The notes under the pieces are model-generated. The model worked only from the letters and a program-made list of their open reading frames with translations. It did no database searches and was not told where the DNA came from. DNA of 64,000 nt from Protonemura montana (lineage: Eukaryota > Arthropoda > Insecta > Plecoptera > Nemouridae): assembly GCA_947568835.1 (NCBI GenBank), contig OX387603.1:1118501-1182500 (forward strand), given 5' to 3'. Shown piece by piece: positions 1 to 64,000 of the stretch. Within the stretch, counting starts at the first letter, position 1, and every line of letters begins with the position of its first letter. The translations under genes were made by a program, and so were the position numbers.

Positions 1-3000
1 TCTCGCCAAATCTCGTCTAAATCTCACCAAAACTCGTCTAAATCTCGCCAAATCTCGTCTATATCTCGCCAAATCTCGCCAAATCTCGCCAAATCTCGTC
101 AAATCTCGTCTAAATCTCGCCAAATCTCGCCAAATCTCGCGAAATCTCGTCTTAATCTCACCAAATCTCGTCTAAATCTCGCCAAATCTCGCCACAACCC
201 GTCTAAATCTCGCCAAATCTCGCCAAATCTCGTCTAAATCTCGCCAAATCTCGCCAAATCTCGTCTAAATCTCACAAAATCTCGTCTAATTCTCATCATA
301 TCTCGCCAAATCTCGCCAAATCTCGTCTAAATCTCGCCAAATCTCGTCTAAATCTCGCCAAATCTCGTCTAAATCTCGCCAAATCTCGTCTATATCTCGC
401 CAAATCTCGTCAAATCCCGCCAAATCTCGCCAAATCTCGTCAAATCTCGTCTAAATCTCGCCAAATCTTTCAAATCTCGTCTAAATCTCGCCAAATCTCA
501 TCTAATTCTCGTCAAATCTCGCCAAATCTCGTCTAAATCTCGCCAAATCTCGTCTATATCTCGCCAAATCTCGTCAAATCTCGCCAAATCTCGTCAAATC
601 TCGTCTAAATCTCGCCAAATCTCGCCAAATCTCGCGAAATCTCGTCTTAATCTCGCCAAATCTCGTCTAAATCTCGCCAAATCTCGCCAAATCTCGTCTA
701 AATCTCGCCAAATCTCGCCAAATCTCGTCTAAATCTCGCCAAATCTCATCTAAATCTCGCCAAATCTCGTCTAAATCTCGCCAAATCTCGCCAAATCTCG
801 TCTTATTCTCGTCAAATCTCGCCAAATCTCGCCAAATCTCGTCTAAATCTCGCCAAATTTCCTCTAAATCTCGCCAAATCTCGTCTAATTCTCGTCAATT
901 CTCGTCTAAATCTCGCCAAATCTCGCCAAATCTCGTCTTATTCTCGTCAAATCTCGCCAAATCTCGCCAAATCTCGTCTAAATCTCGCCAAATCTCGTCT
1001 AAATCTCGCCAAATTTCGTCTAAATCTCGTCAAATCTAACCAAATCTCGTCTAAATCTCGTCTAAATCTCGCCAAATCTCGTCTAAATCTCGCCAAATCT
1101 CGTCTAAATCTCGCCAAATTTCGTCTAAATCTCGTCAAATCTAACCAAATCTCGTCTAAATCTCGTCTAAATCTCGCCAAATCTCGTCTAAATCTCGCCA
1201 AATCTCGTCTAATTCTCGTCAAATCTCGCCAAATCTCGCCAAATCTCGTCTAAATCTCGCCAAATCTCGTCTAAATCTCGCCAAATTTCGTCTAAATCTC
1301 GTCAAATCTAACCAAATCTCGTCTAAATCTCGTCTAAATCTCGCCAAATCTCGTCTAAATCTCGCCAAATCTCGTCTAAATCTCGCCAAATTTCGTCTAA
1401 ATCTCGTCAAATCTAACCAAATCTCGTCTAAATCTCGTCTAAATCTCGCCAAATCTCGTCTAAATCTCGTCAAATCTCGTCTAAATCTCGCCAAATCTCG
1501 TCTTAATCTCGTCAAATCTCGTCTAAATCTCGCCAAATCTCGCTAAATCTCGCGAAATCTCGTCTTAATCTCGTCAAATCTCGCCAAATCTCGTCTAAAT
1601 CTCGCCAAATCTCGTCTAAATCTCGCCAAATCTCGTCTAATTCTCGTCATATCTCGCCAAATCTCGCCAAATCTCGTCTAAATCTCGCCAAATCTCGTCT
1701 AAATCTCACCAAATCTCGTCTAAATCTCGCCAAATCTCGTCTTTATCTCGCCAAATCTCGCCAAATCTCGCCAAATCTCGTCTAAATCTCGCCAAATCTC
1801 GCCAAATCTCGTCTAAATCTCGCCAAATTTCGTCTATATCTCGCCAAATCTCGTCTAAATCTCGCCAAATCTCGTCTAAATCTCGACAAATCTCGTCTAA
1901 ATCTCGCCAAATCTCGTCTAAATCTCGCCAAATCTCGCCAAATCTCGTCTAAATCTCGCCAAATCTCGCCGAATCTCGTCTAAATCTCGCCAAATTTCGT
2001 CTATTTCTCGTCAATTCTCGTCTAAATCTCGCCAAATCTCGTCTAAATCTCGCCAAATCTCGTCTAAATCTCGCCAAATTTCGTCTATATCTCGCCAAAT
2101 CTCGTCTAAATCTCGCCAAATCTCGTCTAAATCTCGACAAATCTCGTCTAAATCTCGCCAAATCTCGTCTAAATCTCGCCAAATCTCGCCAAATCTCGTC
2201 TAAATCTCGCCAAATCTCGCCGAATCTCGTCTAAATCTCGCCAAATCTCGTCTAAATCTCGCCAAATCTCGTCTAAATCTCGCCAAATCTCGTCTAAATC
2301 TCGCCAAATCTCGTCTTATTCTCGTCAAATCTCGCCAAATCTCGCCAAATCTAGTCTAAATCTCGCCAAATCTCGTCTATTTCTCGTCAATTCTCGTCTA
2401 AATCTCGCCAAATCTCGTCTAAATCTCGCCAAATCTCGTCTAAATCTCGCCAAATTTCGTCTAAATCTCGCCAAATCTCGTCTAATTCTCGTCAATTCTC
2501 GTCTAAATCTCGCCAAATCTCGTCTAAATCTCGCCAAATCTCGTCTAAATCTCGCCAAATTTCGTCTAAATCTCGCCAAATCCCGTCTAAATCTCGCCAA
2601 ATCTCGTCTAAATCTCGCCAAATCTAACCACATCTCGTCTAAATCTCGCCAAATCTCGTCTAAATCTCGCCAAATCTCGTCTTATTCTCGTCAAATCTCG
2701 CCAAATCTCGCCAAATCTAGTCTAAATCTCGCCAAATCTCGTCTAAATCTCGCCAAATCTCGTCTAAATCTCGTCAAATCTCGTCTAAATCTCATCTAAA
2801 TCTCGCCAAATCTCGCTAAATCTCGCGATATCTCGTCTTAATCTCGCCAAATCTCGTACAAATCTCGCCAAATCTCGCCAAATCTCGTCTAAATCTCGCC
2901 AAATCTCGCCAAATCTCGTCTAAATCTCGCCAAATTTCGTCTATATCTCGCCAAATCTCGTCTAAATCTCGCCAAATCTCGTCTAAATCTCGCCAAATCT

Positions 3001-6000
3001 CGTCTAAATCTCGCCAAATCTCGTCTAAATCTCGCCAAATCTCGTCTAAAACTTGCCAAATCTCGCAAATCTCGTCTAATTCTCGTCAAATCTCTCCAAA
3101 TCTCGCCAAATCCCGTCTAAATCTCACCACAACTCGTCTTAATCTCGTCAAATCTCGTCTAAATCTCGCCAAATCTCGTCTAAATCTCGCCAAATCTCGT
3201 CTAATTCTCGTCTAAATCTCGCCAAATCTCGCCAACTCTCGTCTAAATCTCGCTTATCTCGTCTAAATCTCGTCTAAATCTCGTCAAATCTCGCCAAATC
3301 TCGCCAAATCTCGTCTAAATCTCGCCAAATCTCGTCTAAATCTCGCCAAATCTCGTCTAATTCTCGTCAAATCTCGCCAAATCTCGTCTAAATCTCGCCA
3401 AATCTCGCCGAATCTCGTCTAAATCTCGCCAAATCTCGTCTAAATCTCGCCAAATCTCGTCTAAATCTCGCCAAATCTCGTCTAAATCTCGCCAAATCTC
3501 GTCTTATTCTCGTCAAATCTCGCCAAATCTCGCCAAATCTAGTCTAAATCTCGCCAAATCTCGTCTATTTCTCGTCAATTCTCGTCTAAATCTCGCCAAA
3601 TCTCGTCTAAATCTCGCCAAATCTCGTCTAAATCTCGCCAAATTTCGTCTAAATCTCGCCAAATCTCGTCTAATTCTCGTCAATTCTCGTCTAAATCTCG
3701 CCAAATCTCGTCTAAATCTCGCCAAATCTCGTCTAAATCTCGCCAAATTTCGTCTAAATCTCGCCAAATCCCGTCTAAATCTCGCCAATTCTCGTCTAAA
3801 TCTCGCCAAATCTCGTCTAAATCTCGCCAAATCTCGTCTAAATCTCGCCAAATTTCGTCTAAATCTCGCCAAATCTCGTCTAAATCTCGCCAAATCTCGT
3901 CTAAATCTCGCCAAATTTCGTCTAAATCTCGCCAAATCTCGTCTAATTCTCGTCAATTCTCGTCTAAATCTCGCCAAATCTCGTCTAAATCTCGCCAAAT
4001 CTCGTCTAAATCTCGCCAAATTTCGTCTAAATCTCGCCAAATCCCGTCTAAATCTCGCCAAATCTCGTCTAAATCTCGTCTAATTCTCGTCAAATCTAAC
4101 CACATCTCGTCTAAATCTCGCCAAATCTCGTCTAAATCTCGTCAAATCTCGTCTAAATCTCATCTAAATCTCGCCAAATCTCGCTAAATCTCGCGATATC
4201 TCGTCTTAATCTCGCCAAATCTCGTACAAATCTCGCCAAATCTCGCCAAATCTCGTCTAAATCTCGCCAAATCTCGCCAAATCTCGTCTAAATCTCGCCA
4301 AATTTCGTCTATATCTCGCCAAATCTCGTCTAAATCTCGCCAAATCTCGTCTAAATCTCGCCAAATCTCGTCTAAATCTCGCCAAATCTCGTCTAAATCT
4401 CGCCAAATCTCGTCTAAAACTTGCCAAATCTCGCAAATCTCGTCTAATTCTCGTCAAATCTCTCCAAATCTCGCCAAATCCCGTCTAAATCTCACCACAA
4501 CTCGTCTTAATCTCGTCAAATCTCGTCTAAATCTCGCCAAATCTCGTCTAAATCTCGCCAAATCTCGTCTAATTCTCGTCTAAATCTCGCCAAATCTCGC
4601 CAACTCTCGTCTAAATCTCGCTTATCTCGTCTAAATCTCGTCTAAATCTCGTCAAATCTCGCCAAATCTCGCCAAATCTCGTCTAAATCTCGCCAAATCT
4701 CGTCTAAATCTCGCCAAATCTCGTCTAATTCTCGTCAAATCTCGCCAAATCTCGTCTAAATCTCGCCAAATCTCGCCAAATCTCGTCTAATTCTCGCCAA
4801 ATCTCGCCAAATCTCGTCTAAATCTCGCCAAATCTCGTCTAAATCTCGCCAAATCTCGTCTAAATCTCGCCAAATCTCGTCTAAAACTTGCCAAATCTCG
4901 CCAAATCTCGTCTAAATCTCGCCAAATCTCGTCTAAATCTCGCCAAATCTCGCCAAATCTCGTCTAATTCTCGTCAAATCTCTCCAAATCTCGACAAATC
5001 TCGTCTAAATCTCACCAAAACTCGTCTAAATCTCGTCAAATCTCGTCAAATCTAACCAAATCTCGACAACTCTCGTCTAAATCTCGCTTATCTCGTCTAA
5101 ATCTCGTCTAAATCTCGTCATATCTCGCCAAATCTCGCCAAATCTCGTCTAAATCTCGCCAAATCTCGTCTAATTCTCGTCATATCTCGCCAAATCTCGC
5201 CAAATCTCGTCTAATTCTCGTCAAATCTCGCCAAATTTCGTCTAAATCTCGCCAAATCTCGCTTATCTCGTCTAAATCTCGTCTAAATCTCGCCAAATCT
5301 CGCCAACTCTCGTCTAAATCTCGCCAAATCTCGTCTAATTCTCGTCAATTCTCGCCAAATCTCGCCAACTCTCGTCTAAATCTCGCTTATCTCGTCTAAA
5401 TCTCGTCTAAATCTCGTCAAATCTCGCCAAATCTCGTCTAAATCTCGCCAAATCTCATCTAAATCTCGCCGAATCTCGTCTAAATCTCGCCAAATCTCGC
5501 TTATCTCGTCTAAATCTCGTCTAAATCTCGCCAAATCTCGCCAACTCTCGTCTAAATCTCGCCAAATCTCGTCTAATTCTCGTCAATTCTCGCCAAATCT
5601 CGCCAAATCTCGTCTAAATCTCGCCAAATCTCATCTAAATCTCGCCGAATCTCGTCTAAATCTCGCCAAATCTCGTATAATTCTCGTCAAATCTCGCCAA
5701 ATCTCGTATGAATCTCGCCTAATCTCGTCTAAATCTCGCCAAATCTCGCCAAATCTCGTCTAATTCTCGTCAAATCTCTCCAAATCTCGCCAAATCTCGT
5801 CTAAATCTCGTCAAATCTCGCCAAATCTCGTCTAAATCTCACCAAATCTCGTCTAAATCTCGCCAAATCTCGCTTATCTCGTCTAAATCTCGTCTAAATC
5901 TCGCCAAATCTCGCCAAATCTCGTCTAATTCTCGTCAAATCTCTCCTAATCTCGCCAAATCTCGTCTAAATCTCACCAAAACTCGTCTAAATCTCGTCAA

Positions 6001-9000
6001 ATCTCGCCAAATCTCGCCAACTCTCGTCTAAATCTCGCTTATCTCGTCTAAATCTCGTCTAAATCTCGTCAAATCTCGCCAAATCTCGCCAAATCTCGTC
6101 TAAATCTCGCCAAAGCTCGTCTAAATCTCGCCAAATCTCACCAAATCTCGACTAATTCTCGTCATATCTCGCCAAATCTCGTCTAAATCTCGCCAAATCT
6201 CGTCTAAATCTCACCAAATCTCGTCTAAATCTCGCCAAATCTCGTCTAAATCTCGCCAAATCTCGTCTTTATCTCGCCAAATCTCGTCAAATCTCGCCAA
6301 ATCTCGTCAAATCTCGTCTAAATCTCGCCAAATCTCGCTAAATCTCGCGAAATCTCGTCTTAATCTCGCCAAATCTCGTCTAAATCTCGCCAAATCTCGC
6401 CAAATCTCGTCTAAATCTCGCCAAATCTCGCCAAATCTCGTCTAAATCTCGCCAAATTTCGTCTATATCTCGCCAAATCTCGTCTAAATCTCGCCAAATC
6501 TCGTCTAAATCTCGCCAAATCTCGTCTAAATCTCGCCAAATCTCGTCTAAATCTCGCCAAATCTCGTCTAAATCTCGCCAAATCTCGTCTAAAACTAGCC
6601 AAATCTCGCCAAATCTCGTCTGAATCTCGCCAAATCTCGTCTAAATCTCGCCAAATCTCGCCAAATCTCGTCTAATTCTCGTCAAATCTCTCCAAATCTC
6701 GCCAAATCTCGTCTAAATCTCGCCAAATCTCGCCAAATCTCGTCTAATTCTCGTCAAATCTCTCCAAATCTCGCCAAAACTCGTCTAAATCTCGCCTAAT
6801 TCTCGTCAAATCTCGCCAACTCTCGTCTAAATCTCGCTTATCTCGTCTAAATCTCGTCTAAATCTCGTCAAATCTCGCCAAATCTCACCAAATCTCGTCT
6901 AAATCTCGCCAAATCTCGTCTAAATCTCGCCAAATCTCGTCTAATTCTCGTCAAATCTCGCCAAATCTTGCCAAATCCCGTCTAAATCTCGCCAAATCTC
7001 GTCTAAATCTCGCCAAATCTCGTCTTTATCTCGCCAAATCTCGTCAAATCTCGCCAAATCTCGTCAAATCTCGTCTAAATCTCGCCAAATCTCGCTAAAT
7101 CTCGCGAAATCTCGTCTTAATCTCGCGAAATCTCGTCTAAATCTCGCCAAATCTCGCCAAATCTCGTCTAAATCTCGCCAAATCTCGCCAAATCTCGTCT
7201 AAATCTCGCCAAATCTCGCCAAATCTCGTCTAAATCTCGCCAAATTTCGTCTATATCTCGCCAAATCTCGTCTAAATCTCGCCAAATCTCGTCTAAATCT
7301 CGCCAAATCTCGTCTAAATCTCGCCAAATCCCGTCTAAATCTCGCCAAATCTCGTCTAAATCTCGCCAAATCTCGTCTAAAACTTGCCAAATCTCGCCAA
7401 ATCTCGTCTGAATCTCGCCAAATCTCGTCTAAATCTCGCCAAATCTCGCCAAATCTCGCCATATCTCGTCTAATTCTCGTCAAATCTCTCCAAATCTCGA
7501 CAACTCTCGTCTAAATCTCACCAAAACTCGTCTAAATCTCGTCAAATTTCGTCAAATCTCGGCAAATCTCGCCAACTCTCGTCTAAATCTCGCTTATCTC
7601 GTCTAAATCTCGTCTAAATCTCGCCAAATCTCGCCAAATCTCGTATAATTCTCGTCAAATCTCGCCAAATCTCGCCAACTCTCGTCTAAATCTCGTCTCA
7701 ATCTCGTCTAGATCTCGCCAAATCTCGCCAAATCTCGCCAAATCTCGTCTAATTCTCGTCAAATCTCGCCAAATCTCGTCTAAATCTCACCAAATCTCGT
7801 CTAATTCTCGTCATATCTCGCCAAATCTCGCCAAATCTCGTCTAAATCTCGCCAAATCTCGTCTTAATCTCACCAAATCTCGTCTAAATCTCGCCAAATC
7901 TCGCCAAATCTCGTCTAATTCTCGTCAATTCTCGCCAAATCTCGCCAACTCTCGTCTAAATCTCGCTTATCTCGTCTTAATCTCGTCAAATCTCGCCAAA
8001 TCTCGCCAAATCTCGTCTAAATCTCGCCAAATCTCGTCTAAATCTCGCCAAATCTCGTCTAATTCTCGTCATATCTCGCCAAATCTCGTCAAATCTCATC
8101 TAAATCTCGCCAAATCTCGCCAAATCTCGCCAAATCTCGTCTAAATCTCGCCAAATCTCGTCTAAATCTCACCAAATCTCGCCAAATCTCGTCAAATCTC
8201 GTCTAAATCTCGCCAAATCTCGCCAAATCTCGCGAAATCTCGTCTTAATCTCGACAAATCTCGTCTAAATCTCGCCAAATCTCGCCAAATCTCGTCTAAA
8301 TCTCGCCAAATCTCGCCAAATCTCGTCTAAATCTCGCCAAATCTCGTCTAAATCTCGCCAAATCTCGTCTAAATCTCGCCAAATCTCGTCTAAATCTCGC
8401 CAAATCTCGCCAAATCGCGTCTAAATCTCGCCAAATCTCGCCAAATCTCGTCTAATTCTCGCCAAATCTCGTCTAAATCTCGCCAAATCTCGCCAAATCT
8501 CGTCTAATTCTCGTCAAATCTCTTCAAATCTCGCCAAATCTCGTCTAAATCTCGCTTATCTCGACTAAATCTCGTCTAAATCTCTCCAAATCTCGCCAAC
8601 TCTCGTCTAAATCTCGCCAAATCTCGTCTAATTCTCGACTAAATCTCGTCTAATTCTCGTCAAATCTCGTCTAAATCTCGCCAAATCTAGTCTAATTCTC
8701 GTCAAATCTCGTCTAAATCTCGCCAAATCTCGCCAAATCTCGTCTAATTCTCGTCAAATCTCGCCAAATCTCGCCAACTCTCGTCTAAATCTCGCCAAAT
8801 CTCGTCTAAATCTCGTCAAATCTCGTCTAAATCTCGCCAAATCTCGTCTAAATCTCTCCAAATCTCGCCAACTCTCGTCTTAATCTCGCTTATCTCGTCT
8901 AAATCTCGTCTAAATCTCGCCAAATCTCGCCAAATCTCGTCTAAATCTCGCCAAATCTCGTCTAATTCTCGTCAAATCTCGCCAAATCTCGTCTAAATCT

Positions 9001-12000
9001 CACAAAATCTCGTCTAATTCTCATCATATCTCGCCAAATCTCGCCAAATCTCGTCTAAATCTCGCCAAATCTCGTCTAAATCTCGCCAAATCTCGTCTAA
9101 ATCTCGCCAAATCTCGTCTATATCTCGCCAAATCTCGTCAAATCCCGCCAAATCTCGTCTAAATCTCGTCAAATCTCGTCTAAATCTCGCCAAATCTCGC
9201 CAAATCTCGTCTAAATCTCGCCAAATCTCATCTAATTCTCGTCAAATCTCGCCAAATCTCGTCTAAATCTCGCCAAATCTCGTCTATATCTCGCCGAATC
9301 TCGTCAAATCTCGTCAAATCTCGTCTAAATCTCGCCAGATCTCGCGAAATCTCGCGAAATCTCGTCTTAATCTCGCCAAATCTCGTCTAAATCTCGCCAA
9401 ATCTCGCCAAATCTCGTCTAAATCTCGCCAAATCTCGCCAAATCTCGTCTAAATCTCAACAAATCTCGCCAAATCTCGTCTTATTCTCGTCAAATCTCGC
9501 CAAATCTCGCCAAATCTCGTCTAAATCTCGCCAAATTTCGTCTGAATCTCGCCAAATCTCGTCTAATTCTCGTCAATTCTCGTCTAAATCTCGCTAAATC
9601 TCGCCAAATCTCGTCTAATTCTCGTCAAATCTCGCCAAATCTCGTCTAAATCTCGCCAAATTTCGTCTGAATCTCGCCAAATCTCGTCTAAATCTCGTCA
9701 ATTCTCGTCTAAATCTCGCTAAATCTCGCCAAATCTCGTCTAAATCTCGTCTAAATCTCGCCAAATCTCGTCTAAATCTCGCCAAATTTCGTCTAAATCT
9801 CGCCAAATCTCGTCTAATTCTCGTCAATTCTCGTCTAAATCTCGCTAAATCTCGCCAAATCTCGTCTAAATCTCGTCTAAATCTCGCCAAATCTCGTCTA
9901 AATCTCGCCAAATCTCGTCTAAATCTCGCCAAATCTCGTCTAATTCTCGTCAAATCTCGCCAAATCTCGTCTAAATCTCGTCTAAATCTCGCCAAATCTC
10001 GTCTAAATCTCGTCATATCTCGCCAAATCTCGCCAAATCTAGTCTAAATCTCGCCAAATCTCGTCTAAATCTCGCCAAATCTCGTCTAAATCTCGCCAAA
10101 TCTCGTCATATTCTCGCCAAATCTCGTCTAAAACTTGCCAAATCTCGCCAACTCTCGTCTAAATCTCGCCAAATCTCGCCAACTCTCGTCTAAATCTCGC
10201 TTATCTCGTCTAAATCTCGTCTAAATCTCGTCAAATCTCGCCAAATCTCGCCAAATCTCGTCTAATTCTCGTCAAATCTCGTCAAATCTCGCCAAATCTC
10301 GCCAAATCTCGTCTAAATCTCACCAAATCTAGTCTAAATCTCGCCAAATCTCGCCAAATCTCGTCTAAATCTCGCCAACTCTCGTCTAAATCTCGTCTAA
10401 TTCTCGTCTAAATCTCGCCAACTCTCGTCTAAATCTCGTCTAAATCTCGTCTAAATCTCGCCAAATCTCGCCAAATCTCGCCAAATCTCGTCTAAATCTC
10501 GTCTAATTCTCGTCAAATCTCGCCAAATCTCGCCAAGTCTCGTCTAAATCTCGCTTATCTCGTCTAAATCTCGTCTAAATCTCGTCAAATCTCGCCAAAT
10601 CTCGCCAAATCTCGTCTAATTCTCGTCAAATCTCGTCAAATCTCGCCAAATCTCGCCAAATCTCGTCTAAATCTCACCAAATCTAGTCTAAATCTCGCCA
10701 AATCTCGCCAAATCTCGTCTAAATCTCGCCAAATCTCGCCAAATCTCGTCTAATTCTCGTCAAATCTCGTCAAATCTCGCCAAATCTCGCCAAATCTCGT
10801 CTAAATCTCACCAAATCTAGTCTAAATCTCGCCAAATCTCGCCAACTCTCGTCTAAATCTCGCTTATCTCGTCTAAATCTCGTCTAAATCTCGCCAAATC
10901 TCGCCAAATCTCGCCAAATCTCGCCAAATCTCGTCTAAATCTCACCAAATCTCGTCTAATTCTCGTCTAAATCTCGCCAAATCTCGTCTAAATCTCACCA
11001 AATCTCGTCTTAATCTCGCCAAATCTCGACAACTCTCGTCTAAATCTCGCTTATCTCGTCTAAATCTCGTTTAAATCTCGTCAAATCTCGCCAAATCTCG
11101 CCAAATCTCGCCAAATCTCGTCTAATTCTCGTCTAAATCTCACCAAATCTCGTCTAAATCTCGCCAAATCTCGCCAACTCTCGTCTAAATCTCGCCAACT
11201 CTCGTCTAAATCTCGTCTAAATCTCGTCAAATTTCGCCAAATCTCGTCTAATTCTCGTCATATCTCGCCAAATCTCGCCAAATCTCGTCTAAATCTCGTC
11301 TAAATCTCGTCAAATCTCGCCAAATCGCGTCTAAATCTCACCAAATCTCGTCTAAATCTCGCCAAATCTCGCCAACTCTCGTCTAAATCTCGCTTATCTC
11401 GTCTAAATCTCGCCAAATCTCGTCTAAATCTCGCCAAATTTCGTCTATATCTCGCCAAATCTCGTCTAAATCTCGCCAAATCTCGTCTAAATCTCGCCAA
11501 ATCTCGTCTAAATCTCGCCAAATCTCGTCTAAAACTTGCCAAATCTCGCCAAATCTCGTTTAAATCTCGCCAAATCTCGCCAACTCTCGTCTAAATCTCG
11601 CCAAATCTCGTCAAAATCTCGCCAAATTTCGTCTATATCTCGCCAAATCTCGTCTAAATCTCGCCAAATCTCGTCTAAATCTCGCCAAATCTCGTCTAAA
11701 TTTCGCCAAATCTCGTCTAAATCTCGCCAAATCTCGTCTAAAACTTGCCAAATTTCGCCAAATCGCGTCTAAATCTCGCCAAATCTCGCCAAATCTCGTC
11801 TAATTCTCGTCAAATCTCTCCAAATCTCGCCAAATCTCGTCTAAATCTCGTCAAATCTCGTCTGAATCTCGCCAAATCTCGTCTAAATCTCGCCAAATCT
11901 CGTCTAAAACTTGCCAAATTTCGCCAAATCGCGTCTAAATCTCGCCAAATCTCGCCAAATCTCGTCTAATTCTCGTCAAATCTCTCCAAATCTCGCCAAA

Positions 12001-15000
12001 TCTCGTCTAAATCTCGTCAAATCTCGTCTAAATCTCGTCAAATCTCGTCTGAATCTCGCCAAATCTCGTCTAAATCTCGCCAAATCTCGTCTAAATCTCG
12101 CCAAATCTCGCCAAATCTCGTCTAATTCTCGTCAAATCTCTCCAAATCTCGCCAACTCTCGTCTAAATCTCGCCAAATCTCGTCTAAATCTCGTCTAAAT
12201 CTCGCCAAATCTCGTCTAATTCTCGTCAAATCTCGCCAAATCTCGCTTATCTCGTCTAAATCTCGTCTAAATCTCGTCAAATCTCGCCAAATCTCGCCAA
12301 ATCTCGCCAAATCTCGTCTAAATCTCGCCAAATCTCGTCTAAATCTCGCCAAATCTCGTCTTAATCTCGCCAAATCTCGTCTAAATCTCGCCAAAACTCG
12401 TCTAAATCTCGTCAAATCTCGTCTGAATCTCGCCAAATCTCGTCTAAATCTCGTCTAAATCTCGCCAAATCTCGCCAAATCTCGTCTAATTCTCGTCAAA
12501 TCTCTCCAAATCTCGCCAACTCTCGTCTAAATCTCGCCAAATCTCGTCTAAATCTCGTCTAAATCTCGCCAAATCTCGTCTAATTCTCGTCAAATCTCGC
12601 CAAATCTCGCCAACTCTCGTCTAAATCTCGCTTATCTCGTCTAAATCTCGTCTAAATCTCGTCAAATCTCGCCAAATCTCGCCAAATCTCGCCAAATCTC
12701 GTCTAAATCTCGCCAAATCTCGTCTAAATCTCGCCAAATCTCGTCTTAATCTCGCCAAATCTCGCCAAATCTCGCCAAATCTCGTCTAATTCTCGTCAAA
12801 TCTCGCCAAATCTCGCCAAATCTCGTCTAAATCTCGCCAAATTTCGTCTAAATCTCGCCAAATCTCGCCAAATCTCGCCAACTCTTGTCTAAATCTCGCC
12901 AAATCTCGTCTAATTCTCGTCAATTCTCGTCTAAATCTCGCCAAATCTCGCCAAATCTCGTCTAATTCTCGTCAAATCTCGCCAAATGTCACCAAATCTC
13001 GTCTAAATCTCGCCAAATCTCGTCTAAATCTCGCCAAATTTCGTCTAAATCTCGCCAAATCTCGTCTAAATCTCGCCAAATTTCGTCTAAATCTCGTCAA
13101 ATCTCGCCAAATCTCGCCAACTCTCGTCTAAATCTCGCCAAATCTCGTCTAATTCTCGTCAATTCTCGCCAAATGTCACCAAATCTCGTCTAAATCTCGC
13201 CAAATCTCGTCTAAATCTCGCCAAATTTCGTCTAAATCTCGCCAAATCTCGTCTAATTCTCGTCAAATCTCGCCAAATCTCGTCTAAATCTCGTCTAAAT
13301 CTCGCCAAATCTCGTCTAAATCTCGTCAAATCTCGTCTAAATCTCGCCAAATCTCGCTAAATCTCGCGAAATCTCGTCTTAATCTCGCCAAATCTCGTCT
13401 AAATCTCGCCAAATCTCGCCAAATCTCGTCTAAATCTCGCCAAATCTCGCCAAATCTCGTCTAAATCCCGCCAAATTTCGTCTATATCTCGCCAAATCTC
13501 GTCTAAATCTCGCCTAATCTCGTCTAAATCTCGCCAAATCTCGTCTAAATCTCGCCAAATCTCGTCTTAATCTCGCCAAATCTCGTCTAAATCTCGCCAA
13601 ATCTCGTCTAAAACTTGCCAAATCTCGCCAAATCTCGTCTAAATCTCGCCAAATCTCGCCAAATCTCGCAAATCTCGTCTAATTCTCGTCAAATCTCTCC
13701 AAATCTCGCCAAATCTCGTCTAAATCTCACCAAAACTCGTCTAAATCTCGTCAAATCTCGTCGAATCTCGCCAAATCTCGCCAACTCTTGTCTAAATCTC
13801 GCTTATCTCGTCTAAATCTCGTCTAAATCTCACCAAATCTCGCCAACTCTCGTCTAAATCTTGTCTAAATCTCACCACAACTCGTCTAAATCTCGTCAAA
13901 TCTCGTCTAAATCTCGCCAAATCTCGTCTAAATCTCGTCTAAATCTCGCCAAATCTCGTCTAATTCTCGTCAAATCTCGCCAAATCTCGTCTAAATCTCG
14001 TCTTAATCTCGCCAAATCTCGTCTAAATCTCGTCAAATCTCGTCTAAATCTCGCCAAATCTCGCTAAATCTCGCGAAATCTCGTCTTAATCTCGCCAAAT
14101 CTCGTCTAAATCTCGCCAAATCTCGCCAAATCTCGTCTAAATCTCGCCAAATCTCGCCAAATCTCGTCTAAATCTCGCTTATCTCGTCTAAATCTCGCCA
14201 AATCTCGCCAAATCTCGTCTAAATCTCGCCAAATCTCGCCAAATCTCGTCTAATTCTCGTCAAATCTCTCCAAATCTCGCCAAATCTCGTCTAAATCTCA
14301 CCAAAACTCGTCTAAATCTCGTCAAATCTCGTCTAAATCTCGCCAAATCTCGTCTAAATCTCGCCAAATCTCGTCTAATTCTCGTCAAATCTCGCCAAAT
14401 CTCGCCAACTCTCGTCTAAATCTCGCCAAATCTCGCCAAATCTCGTCTATATCTCACCAAATCTCGTCAAATCCCGCCAAATCTCGCCAAATCTCGTCAA
14501 ATCTCGTCTAAATCTCGCCAAATCTCGCCAAATCTCGTCTAAATCTCGCCAAATCTCGTCTAATTCTCGTCAAATCTCGCCAAATCTCGTCTAAATCTCG
14601 CCAAATCTCTTCAAATCTCGCCAAATCTCACCAAATCTCGTCAAATCTCGTCTAAATCTCGCCAAATCTCGCAAATCTCGTCTAATTCTCGTCAAATCTC
14701 TCCAAATCTCGCAAAATCTCGTCTAAATCTCACCACAACTCGTCTAAATCTCGTCAAATCTCGTCTAAATCTCGCCAAATCCCGTCTAAATCTCGCCAAA
14801 TCTCGTCTAATTCTCGTCAAATCTAACCAAATCTCGCCAACTCTCGTCTAAATCTCTCTTATCTCGTCTAAATCTCGTCTAAATCTCGCCAAATCTCGCC
14901 AAATCTCGCCAAATCTCGTCAAATCTCGCCAAATCTCGTCTAAATCTCACAAAATCTCGTCTAATTCTCGTCATATCTCGCCAAATCTCGCCAAATCTCG

Positions 15001-18000
15001 TCTAAATCTCGCCAAATCTCACCAAATCTCGTCTTAATCTCGCCAAATCTCGTCTAAATCTCGCCAAATCTCGCCAACTCTCGTCTAAATCTCGCTTATC
15101 TCGTCTAAATCTCGTATAATTCTCGTCTAAATCTCGCCAAATCTCGCCAAATCTCGTCTAATTCTCGTCAAATCTCGCCAAATCTCGTCTAAATCTCGTC
15201 ATATCTCGCCAAATCTCGCCAAATCTCGTCTAAATCTCGCCAAATCTCGTCTTAATCTCGCCAAATCTCGTCTAAATCTCGCCAAATCTCGTCAAAATCT
15301 CGCCAAATCTCGTCTAAAACTTGCCAAATCTCGCCAACTCTCGTCTAAATCTCGCCAAATCTCGTCTAATTCTCGTCAAATCTCGCCAAATCTCGCCAAC
15401 TCTCGTCTGAATCTCGCTTATCTCGTCTAAATCTCGTCTAAATCTCGTCAAATCTCGCCAAATCTCGCCAAATCTCGTCTAAATCTCGCCAAATCTCGTC
15501 AAAATCTCGCCAAATCTCGTCTAATTCTCGTCAAATCTCACCAAATCTCGTCTAATTCTCGTCATATCTCGCCAAATCTCGCCAAATCTCGTCTAAATCT
15601 CGCCAACTCTCGTCTAAATCTCGCTTATCTCGTCTAAATCTCGTCTAAATCTCGTCAAATCTCGCCAAATCTCGCCAAATCTCGTCTAAATCTCGCCAAA
15701 TCTCGTCAAAATCTCGCCAAATCTCGTCATATCTCGCCAAATCTCGTCATATCTCGCCAAATCTCGCCAAATCTCGTCTAAATCTCACCAAATCTCGTCT
15801 AAATCTCGCCAACTCTCGTCTAAATCTCGCTTATCTCGTCTAAATCTCGTCTAAATCTCGTCAAATCTCGCCAAATCTCGCCAAATCTCGTCTAAATCTC
15901 GCCAAATCTCGTCAAAATCTCGCCAAATCTCGTCTAATTCTCGTCAAATCTCGCCAAATCTCGTCTAAATCTCACCAAATCTCGTCTAAATCTCGCCAAC
16001 TCTCGTCTAAATCTCGCTTATCTCGTCTAAATCTCGTCTAAATCTCGCCAAATCTCGCCAAATCTCGTCTAATTCTCGTCAAATCTCGCCAAATCTCGTC
16101 TAATTCTCGTCATATCTCGCCAAATCTCGCCAAATCTCATCTAAATCTCGCCAAATCTCGTCTTAATCTCGCCAAATCTCGTCTTAATCTCGCCAAATCT
16201 CGTCTATATCTCGCCAAATCTCGTCAAATCTCGCAAAATCTCGCCAAATCTCGTCAAATCTCGTCTACATCTCGCCAAATCTCGCGAAATCTCGTCTTAA
16301 TCTCGCCAAATCTCGTCTAAATCTCGCCAAATCTCGCCAAATCTCGTCTAAATCTCGCCGAATCTCGCCAAATCTCGTCTATATCTCGCCAAATTTCGTC
16401 TATATCTCGCCAAATCTCGTCTAAATCTCGCCAAATCTCGTCTAATTCTCGTCAAATCTCGCCAAATCTCGCCAAATCTCGTCTAAATCTCGCCAAATCT
16501 CGTCATATTCTCGCCAAATCTCGTCTAAATCTCGCCAAATCTCGTCTAAATCTCGCCAAATCTCGTCTAAATCTCGCCAAATCTCGTCTAAATCTCGTCT
16601 AAAACTCGTCAAATCTCGCCAAATCTCGCCAAATCTCAACAAATCTCGTCTAATTCTCGTCTAAATCTCACCAAATCTCGTCTAAATCTCGCCAAATCTC
16701 GTCTAAATCTCACCAAATCTCGTCTAAATCTCGCCAAATCTCGTCTAAATCTCGTCTAAAACTCGTCAAATCTCGCCAAATCTCGCCAAATCTCAACAAA
16801 TCTCGTCTAATTCTCGTCATATCTCGCCAAATCTCGTCTAAATCTCGCCAAATCTCGTCTAAATCTCACCAAATCTCGTCTAAATCTCGCCAAATTTCGT
16901 CTATATCTCGCCAAATCTCGTCTAAATCTCGCCAAATCTCGTCTAAATCTCGCCAAATCTCGTCTAAATCTCGCTTATCTCGCCAAATCTCGTCTAATTC
17001 TCGTCAAATCTCGCCAAATCTCGCCAAATCTCGTCTAAATCTCGCCAAATCTCGTCATATTCTCGCCAAATCTCGTCTAAAACTTGCCAACTCTCGTCTA
17101 ATTCTCGTCAAATCTCGCCAAATCTCGTCTAAATCTCGCTTATCTCGTCTAAATCTCGTCTAAATCTCGTCAAATCTCGCCAAGTCTCGTCTAAATCTCA
17201 CAAAATCTCATCTAATTCTCGTCATATCTCGCCATATCTCGCCAAATCTCATCTAAATCTCGCCAAATCTCGTCTAAATCTCGCCAAATCTCGTCTTAAT
17301 CTCGCCATATCTCGTCTATATCTCGCCAAATCTCGTCAAATCTCGCAAAATCTCGCCAAATCTCGTCAAATCTCGTCTAAATCTCGCCAAATCTCGCGAA
17401 ATCTCGTCTTAATCTCGCCAAATCTCGTCTAAATCTCGCCAAATCTCGCCAAATCTCATCTAAATCTCGCCAAATCTCGCCAAATCTCGTCTAAATCTCG
17501 CCAAATTTCGTCTATATCTCGCCAAATCTCGTCTAAATCTCGCCAAATCTCGTCTAAATCTCGCCAAATCTCGTCTAAATCTCGCCAAATCTCGTCTAAA
17601 TCTCGCCAAATCTCGTCTAAAACTCGTCAAATCTCGCCAAATCTCGCCAAATCTCGTCTAAATCTCGCCAAATCTCGCCAAATCTCGTCTAATTCTCGTC
17701 CAAATCTCACCAAATCTCGTCTAATTCTCGTCATATCTCGCCAAATCTCGCCAAATCTCGCCAACTCTCGTCTAAATCTCGCCAAATCTCGTCTAAATCT
17801 CACCAAAACTCGTCTAAATCTCGTCAAATCTCGTCTGAATCTCGCCAAATCTCGTCTAAATCTCGCCAAATCTCGTCTAAATCTCGCCAAATCTCGTCTA
17901 AATCTCGCCAAATCTCGTCTAAATCTCGCCAACTCTCGTCAAAATCTCGCCAAATCTCGTCTAATTCTCGTCAAATCTCGCCAAATCTCGCCAACTCTCG

Positions 18001-20640
18001 TCTAAATCTCGCTTATCTCGCCTAAATCTCGTCTAAATCTCGTCAAATCTCGCCAAATCTCGCCAAATCTCGTCTAAATCTCGCCAAATCTCGTTAAAAT
18101 CGCGCCAAATCTCGGCTTATTCTCGTCAAATCTCGCCAAATCTCGTCTAAATCTCGCCAAATCTCGTCTAAATCTCGCCATATCTCGTCTAAATCTCGCC
18201 AAATCTCGTCTATATCTCGCCAAATCTCGCCAAATCTCGTCAAATCTCGCCAAATCTCGCCAAATCTCGTCAAATCTCGCCAAATCTCGTCTATATCTCG
18301 CCAAATCTCGTCAAATCTCGCCAAATCTCGCCAAATCTCGTCAAATCTCGTCTAAATCTCGCCAAATCTCGTCAAATCTCGCCAAATCTCGTCTATATCT
18401 CGCCAAATCTCGTCAAATCTCGCCAAATCTCGCAAATCTCGTCAAATCTCGTCTTAATCTCGCCAAATCTCGTCTAAATCTCGCCAAATCTCGCCACATC
18501 TCGTCTAAATCCCGCCAAATCTCGCCAAATCTCGTCTAAATCTCGCCAAATCTCGTCTAAATCTCGCCAAATCTCGTCTTTATCTCGCCAAATCTCGTCT
18601 AAATCTCGCCAAATCTCGTCTAAATCTCGCCAAATCTCGCCAAATCTCGTCTAATTCTCGTCAAATCTCGCCAAATCTCGCCAAATCTCGTCTAAATCTC
18701 GCCAAATTTCGTCTAAATCTCGCCAAATCTCGTCTAATTCTCGTCAATTCTCGTCTAAATCTCGCCAAATCTCGCCAAATCTCGTCTAATTCTCGTCAAA
18801 TCTCGTCAAATCTCGCCAAATCTCGCCAAATCTCGTCTAAATCTCGCCAAATCTAGTCTAAATCTCGCCAAATCTCGTCTAAATCTCGCCAAATTTCGTC
18901 TAAATATCGCCAAATCTCGTCTAAATCTCGCCAAATCTCGTCTAAATATCGCCAAATCTCGTCTCAATCTCGCCAAATCTCGTCTAATTCTCGTCAAATC
19001 TCGCCAAATCTCGCCAAATCTCGTCTAAATCTCGCCAAATCTCGCCAAATCTCGTCTAAATCTCGCCAAATCTCGTCTTAATCTCGCCAAATCTCGTCTA
19101 AATCTCGCCAAATTTCGTCTAAATCTCGCCAAATCTCGTCTAATTCTCGTCTAAATCTCGCCAAATCTCGTCTAAATCTCGCCAAATCTCGTCTAATTCT
19201 CGTCTAAATCTCGCCAAATCTCGTCTAAATCTCGCCAAATTTCGTCTAAATCTCGCCAAATCTCGTCTAAATCTCGCCAAATCTCGCCAAATCTCGCCAA
19301 ATCTCGTCTAAATCTCGCCAAATCTCGTCTTAATCTCGCCAAATCTCGTCTAAATCTCGCCAAATTTCGTCTAAATCTCGCCAAATCTCGTCTAATTCTC
19401 GTCTAAATCTCGCCAAATCTAGTCTAAATCTCGCCAAATCTCGTCCAAATCTCGCCAAATCTCGTCTAAATATCGCCAAATCTCGTCTCAATCTCGCCAA
19501 ATCTCGTCTAATTCTCGTCAAATCTCGCCAAATCTCGCCAAATCTCGTCTAAATCTCGCCAAATCTCGCCAAATCTCGTCTAAATCTCGCCAAATCTCGT
19601 CTTAATCTCGCCAAATCTCGTCTAAATCTCGCCAAATCTCGTCTAATTCTCGTCTAAATCTCGCCAAATCTCGTCTAATTCTCGTCTAAATCTCGCCAAA
19701 TCTTGTCTAAATCTCGCCAAATCTTGTCTAAATCTCGCCAAATCTCGTCTAAATCTCGCCAAATCTCGTCTAAATCTCGCCAAATCTCGTCTAATTCTCG
19801 TCAAATCTCGCCAAATCTCGCCAAATCTCGTCTAAATCTCGCCAAATCTCGCCAAATCTCGTCTAAATCTCGCCAAATCTCGTCTTAATCTCGCCAAATC
19901 TCGTCTTAATCTCGCCAAATCTCGTCTAAATCTCGCCAAATTTCGTCTAAATCTCGCCAAATCTCGTCTAATTCTCGTCTAAATCTCGCCAAATCTCGTC
20001 TAAATCTCGCCAAATCTCGTCTAAATCTCGCCAAATCTCGCCAAATCTCGTCTAAATCTCGCCAAATCTCGTCTTAATCTCGCCAAATCTCGTCTAAATC
20101 TCGCCAAATCTCGTCTTAATCTCGCCAAATCTCGTCTTAATCTCGCCAAATCTCGTCTAAATCTCGCCAAATTTCGTCTAAATCTCGCCAAATCTCGTCT
20201 AATTCTCGTCTAAATCTCGCCAAATCTCGTCTAAATCTCGCCAAATTTCGTCTAAATCTCGCCAAATCTCGTCTAATTCTCGTCTAAATCTCGCCAAATC
20301 TCGTCTAAATCTCGCCAAATCTCGTCTAAATCTCGCCAAATCTCGTCTAAATCTCGCCAAATCTCGTCAAATCTCGCCAAATCTTGTCTAAATCTCGTCT
20401 AAATCTCGCCAAATCTCGTCTAATTCTCGTCAAATCTCGCCAAATCTTGTCTAAATCTCGTCTAAATCTCGCCAAATCTCGTCTAAATCTCGCCAAATCT
20501 CGTCTAAATCTCGCCAAATCTCGTCTAAATCTCGCCAAATCTCGCCAAATCTCGTCTAAATCTCGCCAAATTTCGTCTAAATCTCGCCAAATCTCGTCTA
20601 ATTCTCGTCTAAATCTCGCCAAATCTCGTCTTATTATCGT
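1..20640. repeat. 20.6-kb satellite of 10/11-bp monomers (21-bp dimer)
   Basis: The whole stretch is made of variants of TCTCGCCAAA or TCTCGTCAAA (10 bp) and TCTCGTCTAAA (11 bp). The commonest pairing gives a 21-bp dimer, or 10.5 bp per monomer. Recurrent variant modules mark irregular higher-order structure: TCTCGCTTATCTCG occurs often between about 3.2 and 18 kb, and CTCGCGAAATCTCGTCTTAA recurs at irregular spacing. On the plus strand almost every G lies in the CpG of TCTCG. No gene, RNA gene or mobile element was seen inside. Because 21 is divisible by 3, the minus strand reads as long strings of the heptapeptide ARFRRDL; these open frames follow from the period and I do not call them genes. 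The left edge lies outside the window. Confidence 0.98.
2761..4776. repeat. Higher-order duplication in the satellite (about 640 bp at 1,368-bp offset)
   Basis: The segment at about 2765-3408 recurs at about 4133-4776, apparently identical base for base, including rare variants (CTCGCGATATC, CTCGTACAAATC, TAAAACTTGCC, CTCACCACAACTCG). The offset is 1,368 bp. The copies diverge at CTCGCCGAATC (first) against CTCGCCAAATC (second). This is a recent segmental duplication by unequal exchange or replication slippage inside the array. Confidence 0.85.
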
Positions 20641-20644
20641 CTTA

Positions 20645-23600
20645 TTACCGCAGTGCGATCTCGTAGACTCCAGCGCTGGTGACAAGGACGCAGCCGTCGA
20701 TGGCCGAGTCTTCAACGTTGATGTCTGCGATTGTCTTCGGTAAAACAAACTGCGGTCGCTCGTTGCTCTTGCTGCGGTCCCTGACATGGACAAAGTCATG
20801 TGGTTGACAAAACTTAGGTTATGTTCGATTCTCATCTTGAGTCCCATTGAATTCAATACAATTTTGTTAAATATCATTTTAATTTATTGTTATTATTTTA
20901 TTATTAACAACACTATGACCGTCTAACAAACGCGGACGCGGACTTCACTAAAAATTCAGTGAAGAGTAATTTGAAAATACAATTTTATTTTTGTAATTGT
21001 TGTAATTGTTGTAATTGTTGTAATTGTTGTAACCCTGAATCAGAACGCTGACAGCAAAACAAAGTTTACGTCGTCTGATTTCAGATAAACCCAAGATATT
21101 GAGGAAAATGGATGTCAACGCACGTGCGGAGGTAAAATTAACACATTTTCCAACCCCTGTAACTTTTTAAACCTTTGAATTAAAAAAATAAATAAAAAAA
21201 CCTTGTGGCTAAATCCACATTCTCAACAAGTTGACAAAATTTCATTGAAATCCGAGTCGGTCAACGTTGAGTGGTTTCACGTGGAATGACCCGGGTGTAG
21301 ATAGCAAAGTGGTCTGTGATTGTTGAAAGTGGTTGCCATGGTTACCTCCTGGCGACGTTGTCTCGACTCTTGCTTCCCTCGCGGTTACGTTTCCGGGTGA
21401 CGCTGGACGATGTTCGCTTGTAAACGGCGATGATTCGTTCGTCATCATGCAGCGAGAACGAGTCGACCACGGAGTCGGGGTTGAAATCCTGCGAACAAAA
21501 CACACGACATTCAACCGTTGAGTGCAGGTTCTAGGTAGAGAAACAACGTTAATGTTAAACCGTTGAGTGTGCAGGTTCTAGGTAGAGACAGAACGTCAAT
21601 GTTAAACCGTTGAGTGCAGGTTCTAGGTAGAGAAACAACGTTAATGTTAAACCGTTGAGTGTGCAGGTTCTAGGTAGAGACAGAACGTTAATGTTAAACC
21701 GTTGAGTGTGCAGGTTCTAGGTAGAGACAGAACGTTAATGTTAAACCGTTGAGTGCAGGTTCTAGGTAGAGAAACAACGTCAATGTTAAACCGTTGAGTG
21801 TGCAGGTTCTAGGTAGAGACAGAACGTTAATGTTAAACCGTTGAGTGTGGAGGTTCTAGGTAGAGACAGAACGTTAATGTTAAACCGTTGAGTGCAGGTT
21901 CTAGGTAGAGACAGAACGTTAATGTTAAACCGTTGAGTGTGCAGGTTCTAGGTAGAGACAGAACGTTAATGTTAAACCGTTGAGTGTGCAGGTTCTAGGT
22001 AGAGACAGAACGTTAATGTTAAACCGTTGAGTGTGCAGGTTCTAGGTAGAGACAGAACGTTAATGTTAAACCGTTGAGTGTGCAGGTTCTAGGTAGAGAA
22101 ACAACGTCTATGTTAAACCGTTGAGTGTGTAGGTTCTAGGTAGAGACAGAACGTTAATGTTAAACCGTTGAGTGTGCAGGTTCTAGGTAGAGAAACAACG
22201 TTAATGTTAAACCGTTGAGTGTGCAGGTTCTAGGTAGAGACAGAACGTTAATGTTAAACCGTTGAGTGTGCAGGTTCTAGGTAGAGACAGAACGTTAATG
22301 TTAAATCGTTGAGTGTAGGTTCTAGGTAGAGAAACAACGTTAATGTTAAACCGTTGAGTGCAGGTTCTAGGTAGAGAAACAACTTCAATGTTACAGTCTC
22401 TGTGTGAAAGATGGCCGCCAAATGACTACCTTACCGACAAAAATGCAGAGTACCGGAACATCACGTTAAGTGGAGCCACTGTCGTATGAAATTTAATTTC
22501 GATATTTCTCGTAGGTTAACTCGCTTTTGAGACTTTTCATACTCAAAAAATCTTCATCAATGTTTACCTCAACGATTGATAAACACGTAACGATATTAAA
22601 ATGTTGGTATAAAATATGAAATATATTTCAAAGCTAAGTGATGCCAACATTGAGGTACAAGTTAGGTTATCTTATGACTGATAATTCAAAATAGAAATAA
22701 TTATTTCCTTTGTCTATTATTAACTCACTGTGTCTCCATCGAGTCTGCTCTCGGCAAACGAGCACGAGACGACCGATATCGTCTGCATCTCGTCGTCGGT
22801 GACGAACAAGAAGCGATCGGTGACCAACACGTCTCGGCTCAGTGGCGCCAACTTGTGCACAAACAGCGGCACAATTTCAAGCGCCATTCCGTGGATCTGC
22901 GACCAAAATCAAAACCAATCTTCACGTAAAACAAGACTCATGTCTACTTGATGTAAACTTAGCACTTGTTTTAACAAAAACTATTTCAACTGGGTTTTCA
23001 ATGCTAAGTGAAGAACAACTGAATTTCCCAACGTTTCGTAACTTGTACCTGTTACTTCATCAAGGGTAAGAGCAGTCCTGACAATTTTCCAATAACAAAA
23101 GAAACCACATAAAATTATAACAATTACCAAGTTCAAGCTTCCTTAATGCATCTAAATAAAATAATCAGGGTCAATAACTAAAAAACTAACTCATTTTGTA
23201 TTTTCTGAAATATGACCCTGAAAAAATTGGCGTTTTTTAACTAACCAATTAAAAAAAACCCAGTTCAAATAGTTTTTGTACAAAACAAAAAAGGAACATG
23301 TTTTTTTTAGATGAAATCTTATTTAAATTGCAAACGCTTGCAATGCCCGGGGTATTTTTACAGTATTTATAGTGTTCATAATGAAATAGATACATGTTAT
23401 TGACAAAGTGTATAGGATCTCGATTGTGTACCAAACTGTCAACTTACCGTCAGTATGCTGCTGGGAGCATAAAAGCCAGACAGAAGATAAAGTCCCCGGG
23501 CGTATTGCGGCTGGAGGAACGTCTCCCCGACCTGCGGGCTAAGCTTTGTAGGCGTCGGCCCCGTCCCGGTCCAATCGGAGCCATCTGACGAGGTGGACGT

Positions 23601-26600
23601 CTTACGGGCTCGCTGGGACTCATCGCTACTGCTGCCGTTACTACCTGTAGACAAACAGACCGGCTTTAATAATCCTATACTGGAATATGTCGGTACTGGC
23701 TGGTACCCTATACTAGAATTTGTTGGTACTGGCTGGTACCCTATACTAGAATATGTTGGTACCGGCTGGTACCCTATACTAGAATATGTTGGTACCGGCT
23801 GGTACCCTATACTAGAATATGTCAATGCTAGCTGGTAAAACAAAGATGATTAATAAAATGAAACTTGTTCGTGACTGATTCGTTCAAGAGCAGCCAAAAC
23901 TGGTAAATTGATGTGCGTTTTGTTGGCGTACCTCTCCGCACTCGAACTTCCTTCGGGTTGGTACCCTTGGACCGAGCTTCTGCCAGCCGTTGCCGCATGT
24001 TTGCCAACTTCTCCACCGACAGCTGCTTCAGTCCTTGGAGCCGGGACCTCGCCGTTGGTAGCGCTGTTGCACGTACAGAAGCCTCCCCTTCTGCAAGGAG
24101 GAAAAAACTGGCTGGATCATATGCTCTATCCAGGTCATTTGAGATCAGCTGGCTGGATCCTATGCTCTATCCATGTTATTTGAGATCAGCTGGCTGGATC
24201 CTATGCTCTATCCGGGTTATTTGAGATCAGCTGGCTGGATCCTATGCTCTATCCAGGTTACTTGAGATCAGCTGGCTGGATCCTATGCTCTATCCAGGTT
24301 ACTTGAGATCAGCTGGCTGGATCCTATGCTCTATCCAGGTTATTTGAGATCAACTGGCTGGATCATATGCTCTATCCAGGTCATTTGAGATCAGCTGGCT
24401 GGATCCTATGCTCTATCCAGGTTATTTGAGATCAGCTGGCTAGATCATATGCTCTATCCAGGTTATTTGAGATCAGCTGGCTGGATCCTATGCTCTATCC
24501 AGGTTATTTGAGATCAGCTGGCTGGATCCTATGCTCTATCCATGTTATTTAAGATCAGCTGGCTAGATCCTATGCTCTATCCAGGTTATTTGAGATCAGC
24601 TGGCTAGATCCTATGCTCTATCCAGGTTATTTGAGATCAGCTGACTGGATCCTATGCTCTATCCAGGTTATTTGAAATCAGCTGGCTGGATCCTATGCTC
24701 TATCCAGGTTATGTAAGATCAGCTGACTGGATCCTATGCTCTATCCAGGTTATTTGAGATCAGCTGGCTGGATCATATGTTCTATCCAGGTTATTTGAGA
24801 TCAGCTGGCTGGATCCTATGCTCTATCCAGGTTATTTGAGATCAGCTGGCTGGATCCTATGCTCTATCCAGGTTATTTGAGATCAACTGGCTGGATCATA
24901 TGTTCTATCCAGGTTATTTGAGATCAGCTGGCTGGATCCTATGCTCTATCCAGGTTATTTGAGATCAGCTGGCTGGATCATATGTTCTATCCAGGTTATT
25001 TGAGATCAGCTGGCTGGATCCTATGCTCTATCCAGGTTATTTGAGATCAGCTGGCTGGATCCTATGCTCTATCCAGGTTATTTGAGATCAACTGACTGGA
25101 TCATATGCTCTATCCAGGTTATTTGAGATCAGCTGGCTGGATCCTATGCTCTATCCAGGTTAATTGAGATCAGCTGGCTGGATCCTATGTTCTATCCAGG
25201 TTATTTGAGATCAGCTGGCTGGATCCTATGTTCTATCCAGGTTATTTGATATCAGCTGGCTGGATCCTATGCTCTATCCAGGTTATTTGAGATCAGCTGG
25301 CTGGATCCTATGCTCTATCCAGGTTATTTGAGATCAGCTGGCTGGATCCTATGTTCTATCCAGGTTATTTGAGATCAGCTGGCTGGATCCTATGCTCTAT
25401 TTAGGTTATTTGAGATCAGCTGGCTGGATCCTATGCTCTATCCAGGTTATTTGAGATCATTACCTGTATTGAAATTGTCGCCTGTTTTTCCTATGTTCTC
25501 CAGCGGCCAGATGTATCCCGTTGTGCGTTGTTCGATGAGCAACTTCCACTGGACGCGCTGCTCTCCGGTTATCTTGACGCAGAGGAAATAAAACTCATAA
25601 CAACATTTGAAAATAACTCGGTAATAAGTAACTGAAATGTAACCATGGCAATAATTCTAACTCAGTTGCTAGGATACAAAATGCTATTAATACGTTTAAT
25701 TACAAATCTCTCAACGCCGCTTTTCCAGAGGCACGTTAATAAGTTAACAGTCTGTTAACAAACAAAATATATCTTCTGATTGGCTGTTGCTAGGCAATGA
25801 ACAATTTAACAGACTGTTAGGTTCTTAGCAGATGACTGATGAATCGGGCATTAGTCTTCGTTGTCAGCAGCTGAATTTAAATTGTGAATGTTTGTCATGT
25901 TAAGCTTCTGTTTATGACGGGTTAGGTGAGGGTTGAGACTCACGAGCAGGAAGACGTTGTCCAAGCAGTTGTCCAGGCAGACGTGGATCGCAGAGATTGC
26001 CGACTTCACGGCAGTGCTGCCAACCTGCACCCCAGCCGTCAGGCTCACAAACACGATGTCACCACGGTCTGTGCCAACCTGATACAAGCATAGCACACAA
26101 GGATCTTAAAACTTGGTTATCATATGGGACTGCACACAATTGACATAGCAATAAGCACAAGCATAGCACACAAGGATCTTAAAACTTGGTTATCATATGG
26201 GACTGCACACAATTGACATAGCAATAAGCACAAGCATAGCACACAAGGATCTTAAAACTTGGTTATCATATGGGACTGCACACAATTGACATAGCAATAA
26301 GCACAAGCATAGCACACAAGGATCTTAAAACTTGGTTATCATATGGGACTGCACACAATTGACATAGCAATAAGCACAAGCATAGCACACAAAGATCTTA
26401 AAACTTGGTTATCATATGGGACTGCACACAATTGACATAGCAATAAGCACAAGCATAGCGCACAAGGATCTTAAAACTTGGTTATCATATGGGACTGCAC
26501 ACAATTGACATAGCAATCAGCACAAGCATAGCACACAAGAATCTTAAAACTTGGTTATCATATGGGACTGCACACAATTGACATAGCAATAAGCACAAGC

Positions 26601-27235
26601 ATAGCATACAAGGATCTTAAAACTTGGTTATCAAATGGGACTGCACACAATTGACATAGCAATCAGCACTCACGATGGCCAGATGCTGACATTCTGTGCC
26701 GCATTGCCACCAGGCGACGGCGGTCGGCCGAGAGACTCGGCACTCAGTGCCTGCCACGCGATTCGGCCGCAAGCTCGTCGGGAACGCTGTGATGTCATCG
26801 TTAGACCAACGATGGTCGGGCGGCGAAGAAGGGTTGACTAGAGTCAGCGCTGGCACCACGTAGACTACGCCATCGTTGCCTAGACAACACGACGAGGTGG
26901 CATTAACGTCTTGAATCTTAACGGAACTAGCGGTCTTTCCAACTAAAACCTGTTGCGTTTGAAGCAATCACACTTCTTTTACCTGCCACAAGAAGCCAAG
27001 TGCCTGAAGGATCAAACGTCATCGCTGAAATGCGTTTTGTTGTGTCGAGGAACCAGTTGAAGACTTTGAGAGTTGGTAATACGTCTGGCGATGGCAGGTA
27101 ATGAAGCGTAAGATGCCCGGAGCCGGTAACGAACGCGAGCATCTGGCTGCATCCGTTCTCGCATCGCGCCGATAGCCTGACGTCGCTAGCCGAGACCAAG
27201 CGTGTCAGGGCGAACAGCGACTCTTCAGCCGCCAT
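20645..27235 (-). CDS. Unrecognised nine-exon protein, possibly beta-propeller (about 522 aa)
   Basis: Exons (minus strand, joined 5' to 3'): 27235-26983, 26942-26674, 26078-25944, 25572-25464, 24090-23932, 23644-23448, 22896-22729, 21488-21346, 20780-20645. All junctions are GT-AG, every phase agrees, and the total is 1,569 nt (522 codons plus stop). The start is the first ATG of exon 1. The N-terminal half has short hydrophobic blade-like strands (ISAMTFDPSGTWLLVA, LAIVGTDRGDIVFVSL, VFLLITGEQRVQWKLL, LIEQRTTGYIWPLEN). The middle, about residues 255-335, is a basic/Ser-rich linker, and strands return near the C terminus (DRFLFVTDDEMQTISVVSC, CVLVTSAGVYEIALR). That pattern fits a WD40-like beta-propeller, but I do not recognise the family. 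Four introns contain distinct tandem arrays. The stop codon lies 4 bp from the 20-kb satellite, so any 3' UTR must be satellite. The gene is divergent from MANF. Confidence 0.8.
20991..21032. repeat. Short 9-bp tandem repeat (GTTGTAATT)n
   Basis: About 4.5 copies of a 9-bp AT-rich unit lie in the last intron of the unrecognised gene. The intron (20781-21345) otherwise shows nothing recognisable. Confidence 0.9.
21513..22393. repeat. 45/47-bp minisatellite, about 19 copies, intronic
   Basis: The unit starts AACCGTTGAGTGTGCAGG and continues TTCTAGGTAGAGACAGAACG then TTAATGTTA. Long units contain GAGTGTGCAGG and short ones GAGTGCAGG, a 2-bp GT difference. A second variable site is GAGACAGAACG against GAGAAACAACG. 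The array lies in the intron 21489-22728 and begins about 25 bp from the exon edge. Confidence 0.97.
22928..23280 (+). mobile_element. Short TIR element (family B), MITE-like
   Basis: It begins near AGACTCATGTCTACTTGATG. It carries AACAAAAACTATTTCAACTG followed by GGTTTT near one end and the inverted form (AAAACCCAGTTCAAATAG then TTTTTGTA) at 23252-23278. The body includes CAACGTTTCGTAACTTGTAC and AATAATCAGGGTCAATAAC. Related copies occur at 32630-32965, 38043-38530 and 62482-62700, with a degenerate one near 28830-28920. There is no coding capacity. The copy sits in the intron 22897-23447 of the unrecognised gene. Confidence 0.75.
23310..23395 (-). mobile_element. 3' fragment of the tRNA-derived SINE
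   Basis: It contains TTGCAAACGCTTGCAATGC followed by CCGGGGTATTTT, the 3' body module found next to tRNA-like heads at 41905-42300 and 56645-56850. No tRNA head is present here. It is intronic. Confidence 0.7.
23670..23838. repeat. 33-bp minisatellite, about 5 copies, intronic
   Basis: The unit is GGTACTGGCTGGTACCCTAT then ACTAGAATATGTT. It fills most of the 287-bp intron 23645-23931. The frame across it (TYSSIGYQPVP repeated) is open on the minus strand because 33 is divisible by 3, but the TCTACAG acceptor at 23645 separates it from the exon, so I treat it as intron. Confidence 0.9.
24108..25462. repeat. 41-bp minisatellite, about 33 copies, fills one intron
   Basis: The unit is TGGCTGGATCCTATGCTCTA then TCCAGGTTATTTGAGATCAGC. 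It occupies virtually all of the intron 24091-25463 of the unrecognised gene. On the coding strand repeat sequence starts within about four bases of the splice donor (GTAA then TGATCTCAAATAACC). Variants include GATCATATG, GTTCTATCC and ATCAACTGG. Confidence 0.97.
26081..26673. repeat. 73-bp minisatellite, about 8 copies, fills one intron
   Basis: The unit contains AGCACACAAGGATCTTAAAA, CTTGGTTATCATATGGGACT and GCACACAATTGACATAGCAA. It fills the 595-bp intron 26079-26673 from end to end. Both splice junctions lie at the edges of repeat units: the donor side reads GTGAGTGCTGATTGCTATG, where GCTGATTGCTATG is unit sequence, and the acceptor side reads GTGTGCTATGCTTGTATCAG. Confidence 0.97.
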
Positions 27236-27914
27236 TCTTTCAGCGACTAGGATCGAGTTTTAGTCACATCGGAGCAGTCTGAAATGCATCGCGTTTAGTA
27301 AATAAAATAGCCTGTAATGTTATAGCTACACATTGTTTTTTGTTTTCTTGAAACTTCTTTTGTAAAAGTTTATTTTGTAATAAGTTGTTTACACCATGAA
27401 CAAAGGGTCGTAACAGTGACCCTCCCTGATTTCTAGACCCTTTAAAGGGTATTTAGGTCATTTATATTTGTAAAATAACCATGTCACGAGTGAATTCGAA
27501 TAATTCCACATGTCGTTGACATCCAAAGTTGCGATGAATGCATATAAACGCGATTTTACGCAGTTAATACCTTCATTTTACGCAAAATCCAAAAATATCT
27601 TTCCGCAGCGAAAATTCTCCATGTGTTCCGAATGACAGCTGTATGCACAGCCTGTTAAAATTGACAATTCGTTCTGACGTTTGCTAAAAAGCGCTCATTT
27701 TGAAATGACGACCAATCAGAAATCGCCAGCTGTATGTTGTTCGCCGATGACACGACTTTGGCAGAGCGTGCACCATCTAACAAAGCTATAAATTCGTAAC
27801 TTCTACAATTGTTGGGTCATTGAGTTTAGTGACACCAAGGATTGATCTTCTTACTAAATTTTAATTAAATTCCATTTGCGGTTTATTCTTTTATTTATCT
27901 TAAAACAAAGTACT
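27236..27914. promoter_or_regulatory. Divergent intergenic promoter region
   Basis: This 679-bp gap separates the ATG of the minus-strand unrecognised gene from the ATG of MANF. It holds a TATAAA at 27787-27792 and a CCAAT box (27712-27716) on the MANF side. A head-to-head arrangement implies a shared or back-to-back promoter. Transcription starts were not determined. Confidence 0.6.
27712..27730 (+). promoter_or_regulatory. ER-stress-element-like site upstream of MANF
   Basis: The arrangement is CCAAT, nine bases, then CCAGC. The vertebrate ERSE is CCAAT-N9-CCACG, so spacing is exact and the second half differs at its last two bases. It lies 57 bp upstream of the TATAAA and about 200 bp before the MANF start. 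MANF is known in other animals to be induced by the unfolded-protein response; the function here is inferred. Confidence 0.35.
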
Positions 27915-30056
27915 ATGACATCCCATTTGAGGTTAATGTTGTGGGTAGTGATCGTGGCGTTAATATACTTCACATCTACAGTTTCATCGCTTAAACCTGG
28001 AGAGTGCGAAGGTAGCTGCCTAATTGAAAATGTTTCGTGAAAAATCTAATAACTATACATTTCATTTTCTAATCCATGATTTATTTTGCAGTCTGCATCT
28101 CTATGATCGACAAATTCAGCGCTTCGCTGCCGGCTGATATCAAACCCCACCCAAAAAAGATTGAAACCGAATTGAGAAGCTATTGTAAAACCAGCAAGGG
28201 GAAGGAGAACAGATTCGTAAGTAGCACTTTCTTAAGTTGATTTACGAGGTTGAAATCTTCGCTTATCAAAAAGTGAATGGGTGCTGTCGGGTATTTTTGC
28301 AATACAACCAACCATAAAATAGTCACTTTGCCTTTATCCATTGTTCTCTCTTCAATGTTTCTTCCCCTTTACAACAAAAGAGAATCACATCATTCGTCAA
28401 CCTATAAGTGTATGAAGTTAAGCTTTCACAACAAGCGTAGTGAAAGTGACACTTTTTTTTCCAGTGTTACTACGTTGGTGGCTTGGAAGATTCGGCCACT
28501 GGTATTCTTGGCGAGCTCTCGAAACCCATTTCATACTCGATGCCGGGAGCAAAGATCTGCGAGAAGCTCAAGAAAATGGATTCCCAGATCTGCGACCTTC
28601 GGTTCGGTAAGCATTTCCCTGTTTTTTGATGAACTTACATTTGAATCTAGACTTGCCAAAGATGCACAGAAGAGTTATTACACAAATGTATTTTTTTTAG
28701 CTACAAGCCATTTTTTACACATACAAATAAACTGTGACATATTTAGATTTCTTAGCCATTCTAAGGTTAACATTTGGGTTTAGTCGCTGTCAATTTCAAT
28801 GTGGCTTCCTTAACTCAACGTTTGTACCTTTGAAGAAGTAACTAGTATATGTAACGAAATGTCGGGAAATTTATTAGCCCTTTACTTAGCATTCAAAACC
28901 CATTTCAAATAGTTTTTCTTAGGTCTCGAAGAAAGTCGATTACTTGACACAAATAGCTGGCGCTGGTAGCTTTGGAAAACGGTTTCCGCTGTTGAACGTA
29001 AATTATTAATTGGGTAAAAGCAAATCACTTGTTGCTATTGCTCGCTAGATGTCCGGTCCTGGTATCCCTTCCTGCCGCCCGCCTGAGATTCCAGCCAATC
29101 ACGGCTTCCCAAGAGCTAGCGAATCAACTACGGCAGCAAACGCGCAGCCTCCTATCATGTGATTGGCTCATATCCAACAAATATTTCTGTTTCTAAAAGA
29201 AAATAAAGATGATGATTTGATGGTTTTTCTATATATTCCTGTGAATGTGCATTGCAATTTGGTGAAAATATCGTGTGAAATTATTTGCAAGAGAGCGTTG
29301 AGTGTTTTTACTGCGGAATCGAACAAGACTCATCAGAAACAAAATCCTGTCGTGAATTGAGAGTCAAGTGCAGAACATTTTTCTTTGCTTCATAAAGTAG
29401 ATCCGTGCAGTTTGTAGGAATCACAAATAAGTTGATTGTGAAACTAAAGCGAGAGTACGGAACTTACAGAGCGGTGAGTGGCCGACCGCGATAGTGGATT
29501 CTTGTTTGATAATGTTTCCATTGTTGTCTTTATTACTGGAGAGAAGAGACTGATTGTTGTCCCTATCTGTTCACTACAGTGGGGCAGGGGTGGGGCACGT
29601 ATTGGCTGGAATGAAGATAGGTTGGCATCGGCGTGGTTTTAATGTTTAACTTTCTGTTAAGAACATTCTCCATTTTGTTGGTAAGATGGTTTAACATGAA
29701 TGTCGTGGTAGAACCAATGGGGAAACAGATCGAAGATATGTTAAACATTTGGATGAAATGTTATTTAATTTCAAACGCTTGCAATGCGCGGGGTATTTTA
29801 AACATTTCAAAATGTTCCTGCTTCAGTCTCCCTTTAAACCCGTTGACTAAACGCCAGCTAATGATCAACGATGCCGTTCTTTTATTTAGACAAACAGATC
29901 GACCTGAAGACGGTCGACCTGAAGAAGCTGAAAGTCCGAGATCTGAAGAAGATTCTGTCGGATTGGGACGAGAACTGTGACGGTTGCTTGGAGAAGACCG
30001 ACTTCATTAAGAGGATAGAAGAACTGAAGCCGCTACATATGCACCAAGAGCTGTGA
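27915..30056 (+). CDS. MANF: Mesencephalic astrocyte-derived neurotrophic factor (MANF/ARMET)
   Basis: There are four exons: 27915-28011, 28092-28216, 28465-28606, 29890-30056. All are GT-AG with consistent phases, giving 176 aa (family about 170-182). A signal peptide covers about residues 1-25 (hydrophobic [13 protein letters not shown]), followed by the saposin-like N domain and the SAP-like C domain. All eight family cysteines are present (C31, C34, C64, C75, C106, C117, C151, C154), including the C-terminal CXXC as [24 protein letters not shown] is the diagnostic interdomain segment. The C terminus HMHQEL could act as a KDEL-like ER-retrieval signal. MANF is a soluble ER/secreted protein protecting cells during ER stress. 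The start is supported by the signal peptide. Intron 3 contains a SINE fragment and a degenerate family-B copy. Confidence 0.96.
29755..29815 (-). mobile_element. 3' fragment of the tRNA-derived SINE
   Basis: It contains TTTCAAACGCTTGCAATGCG then CGGGGTATTTTAAAC, matching the SINE 3' module. It lies in MANF intron 3 (28607-29889), which otherwise shows a GC-richer patch at about 29045-29160 of unknown meaning and a degenerate family-B copy near 28830-28920. Confidence 0.65.
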
Positions 30057-30395
30057 AACTTCACCGAACTCAACAGCTCGACCCCCGGGACCTGGGTCCA
30101 GGTCCAGAGAAACAGTCGCACCTACCCAACCGCAGGAAACGTTGAGCGTTTGTTAAATGTTTGGTTCTGTTCTTCTATGTTATTTGTAATGATTTCAACA
30201 TAAGTATATTAACACTTTTGGCTAGCAAAATTAAAAAATTGATCACAATGAGTAATCGACATAAATTTGGCAGCGCAATCGGTACCTAGATACTCCGACG
30301 TTTGCATATCGTCGGGAACTGCATCGCAGGATGGTCGGTGGATTGTAACGTAGGTAACAGGAATGAATTCACGCCAGTCTGTATCAAGTCACGTA

Positions 30396-30401
30396 TTTAT
30401 T
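30396..30401 (-). terminator. Poly(A) signal for DPM3
   Basis: AATAAA on the minus strand (TTTATT on plus), about 85 bp past the DPM3 stop. It lies inside the MANF 3' UTR. Confidence 0.65.
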
Positions 30402-30437
30402 TCTCTGTGTGTGAAACGGATTGTAAAATATAAGCAT

Positions 30438-30443
30438 AATAAA
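30438..30443 (+). terminator. Poly(A) signal for MANF
   Basis: AATAAA about 380 bp after the MANF stop and only 43 bp before the convergent DPM3 stop codon. An ATTAAA near 30227 is an alternative. Confidence 0.7.
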
Positions 30444-30485
30444 GCGTTTGTTTTTCGTGAGATTTGAAATCGATGTCATGGAATG

Positions 30486-31039
30486 TTATTGAGTTTTGTC
30501 AAATTTCATGCCCTTCTTCGTTAGATCTGCGCGGGCTTCTTTGATTTGCTGTGGAAATGCAATGGATTTTGATTACAAATCTGTCGAGTGTTGATTTTGT
30601 GTTACAGTCTCTTCTGTACCTACCTATCATTTAAGGACGTAAGTTTGTAGAAATCTGCATAATAAGTACCTTTTTAATTTCATCCGCTGCATCTGGACAG
30701 TCGTTGAAAGTGTATACTCGGTAAAGAACAACTCCTGCTGCATAGATCTAGAAATAAATGAAGATTTAAGAAGAGTGCATGGCATGTTAGTACCATATTA
30801 TCATATTAAGACTGGTCAAACCTATTCCACAAAATATGAATTAGCTAAAATCTTCCTAAGAGTTGAGTTTTGTTTCAGAGAACTTCGGAATATAGTCTTA
30901 CCCCAAAAATAATAAGTAGAAGGAAAGGTGTAGGAATGATGAAGAACGACCACGCTTGGCCGAAAGAAGTTGCAAGAATCCCCAACCAGCTCCCGATTAA
31001 CAGGACTGCTGCGCTTATCCATTGCAATAGTTTTGTCAT
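30486..31039 (-). CDS. DPM3: Dolichol-phosphate mannosyltransferase subunit 3
   Basis: There are three exons on the minus strand: 31039-30902, 30747-30670, 30548-30486. Boundaries are GT-AG and all phase 0, giving 92 aa, the typical DPM3 length. The start reads MTKLLQWISAAVLL, like the MTKL-QW start of DPM3 proteins. Two hydrophobic membrane segments lie at about residues 8-26 and 36-58. The conserved C-terminal half reads LYRVYTFNDCPDAADEIKKQ and then IKEARADLTKKGMKF. DPM3 is an ER membrane protein that anchors the catalytic subunit DPM1 through its cytosolic helical tail, supplying dolichol-P-mannose for N-glycans, GPI anchors and O-mannosylation. It is tail-to-tail with MANF and head-to-head with thioredoxin. 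Confidence 0.93.
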
Positions 31040-31662
31040 CTGTACAAAGAGAGAGAAGTAAAAATGTAGTTAGGAGTCAATTAAACAGAATTATTTCACA
31101 TTTTAACGATTCGACGTCGCACAATTTTCAGCTGTCAAAAATGTGTTAACCTCAAATAAATATATTTGGTTTATATGCTAGATATGAAGGTTAATTTCCA
31201 CCTACAATTTATTTTAATTTTACACTCAATAGTTTTACATCTATACTTTGAGAAAACCACTTACAGTAAAATCTCTTCGCGACCAAATTAGTTAAAAACG
31301 ATCAAACCTCTGTAACATAATTTCGTGGCATTCCCCAACCGGAATTTGAAGTTGATGTTCGCTTTGGATGTTGGATTTTGTCAAGCTGGTATTCCTGATC
31401 GTTTTCCCTTTCCTAAAGACCCCCATTCCTTTCCCCTATTTGTCCTTGCTTTCAATCTGTCACTCTGTAAGAAGACGCCGAAGTTGGTGGTGTTGTAGAA
31501 TCGTTCGGTAAGAATTCCTGCTACATTACTCACTACTCGCTATAATTATCGACAAAACTAATTGACTCTCTCTGGTCTGACTTTGTTTTCTCATTAGCAC
31601 TCAACCTCAGCGCTTCTTGACTGCTCTACCTTCTTCAAGAAAAACAGTCTACAATCTTCATC
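31040..31662. promoter_or_regulatory. Divergent region between DPM3 and thioredoxin
   Basis: This 623-bp gap between two start codons must hold both promoters. A possible 5' UTR intron of thioredoxin runs from the donor GTAAGA at 31508 to an acceptor CTCATTAG ending at 31597, with a pyrimidine-rich stretch before it. No TATA box could be assigned with confidence. Confidence 0.45.
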
Positions 31663-33438
31663 ATGATTCACCACGTTAAGGATATGGTATGTCTGTAAAA
31701 AAAACAATCAATTGAATTTGTAGTAGGGAGTTTCATTGATTTTCGAGTCCGAATCAATGAGATTGAATCGAACAAAGAAGCAGTTAGGGCGGAGACTCGA
31801 TTACTCATGGGTCGTCATTAGCAGTGCACGCCAGTTCGATGTTGTGCAATCATGTCCTTGACAGTTATTGATTTATCACAGCATATACTGAGATAGTGTA
31901 TATAAGATTGTATCTTTGACAAAATTTTCTGTTTAAACAACCAGGTTATTAAATGCAAATACCTCACAATACTTGTAAATTTGAAGGGCATTGCTTATCT
32001 TACAGTAACTCAAAATAATTCGTACAAGTGCCTCAAAAAATACCTTGCATAAATAACACAGCTATGTTTTTCCACACCCTTTTTAAAAATTGCATCAGAA
32101 CTACATTTACACTGCTTTTTTTCCTTTTGATGGTCTGATCAAAAGGAAATTTCAGTAACTGCATTGAAATGCGTTTGAATGATTGAATTTGAATGGTTCT
32201 CGAGAATTCTTAGCGTCCTATTGAAGGTGGTATAGAATCTAACTTGACCTGGTTGTCTTCCTAGGATGACTTCAAGACCAAGCTGGTCGAGGCTGGTGCT
32301 AGCCTCGTTGTGGTTGACTTCCACGCGACTTGGTGCGGACCGTGCAAGATGATCGCGCCGAAACTGGAGGAGTTTGCGAACGAATATTCCGACATCGTCG
32401 TCTTGAAGGTGGACGTGGATGAGTGCGAGGACATCGCGGCCGATTACAGCATCGCGTCGATGCCGACCTTCATGTTCATCAAGAACAAGGACAAGGTAAC
32501 GGTTTTAGCAAAATTAACTTTGGACCATTGAAAATTGCACGACATTGCATCGTGAATCAGAAACGACAGGCAAGTTCCTTCTGTCAATCTTCAGATGAAC
32601 AGGAGATGGCTTACAATTTCCCAATAACATAATTGGTTAGTTAGTAAAAAACGCCAATTTGTTTGGGATTTAATTTCAGAAAATACAAAATACGTTAGTT
32701 TTTGAGTTATTGACCCTGATTATTTTATTTAGATGCATTTAGGAAGCTTGAACTTGGTAATTGTTATAATTTTATGTGGTTCTTTTGCTATCGGAAAATT
32801 GTCAGGACTGCTCTAACCCTTGATAAAGTAACAGGTACAAGTTACGAAACGTTGGGAAATTTAGTTGTTCTTCACTTAGCATTGAAAACCCAGTTGAAAT
32901 AGTTTTTGTTAAAACTTGTGCTAAGTTTACATCAAGTAGACATGAGTCTAAAAACAATCATAGGAGACGGTTGTTTGGTCAGGAAATATCATACTTTAAC
33001 TGTGTGATCTTATTGGCAAATTATGTAACAAAGAAGAAAAGGAACGGCAAACATTACTAAAATGATGTCATAGAATAGTGAAGTTTGCGACGGTTTTCAA
33101 CGAACGGAACAAAACTTGCAACGTCTATTTTTCCCGGAATAACTTCACTAATAGTAGAGCTTTACAACCTTTAAACATATTGTAAATTATAAGTAGTTAA
33201 AACGTGATGTTGATAGTTATTAGATTGGCTGGTGTAGCAAGGAAAAGAGATTGAGAGTCGATATTGCCTGTCAATTGTCCTGCTTATGTCACCAAACATT
33301 CACCGGATTCGTGTTTCATCGTTTGTTGTTTGGCTTCGTTCTCGGCTAACTTCGCACCCGTCTCTCTTCCCGCAGGTGGACAGTTTCAGCGGGGCCAACG
33401 CAGATCGGCTAAGGGAAATGATTCTGAAGCTCAAGTAA
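31663..33438 (+). CDS. Cytosolic thioredoxin
   Basis: There are three exons: 31663-31686, 32265-32495, 33376-33438, all GT-AG and phase 0, giving 105 aa, the usual single-domain length. The active site WCGPC has its cysteines at residues 32 and 35, preceded by VVVDFHAT. The cis-proline loop ASMPTF places Pro at residue 75. The segment KVDVDECEDIA resembles arthropod thioredoxins. There is no signal peptide, so it is cytosolic/nuclear. It reduces protein disulfides with electrons from thioredoxin reductase. Intron 1 follows only eight codons; intron 2 holds a family-B element. The start codon is set by exact homologous length. Confidence 0.96.
32630..32965 (-). mobile_element. Family-B short TIR element in thioredoxin intron 2
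   Basis: This is a minus-orientation copy running from AATTGGTTAGTTAGTAAAAA to CATCAAGTAGACATGAGTC. It includes GTAACAGGTACAAGTTACG and CCCAGTTGAAATAGTTTTTG. Only one of the two inner terminal repeats is obvious. Confidence 0.75.
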
Positions 33439-33915
33439 GCTTCGCCCGGACGAAAACAAAACGTCGCTTATGCATTTTACTGTGTCTTAGGTTGGGAGAT
33501 CTTTCTGCCGCTCAAAGGCATAGACGTTAAATTACTTGAAATTAAGCCCATATCGTGCCAATACACGATTCTTGACGGAGACGACCGACTCTGCCTTTGG
33601 GCGTCACGATAAACTCTCGACCCGCATTTCTTTATAAAACATTACATAATTAGAAGATTATTACGCAACTGTTTCATTGTTACGAAGCTAGTTTAGCGTT
33701 TTGTGAGCTTTCTGTGCTTTCTGCGCCCGAAGACAATGAACAAATGAAGTTATCTTTGTACGCGATTGATTTTGCTACGACATTTAAACGGTTTAACAAT
33801 ATTAAATGCATGCAGACTTGCGTTGGTTTTCATGTTGTTCTTCTACCGTGACCTACTTCCTGGAAATGCATCCAAACGTTGTCTGCGTTGTTGAATCTCC
33901 TTGATGTTGAACCTA
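33439..33915 (+). other. Thioredoxin 3' flank; no gene seen
   Basis: The presumed 3' UTR of thioredoxin. ATTAAA at 33801-33806 is a possible poly(A) signal. No other feature was recognised. Confidence 0.4.
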
Positions 33916-34425
33916 TGTTGAACCTAGCCTAGAAGGGAGGAGGGGAAACCCGGTGCCGGCACGTAGCCTACTCCTGTCGAAGAGCACCAAGGGGACCACC
34001 GGCTTAACGTCCCTTCCAAAGGACGGTACAACGCGAACAACAGGATTCCTTCACAAATCCATGCTGTCAAAGGTTGATAAGCAAGGCGAGTAAAGTTGCT
34101 GTACTAACTTTCATCCCTCCAACCTCTCTCCCGAACAGAACTGGTCATGTGTATGATGGTCACCCGTCCAATACCTGACCCAGCGCAGTGTTGCTTAACT
34201 TTCATCCCTCCAACCTCTCTCCCAAACAGAACTGGTCATGTGTATGATGGTCACCCATCCAATACCTGACCCAGCGCAGTGTTGCTTAACTTTCATCCCT
34301 CCAACCTCTCTCCCGAACAGAACTGGTCATGTGTATGGGTCATTGTGTATCAAAGGGAAACCCGGTGCCGGCACGTAGCCTAATCCTGTCGAAGACCAAG
34401 GGGACCACCGGCTTAACTTCCAGCC
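33916..34425 (-). mobile_element. 5S-derived SINE, copy A (partial, nested)
   Basis: It shares the blocks AACCTAGCCTAGAAGGGAGG, GGTGCCGGCACGTAGCC, ACCACCGGCTTAACGTCCC and AGGTTGATAAGCAAGGCGAG, followed by about 2.6 of the 91-bp modules. The 5S head is missing. A second short piece of the same central block is repeated at about 34352-34425. Confidence 0.85.
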
Positions 34426-37400
34426 TCGTCGCTTTTCAAACCACTTTGGCCACTTCTACTTTCACAAGGATTGCATAAATAAAACACAGCAAAAATGTCA
34501 ATTACGACTTAATAATATTTTTATTTTGAGAACAATTTAAAACGAGGAAAACCGATAGAATAGCATACAAAATAACAACAGACACATCTCTTAAACACGG
34601 GTACCAACCATCGCAGCCGTTGGTTCCCCGTAATACGTTCCTTCAATGGACAATCTGGTACTTTCAAAAGTTTCCCTTTAAATATAGAAGACATAGGATT
34701 CTGATCGCTGCCGAGAAACTGTTCGTTTCTCGCCTGAGAATTAACGAACGTATAAGCTTCATCTCGAAAATCACATCGATAACGACTAAAATATTACATT
34801 ATTTTCTGGTGCTGTAATCTTATTAAATATCATCGTAACTCTGAAAATGTGCAGTTTTTTTTTATTCTTTATTTGAAAGTTATTAATCACTATTAACGTG
34901 TTTTTTATCCAAGGAAAGTATCTTATTTGATTAATTAATTGTAAATACACAATGCAAGGAATGCTTAGTGAGGTTAGGTAGACCTGCATTTTATGAAACA
35001 TTGAAAATAGCTTTGTTGATTAAACGATAGAGAAAAGTATGGAGACAGTTTTCACGCTAAACATTTTGCTCTACACGAACGTTTTTGTACTCGAGAACTT
35101 CTATTCTAAACGGAACCAAGAAGAAACGATGACAGCGATTTGAAAAAATGTTTCCATCAAATTGATCAGGTAAAACAGCTGACATGATTATTATGAGTCT
35201 CAGTGACACTGACATATCAAGTTACGTAGTGAACAAATGCATAACTATTATTATTTTAGAACAAATATTTGAAACTGTGAGCTTGCTTGTTTTGAGAATC
35301 ATCTGCTTGACAATGGAAATAAAGATCCTTCGAGTTGGAAAGGTAATTATCAAGAATTTTGTAAATTTATACTCAATACCAGGCAACTTTGTCTGCTTCT
35401 CTGCTTTGTTCTGTTCACTATAGTGTAATGATAGTGTAACTATCATACAATTAATCTGCATCAAGTAAAATTTCATTGTGCAAAAGAACAGATTCAATTA
35501 CTTTCAGAAAAATAAGAGTCCGAAATTGGTCAAAGCCACGATTCTCCTAAAAATGTGAAGCCACAATGAGAGGCAGTCATCCGTCATTAATGTCCTACCT
35601 TATTTGGCTGAGTACGCAATTAAAAGTCACGTCCAAGCTCCGGCAATTAACGCATTTAAAATTTGCTAGAAATTTGACTGCTTGGTTAAATTGTCAGCTG
35701 TTTTCCTCCCGGCGACAGAGCATCTGGAGCCGTAGAACGAATACGATGAAAACACAGAAATTACTGAACTTTGCCACAAGCAATGATAAGAAATGTTTGC
35801 GTCAAATTGTTTGTTCATAATTCAAAATCTGACATAAAACCTGCATCGTAGACAAAAGAATCAACAAGATCACGATGTCTTTCTTTGTCGACGAACACAA
35901 AGATTTGTTTCCAGAATGTTTAGATAACTTGAAACACAACGGACAGAAATGGTTCGCTGCGTACGAGGACGTATTTTACCCGAACGTCGGCAGAATCTTT
36001 AATTTTAAACGATATTATTGTTTTTTATCGCTTCCCGAGTCCCTGGCAAAGAATGATCTCGAACTGAAATGATCTGCGAAGCTAAGACGGTAAGTGGACT
36101 TCCATTTGAAATCTCTTCTTAATTCACTTGTTTCTTGGTACCGATTAAAGAATAAATCTACGAAAAGATTTTTAAACGAACATTTATCTCTTTGTCTGGA
36201 TTATTTCGATAATATCATCTGTCATGGCCGACATTACGTGGATTTTTAGGAAACAAAATACATTCGCCACGATACGTTCACGACTCTACGCTGGAGTGAA
36301 ACAGCAGCCAACTATTGGTGGTTCGCTTGTTTAGTTTTAAAACTCTATGGAATTTTCTACACATAAAATATTGATTCTCGATAATATAATATTTGATGAG
36401 ATATAACAGCGTTCAGATAATTAATATTACGATGGCACATTTAACATAGACTTTGTTATATTCATTTCATTTATTTAATAATTAATATTTCAAATATTTG
36501 CGTGCGCTTCATGTACATGAACCTCGTTAACATTTACTTAAATACGTTGTGCGATTTATTCCTTGTGTTTTTTTTTTTTTTTTTTTAATTATTTATTTAT
36601 ATTTTAATAACTAGTTAATGTTTTAGAGAAACGGTACTCACCGACGTAACGGCTTCGCGCGAGGAAGGTTCTTACGATATCTAATAATATTCTCTTTTAA
36701 TCTAAATTCCGATCCGAACGAGAAATACGCCAGTCAACAGTCGGGGAAAACAAGGCGGGTCCGCTTCCGCATTCAATTCCTGATAAACCTGCCGTCGAAC
36801 AATCGACCAATCAAAACCCGGCAGACCAGCTGCCGCGTAAAGACGTAAACGCAATCGTAGAAACGACGACTAACTTACGTCGACCGAAGTCGCTGATATG
36901 GAATTCTAGCCGCCGAACAACTCGGAAAGTCGAGCTCAGAAGAAGCCGCGGGGAAAGTCAACTCCGGCGACGGAAACAATACAACGTCGAGGACCAAACG
37001 TTGACCAACGCTGGCTCGTGATTGGTTAAAAACATGCATCGAGCTCGGACATCAAACATTGATGAAACATTGAAAAGAGGGCGGAGCCACAATCCCCTCA
37101 AGAATTAAACATCGACAGGTGAAGACGGCCAAACATCGAAGTCAAGTAAGAAAGACTCGGCTCCCGATGCCGAGTTTGTGCGTTTTTCAATCGTTCCGTT
37201 CGTTGCATTCGAATGCAATCCAAGTTGGTAATCAAGCCTGACTTTTACACAAAAAAAACCACAGCCTTCTGAATCTCTCGGGGCCTTGCAGATCAACTAC
37301 AGTGCAATTAAAAAAACAGAACAACGTCCGTTTAGTCGCCGGATGAAAATCTGACAGATAAAGCTAAACATCGTACGCCGATAATATTTGGCCGAGTGAA

Positions 37401-38042
37401 TCAATGTTGAGATATCGAGTAATTAACTACTTTTAAACGTTTAAATACCGAACGCGATGAACGTTGCTTTCGAACGTCACGGTACGACCGTAAAACCGTT
37501 GACCTCGCGTCGAATTCCGCCGAATATCGTGAGACCCGCGATATTTCCTCCCGATGACGGATCCAAAAGCCGGCGAGCGGCTCACAAACGATTGAACTCT
37601 AGGATCAAGTCCTGGCCGAGATGTGGTGCTAGAAGGGCCAAGTGGTCCCCTCGCACCCTACTCATTCGGGCGGGGCAGCGCTCCAACGGTCGAACTCTAT
37701 GCCCGAGTCGGGGCTTGTACCCACGGCCATAGGGGACAGGAAGTGGGCGGGGCACTTGCATTCCGTCGGGCACGGCTCAGGCTTGGCGGCAGGGTCGCCA
37801 CCGGGCGCGGTCGCAGGGACGATGGAGTCGGACTCGACGCCTGCAAGAAGATATCGTAACGTCACGGCAAGAATTGGGAAGCAAGATTTACATGAGGGTT
37901 CAGTTCTGAAAGATCCTTCTCCTGGGATGGGATAATGGCTTGTATAAAGCCTATAGCTTGAGTGTCGTTTAGCTAAGTAGACATGAGTCTAAAAATCTAA
38001 CTAATAACCTGTCAAAAATTGCCCTAACGAGAAGAAAAGATT
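34426..38042. other. Intergenic region without a recognisable gene
   Basis: 34.5-36.6 kb is AT-rich. An open frame at 35875-36072 (65 codons beginning MSFFVDEHKDLFPECLDN) has a reasonable start context, but I recognise nothing and see no partner exons. About 36640-37960 is noticeably CpG- and GC-rich, with CCAATCA and GGGCGG motifs (near 36810 and 37080) and a very GC-rich stretch at 37560-37860. The latter has B-box-like sequences (GAGTTCGACC on minus) and could be an old tRNA-derived SINE or a CpG island. No reliable coding exon was found. Confidence 0.4.
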
Positions 38043-38530
38043 TGAGCGGCGGATCTTGAATTAACAAAAACTATTTCAACTGGGTTTTCAATGCTAAGTG
38101 AAGAACAACTAAATTTCCCAACGTTTTGTAACTTGTACCTGTTACTTTATCAAGGGTAAGAGCAGTCCTGACAATTTTCCAAAAACAAAAGAACCACATA
38201 AAATTATAACAATTACCAAGTTCAAGCTTCCTAAATGCATCTAAATAAAATAATCAGGGTCAATAACTTAAAAACTAACGTATTTTGTATTTTCTGAAAT
38301 AAAATCCCGAACAAATTGGCATTTTTTACTAACTAACCAATTATATGTAAGGAAAAAACGCAAATTTTTAAGGGTAAAAGCAGTCCTCAAAGAAGTAACA
38401 GGTACAAGTTACGAAACGTTGGGAAATTTAGTTGTTCTTCACTTAGCATTGAAAACCCAGTTGAAATAGTTTTTGTTAAAACTAGTGCTAAGTTTACATC
38501 AAGTAGACATGAGTCTGGAAACAATCATAG
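38043..38530. mobile_element. Family-B element in fold-back form
   Basis: The left arm (about 38062-38150) and the right arm (about 38395-38482) are inverted copies of each other over roughly 85 bp. Both contain AACAAAAACTATTTCAACTG and CTTGTACCTGTTAC or their complements. The loop of about 245 bp holds the rest of the element body. A transcript would fold into a long hairpin. Confidence 0.8.
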
Positions 38531-38804
38531 GAGACGGCCGTTTGGTCAGGAAATGTGTGAACAAATTGGCAAATTATACTTTAGTTTTTTAGTTATTATT
38601 TAATATCATGTTGCTTTATTATGTAATTTCTGCCAGATTATGAGGCAAAGACAAGATTTGCCAGCGTTGATTGAGCTCCGACCAACCAATTAAGTGTGTG
38701 GCAGTAAAATGACTTTAGATCGTTGCAAGGCATTCTTTGGTATCGAAGATACATCTTATTTTCTATCCATTTTTTCTTACGCTTTGTACGAGGGCTTATG
38801 GACT

Positions 38805-38853
38805 GATCTGGAATAACCTAGATAACGAACTGCTATCCAGGTTATTCCAGACC
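38805..38853. repeat. 20-bp inverted repeat (hairpin)
   Basis: GATCTGGAATAACCTAGATA and TATCCAGGTTATTCCAGACC are complementary except for two positions, with a 9-base loop. The right arm shares TATCCAGGTTATT with the 41-bp minisatellite at 24.1-25.5 kb. Confidence 0.7.
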
Positions 38854-38945
38854 AGTGCTGTTTAAGGGGTATTTACCATTCAAAATCAATTTTTACCATA
38901 GATTTACTGCAATATGAATTGAAATTGAAATATTTAACAGAATTT

Positions 38946-41900
38946 TCATAAAATATGAATCTGCAGATATGGATATGCGATTCTCTTGTAAAGTACTGTC
39001 TTTCCCTGCGGCCGCTTCGTTGGCCAAAGTCGCCAAAAGTCTATCCCCTCGATTGACTCACCGTGCTTGCATCGTAGCTCGCGCTCGAAATTGTGCAGCT
39101 GCTCCATGAAGTGAAAGTTCGGTGCGATGTTTGCCTTGCGACTGCGCACGAGATTGAATGCATCGTTGAGCGACAAGGACAGCGAGGACATCAAATAAGC
39201 AACGGTGACCGTCACCGATCGCGACACGCCAGCGAGGCAGTGGACGAGGACGCTCTTCTGCGAAGTCCGGGCTTCGTCTGGAACAAAACATTGGAGGTTA
39301 GGTTCGATTCATTGATTTGTGGTGTTTAACAACGCACTGTTTTGACACCAGGCCATGCGGCACTGGTCTAATGGCGTCGGTGAATGAGTGGATGATGATG
39401 AATCTAACCTAGCCTAGAAGGGAGGAGGGGAAACCCGGTACCGGCACGTAGCCTACTCCTGTCGAAGACCAAGGGGACCACCGGCTTAACGTCCCTTCCG
39501 AAGGACGGTACAACGCGAACAACAGGATTCCTCCACAAATCCATGCTGTCGAGAGGTTGATAAGCAAGGCGAGTGAAGTTGCTGTACTAACTTTCATCCC
39601 TCCAACCTCTCTCCAGAACAGAACTGGTCATGTGTATTATGGTCACCCATCCAATACCTGACCCAGCGCAGTGTTGCTTAACTTTCATCTCTCCAACCTC
39701 TCTCCCGAACAGAACTGGTCATGTGTATGATGGTCACCCATTCAATACCTGACCCAGCGCAGTGTTGCTTAACTTTCATCCCTCCAACCTCTCTCCCGAA
39801 CAGAACTGGTCATGTGTATGATGGTCACTCATCCAATACCTGACCCAGCGCAGTGTTGCTTAACTTTCATCCCTCCAACCTCTCTCCCGAACAGAACTGG
39901 TCATGTGTATGATGGTCACCCATCCAATACATGACCCAGCGCAGTGTTGCTTAACTTTCATCCCTCCAACCTCTCTCCCGAACAGAACTGGTCATGTGTA
40001 TGATGGTCACCCATCCAATACCTGACCCAGCGCAGTGTTGCTTAACTTTCATCCCTCCAACCTCTCTCCCGAACAGAACTGGTCATGTGTATGATGGTCA
40101 CCCATCCAATACCTGACTAAGCGCAGTGTTGCTTAACTTCGGTGATCAAACGAGAACCGGTGTTTCCAACATGAAAAACTGTTCGGTTGCGCTGGTAGAA
40201 GACCCCATCCATCCCTTGCTTTGGTGCTATGGCTGCTATGGGTGCTATGGGTGTTATGGCTGCTATGGGTGCTATGGGTGCTATGGGTCTTGTGGGTGAA
40301 TGGTCTGGAAACCAGGTTAAGGTCACGCGCTATCTATGGAGTTGGTATTGATCGCGATTCCGTCGCTCGTGGGCGGCGGCGGCTGCGGGGGCGGCAGCGA
40401 CGGGTGGCGGCGGGAGGCGGGGGGGACAGCTACAGTTGGATGAGTGACTCATTCACAGTCACGTAGATTCGCTGGAAGCGCGGCTCAATTGCAAGGGGAG
40501 TGAATTAAGCGGCAAGATTTGTCAGAGAAAGACCGTCATGTTTTAGCTCCTGTCGGCTTCGTCTGTGGTCATCCGAGCTCTTGCTTTGCTCCCAGCATCG
40601 TGACTCGTTGTTTGCTGGGCGATAGCTTCTATCAAGTTGGAGATCGGGGTCCAAGTAGCTCAATTGGTTAGAGCAACACCCGCGATAAGTGGAGATCGGG
40701 GTCCAAGTAGCTCAATTGGTTAGAGCAACACCCGCGACAGGTGGAGATCAGGGTCCAAGGAGCTCAATTGGTTAGAGCAACACCCGCGACAGGTGGAGAT
40801 CGGGGTCCAAGTAGCTCAATTGGTTAGACCAACACCCGCGACAGGTGGAGATCGGGGTCCAAGTAGCTCAATTGGTTAGAGCAACACCCGCGACAGGTGG
40901 AAATCGGGTTTTGAGTCCCCGTTTGGGCATCAATTTTTGAGATTGTTATAGTGTTGATAATAATAATAAATAACAACAAGTTAGCTATGTTCTTGCAAGA
41001 AACAAAGGTAGGGAGAAAAGACGGCCCTGGGTAATGACAACGCGCCTCTTTGATGTAAGCCCAGAAAAAGAGAACACGTGAAGATTTGTGAATACGTTAG
41101 ACAGGAGCATCTTAGAAAAGTTGGCTGTCTTATCTTATGACAGCTGTGAAATCGTCAGAATTCCAGTGCTAGTGAGATTCTGAATGAATGTCAATAATGA
41201 AAATAAATGACGGTGAACGTGTTTTTCACGGCTAAATTACAAATTGCGAACCAAATTATTGAATTGGCATCGAATGTACAGAAAATAATTGTCTCTAACT
41301 AATGTAGTTATCACCATTCAAATGACAGTTTCACTTGTATGCTTATAGAAAAACTGAAGTGGTCGACACATGCCAATGTGCTGTTGAACAAATCAAATAC
41401 AAATACAAAATACCAATTCCTAGGTAAATACACGTTAAGTCGACATAAATTAGGTCGGGAAACAATTAGCTTGGTTACAAAGCCCAATATTTAGTAACAA
41501 AATGATTGAAATAAGTTGAAACGGTACGGCGCCAGATGAATGAGTCCACGGTTCGGTAGGGAACGTGCCACGATATTGTGGGGGTGTCAGGCAGCTCCTA
41601 GGTCTGGTCGGGGCGCCGATCAATACCGTACTATGCCATTCAAAGCACACCATCCATTCATCAAACGGGACGCCAGGAGGGTGCCACTGGGTGCTACCTT
41701 CACGGGTGCTTGGCTAAAGATGCGACTCCATTTTACACATTTGGATAAATTCGTGAGACGGTGAAGTGCGTAGACAACGCAGGTTCGTCTCAAAATCGTC
41801 TCAAAAAGTCAGTGTCGAAGTAGTGTAATGGGAGAATCCATTGATGCCCCAGATTCTCGGGCGAGAGAATTCATTGAGACATTCTCAACAAACTGGAGCA

Positions 41901-44900
41901 ACATTTTTACATGAAATCTTTATTTCAATTGCAAACGCTTGCAATGCGCGGGGTATTTTATTATTATCAACACTAGAACCGTCTCAAAAGTTGATGCCCA
42001 AACGCGGACTCGAACCCCGATCTCCACCTGTCGCGGGTGTTGCTCTAACCAATTGAGCTACTTGGACCCCGATCTCCACCTGTCGCGGGTGTTGCTCTAA
42101 CCAATTGAGCTACTTGGACCCCGATCTCCACCTGTCGCGGGTGTTGCTCCAACCAATTGAGCTGCTTGGACCCCGATCTCCACCTATCGCGGGTGTTGCT
42201 CTAACCAATTGAGCTACTTGGACACTGGTTAAAGTGTTGATATTAATAAAATACCCCGCGCATTGCAAGCGTTTGCAATTTAAATCAGATTTCATCTAAA
42301 ATACACCGCATCCAAGTAGCTCAATTGGTTAGAGCAACACCTGCGACAGGTGGAGATCGGGGTCCAAGTAGCTCAATTGGTTAGAGCAACACCCACGACA
42401 GGTGGAGATCGGGGTCCAAGTAGCTCAATTGGTTAGAGCAACACCCACGACAGGTGGAGATCGGGGTCCAAGTAGCTCAATTGGTTAGAACAACACCCAC
42501 GACAGGTGGAGATCGGAGTTCGAGTCCCCGTTTGGGCATCAACTTTTGAGACGGTTATAGCGTTGTTAATAATAAAATACTCAAACAGCATCTTCAGCAA
42601 GATGGCGGACTTACCTATGAAGTCGATGGCTGCCGGGAAGAAACTTGCCAAGTTCTGACTCCAGTGGTCAGCGATTGGGATCTGCATGTACTTCATCGTC
42701 TCTGAGCCCTCGAACACGTTGGGCAAGTCGGGAGTCACGTTCAGGATGTACTGAAAAAAAACTGGACTTGAGCACTTCACTCGTGGGGACCAAGGTTCGT
42801 GACCCGGGCTCGTGACCCGGGCTCGTGACCCGGGCTCGTGACCCGGGCTCGTGACCCGGGCTCGTGACCCGGCTCATTAAAGAAGCTTAGGGGCAAAAAT
42901 TTGACAAAAATCATCGCGCGCTTTTCAACGTACTTATTTTCAGAGAGAAGACGAATCTTTCCTTTAATTCTAATCCTCTCATTTATTTATTTGTGGTGTT
43001 TAACGACGCAATGTTTTACATCTAGCCATGCGGCACTGGTCTAATGGCGTCGGTGAATGAGTGGATGATGATGAACCTAACCTAGCATAGAAGGGAGAAG
43101 GGGAAACCCGGTGCCGGCACGTAGCCTACTCCTGTCGAAGACCAAGGGGACCACCGGCTTAACGTCCCTTCCGAAGGACGGTACAACGCAAACAACAGGA
43201 TTCCTCCACAAATCCATGCTGTCGAGAGGTTGATAAGCAAGGCGAGTGAAGTTGCTGTACTAACTTTCATCCCTCCAACCTCTCTCCCAAACAGAACTGG
43301 TCATGTGTATGATGGTCACCCATCCGATACCTGACCCAGCGCAGTGTTGCTTAACTTTCATCCCTACAACCTCTCTCCCAAACAGAACTGGTCATGTGTA
43401 TGATGGTCACCCATCCAATACCTGACTGAGCGCAGTGTTGCTTAACTTCGGTGATCTAACAAGAACCGGTGTTTCTAACACACCAAACAGTTTGGTATCC
43501 TCTAATTATTGTCGGAGACGATGCTCGAACCTACAAGTCTTGTACCAGAACAAGAAGACCATCTGGTTGGGTCTGGGTCTTTGATGGTCACGTGCTAAGT
43601 ACCAATGTTTAGGGAGCCAACATTACAAGATGGTCAACTTGGGTCCCTCGACAACAACAGCTATTTTATGAGAAAAAAAAATGAAAATCACTTATGGTGG
43701 TATTTGATGATTTTTTCCGTCCTGCTATGGGATGGCTGTATGGGGCAAGCAATGGAGCTACATGCCATGCACGTGTACAAAATGGCCGCCTGTCTGAACT
43801 CACCTGTATTCCGTGCCTGTCCAACGACTCGCTGTCCTCGCTGTTGGCGGCGTTGCCTAGGAAGAGGTTGGGCACGATCTCGACAGGGAAATCGCGGTCG
43901 TCGTCCAGTCCCAGTGAGGAGTCACATCGGTCGTCAGAGTCGCTAGAATCACTGGACGCTGTCGCCGAGGAGCCACAAGAACCGACTTGCTGGCGTCCAC
44001 GCTGTAGAGAAAACCATGCTGGGGATGATGTTTCGTTGCCGGGACCCTAGCTAAACTAACCTAACCTAACCCAACCTAAAAGAACCTAACACAACCATCC
44101 TCGTGTTGATGTTTAGTTGCCAGGACCCCAGCCTACCTAGCCTAACATAACCCAACTTCAACCAACCCTAACCTGACCCAACCAAACCCAACCTCGTGTT
44201 GATGTTTCGTTGCCAGGACCCCAGCCAACCTAACCTAACCTAACCCAACCTAACCCAACCTAACACAACCTAACCCAACCATCCTCGTGTTGATGTTTAG
44301 TTGCCAGGACCCCAGCCAACCTAGCCTGACATAACCCAACTTCAACCAACCCTAACCTAACCCAACCCAACCTAACCTAACCTAACCTAACCTAACCTAA
44401 CCTAACCTAACATAACCTAACCTAACCTGACCTAACCTTCTTGACACGAAAGTCCCAAGTATTGCAAACAAATTCAAACATTTTCAGTTAAACGGACGAT
44501 AATTAAATTAACTTGGTGTTTGCAAACCACATTCGTACTTTGATTGTTGACTTGAACTGAAAGAACAAAGAAGTGAAGACTCAGCAACTCAGTGGCAAAC
44601 ACCTGCCAGGAAGTCGAGGTGCAGTGCTTGAAATGCATCACATGTTTAGCTTGAAAATAATGTCTTAAATCGTGCAAACTCAAGACTTACCTTGGAGACG
44701 GGTGCGACAGAAGATATCCGGAGCGTACGCAGCCCCATGAGCGGCACGACGTCCTGGCCGGGGTTCGAACCGGCGACCATCAGGTCCGAGCAGCTCTCAC
44801 ACCACTCGGGGTAACCGGCGCGGAACCCAGGGAATCCACCTGGAACCAGGAACAAGATTAGTTAGCACACAGAGTTGGCTGCTCCTGTACAACAGCACCA

Positions 44901-47900
44901 AGGACCGGCCACCGCTTAGCCTTGTCACTTTGACACACTGTGTTGGCTGCTCCTGTCCAACAGCACCAAGGACCGGCCACCGCTTAGCCTTGTCACTTTG
45001 ACACACTGTGTTGGCTGCTCCTGTCCAACAGCACCAAGGACCGGCCACCGCTTAGCCTTGTCACTTTGACACACTGTGTTGGCTGCTCCTGTACAACAGC
45101 ACCAAGGACCGGCCACCGCTTAGCCTTGTCACTTTGACACACTGTGTTGGCTGCTCCTGTCCAACAGCACCAAGGACCGGCCACCGCTTAGCCTTTCACT
45201 TTGACACAATTTGTTGGCTGCTCCTGTCCAACAGCACCAAGGACCGGCCACCGCTTAGCCTTGTCACTTTGACACACTGTGTTGGCTGCTCCTGTCCAAC
45301 AGCACCAAGGACCGGCCACCGCTTAGCCTTGTCACTTTGACACACTGTGTTGGCTGCTCCTGTCCAACAGCACCAAGGACCGGCCACCGCTTAGCCTTGT
45401 CACTTTGACACACTGTGTTGGCTGCTCCTGTCCAACAGCACCAAGGACCGGCCACCGCTTAGCCTTGTCACTTTGACACACTGTGTTGGCTGCTCCTGTA
45501 CAACAGCACCAAGGACCGGCCACCGCTTAGCCTTGTCACTTTGACACACTTTGTTGGCTGCTCCTATCCTTGCCTTGCTTATCAACCTCTCGACAGCATG
45601 GATTTGTGGAGGAATCCTGTTGTTCGCGTTGTACCGTCCTTCGGAAGGGACGTTAAGCCGGTGGTCCCCTTGGTCTTCGACAGGAGTAGGCTACGTGCCG
45701 GCACCGGGTTTCCCCTCCTCCCTTCTAGTCTATCCTCGTTGAACATTGCGTGACGTAGCTATCCATTGACAAAACCCGCCTGAATGTTTGCTCCTAACGG
45801 GGCCCTCGTGACGTCACGGGGGGAGTCGAGTGGTTGACAGGAAGTCTATCAGATATCAGCTGCCCACGCAGAGAATCGAAGCCCGGACCTCGGCACCGCG
45901 TTCCCCCGCGTGCAGCGAACTATATTTATCCTCCAGTTGTTTATGATAAGAATCTTGAGTTGGTGTTCAAAACAACGCCGCGCACGCGCATCTTGAGCTA
46001 GGTTGGTGTGGGTCCCAGATCATATTTAGTTTTATATATGTAGATAATATATAATATAATATAATCGGTCCTTTATAAAATTCTATATTTGGGTTTGTTT
46101 TGTTGGTATTTCAAGCGGCAGGAACAATTTTCAAAACGCCTTTGTCTGAAAAATTGTTCTTGAAGCTTAAATGTATTCTGTGACTGACGCCAGAAGACGA
46201 GTACAACAGTGCGGCGTTAAACAGTGCGGCGTTAAACAATACGTCGTTAAACATTGTGGCGTTAAACATTGCGTCGTTGAACAGATCGTTGGGAACAACA
46301 TGACGTTAAACCGTACATAAAAAAACGATGCGTCGTTAAACCGTGTAGTTAAACAATGCGTCGTTGAACAGTGCGTCGTTGAACAATGCGTCGTTGAACA
46401 GTGCGTGATCGACGCAAGTCAGGACGCAAGACTCGACTGAGGGGCGTGACCTTGAGAAGGTCGACTGCTACGAAACATGCGTAGACAGCGCATCGCTGGG
46501 CAGAGTCGATGTAAATCACTGCGTCGTGGAATTCGTTGTGAATTCCAAGGTGGATAAATAACAAGATGATGATTTGAACAAACAAATGAAGGTGGCTAAA
46601 GAAAGATGGATGTCGAAAAATACTAAAATCCTTTCGAGTGCAAAAAGGATTAATTTTGTGTCAAATCTTGTTCGATCAAACAAAGAGACTTTAAATTGCC
46701 AACAAAGTTGTGTGATCCCGTTTAAAAAGTATCAACCGTTCGGTGATCACCCATTCAATACCTGACCCAGCGCAGTGTTGCTTAACTTTCATCCCTCCAA
46801 CCTCTCTCCCGAACAGAACTGGTCATGTGTATGATGGTCACCCATCCAATACCTGACCCAGCGCAGTGTTGCTTAACTTTCATCACTCCAACCTCTCTCC
46901 CGAACAGAACTGGTCATGTGTATGATGGTCACCCATCCAATACCTGACGCAACGCAGTGTTGCTTAACTTTCATCCCTCCAACCTCTCTCCCGAACAGAA
47001 CTGGTCATGTGTATGATGGTCACCCATCCAATACCTGACCCAGCGCAGTGTTGCTTAACTTTCATCCCTCCAACCTCTCTCCCGAACAGAACTGGTCATG
47101 TGTATGATGGTCACCCATCCAATACCTGACCCAGCGCAGTGTTGCTTAACTTTCATCCCTCCAAACTCTCTCCCGAACAGAACTGGTCATGTGTATACGA
47201 GGACCGGTGTTTCGAAAACGATCGACGCAATATGACATCCGAGTCTCAACCAATCAGCTCCCACCTCCCACCAATCACCCAGCACCCAGCACCCAGCAGC
47301 ATCGCCGGCGCTAAAAGCCACCCCGTGTAAATTCGCACTCCCATAGGTCAGTTCAGCCACGTGACCTCCACGCCGTTCAAAGCCCTGACATCGGTCGGCG
47401 CCCACGCCAGGAGCCGGGGGTAGGGGACGTCGCCCACGCAGCTCGGAACGCGTGGGAGTCGAACCCACGCTCCATAGCACAGTAGACGCCCCCGCCGCGA
47501 GGGAGAGAAATACTTCAAGTTCCAGAGAGGCGATGGGATTTCGGGTTCACGTGGGAGGAAAGGCTAGCAGCGGACGTGGGCGTCATAGCGGTGCCTTTGT
47601 GCCTCGTTGTAATGCGTTGGTGACAGGCACAGTTTACTCCAGACAAGAAGATTATATTTCCTCTTTGCGTGGAGCGAAACAAGCGCCCTGTCACGGAATG
47701 TCCAGCACAGAGGCGACGGCGAGTGTCCGCTCCTTTGCATGGAGCGAAACAAGCGCCCTGTCACGGAATGTCCAGCACAGAGGCGACGGCGAGTGTCCGC
47801 TCCTTTGCATGGAGCGAATCAAGCGCCCTGTCACGGAATGTCCAGCACAGAGGCGACGGCGAGTGTCCGCTCCTTTGCGTGGAGCGAAACAAGCGCCCTG

Positions 47901-50900
47901 TCACGGAATGTCCAGCACAGAGGCGACGGCGAGTGTCCGCTCCTTTGCGTGGAGCGAAACAAGCGCCCTGTCACGGAATGTCCAGCACAGAGGCGACGGC
48001 GAGTGTCCGCTCCTTTGCGTGGAGCGAAACAAGCGCCCTGTCACGGAATGTCCAGCACAGAGGCGACGGCGAGTGTCCGCTCCTTTGCGTGGAGCGAAAC
48101 AAGCGCCCTGTCACGGAATGTCCAGCACAGAGGCGACGGCGAGTGTCCGCTCCTTTGCGTGGAGCGAAACAAGCGCCCTGTCACGGAATGTCCAGCACAG
48201 AGGCGACGGCGAGTGTCCGCTCCTTTGCGTGGAGCGAAACAAGCGCCCTGTCACGGAATGTCCAGCACAGAGGCGACGGCGAGTGTCCGCTCCTTTGCGT
48301 GGAGCGAAACAAGCACCCTGTCACGGAATGTCCAGCACAGAGGCGACGGCGAGTGTCCGCTCCTTTGCGTGGAGCGAAACAAGCGCCCTGTCACGGAATG
48401 TCCAGCACAGAGGCGACGGCGAGTGTCCGCTCCTTTGCGTGGAGCGAAACAAGCGCCCTGTCACGGAATGTCCAGCACAGAGGCGACGGCGAGTGTCCGC
48501 TCCTTTGCGTGGAGCGAAACAAGCGCCCTGTCACGGAATGTCCAGCACAGAGGCGACGGCGAGTGTCCGCTCCTTTGCGTGGAGCGAAACAAGCGCCCTG
48601 TCACAGAATGTCCAGCACAGAGGCGACGGCGAGTGTCCGCTCCTTTGCGTGGAGTGAAACAAGCGCCCTGTCACGGAATGTCCAGCACAGAGGCGACGGC
48701 GAGTGTCTGCTCCTTTGCGTGGAGCGAAACAAGCGCCCTGTCACGGAATGTCCAGCACAGAGGCGACGGCGAGTGTCCGCTCCTTTGCGTGGAGCGAAAC
48801 AAGCGCCCTGTCACGGAATGTCCAGCACAGAGGCGACGGCGAGTGTCCGCTCCTTTGCATGGAGCGAAACAAGCGCCCTGTCACGGAATGTCCAGCACAG
48901 AGGCGACGGCGAGTGTCCGCTCCTTTGCGTGGAGCGAAACAAGCGCCCTGTCACGGAATGTCCAGCACAGAGGCGACGGCGAGTGTCCGCTCCTTTGCGT
49001 GGAGCGAAACAAGCGCCCTGTCACGGAATGTCCAGCACAGAGGCGACGGCGAGTGTCCGCTCCTTTGCGTGGAGCGAAACAAGCGCCCTGTCACGGAATG
49101 TCCAGCACAGAGGCGACGGCGAGGTTCTGCCCAACTCTGACGTCAGAGTTGGGCGACTTGACCCCGGATGTGGTGATGGTTGCGTCCCGCCGGGAGTGAC
49201 GTCACTGAGCCAGACCTGCTCGCTGTCCACGATGCCGTGACATGGGTCGCGAGGTTCAGCAACAATGCTTCTGTTCTGGGTGTTGGATGGGTGACCTCTG
49301 ACTTAGAAACCTTCAGGGCCTTGCTTCGAAGCCTACCATTCTCACTAGGGGTCTTTACTAGGTGCTAGTCGTTGAAAAATGTCTCTGTGTTATTCTTATG
49401 GGATATGTTTTTCCAAGCAGTCCAATGTACTAGGTGCTAGTGGTTGAAAAATGTCTCTGTGTTATTCTTATGGGCCATGTTTTTCCAAGCAGTCCAATGT
49501 ACTAGGTGCTAGTGGTTGAAAAATGTCTCTGTGTTATTCTTATGGGACATGTTTTTCCAAGCAGTCCAATGTACTTGGTGCTAGTCGTTGAAAAATGTCT
49601 CTGTGTTATTCTTATGGGCCATGTTTTTCCAAGCAGTTCAATGTACTAGGTGCTAGTGGTTGAAAAATGTCTCTGTGTTATTCTTATGGGCCATGTTTTT
49701 CCAAGCAGTCCAATGTACTAGGTGCTAGTCGTTGAAAAATGTCTCTGTGTTATTCTTATGGGCCATGTTTTTCCAAGCAGTCCAATGTACTAGGTGCTAG
49801 TGGTTGAAAAATGTCTCCGTGTTATTCCTATGGGCCATGTTTTTCCAAGCAGTCCAATGTACTAGGTGCTAGTCGTTGAAAAATGTCTCCGTGTTATTCC
49901 TATGGGCCATGTTTTTCCAAGCAGTCCAATGTACTAGGTGCTAGTCGTTGAAAAATGTCTCCGTGTTATTCCTATGGGCCATGTTTTTCCAAGCAGTCCA
50001 ATGCACTTGGTGCTAGTGGTTGAAAATTGTCTCTGTGTTATTCCTATGGGCCATGTTTTTCCAAGCAGTCCAATGTACTAGGTGCTAGTGGTTGAAAAAT
50101 GTCTCTGTGTTATTCCTATGGGCCATGTTTTTCCAAGCAGTCCAATGTACTAGGTGCTAGTCGTTGAAAAATGTCTCCGTGTTATTCCTATGGGCCATGT
50201 TTTTCCAAGCAGTCCAATGCACTTGGTGCTAGTGGTTGAAAAATGTCTCTGTGTTATTCTTATGGGATATGTTTTTCCAAGCAGTCCAATGTACTAGGTG
50301 CTAGTGGTTGAAAAATGTCTCTGTGTTATTCTTATGGGCCATGTTTTTCCAAGCAGTCCAATGTACTAGGTGCTAGTGGTTGAAAAATGTCTCTGTGTTA
50401 TTCTTATGGGCCATGTTTTTCCAAGCAGTCCAATGTACTAGGTGCTAGTAGTTGAAAAATGTCTCTGTGTTATTCTTATGGACCATGTTTTTCCAAGCAG
50501 TTCAATGTACTAGGTGCTAGTAGTTGAAAAATGTCTCTGTGTTATTCTTATGGGCCATGTTTTTCCAAGCAGTCCAATGTACTAGGTGCTAGCGGTTGAA
50601 AAATGTCTCTGTGTTATTCTTATGGGATATGTTTTTCCAAGCAGTCCCATGTACTAGGTGCTAGTGGTTGAAAAATGTCTCTGTGTTATTCTTATGGGAC
50701 ATGTTTTTCCAAGCAGTCCAATGTACTAGGTGCTAGTGGTTGAAAAATGTCTCTGTGTTATTCTTATGGGCCATGTTTTTCCAAGCAGTCCAATGTTCTA
50801 GGTGCTAGTGGTTGAACAATTCCTCTGCGTTATTCTTATGGGCCATGTTTTTCCAAGCAGTCCAATGTACTAGGTGCTGGTGGTTGAAAAATGTCTCTGT

Positions 50901-53900
50901 GTTATTCTTATGGGATATGTTTTTCCAAGCAGTCCAATGTACTAGGTGCTAGTGGTTGAAAAATGTCTCTGTGTTATTCTTATGGGATATGTTTTTCCAA
51001 GCAGTCCAATGTACTAGGTGCTAGTGATTGAAAAATGTCTCTGTGTTATTCTTATGGGATATGTTTTTCCAAGCAGTCCAATGTACTAGGTGCTAGTGAT
51101 TGAAAAATGTCTCTGTGTTATTCTTATGGGCCATGTTTTTCCAAGCAGTCCAATGTACTTGGTGCTAGTGGTTGAACAATGTCTCTGTGTTATTCTTATG
51201 GGATATGTTTTTCCAAGCAGTCCAATGTACTAGGTGCTAGTGATTGAAAAATGTCTCTGTGTTATTCTTATGGGATATGTTTTTCCAAGCAGTCCAATGT
51301 ACTAGGTGCTAGTGGTTGAACAATGCCTCTGCGTTATTCTTATGGGCCATGTTTTTCCAAGCAGTCCAATGTACTAGGTGCTAGTGGTTGAAAAATGTCT
51401 CTGTGTTATTCTTATGGGATATGTTTTTCCAAGCAGTCCCATGTACCAGGAGCTCATTCAGAGTTTTGAGGCCGGGACTTCGGCTGTCGGAGCTACACAT
51501 TGACTTGCTAATATTTTCATTCTAATTCTGATGTGTTTACAAAACGTATCCGGTGCAGCATCTTGGTCGGGATGAAACGCAGTGAAAGCCACGTGAGGGC
51601 GTTTCAACAGCTTCCTCTTCTCACACGGCAAGGCCAGGAAGGGATGACGTCGCAAAGTCGACCTATACTCTCTTGAGCAGACAACTTAAAGAGTCAATTC
51701 TGAGATGGAAAAATATAAATTTTCAACTCGGTTTGATTTATTTGTGGTGTTTAACGATGCACTGTTTTGACAACGCTCCATGTGGCACTGGTCTAATGGC
51801 GTCGGTTAATCAGAAGATGATGATGAACTTAAGCTTAAACCCAGTGCCGGCACGTAGCCTACTCCTGTCGAAGACCAAGGGGACCACCGGCTTAACGTCC
51901 CTTCCAAAGAACGGTACAACGCGAACAACAGGATTCCTCCACAAATCCATGCTGTCGAGAGGTTGATAAGCAAGGCGAGTGAAGTTGCTGTACCAACTTT
52001 CATCCCTCCAACCTCTCTTCCGAACAGAACTGGTCATGTGTATGATGGTCACCCATTCAATACCTGACCCAGCGCAGTGTCGCTTAACTTTCATCCCTCC
52101 AACCTCTCTCCCGAACAGAACTGGTCCTGTGTATGATGGTCACCCATCCAACACCTGACCCAGCACAGTGTTGCTTAACTTTCATCCCTCCAACCTCTCT
52201 CCCGAACAGAACTTGTCATGTGTATGATGTTCACCCATCCAATACCTGACCCAGCGCAGTGTTGCTTAACTTTCATCCCTCCAACCTCTCTGCCGAACAG
52301 AACTGGTCATGTGTATGATGGTCACCCATCCAATACCTGTCCCAGCGCAGTGTTGCTTAACTTTCATCCCTCCAACCTCTCTCCCGAACAGAACTGGTCA
52401 TGTGTATGATGGTCACCCATTCAATACCTGACCCAGCGCAGTGTCGCTTAACTTTCATCCCTCCAACCTGTCTCCCGAACAGAACTTGTCATGTGTATGA
52501 TGTTCACCCATTCAATACCTGACTCAGCGCAGTGTTGCTTAACTTTCATCCCTCCAACCTCTCTCCCGAACAGAACTGGTCATGTGTATGATGGTCACCC
52601 ATCCAATACCTGCTATGCTCGGTGCTATGGTTTTACCGAGGGTCAGGTATTTAAGATATAGCCGTGCAAGACAATGCCGGTGTCCGCTGATGAACGGAAA
52701 GGAGTCGCCGCCGTTCGTCTCGCCAGGCTACAGCATCCTGTTCCTCAGACAGTGGCGTAACGTTGCTAACCAGTGGCGCAGACATATACGAACAAGTCGC
52801 GTGGCGGCCATTCTTCTACGAGTTCTTATCCTGAAAGTACAGGTTGTGCAGGTTGTGCAGGTTGTGCAGGTTGTGCAGGTTGTGCAGGTTGTGCAGGTTG
52901 TGCAGGTTGTGCAGGTTGTGCAGGTTGTGCAGGTTGTGCAGGTTGTGCAGGTTGTGCAGGTTGTGCAGGTTGTGCAGGTTGTGCAGGTTGTACAGGTTGT
53001 GCAGGTTGTGCAGGTTGTGCAGGTTGTGCAGGTTGTGCAGGTTGTACAGGTTGTGCAGGTTGTGCAGGTTGTGCAGGTTGTGCAGGTTGTGCAGGTTGTG
53101 CAGGTTGTGCAGGTTGTGCAGGTTGTGCAGGTTGTGCAGGTTGTGCAGGTTGTGCAGGTTGTGCAGGTTGTGCAGGTTGTGCAGGTTGTGCAGGTTGTGC
53201 AGGTTGTGCAGGTTGTACAGGTTGTGCAGGTTGTGCAGGTTGTGCAGGTTGTGCAGGTTGTGCAGGTTGTGCAGGTTGTACAGGTTGTGCAGGTTGTACA
53301 GGTTGTGCAGGTTGTGCAGGTTGTGCAGGTTGTGCAGGTTGTGCAGGTTGTGCAGATGCAATCGGGGCCAATGGAAGACATCTCAAGACAGAATCGAGTT
53401 TAGTAAAGAGACGTTGGTTGGAGAAGGTCGGTAGTCATGGCGACGAGTTCCTTAAATATCATGGCTCGATCCGTTTCCGGTGCTCGTTGTTCAGAAGTAA
53501 ACTTCCGCTGCCGCCGCCGCCGAGAAGACGCCCACTTCCTCCCCCCTCCCCTCCCCTCCCATCCGCGGGGCAGACCGGCCGTTGGTAGCTCTTTGTCCGG
53601 CGAGACAAGCTCAAGCATGGATCAACATTTTAAGTATCACACCCCCTTCCGTCTTGCAACCCTAACTGGGACCTTCTCACGTCGCCCCGGGCGTTGAAAG
53701 AGATTTGCATTGGCGTAGCTTTCAAGCGAACCGGGCGTCTAACAATTCCATACCCGCTTGTACATAGCCACGTGAAACAAGCAAGCTGTTGAAACGCCTC
53801 TCTCCAGCAGCCAGCGTATTGCTATGGGATTGTTGCTACACTTCAAGACACCGGCCACGTGAAGGCGTCTAACAATTCCATCCCCGCTTGTACATAGCCA

Positions 53901-55759
53901 CGTGAAACAAGCAAGCTGTTGAAACGCCTCTCTCCAGCAGCCAGCGTATTGCTATGGGATTGTTGCTACACTTCAAGACACCGGCCACGTGAAGGCGTCT
54001 AACAATTCCATCCCCACTTGTACATAGCCACGTGAAACAAGCAAGCTGTTGAAACGCCTCTCTCCAGCAGCCAGCGTATTGCTATGGGATTGTTGCTACA
54101 CTTCAAGACACCGGCCACGTGAAGGCGTCTAACAATTCCATCCCCGCTTGTACATAGCCACGTGAAACAAGCAAGCTGTTGAAACGCCTCTCTCCAGGAG
54201 CCAGCGTATTGCTATGGGATTGATGCTACACTTCAAGACACCGGCCACGTAAAGGCGTCTAACAATTCCATCCCCGCTTGTACATAGCCACGTGAAACAA
54301 GCAATACGCTGGCTCCTGGAGAGAGGCGTTTCAACAGCTTGCTTGTTCCTACACGGCTATGTACAGCCCTGTGTCGGATGGAGGCGAGTTCGATCCCAGG
54401 TCGGCGCATTGTGTCGGACATTTGATCGCCTCGACGGGATTCGAACCAGAGGCTCGGAATGTCGCTCTGTTCCGCCCGAATGGTCGTGCGTGTAAAACGG
54501 AGTGCGTGGAATGCGTGTGGGAAACGCATTCATTTGCTGTTGTTGAGGTCGCCTGAGTTAAGCAACAATGCACCGAGTCTAGCATCGAATGGGTGACCAG
54601 TAATCTAATTGAGTGGTAAGGGGGTACCTGTTTTGATTGGAATACTTAAGTGGTGAAAGATATTGTGTGAAGGCTTGGGAGTAATCATTCATTGAACTAA
54701 AGGGCCATTAGGCAATGATGAATGAAAGATGTCTTAATTTGATTAGACAGAAATAACAAAGATAAGCGAGCAACACATTAATGGTTTCTGTTATCAGTGC
54801 TTAGGTCGACAACCTATGTGATAAGGGACAAGGTCGCAAGGTCTCGGCTTTTTTTTTGCATGGCCTTGCTCGGCGATAATCACATTTTCTTGGTACTTTT
54901 ATTGTTGCGATCTAACGACCGCCGCTCGTGGCTTTCCTTTGACGGTACTGACATTCTGTCACTTAGCTATCAGGCACGGTGACACCTCGAAATATCAAAC
55001 AATTTTCAACACCGCTTCGTGCTGATGCTGTTTTTAAGAGTCATTTTCAACGTTTAAAGAAATATGAATGGAAATATAGACCAATCAGGAGTCCTGTCTG
55101 AAAGATTGAATTGAAATGCAAACGTGATGGCCAAGATTTCGTGAAATTTAGGTCCATGCTAGTTTTTGTTGAGTTGGTACCTCAATATTGATATAGATTT
55201 GATGCAAACTAAACAGTGATTTTGACATTTCTGCAAATTTCCTACCCGGCCACGGAACAACAACAATAAAATCGGCCAGCAAGAGAAGAACGGCGTACCG
55301 AACCAATGACCGTCTAGCAAAAAAAACAGCAGGTCGTGTGTTTATGACAAAACGCTCACCTTCGAGACATACGACTTGGCATCCATCCTGGGTCAACCTC
55401 TTGGCTAGCACACGTATCGTGGTCGTCTCGTTCGATGTCTGCTCTGTCACCACAAAGTCCCCGTAGATCACAAACAAATCATTCTCCTTGTACGCACTCG
55501 TGATCTTCTCCTTCAAATCGCGGCATTTGATCGTGGAAACTAGATCTATCTTGCCAGCCGCCAGCCGTCGCAACATAATGCTCGGTATGCTAAAGTTGAC
55601 CGCGTTTCTGATGTGTGAATCACTAAACTCACTGCTAGATCGACAATCGATTATCACCAAGCGCGACGTGTTGTTTCTCAATTGTTGAAACAGCCATTCT
55701 TGAGAGACGCAGAGCTCCATCATCGCTAGGCGCTCGCAGTCAGACTCGGAAGGCATCAT
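38946..55759 (-). CDS. MAP-kinase phosphatase, DUSP6/7/9 type
   Basis: Exons (minus strand): 55759-55360, 44839-44691, 44001-43804, 42750-42615, 39277-38946. Junctions are GT-AG, phases agree, and the protein is about 404 aa. An upstream in-frame ATG at 55843 would add 28 residues. The N-terminal rhodanese/CH2 domain has the ERK-docking motif IMLRRL at about residues 61-66 and [12 protein letters not shown]. Then come [16 protein letters not shown] and an acidic Ser/Asp linker. The catalytic domain has [28 protein letters not shown], the general acid D277 in ADHWSQN, catalytic C308 in HCLAGVSRS and the MKP hallmark VTVAYLM. It dephosphorylates Thr and Tyr of ERK-type MAP kinases, most likely in the cytoplasm. 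A strong donor, CACG then GTGAGT at 39061, suggests the last exon may really end at 39062 with a further exon unseen. Intron 1 spans 10.5 kb. Confidence 0.92.
39309..40172 (-). mobile_element. 5S-derived SINE, copy B (longest, with 5S head)
   Basis: In element orientation (minus) the 5' end reads ACACCGGTTCTCGTTTGATC, ACCGAAGTTAAGCAACACTG, then GTATTGGATGGGTGACC (about 40096-40168). These align with the 3' two thirds of 5S rRNA, covering box A, the intermediate element and box C. About six 91-bp modules follow, each repeating box A to box C, then the unique body. The tail ends AACACCACAAAT. It lies in DUSP intron 4. Confidence 0.85.
40215..40300. repeat. 9-bp repeat (GGTGCTATG)n
   Basis: About nine imperfect copies in DUSP intron 4. 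A short G-rich segment (40360-40440) follows. The rest of 40300-40640 shows nothing recognisable. Confidence 0.9.
40645..40985 (+). mobile_element. tRNA-derived SINE with five tandem 5' heads
   Basis: Five 52-bp units start GTCCAAGTAGCTCAATTGGT and continue TAGAGCAACACCCGCGACAG then GTGGAGATCGGG. Each carries a pol III A box (TAGCTCAATTGG). Only after the last is the T arm present (GGGTTTTGAGTCCCCG), here with a degenerate B box, followed by TTTGGGCATCAA and an AT-rich body. A tRNA cloverleaf can be drawn over the last head, but position 33 is G rather than T, so this is a SINE and not a functional tRNA. Confidence 0.85.
40986..41904. other. DUSP intron 4 segment; nothing recognised
   Basis: AT-rich sequence with no tandem repeat. 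A GC-richer patch at about 41520-41720 has no identifiable gene or element. Confidence 0.4.
41905..42300 (-). mobile_element. tRNA-derived SINE, four heads, flanked by inverted body modules
   Basis: Minus orientation: four A-box heads (complement reads CTAACCAATTGAGCTACTTG) and one B box (ACTCGAACCCC) at about 42008. The 3' body to the left contains TTGCAAACGCTTGCAATGCG. A second body module in the opposite orientation lies at 42236-42290 (ATACCCCGCGCATTGCAAGC), making an inverted pair. Confidence 0.85.
42307..42580 (+). mobile_element. tRNA-derived SINE with four tandem 5' heads
   Basis: Four 52-bp A-box heads are followed by one B box (GAGTTCGAGTCCCCG), TTTGGGCATCAAC and a truncated body ending in AATAATAAAATACTC. 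It ends about 35 bp from the DUSP exon 4 donor at 42614. Confidence 0.85.
42795..42870. repeat. 13-bp repeat (GCTCGTGACCCGG), about 6 copies
   Basis: A perfect short array in DUSP intron 3, with a CCCGGG in each junction. It begins 45 bp from the exon 4 acceptor. Confidence 0.95.
42970..43472 (-). mobile_element. 5S-derived SINE, copy C (with 5S head and tail)
   Basis: The compact copy. The tail (element orientation) is AACACCACAAATAAATAAAT at 42977-42996. Then come the body, about two 91-bp modules, and the 5S head at about 43405-43470 (ACACCGGTTCTTGTTAGATC then ACCGAAGTTAAGC). The rest of the intron, 43473-43803, shows nothing recognised. Confidence 0.88.
44015..44440. repeat. CCTAA/CCCAACC-rich block with 90-100-bp blocks
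   Basis: In DUSP intron 2. The end at about 44365-44440 is a nearly pure run of CCTAA pentamers, the complement of TTAGG. Before it, a block containing GTGTTGATGTTT then TTGCCAGGACCCCAGCC recurs at about 44105, 44195 and 44285, each time followed by degenerate CCTAA/CCCAA sequence. Confidence 0.85.
44866..45562. repeat. 68-bp minisatellite, about 10 copies
   Basis: The unit is CTGTGTTGGCTGCTCCTGTC, CAACAGCACCAAGGACCGGC, CACCGCTTAGCCTTGTCACT, TTGACACA. It starts 27 bp from the DUSP exon 2 acceptor. The core GCTCCTGTC..AGCACCAAGG..CCACCG.CTTA resembles the centre of the 5S-derived SINE (ACTCCTGTCGAAG.CCAAGGGGACCACCGGCTTA). It runs directly into an inverted piece of that SINE. Confidence 0.95.
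45563..45750 (+). mobile_element. 5S-derived SINE, copy D (fragment, opposite orientation)
   Basis: It contains CTTGCTTATCAACCTCTCGA, AAGGGACGTTAAGCCGGTGG and GGCTACGTGCCGGCACC. This is the central body only, without 5S head or tail. It joins the 68-bp array directly. Confidence 0.85.
45809..45816. promoter_or_regulatory. CRE-like site TGACGTCA in DUSP intron 1
   Basis: A perfect ATF/CREB octamer inside a 12-bp palindrome CGTGACGTCACG. Other perfect copies lie at 49138-49145, 49197-49204 and 56920-56927. Function is not shown. Confidence 0.4.
46205..46410. repeat. 15-bp degenerate minisatellite (GCGTCGTTAAACAAT)n
   Basis: About 13 imperfect copies with a short interruption. The unit matches the 3' tail of the 5S-derived SINE (AAACATTGCGTCGTTAAACA in copy C), so it probably arose from a SINE tail. 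46411-46739 shows nothing else recognised. Confidence 0.85.
46740..47200 (-). repeat. Array of 91-bp 5S-ICR modules, about 4.8 copies
   Basis: Each module (minus orientation) contains AAGTTAAGCAACACTGCGCT and GTATTGGATGGGTGACC, then a 47-bp non-5S segment with ACATGACCAGTTCTGTTCGG. Unlike copies A, B, C and F, no SINE body is attached, only the modules. Confidence 0.93.
47201..47659. other. Intron 1 segment with a tRNA-like SINE remnant
   Basis: About 47430-47500 (minus) contains GCGTGGGTTCGACTCCCACG, a good T-arm/B-box hairpin (GGTTCGACTCC), but no convincing A box or anticodon arm, so I call it a SINE remnant. Nothing else is recognised. Confidence 0.5.
47660..49122. repeat. 70-bp minisatellite, about 21 copies
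   Basis: The unit is TCCGCTCCTTTGCGTGGAGC, GAAACAAGCGCCCTGTCACG, GAATGTCCAGCACAGAGGCG, ACGGCGAGTG. Copies are nearly identical, differing by single bases such as GCATGG for GCGTGG. Because 70 is not a multiple of 3 and the unit has no stop in any plus frame, all three plus frames stay open for over 1.3 kb. These are not treated as genes. Confidence 0.98.
49129..49154. promoter_or_regulatory. 26-bp perfect palindrome centred on TGACGTCA
   Basis: The left half is GCCCAACTCTGAC and the right half is its exact reverse complement, GTCAGAGTTGGGC. The centre is a perfect ATF/CREB octamer. It abuts the end of the 70-bp array and lies 43 bp from a second TGACGTCA (49197-49204). It could be a dimer-binding site or a remnant of palindrome formation at an array edge. 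Confidence 0.6.
49225..49300 (+). mobile_element. 5S-like internal-promoter fragment
   Basis: GAGGTTCAGCAACAATGCTT and GTGTTGGATGGGTGACC match the box A to box C region of 5S. The surrounding sequence differs from the main 5S-SINE, so this is either an older copy or another subfamily. Confidence 0.6.
49357..51447. repeat. 72-bp minisatellite, about 29 copies
   Basis: The unit is CTAGGTGCTAGTGGTTGAAA, AATGTCTCTGTGTTATTCTT, ATGGGCCATGTTTTTCCAAG, CAGTCCAATGTA. Variants (GGATATG, GTCGTTG, TCTCCGTG) cluster in sub-blocks, showing local amplification. It is in DUSP intron 1. 51448-51734 shows no identified feature beyond GGGCGTTTCAACAGCTT, shared with the 130-bp repeat. Confidence 0.98.
51735..52614 (-). 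mobile_element. 5S-derived SINE, copy F
   Basis: The tail is at 51735 (GATTTATTTGTGGTGTTTAA), then the body, then almost seven 91-bp modules. It is truncated inside a module at 52614, so the 5S head is missing. In DUSP intron 1. Confidence 0.88.
52837..53355. repeat. 9-bp minisatellite (CAGGTTGTG), about 58 copies
   Basis: Nearly perfect, with occasional TACAGG variants. It is open in all six frames, which yields low-complexity ORFs such as QVV or AGC repeats; none has other gene-like support. In DUSP intron 1. 53356-53734 carries no recognised feature. Confidence 0.98.
53735..54365. repeat. 130-bp repeat, 4.3 copies, ending in an inverted copy
   Basis: The unit starts GCGTCTAACAATTCCATCCC, includes GAAACAAGCAAGCTGTTGAA and ends GACACCGGCCACGTGAAG. 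The last partial unit runs to about 54301 and is followed at 54304-54365 by the same sequence inverted (CGCTGGCTCCTGGAGAGAGG onward), forming a hairpin. Each unit has a CACGTG-type E-box. Confidence 0.93.
54366..54660 (+). mobile_element. Composite repeat with tRNA-like and 5S-like segments
   Basis: It holds two B-box-like sequences (GAGTTCGATCCC on plus near 54387, and GGTTCGAATCCC on minus near 54438) and a 5S box A-C stretch at 54546-54600 (GAGTTAAGCAACAATGCACC then CATCGAATGGGTGACC). It may be a SINE joining the two pol III promoter types or two nested elements. 54661-55359 shows nothing recognised. Confidence 0.5.
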
Positions 55760-55843
55760 CGAAACCGAGCGATGCAAACTAGTAACGGTCCGATTTAAAA
55801 CGCGGCGTCGACACTGGCACAGATCACGTTGACACAAGAGCAC

Positions 55844-56640
55844 GTTTCGAGTGGTTGCACAGAGATTTCATCGCGTTGTCGAGGCGATTCGGTGTGGAAA
55901 TGTTGAGTGAGTGTTCGTTGACTTTTGAGGTATGAGCGAGGCAACACAAACCACACCTTCACGACGAGTGCGGATCTCTTCTCAGAACGATGCGACGCGG
56001 CGCTCCAAGCGGCGAGATTGGTGAAGCTTGCGCCTGGGCCAGTGGCGTACCGGCGTGTGCGATCGATTCAGATGTACCAGATTCGAGCCCCGATCGCGAT
56101 AGTTGACTATTACGTGCGGCCGAAATGTATTCTTCTGGATGTAAGTAAGGGATAATGCAAGGGATTATGCCAGACATCATCTAGGTACCTGCTTGCAGAT
56201 CATATTTAAATACAATTAGTTAGAAGATTTCTTAATTGATAGCCCATTATTTCGGTTTTAGCGAACCAAAATTGAAACAGATGCTCGCTCAAATATAGCC
56301 GTATGATTTTTGTTACTCAAGTATGCACGTTTTGTTATTATTTCCTTTCTAAATTTTACTATAATCTGATTTGTAAATTTTCCACCGCGTCACCATGAGT
56401 CGACTCATGGAATTTAATTTCTAACAACACATAATTTAACAATTTCCTGGAACCTTTAACATTCTTCATTACATTCTTCCTGCGTTACTAATCTGATTCA
56501 AATCTTCCAAGCCTCTTTCTTCCTTTCCCAACTTTCTCCACTTTACCGTATATCCAAGTCCAATGCGAGACCATACCTCGGTCGCGAAACCATTCACATG
56601 CCATAGAGTCTTTAAATTTATAAATATAATATAATATATT
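55844..56640. promoter_or_regulatory. DUSP upstream region
   Basis: The sequence 5' to the minus-strand DUSP start should hold its promoter and 5' UTR. A tRNA-like scrap (CCAGATTCGAGCCCCGATCG) lies near 56080. 56200-56640 is AT-rich without a recognised feature. No TATA box was assigned. Confidence 0.4.
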
Positions 56641-56644
56641 ACTA

Positions 56645-56850
56645 TCAATCAAATCTTATTTAAATTGCAAACGCTTGCAATGCGCTGGTTATTTGATTAT
56701 TATCAACACTACAACCGTCTCAAAAATTGATGCCCAAACGGGGACCCGAACCCCGATCTCCACCTGTCGCGGGTGTTGCTCTAACCAATTGAGCTACTCG
56801 AACCCCGATCTCCACCTGTCGCGGGTGTTACTCTGACCAACTACATGACC
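56645..56850 (-). mobile_element. tRNA-derived SINE with two heads
   Basis: Minus orientation: the 3' body contains TTGCAAACGCTTGCAATGCG and GATGCCCAAACGGGGAC, then one B box (CCCGAACCCC), one full A-box head and part of a second. It is the shortest head array in the window. Confidence 0.8.
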
Positions 56851-57106
56851 CCACGCCACTGCCGCGCTCGCTCAAGCCGGAGCGATCACGTGGCCGACTG
56901 GCGACCAATCAGACAAGAGTGACGTCACTCCATTGACGAAGACTCGGCGGGTGGGTGCTGCTGTGGAGGGGTAAGGGAAGGGGAAAGCGTGGGTGTTTGC
57001 ATTATCGTTTCCCATTGATTAGAGTGCGCTACCAGCGGGTGCAGAGTTGACAACTGTCACATGATCTTTACCTTCTCTTGGTGCAGGTCCGTGCAGGGCT
57101 GATGAT
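56851..57106. promoter_or_regulatory. GC-rich segment with CACGTG, CCAAT and TGACGTCA
   Basis: CACGTG at about 56888, CCAATCA at about 56905 and the palindrome GAGTGACGTCACTC (octamer at 56920-56927) lie within 45 bp, about 1.1 kb upstream of the DUSP start. This could be a distal promoter element; it could equally be repeat-derived. Confidence 0.35.
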
Positions 57107-58880
57107 GATTTATTTGTGGTGTTTAACATAGCACTGTTTTGACAACGCTCCATGTGGCGCTGGTCTAATGATGATGAGCCTAACTTAGCCTAGAAGGGAG
57201 GAGGGGAAACCCGGTGCCGGCACGTAGCCTACTCCTGTCGAAGACCAAGGGGACCACCGGCTTAACGTCCCTTCCGAAGGACGGTACAACGCGAACAGCA
57301 GGATTCCTCCACAAATCCATGCTGTCGAGAGGTTGATAAGCAAGGCGAGTGAAGTTGCTGTCGAGAGGTTGATAAGCAAGGCGAGTGAAGTTGCTGTCGA
57401 GAGGTTGATAAGCAAGGCGAGTGAAGTTGCTGTCGAGAGGTTGATAAGCAAGGCGAGTGAAGTTGCTGTCGAGAGGTTGATAAGCAAGGCGAGTGAAGTT
57501 GCTGTCTAGAGGTTGATAAGCAAGGCGAGTGAAGTTGCTGTCGAGAGGTTGATAAGCAAGGCGAGTGAAGTTGCTGTCGAGAGGTTGATAAGCAAGGCGA
57601 GTGAAGTTGCTGTCGAGAGGTTGATAAGCAAGGCGAGTGAAGTTGCTGTCGAGAGGTTGATAAGCAAGGCGAGTGAAGTTGCTGTCGAGAGGTTGATAAG
57701 CAAGGCGAGTGAAGTTGCTGTCTAGAGGTTGATAAGCAAGGCGAGTGAAGTTGCTGTCGAGAGGTTGATAAGCAAGGCGAGTGAAGTTGCTGTCGAGAGG
57801 TTGATAAGCAAGGCGAGTGAAGTTGCTGTCTAGAGGTTGATAAGCAAGGCGAGTGAAGTTGCTGTCGATAGGTTGATAAGCAAGGCGAGTGAAGTTGCTG
57901 TCGAGAGGTTGATAAGCAAGGCGAGTGAAGTTGCTGTCGAGAGGTTGATAAGCAAGGCGAGTGAAGTTGCTGTCGAGAGGTTGATAAGCAAGGCGAGTGA
58001 AGTTGCTGTCGAGAGGTTGATAAGCAAGGCGAGTGAAGTTGCTGTTGAGAGGTTGATAAGCAAGGCGAGTGAAGTTGCTGTCGAGAGGTTGATAAGCAAG
58101 GCGAGTGAAGTTGCTGTCGAGAGGTTGATAAGCAAGGCAAGTGAAGTTGCTGTCGAGAGGTTGATAAGCAAGGCGAGTGAAGTTGCTGTCAAGAGGTTGA
58201 TAAGCAAGGCGAGTGAAGTTGCTGTCGAGAGGTTGATAAGCAAGGCGAGTGAAGTTGCTGTTGAGAGGTTGATAAGCAAGGCGAGTGAAGTTGCTGTCGA
58301 GAGGTTGATAAGCAAGGCGAGTGAAGTTGCTGTCGAGAGGTTGATAAGCAAGGCAAGTGAAGTTGCTGTCGAGAGGTTGATAAGCAAGGCGAGTGAAGTT
58401 GCTGTCAAGAGGTTGATAAGCAAGGCGAGTGAAGTTGCTGTCGAGAGGTTGATAAGCAAGGCGAGTGAAGTTGCTGTCGAGAGGTTGATAAGCAAGGCGA
58501 GTGAAGTTGCTGTTGAGAGGTTGATAAGCAAGGCGAGTGAAGTTGCTGTCGAGAGGTTGATAAGCAAGGCGAGTGAAGTTGCTGTCGAGAGGTTGATAAG
58601 CAAGGCAAGTGAAGTTGCTGTTGAGAGGTTGATAAGCAAGGCGAGTGAAGTTGCTGTCAAGAGGTTGATAAGCAAGGCGAGTGAAGTTGCTGTCGAGAGG
58701 TTGATAAGCAAGGCGAGTGAAGTTGCTGTCGAGAGGTTGATAAGCAAGGCAAGTGAAGTTGCTGTCGAGAGGTTGATAAGCAAGGCGAGTGAAGTTGCTG
58801 TCAAGAGGTTGATAAGCAAGGCGAGTGAAGTTGCTGGCGAGAGGTTGATAAGCAAGGCGAGTGAAGTTGCTGTACTAATC
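57107..58880 (-). mobile_element. 5S-derived SINE, copy G, with an internal 36-bp array (about 43 copies)
   Basis: The tail (TTTATTTGTGGTGTTTAAC) and body are as in the other copies. The segment GTCGAGAGGTTGATAAGCAA then GGCGAGTGAAGTTGCT, present once elsewhere, is here repeated about 43 times (57321-58872). There are no 91-bp modules or 5S head; the copy stops at GCTGTACTAA. Variant units (GTTGAGAG, GGCAAGTG, GTCAAGAG) recur with 216-bp and then 252-bp spacing, a higher-order pattern of six and seven units. The unit is a multiple of three bases and open on both strands, so the long ORFs here are artefacts. Confidence 0.95.
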
Positions 58881-60269
58881 CATGATTTTAAACGGGCCAG
58901 CAAGAATTCTTCTCCTTATGGGAGGCTAAAATAGGCGACAAATCGTTAAGCAGGCTAATACCGGGTCTAAGAATTTACTAATCTTTACATTTTCAGTGGC
59001 AGTACGTTTTAAAACATGTCTTATCTTGTGAAATAAAACACCCGCAAGTTCGGAATCTATTCGATCCTACCTCAAGATATAAATAGCCCACGATTTTTAG
59101 AAGGGGTTGATCACCCCTTGCTTTCAACTTGTCCTCCCACGTGCCCGACCGATGCCGGTCTAGTTGGGTTCGACCCACATGGTATTCATCTTAACCTATC
59201 ATCACTCTTCTACATCACGGTCGCGTGGGTCGCGTGGGTGTCAGCTGTTTTGCAGTAGTCCCTGGGGCTGTGTGGGCGAGACCGGGCTATGTTGGGAGGG
59301 GTTGTCCTGGCAACGTTCAAATTATAGACCTACCTTTAGTGCGACGGACGAGGGGTGAATCCGGTGTCGACATGTATGCCAATGGCCGGGGGAGATGTTA
59401 TGCTCGTTACAGAATTAAAAGATTGCAGGCCTCGATCTGGTTATTATATGGGTTTTTTAAAATAACTGATTTTTCCAGTCTTTTCTCAATTTGTGCCTGT
59501 TACTTCATCAAGGATATAGCAGCAATGAAGGGAGAGTTTTTGCTCAACTCGTCAGCCCTCTTAAGTCTTAACCTGCTTTTATTTTCTTGTTAGAGTTCGT
59601 TAATTTCTCGCCGTGAGAAGATAGCCATGATTATAACAATGAAACAAATGAACCATGGCTTCCATTTCACTGCACTTAAACGCATGGTAAGTTCACATAG
59701 ATCGATCTTCAGCTTTTTAAAGAATACGTCGTGACCCTGTGAACAAATATTGTATATTTACATATACATCCATTTGAAACAGTTGGGATATTGGGCGAGT
59801 GTCGGCTGTTTTTACACGGAGAGAAGGGGTTACCATGATGCACTCATGAGTGACTCATGCCTGCAGTTTTGCAGATGAAATTCCGAGGTCAATGAATCAC
59901 GTTAGAAGAATATTCATCCGAGGTACACTGCGACCAACTCTTTATTAATACTTTCCGTTTCATTGTTTCGTCGGAGCAAAAAACGAGCGGTGCAGAGAAC
60001 TCTAGCAGCTCTATACTCCATGAAGCGAAGCAGGCTTTACCTACCTGTGAGCCTGCAATACGGTCGACTTTAGCTTGCCAAAGCCAAGGCAAAGTGAACG
60101 TTATTGACAGTGTTGGTGAGGAGGAGAGGTGGCCATGTAACGGTACGCACCGATGTAGGAGGATGCTGGTTTTCTTCGTCGACCCAACAGACTCCATTTC
60201 AACGTCGGAATCTCACGCTGAAGAAAGTCAGTCTGCTCAGAGTCTGACTTCGCGACGTTTGCCACCGTA
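58881..60269. other. Intergenic region; promoter side of the secreted-protein gene
   Basis: A tRNA-like scrap (GGGTTCGACCC) is near 59167 and a degenerate family-B fragment near 59490-59515. A minus-strand open frame at 59889-60197 is not recognisable. The 5' UTR and promoter of the plus-strand gene at 60270 must lie at the right end. Confidence 0.4.
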
Positions 60270-63200
60270 ATGGGTGAGTTTATTTAGATTATCGCTTTAG
60301 TTGACAGTTCGAAATCGATTTGTGCTTCCTGATTGGTTAATCTGCGATGGGCGACGTTTAAAAACGTTCCATTTTCGGTTTGAAATAACAATGTCATTGT
60401 TGAACCTGTCTCGCGCAGAGGTAGACATGTTTGTTTTTTTAACCTGTCAAATTAAGATAATGTAGAAAGTTGATTTTATTCAACGCTTTTGTTCGTCAAA
60501 TGTGAAGGGGGTAAGAACTCTCATATTGCTTTGCGATATCAACGTACTTCTACATATTTTTGCGTGCCTACACTCGTTTGAAAGTGAGATTTTACATCTA
60601 ATTTTCTCCTCTACTTGATTAAAAGCCTGCTTTAAAATCTGGTAACTTTACAGTTGTTCGTATCGATGGACAATTTGTTCAATATGAAAATAAAATAAAG
60701 TCCTAGAGCACCATACGCATCACATATGATGATGGCAAAGTCACATTTTGAATGCATTTATCGACTCTCAGTTCGGCAACAATTGCCAGCTCAACGGTAA
60801 TGCATTTAACAAACATACACTTGTAATTTGCTTGCTCATCAGTGACATCATCAAGATGCTGTCATTCTGCCTCTAAAAAACCTTGCATAAAGCGTAGATC
60901 TCGCGTCGACTTTCTCCTCATTGCCTTGATGGATACTACATCTTTAATTGCTTCTCTGGCTAATCTCTACTCTCGGTAAAAACTGCGTGACCCGTGTGGC
61001 TGGTGGATGCCCACACGGAAACACACGTCCCACGTGAATACGAAGTGACCAGTGTCTCTCTATAAGGCTTGCCTTGAAGTCGCCTTTGCAATTTCAGCTG
61101 CACAAGGCTGGATTTCAAAAGTATACTTACACCTAGCATACGTGGTACTTGCCTAGGAAGGAACATTAAACACATTAGAGGCACACATATGGTTACGCTA
61201 GGAACATTATCACATTCGCATTTTAGTACAAGAATACGAATACAAACTGTTTTTATCTGCACATAAATGAGTGGCATTGTGTTTCCAAGTTGTCGTCATA
61301 TAAATGACGATTAAATGATTTGTCTTCTCTGTCATTTAGATTGCTGCGAACAAAAATACTAATGTGTAACTTTCTACAAACATGTTTCAAGATAAAGATG
61401 GAGTTATCTGTCAAGCGAATGATAAAATGAGAGAGATTACTTACCAATATTCACATCACATTTTGCATAGCGGGCCAATCATCCGGCGGCTTTATGTCAT
61501 CATAGCTCTTCAGAACATATGCAATTAAAGGTTATTATTCTAATAACAAACATTACATCAATAATACATCAATTATAGATTTGAACAAATATAAATAAAG
61601 ACCTTCTCTGGGCTACTATGGTCTTTGACAAAGCCGTTAATCAATTTTCTTTGTGTGGCAGAGCGTGAAATGCCAGAACCGCGTCGTAGCAATATTTTCC
61701 ATTGATTGTGGTGACATCGTGTACACAAAACGGCGGTTTTGTTGGCTCCGGAGGAAATGAGCCTTGCGATTCATCTTCTTATCATTTGCATGCTCGAGTA
61801 TTTCACGCGGTACACCTGACCCGATGCAAACAGTTGCTTCAGTTTGATGTTCATTCCTCCCTGCAAGACCTTGATGGTACCTACCACGCCCAGAAGTCGA
61901 GTACCGCGGACTAAACATGGGGGCTGATCGTATAAATGCAGCCGTCTCAATGTCTTCTTTCTACGCGTGGGCGAATGTCTTGAGTTTTATATCGGTGACC
62001 TTCACTTACGATGACCTTTCAATTATTTTTTAGCGAACTGGGTGCTTGCCGTCTGTCTCCTGGCTTTCGTGAGTATTTAACAAATAAAGACTGAAAATGC
62101 TGGAGATTTTCTGTTTGAATTTCATAAGTAGCACCGCCCCCCCCCCCTATGCCTCTCAGATCCATGCAGCACTTCAAAATTTTGTGACTGAATTCTTTAT
62201 ATGCTTTGTGAGAAATAGCAGCTCTCAGTCTTTAGTAGCTACCTATTGGCTCTGTATTTACTTTTAAATCTCTTAAATCTCTCCCTTCCCTCCACATTAC
62301 GTTGATTTGTTCACCCTACCCATCGTAGCATCTTTCACTCATCTACAATTCGCATGCTAGAATCGAGAACGGAATCGCGTGTTTTTTTTTTAAATCGGCA
62401 AGAAAATCCCACATATTTGAAACATGTTTACACCTTGGTGCATCTAAATTAGAGGCAAAAGATCCAGTGATAGGTTTTAGACTCATGTCTACTTGATGTT
62501 AACTTAGCAATAGTTTTAACAAAAACTATTTCAACTGGGTTTTCAATGCTAAGTGAAGAACAACTAAATTTTCCAACGTTTCGTAACTTGTACCTGTTAC
62601 TTTATCAAGGGTAAGAGCAGTCCTGACCACAAAATTATAACAATTACCAAGTTGAAGCTTCCTAAATGGATCTAAATAAAATAATCAGGGTCAGTAACTC
62701 AAAAACTAGGCTAACGAATGCAAGACATCGCCGTGTTCTTCAGGTTGGGTTGGCCGCGAGCGGAGACATGATGAGGAAGTCGATCGTGTTCGACAAGAAG
62801 ACGCCCGACGTGTTCTACTGCCCGCAACGCAAGCCGACCGGGATGGACAAGCTGCTGGTACGATCGCGACCTCTCAAGAAGCTCTGCGAGTTCGACGGAC
62901 AGCCGCTGCCCGAGGACTACAAGTCTGACTGCTACGACGATGTTGACGAGTCAGACTTTGCGTGCAAAGAGAAGTTCCGCATCATGGTGAGTCGGTCGGG
63001 GCTGTCTTGGCAATCATTTCCAGAAGCAGTGGATTGATTAGGTGAATGGTTTTAAGGTAATCCTCTGATTTGAGGAGGTTTTTGACCTAAAAAAGCCTAA
63101 GAAGCCGATTTTAGAATCAAAAACCTCCTCAAATTAGACTAAAATTGCTAAACCATGCACATTTTAGTCATTGTCATTTGAACTTTGAAAACAAATTAGA

Positions 63201-63847
63201 TTCTCAATTCTCAATTCAGCTATCTTATGTTACCACGGGTATATCATGGCCTAGCATAGGAGGTTCAATGGTAGATTCAACGTTTGGTAGACATGGAGAT
63301 GCTGAGATCACCTGACAGAGCTTCTCAATTCTGCTATCTTATGTTATCACGGGTATATCATGGCCTAGCATAGGAGGTTCAATGGTAGATTCAACGTTTG
63401 GTAGCCATGGAGATGCTGAGATCGCCTGACAGAGCTTCTCAATTCTGCTATCTTATGTTACCACGGGTATATCATGGCCTAGCATAGGAGGTTCAATGGT
63501 AGAATCAACGCTTGGTAGCCATGGAGATGCTGAGATCGCCTGACAGAGCTTCTCAATTCTGCTATCTTATGTTACCACGGGTATATCATGGCCTAGCATA
63601 GGAGGTTCACCATGGAGATGAGTCTTCGCTTGACAGTTCAAACGTATCTGTGAAATGTTTGCGGTCCCAGCTGAAGACGTCATGAAACGCAGTCTACTCA
63701 GACGTAATGTTCGTTTGTTTGTGGATTTCAACGCAAGGTTTTGCTGCCTACGATCTCGGGAAGTCGATTTGTTTGAACGTTTTGAAGGGTTTTCAGACCC
63801 CGAGGCCGGAAGCTGATTGTACAGCTTTTAATTTGTCCCGACGTTGA
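60270..63847 (+). CDS. Small predicted secreted protein of unknown function (about 110 aa)
   Basis: There are four exons: 60270-60273, 62034-62068, 62744-62986, 63797-63847. All are GT-AG and phases agree. The first exon holds only ATG plus one base. The protein starts MANWVLAVCLLAFVGLAASG, a classic signal peptide, so it should enter the secretory pathway. The mature part is charged and has five cysteines, with DVFYCPQRKPTGMDKLL, KKLCEFDGQPLPEDYKSDCY and DESDFACKEKFRIM. The last exon adds 16 residues before TGA; it is the least certain part, although a poly(A) signal follows at 63963. I do not recognise the family. A family-B element ends 43 bp before exon 3, and a 114-bp array lies in the last intron. 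Confidence 0.72.
60274..62033 (+). other. Intron 1 of the secreted-protein gene
   Basis: This 1.76-kb intron contains minus-strand open frames (60960-61277 and 61637-61918) without recognisable similarity or splice partners. No repeat was identified. Confidence 0.5.
62482..62700 (+). mobile_element. Family-B element, internally deleted
   Basis: It runs from TAGACTCATGTCTACTTGATG-like sequence through AACAAAAACTATTTCAACTG to AATAATCAGGGTCAGTAAC. Compared with the other copies, the stretch between CAGTCCTGAC and AAAATTATAAC is missing. It ends just upstream of an exon acceptor. Confidence 0.75.
63205..63615. repeat. 114-bp minisatellite, about 3.6 copies
   Basis: The unit includes TTCTCAATTCTGCTATCTTA, TGTTACCACGGGTATATCAT and GGCCTAGCATAGGAGGTTCA. 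It lies in the last intron of the secreted-protein gene. Confidence 0.95.
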
Positions 63848-63962
63848 ATTAAGTTTGTACCCTCGGCTAGTTTAGTGATCTAGCTGGTCACTGCTTACCC
63901 CCGACTGTTCCCAACTTGATGTGTTTGTCAATTATTTCATCGCCTAACCTAACATTGGTCAC

Positions 63963-63968
63963 AATAAA
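63963..63968 (+). terminator. Poly(A) signal for the secreted-protein gene
   Basis: AATAAA 115 bp past the predicted stop at 63847. It supports the last-exon call. Confidence 0.6.
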
Positions 63969-64000
63969 TTCATGAACATCGCAACTAAAAGCTCTATTAA

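Follow-up and report, generated by a model that had tools for sequence, protein, structure and literature searches.

SINE-derived satellites (sSats) of squamates are, going by the accessible parts of the report by Vassetzky and others (PMC10702118), the closest described system to the one analysed here. They show a subtelomeric preference, number up to thousands of loci per species and alternate unit variants in their long loci; the snake sSat unit of 67 nt includes promoter box B. The arrays of Protonemura montana share with them a tandemly repeated SINE portion with longer end units that reach the SINE termini, a promoter box in the unit (as in the snake sSat), many loci, the subtelomeric preference and the alternation of unit variants. 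The squamate sSats are tRNA-related and usually extended at one end, whereas the element described here is derived from 5S rRNA and extended at both. Furthermore, unlike in the squamate system as those parts of the report present it, unit number here tracks the subfamily of the SINE body, and multi-unit copies carry target-site duplications. The same authors report no true dimeric Squam SINEs in that text.

Elements of the SINE3 type (such as HaSE3 of Helicoverpa, PMC3272025, and the families in PMC10886601) share with the copies here a body, a tail and a 5S-derived head that contains box A, the intermediate element and box C; the accessible sections of these accounts do not mention tandem control-region units, unlike what we describe. 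Judging from the same partial texts, dimeric SINEs such as Alu (PMC10702118) resemble the present element as multi-part elements that amplify as multimers, but Alu-type SINEs are dimers and the loci read here hold 1 to 19 units, while Cassandra and Ajax (PMC10886601) also carry 5S promoter sequence in a retroelement but are LTR retrotransposons with that sequence in their LTRs. Among the open-licence papers listed in literature searches, none describes, by title or start of abstract, a SINE whose 5S control region is tandemly repeated, which is a weak negative.

The window is a stretch of 64,000 nucleotides at 1.12-1.18 Mb on contig C2, in an assembly that has 34 contigs and totals 258 Mb. On the minus strand of the window, 39309-40187 is occupied by a 5S rRNA-derived SINE made up of a head, six 91-bp units and a body with tail. 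The head (40138..40187, 50 bp, with +1 at 40187) is 5S-derived, lies upstream of box A and was delimited with Rfam and by alignment to the genome's own 5S gene; Rfam matched 5S rRNA at 40067-40187 on the minus strand with 61.4 bits (cut-off 38). The six tandem units (39592..40137) were defined by Tandem Repeats Finder, which reported period 91 at 39588-40139 with 6.1 copies, together with a unit scan and the alignment of two units. In each unit, a spacer of 49 bp comes after box A, the intermediate element and the core of box C on its 5′ side. The body and 3′ tail (39309..39591), identified from sequence, run from GTTAGTACAGC to GTTAAACACCAC and end in a short A-rich repeat; they are also present in plain one-unit copies elsewhere in the genome.

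A sequence-only reading had proposed a 5S-derived SINE with a tandemly multiplied internal-promoter segment, and the Rfam match, the period-91 array and the alignment to the genome's own 5S gene bear this out. It had called for that alignment and had named a box A-box C spacing unfit for binding as the finding that would speak against it. We found 34 of 42 bases equal between a unit and the 5S gene, from GTTAAGC to GGGTGACC and without a gap, so box A and box C stand exactly as far apart as in 5S. The claim that each unit spans box A, intermediate element and box C thus holds for the spacing but not for the full extent, because the 3′ part of box C is missing from the units, as it is from the one-unit copies read; the positions of the boxes within 5S are those that we take to be the usual ones. 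The Rfam model served to find the genome's own 5S genes; it scored 47 candidates, all above the cut-off. In the first 50 kb of contig C11 such genes recur, two plus and one minus per ~9.5 kb, as if they were part of a larger tandem unit, perhaps rDNA. The proposed joining of units at a GAA(A)GTTA microhomology was supported as well, and the proposed extent of 39309..40172 needed correction, as the element runs along the minus strand from a 5′ end at 40187.

Four other period-91 arrays were found in the window, all on the minus strand. A second copy with units and 5S head (43261..43496; repeat finder and Rfam) has 2 units and a 7-bp target-site duplication, with an Rfam 5S match at 43376-43496 on the minus strand (50.2 bits) and period 91 at 43261-43448 in 2.1 copies. 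Tandem Repeats Finder and the unit scan further revealed ~2.6 units of a copy without a recognisable head, followed by a body (34105..34337); an array of ~5 units (4.9) in which no body was found and which has a 5S head fragment just upstream (46747..47196); and a headless copy with ~6.8 units and body, whose 5′ end lies inside a unit (51995..52612). The variable unit counts noted from the sequence agree with those of Tandem Repeats Finder (2.6, 6.1, 2.1, 4.9 and 6.8). Matches within the arrays were 95-97% in four of the five and 94% in 51995-52612. A further minus-strand array (57320..58873; repeat finder) repeats a 36-bp unit 43 times; this unit is taken from the promoter-free body of the 5S SINE described above, and its copies meet at an ACAGCA microhomology.

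A dual-specificity phosphatase gene of the same orientation appears to contain the SINE in one of its introns. Of the Pfam DSPc family, positions 67-132 match the reading frame 38946-39308 (85 bits), positions 13-68 match the reading frame 42433-42873 at 26.2 bits, below the family cut-off of 33.5, and a rhodanese domain lies further upstream (55148-55867). The probable gene would span 38946-55867 on the minus strand, with SINE arrays and minisatellites between its exons. The window also contains a 20.6-kb array of a 21/42-bp satellite (1-20631) and (AACCT)n arrays (44225-44438), which we take to recall the arthropod telomere repeat.

Genome-wide, the unit-unit junction gave 23,044 matches with at most one mismatch and a reversed control pattern gave 0, indicating that the abundance of these junctions is not due to chance; the junction between last unit and body gave 6,591 matches at the same tolerance. 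Exact patterns that include a stretch of the 5S head detected at least 817 one-unit copies and at least 849 copies with two or more units in the whole genome, both lower bounds since exact patterns miss diverged copies. The plain one-unit copy, which we take as the basic form, is ~424 bp long from head to tail. A tail with (AAT)n-like repeats was observed. As in SINE3, the head comes from 5S rRNA and contains box A, the intermediate element and box C, the last without its 3′ part; the copies are dispersed and non-coding, with clear target-site duplications in part of the loci.

Head-bearing copies, one-unit and multi-unit alike, typically start at ACCGAA, the place of 5S +1, with differing flanks. 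In multi-unit copies, target-site duplications were found at this start (within 1-2 bases) and after the tail. The six copies checked have 2-11 units and duplications of 9-15 bp: L033 (2 units, 14 bp), L083 (3 units, 9 bp), L084 (4 units, 15 bp), L020 (7 units, 9 bp), L005 (8 units, 9 bp) and L018 (11 units, 12 bp), the last being cut off at box A, where head and unit are indistinguishable. At many other loci a script search found only short duplications or none, and it found none for the window copy; duplications alone do not prove that an array predated its insertion. L003, L015, L016, L028, L085 and others lack a full head and start at most 11 bases upstream of the first box A; by eye, starts just before the first box A are more frequent than an even spread would give.

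A run of four T is a simple stop signal for Pol III. Such runs are absent from 14 of 24 full-length multi-unit copies (2.0 expected by base shuffling) and from 5 of 14 full-length one-unit copies (2.5 expected). Full-length reading of multi-unit copies by Pol III appears possible, since 14 of 24 lack the signal. The scarcity of TTTT in multi-unit copies and the starts at 5S +1 are indirect signs of Pol III transcription. In the window copy, five T stand in a row around +10 of the head; this run would likely act as an early Pol III stop, and because of it the copy is probably a poor source of RNA.

We consider it probable that a SINE3 subfamily carries its tandem promoter segment along when it retroposes, and that it is remodelled as a subtelomeric minisatellite. 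A 5S-derived SINE of the SINE3 type would have duplicated the 91-bp segment between the box A of its head and the start of its body, at a short homology between GAAGTTAAGC and GAAAGTTAGTACAGC. The resulting multi-unit lineage would have arisen probably once or a few times and would have spread by retroposition, with the first 5S control region directing Pol III, which would read through all units, so that the whole array would pass through RNA; LINE-driven insertion at a new site would then produce the target-site duplication. After insertion, arrays would also gain or lose units on site as blocks are duplicated or lost, for the most part close to chromosome ends.

The association of unit number with the body subfamily is strong. 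Body base 19 is C in 1679 of 1857 multi-unit copies and in 406 of 854 one-unit copies, and T in 178 and 448, respectively (odds ratio 10.4; genome-wide exact patterns, of which the one-unit pattern requires the head and the multi-unit pattern does not); one of the two body types would presumably be the older. Three body sites differed between the 9 multi-unit and 14 one-unit copies among 23 from L031-L060 (P 0.003-0.007), a set chosen by a 25-base junction and not by body, from which L043, L046, L048 and L050 were dropped as their unit was unrecognised, and which is part of the larger set in which these sites were first spotted.

Comparison of the units themselves pointed in the same direction. 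Among 71 arrays with body (55 multi-unit and 16 one-unit; first units excluded), unit divergence was 4.0% within and 4.6% between loci. The within-locus value of 0.0399 lay below the shuffled mean of 0.0458 and below the lowest of 200 shuffles (0.0433), and identical unit pairs made up 4.2% within loci compared with 1.2% after shuffling. Local likeness of units is therefore present yet small, and since units within a locus are more alike than shuffled ones, part of the array growth is local. Unit site 20, which is not a CpG, was polymorphic inside 33 of 44 loci with at least three units, and the CpG site 67 inside 26 of 44, the mean over sites being 4.6 loci. Variant pairs inside a single unit recurred in at least two loci in 46 cases, with a maximum of five loci. 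L007 (whose units are those of L006), L036 (overlapping L037) and L053 (overlapping L083) were left out of the divergence and conservation counts, and L082 and L084 additionally out of the site-polymorphism count. Because divergence within loci is close to that between loci and the polymorphism at site 20 is shared, much of the variety in the arrays seems older than their current place, and most arrays have not simply grown on site from one unit. The divergence values and the body-type table together rule out pure in-place expansion of random SINEs as the whole story.

A less extreme version, which we hold to be possible though doubtful, is a SINE-derived satellite in which one-unit SINEs near chromosome ends expand in place by unequal exchange and slippage, and arrays pass between loci through ectopic exchange instead of retroposition. 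The link between unit number and body subfamily and the polymorphism common to the arrays tell against it, and position is among the evidence in its favour. On contig C1, which the position test covers and where ends are those of the contig, 67 of 76 exact-head multi-unit copies are at most 4 Mb away from an end, compared with 23 of 59 exact-head copies with one unit (P 1.6e-9), a subtelomeric preference by distance to contig ends. The bias persists on C1 at fixed body type: for C19, 96 of the first 100 multi-unit matches listed (reaching to 32.4 Mb) were terminal compared with 19 of 31 one-unit copies, and for T19, 13 of 13 compared with 7 of 29. A greater terminal bias of multi-unit copies at equal body type is what would be expected if expansion happens there. 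Among one-unit copies, those with C19 were also more terminal than those with T19 (P 0.005). In the position-ordered C1 sample of 30 loci (L031-L060), 11 of the 13 in the first 2 Mb were multi-unit, with one one-unit and one unclassed, and 1 of the 17 between 2.6 and 14.2 Mb was multi-unit. Among the matches listed elsewhere, the distribution was at a glance two-ended on C2 to C4 and less clear on C5 and C11. The subtelomeric position of the squamate sSats, as given in the accessible text of PMC10702118, is also consistent with expansion at chromosome ends.

Direct traces of change in place were found as well. In L081, four unit variants recur as a block in unchanged order, the L081 and L084 copies with shared flank have 13 and 5 units, and the arms of an inverted repeat in L083 have 3 and 5; these observations establish that unit number also changes in DNA, in place. 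The inverted repeat of L083 is ~950 bp long and includes SINE and flank. At L081, L082 and L084, on C1, two multi-unit SINEs stand tail to tail at each place; a 2.7-kb interior is common to L081 and L082, L084 has about half of it, and the interior of L083 differs. We rejected the idea of a composite DNA transposon whose inverted ends are SINE arrays, as the L081-L082 match extends past the SINEs into shared flanks, which makes these loci copies of a larger repeat. The interior multi-unit loci L081, L082 and L084 share parts of that repeat and are not independent. Unit and body types could also become mixed when arrays close to chromosome ends exchange sequence.

The 36-bp body array, together with the many unrelated minisatellites in the window, favours expansion in place too. 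However, this promoter-free stretch gives 2,501 junctions genome-wide, with exact matches in 7 C1 loci, all beyond 31.1 Mb, compared with 76 C1 loci for the multi-unit exact-head 91-bp form. Arrays that bear the promoter are thus scattered much more widely than the promoter-free one, a difference that tells against expansion in place alone. Retroposition with the tandem segment accounts for it even if promoter strength is unchanged: as long as a working SINE keeps its head and tail, a duplication within it can be copied along.

The sequence-only reading had gone further and viewed the repetition as a promoter design, in which extra TFIIIA/TFIIIC sites may raise transcription. If such sites raised transcription or retroposition, multi-unit copies would have out-competed plain ones; we regard selection of this kind as improbable. 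The intact box spacing fits it, as does the fact that two unrelated SINE families in this genome multiply their promoter part. The second is a tRNA-type SINE, tRNA-Ser(CGA)-like, whose box A segment forms tandem units of 52 bp (40638..40908, plus strand; repeat finder) and further copies at 42014-42223 (minus) and 42311-42516 (plus), with tRNA matches at both. Its box A-unit junctions number 12,539 genome-wide, which with the 23,044 of the 5S element stand against the 2,501 promoter-free junctions. With this second family multiplying its box A part, a promoter effect is possible. On C1 this tRNA-type SINE forms at least three inverted pairs less than 1 kb apart, as in the window. Multi-unit copies also diverge less in the body: the median divergence from the overall majority was 0.026 for 2-4 units (n=9), 0.034 for five or more (n=37) and 0.055 for one unit (n=15), although most of the 37 copies were found with the window copy as query and dominate the majority sequence. 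From these values we infer that multi-unit copies may be younger than one-unit copies.

The units themselves do not bear the marks of selected promoters. In 315 inner units, with CpG sites and site 20 excluded, the 5S part diverged by 2.2% and the spacer by 1.7%, revealing no extra conservation of the 5S part over the spacer that would indicate selection on inner control regions, and box A and the box C core were both exact in only 170 of the 315. Insertions from inner promoters would be expected to begin 47-50 bases before GTTAAGC, but among starts inside a unit only 2 of 13 rows fell within 3 bases of that place, without clustering; one of these two is preceded by head sequence and represents a deletion, and among the remaining rows some do not mark true starts either. 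Initiation from inner units was rejected given this absence of clustering at inner +1 positions. With no extra conservation, no clustering of starts at inner promoters and a promoter-free stretch that is arrayed too, the promoter-design claim was not upheld. The evidence that extra promoters are useful is weak, and a benefit is possible. A more speculative idea is that promoter copy number is inherited and evolves, with tandem 5S control regions passing through RNA, gaining an advantage over the plain ancestor and doing so a second time in the tRNA-type SINE; we think this unlikely. A host role, with Pol III/TFIIIC arrays serving as chromatin boundaries or titrating TFIIIA near chromosome ends, accords with the location near contig ends and with a number of sites large enough in principle, but is highly improbable given sites without extra conservation and copies at unrelated insertion points with ordinary target-site duplications.

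Retroposition with the tandem segment, followed by reshaping near chromosome ends, therefore remains our preferred reading, and the repetition is most likely something that the element tolerates or mildly benefits from, and not a device of the host. The multiplication of a 5S (type 1) promoter segment indicates that not only tRNA-type segments can be multiplied in this way. The finding links dispersed retroposons and subtelomeric satellites, usually handled separately, within one genome, and opens the question of how SINEs seed satellites at chromosome ends. As plain and many-unit copies coexist by the hundreds, the effect of promoter number on retroposition can be asked directly in this genome.
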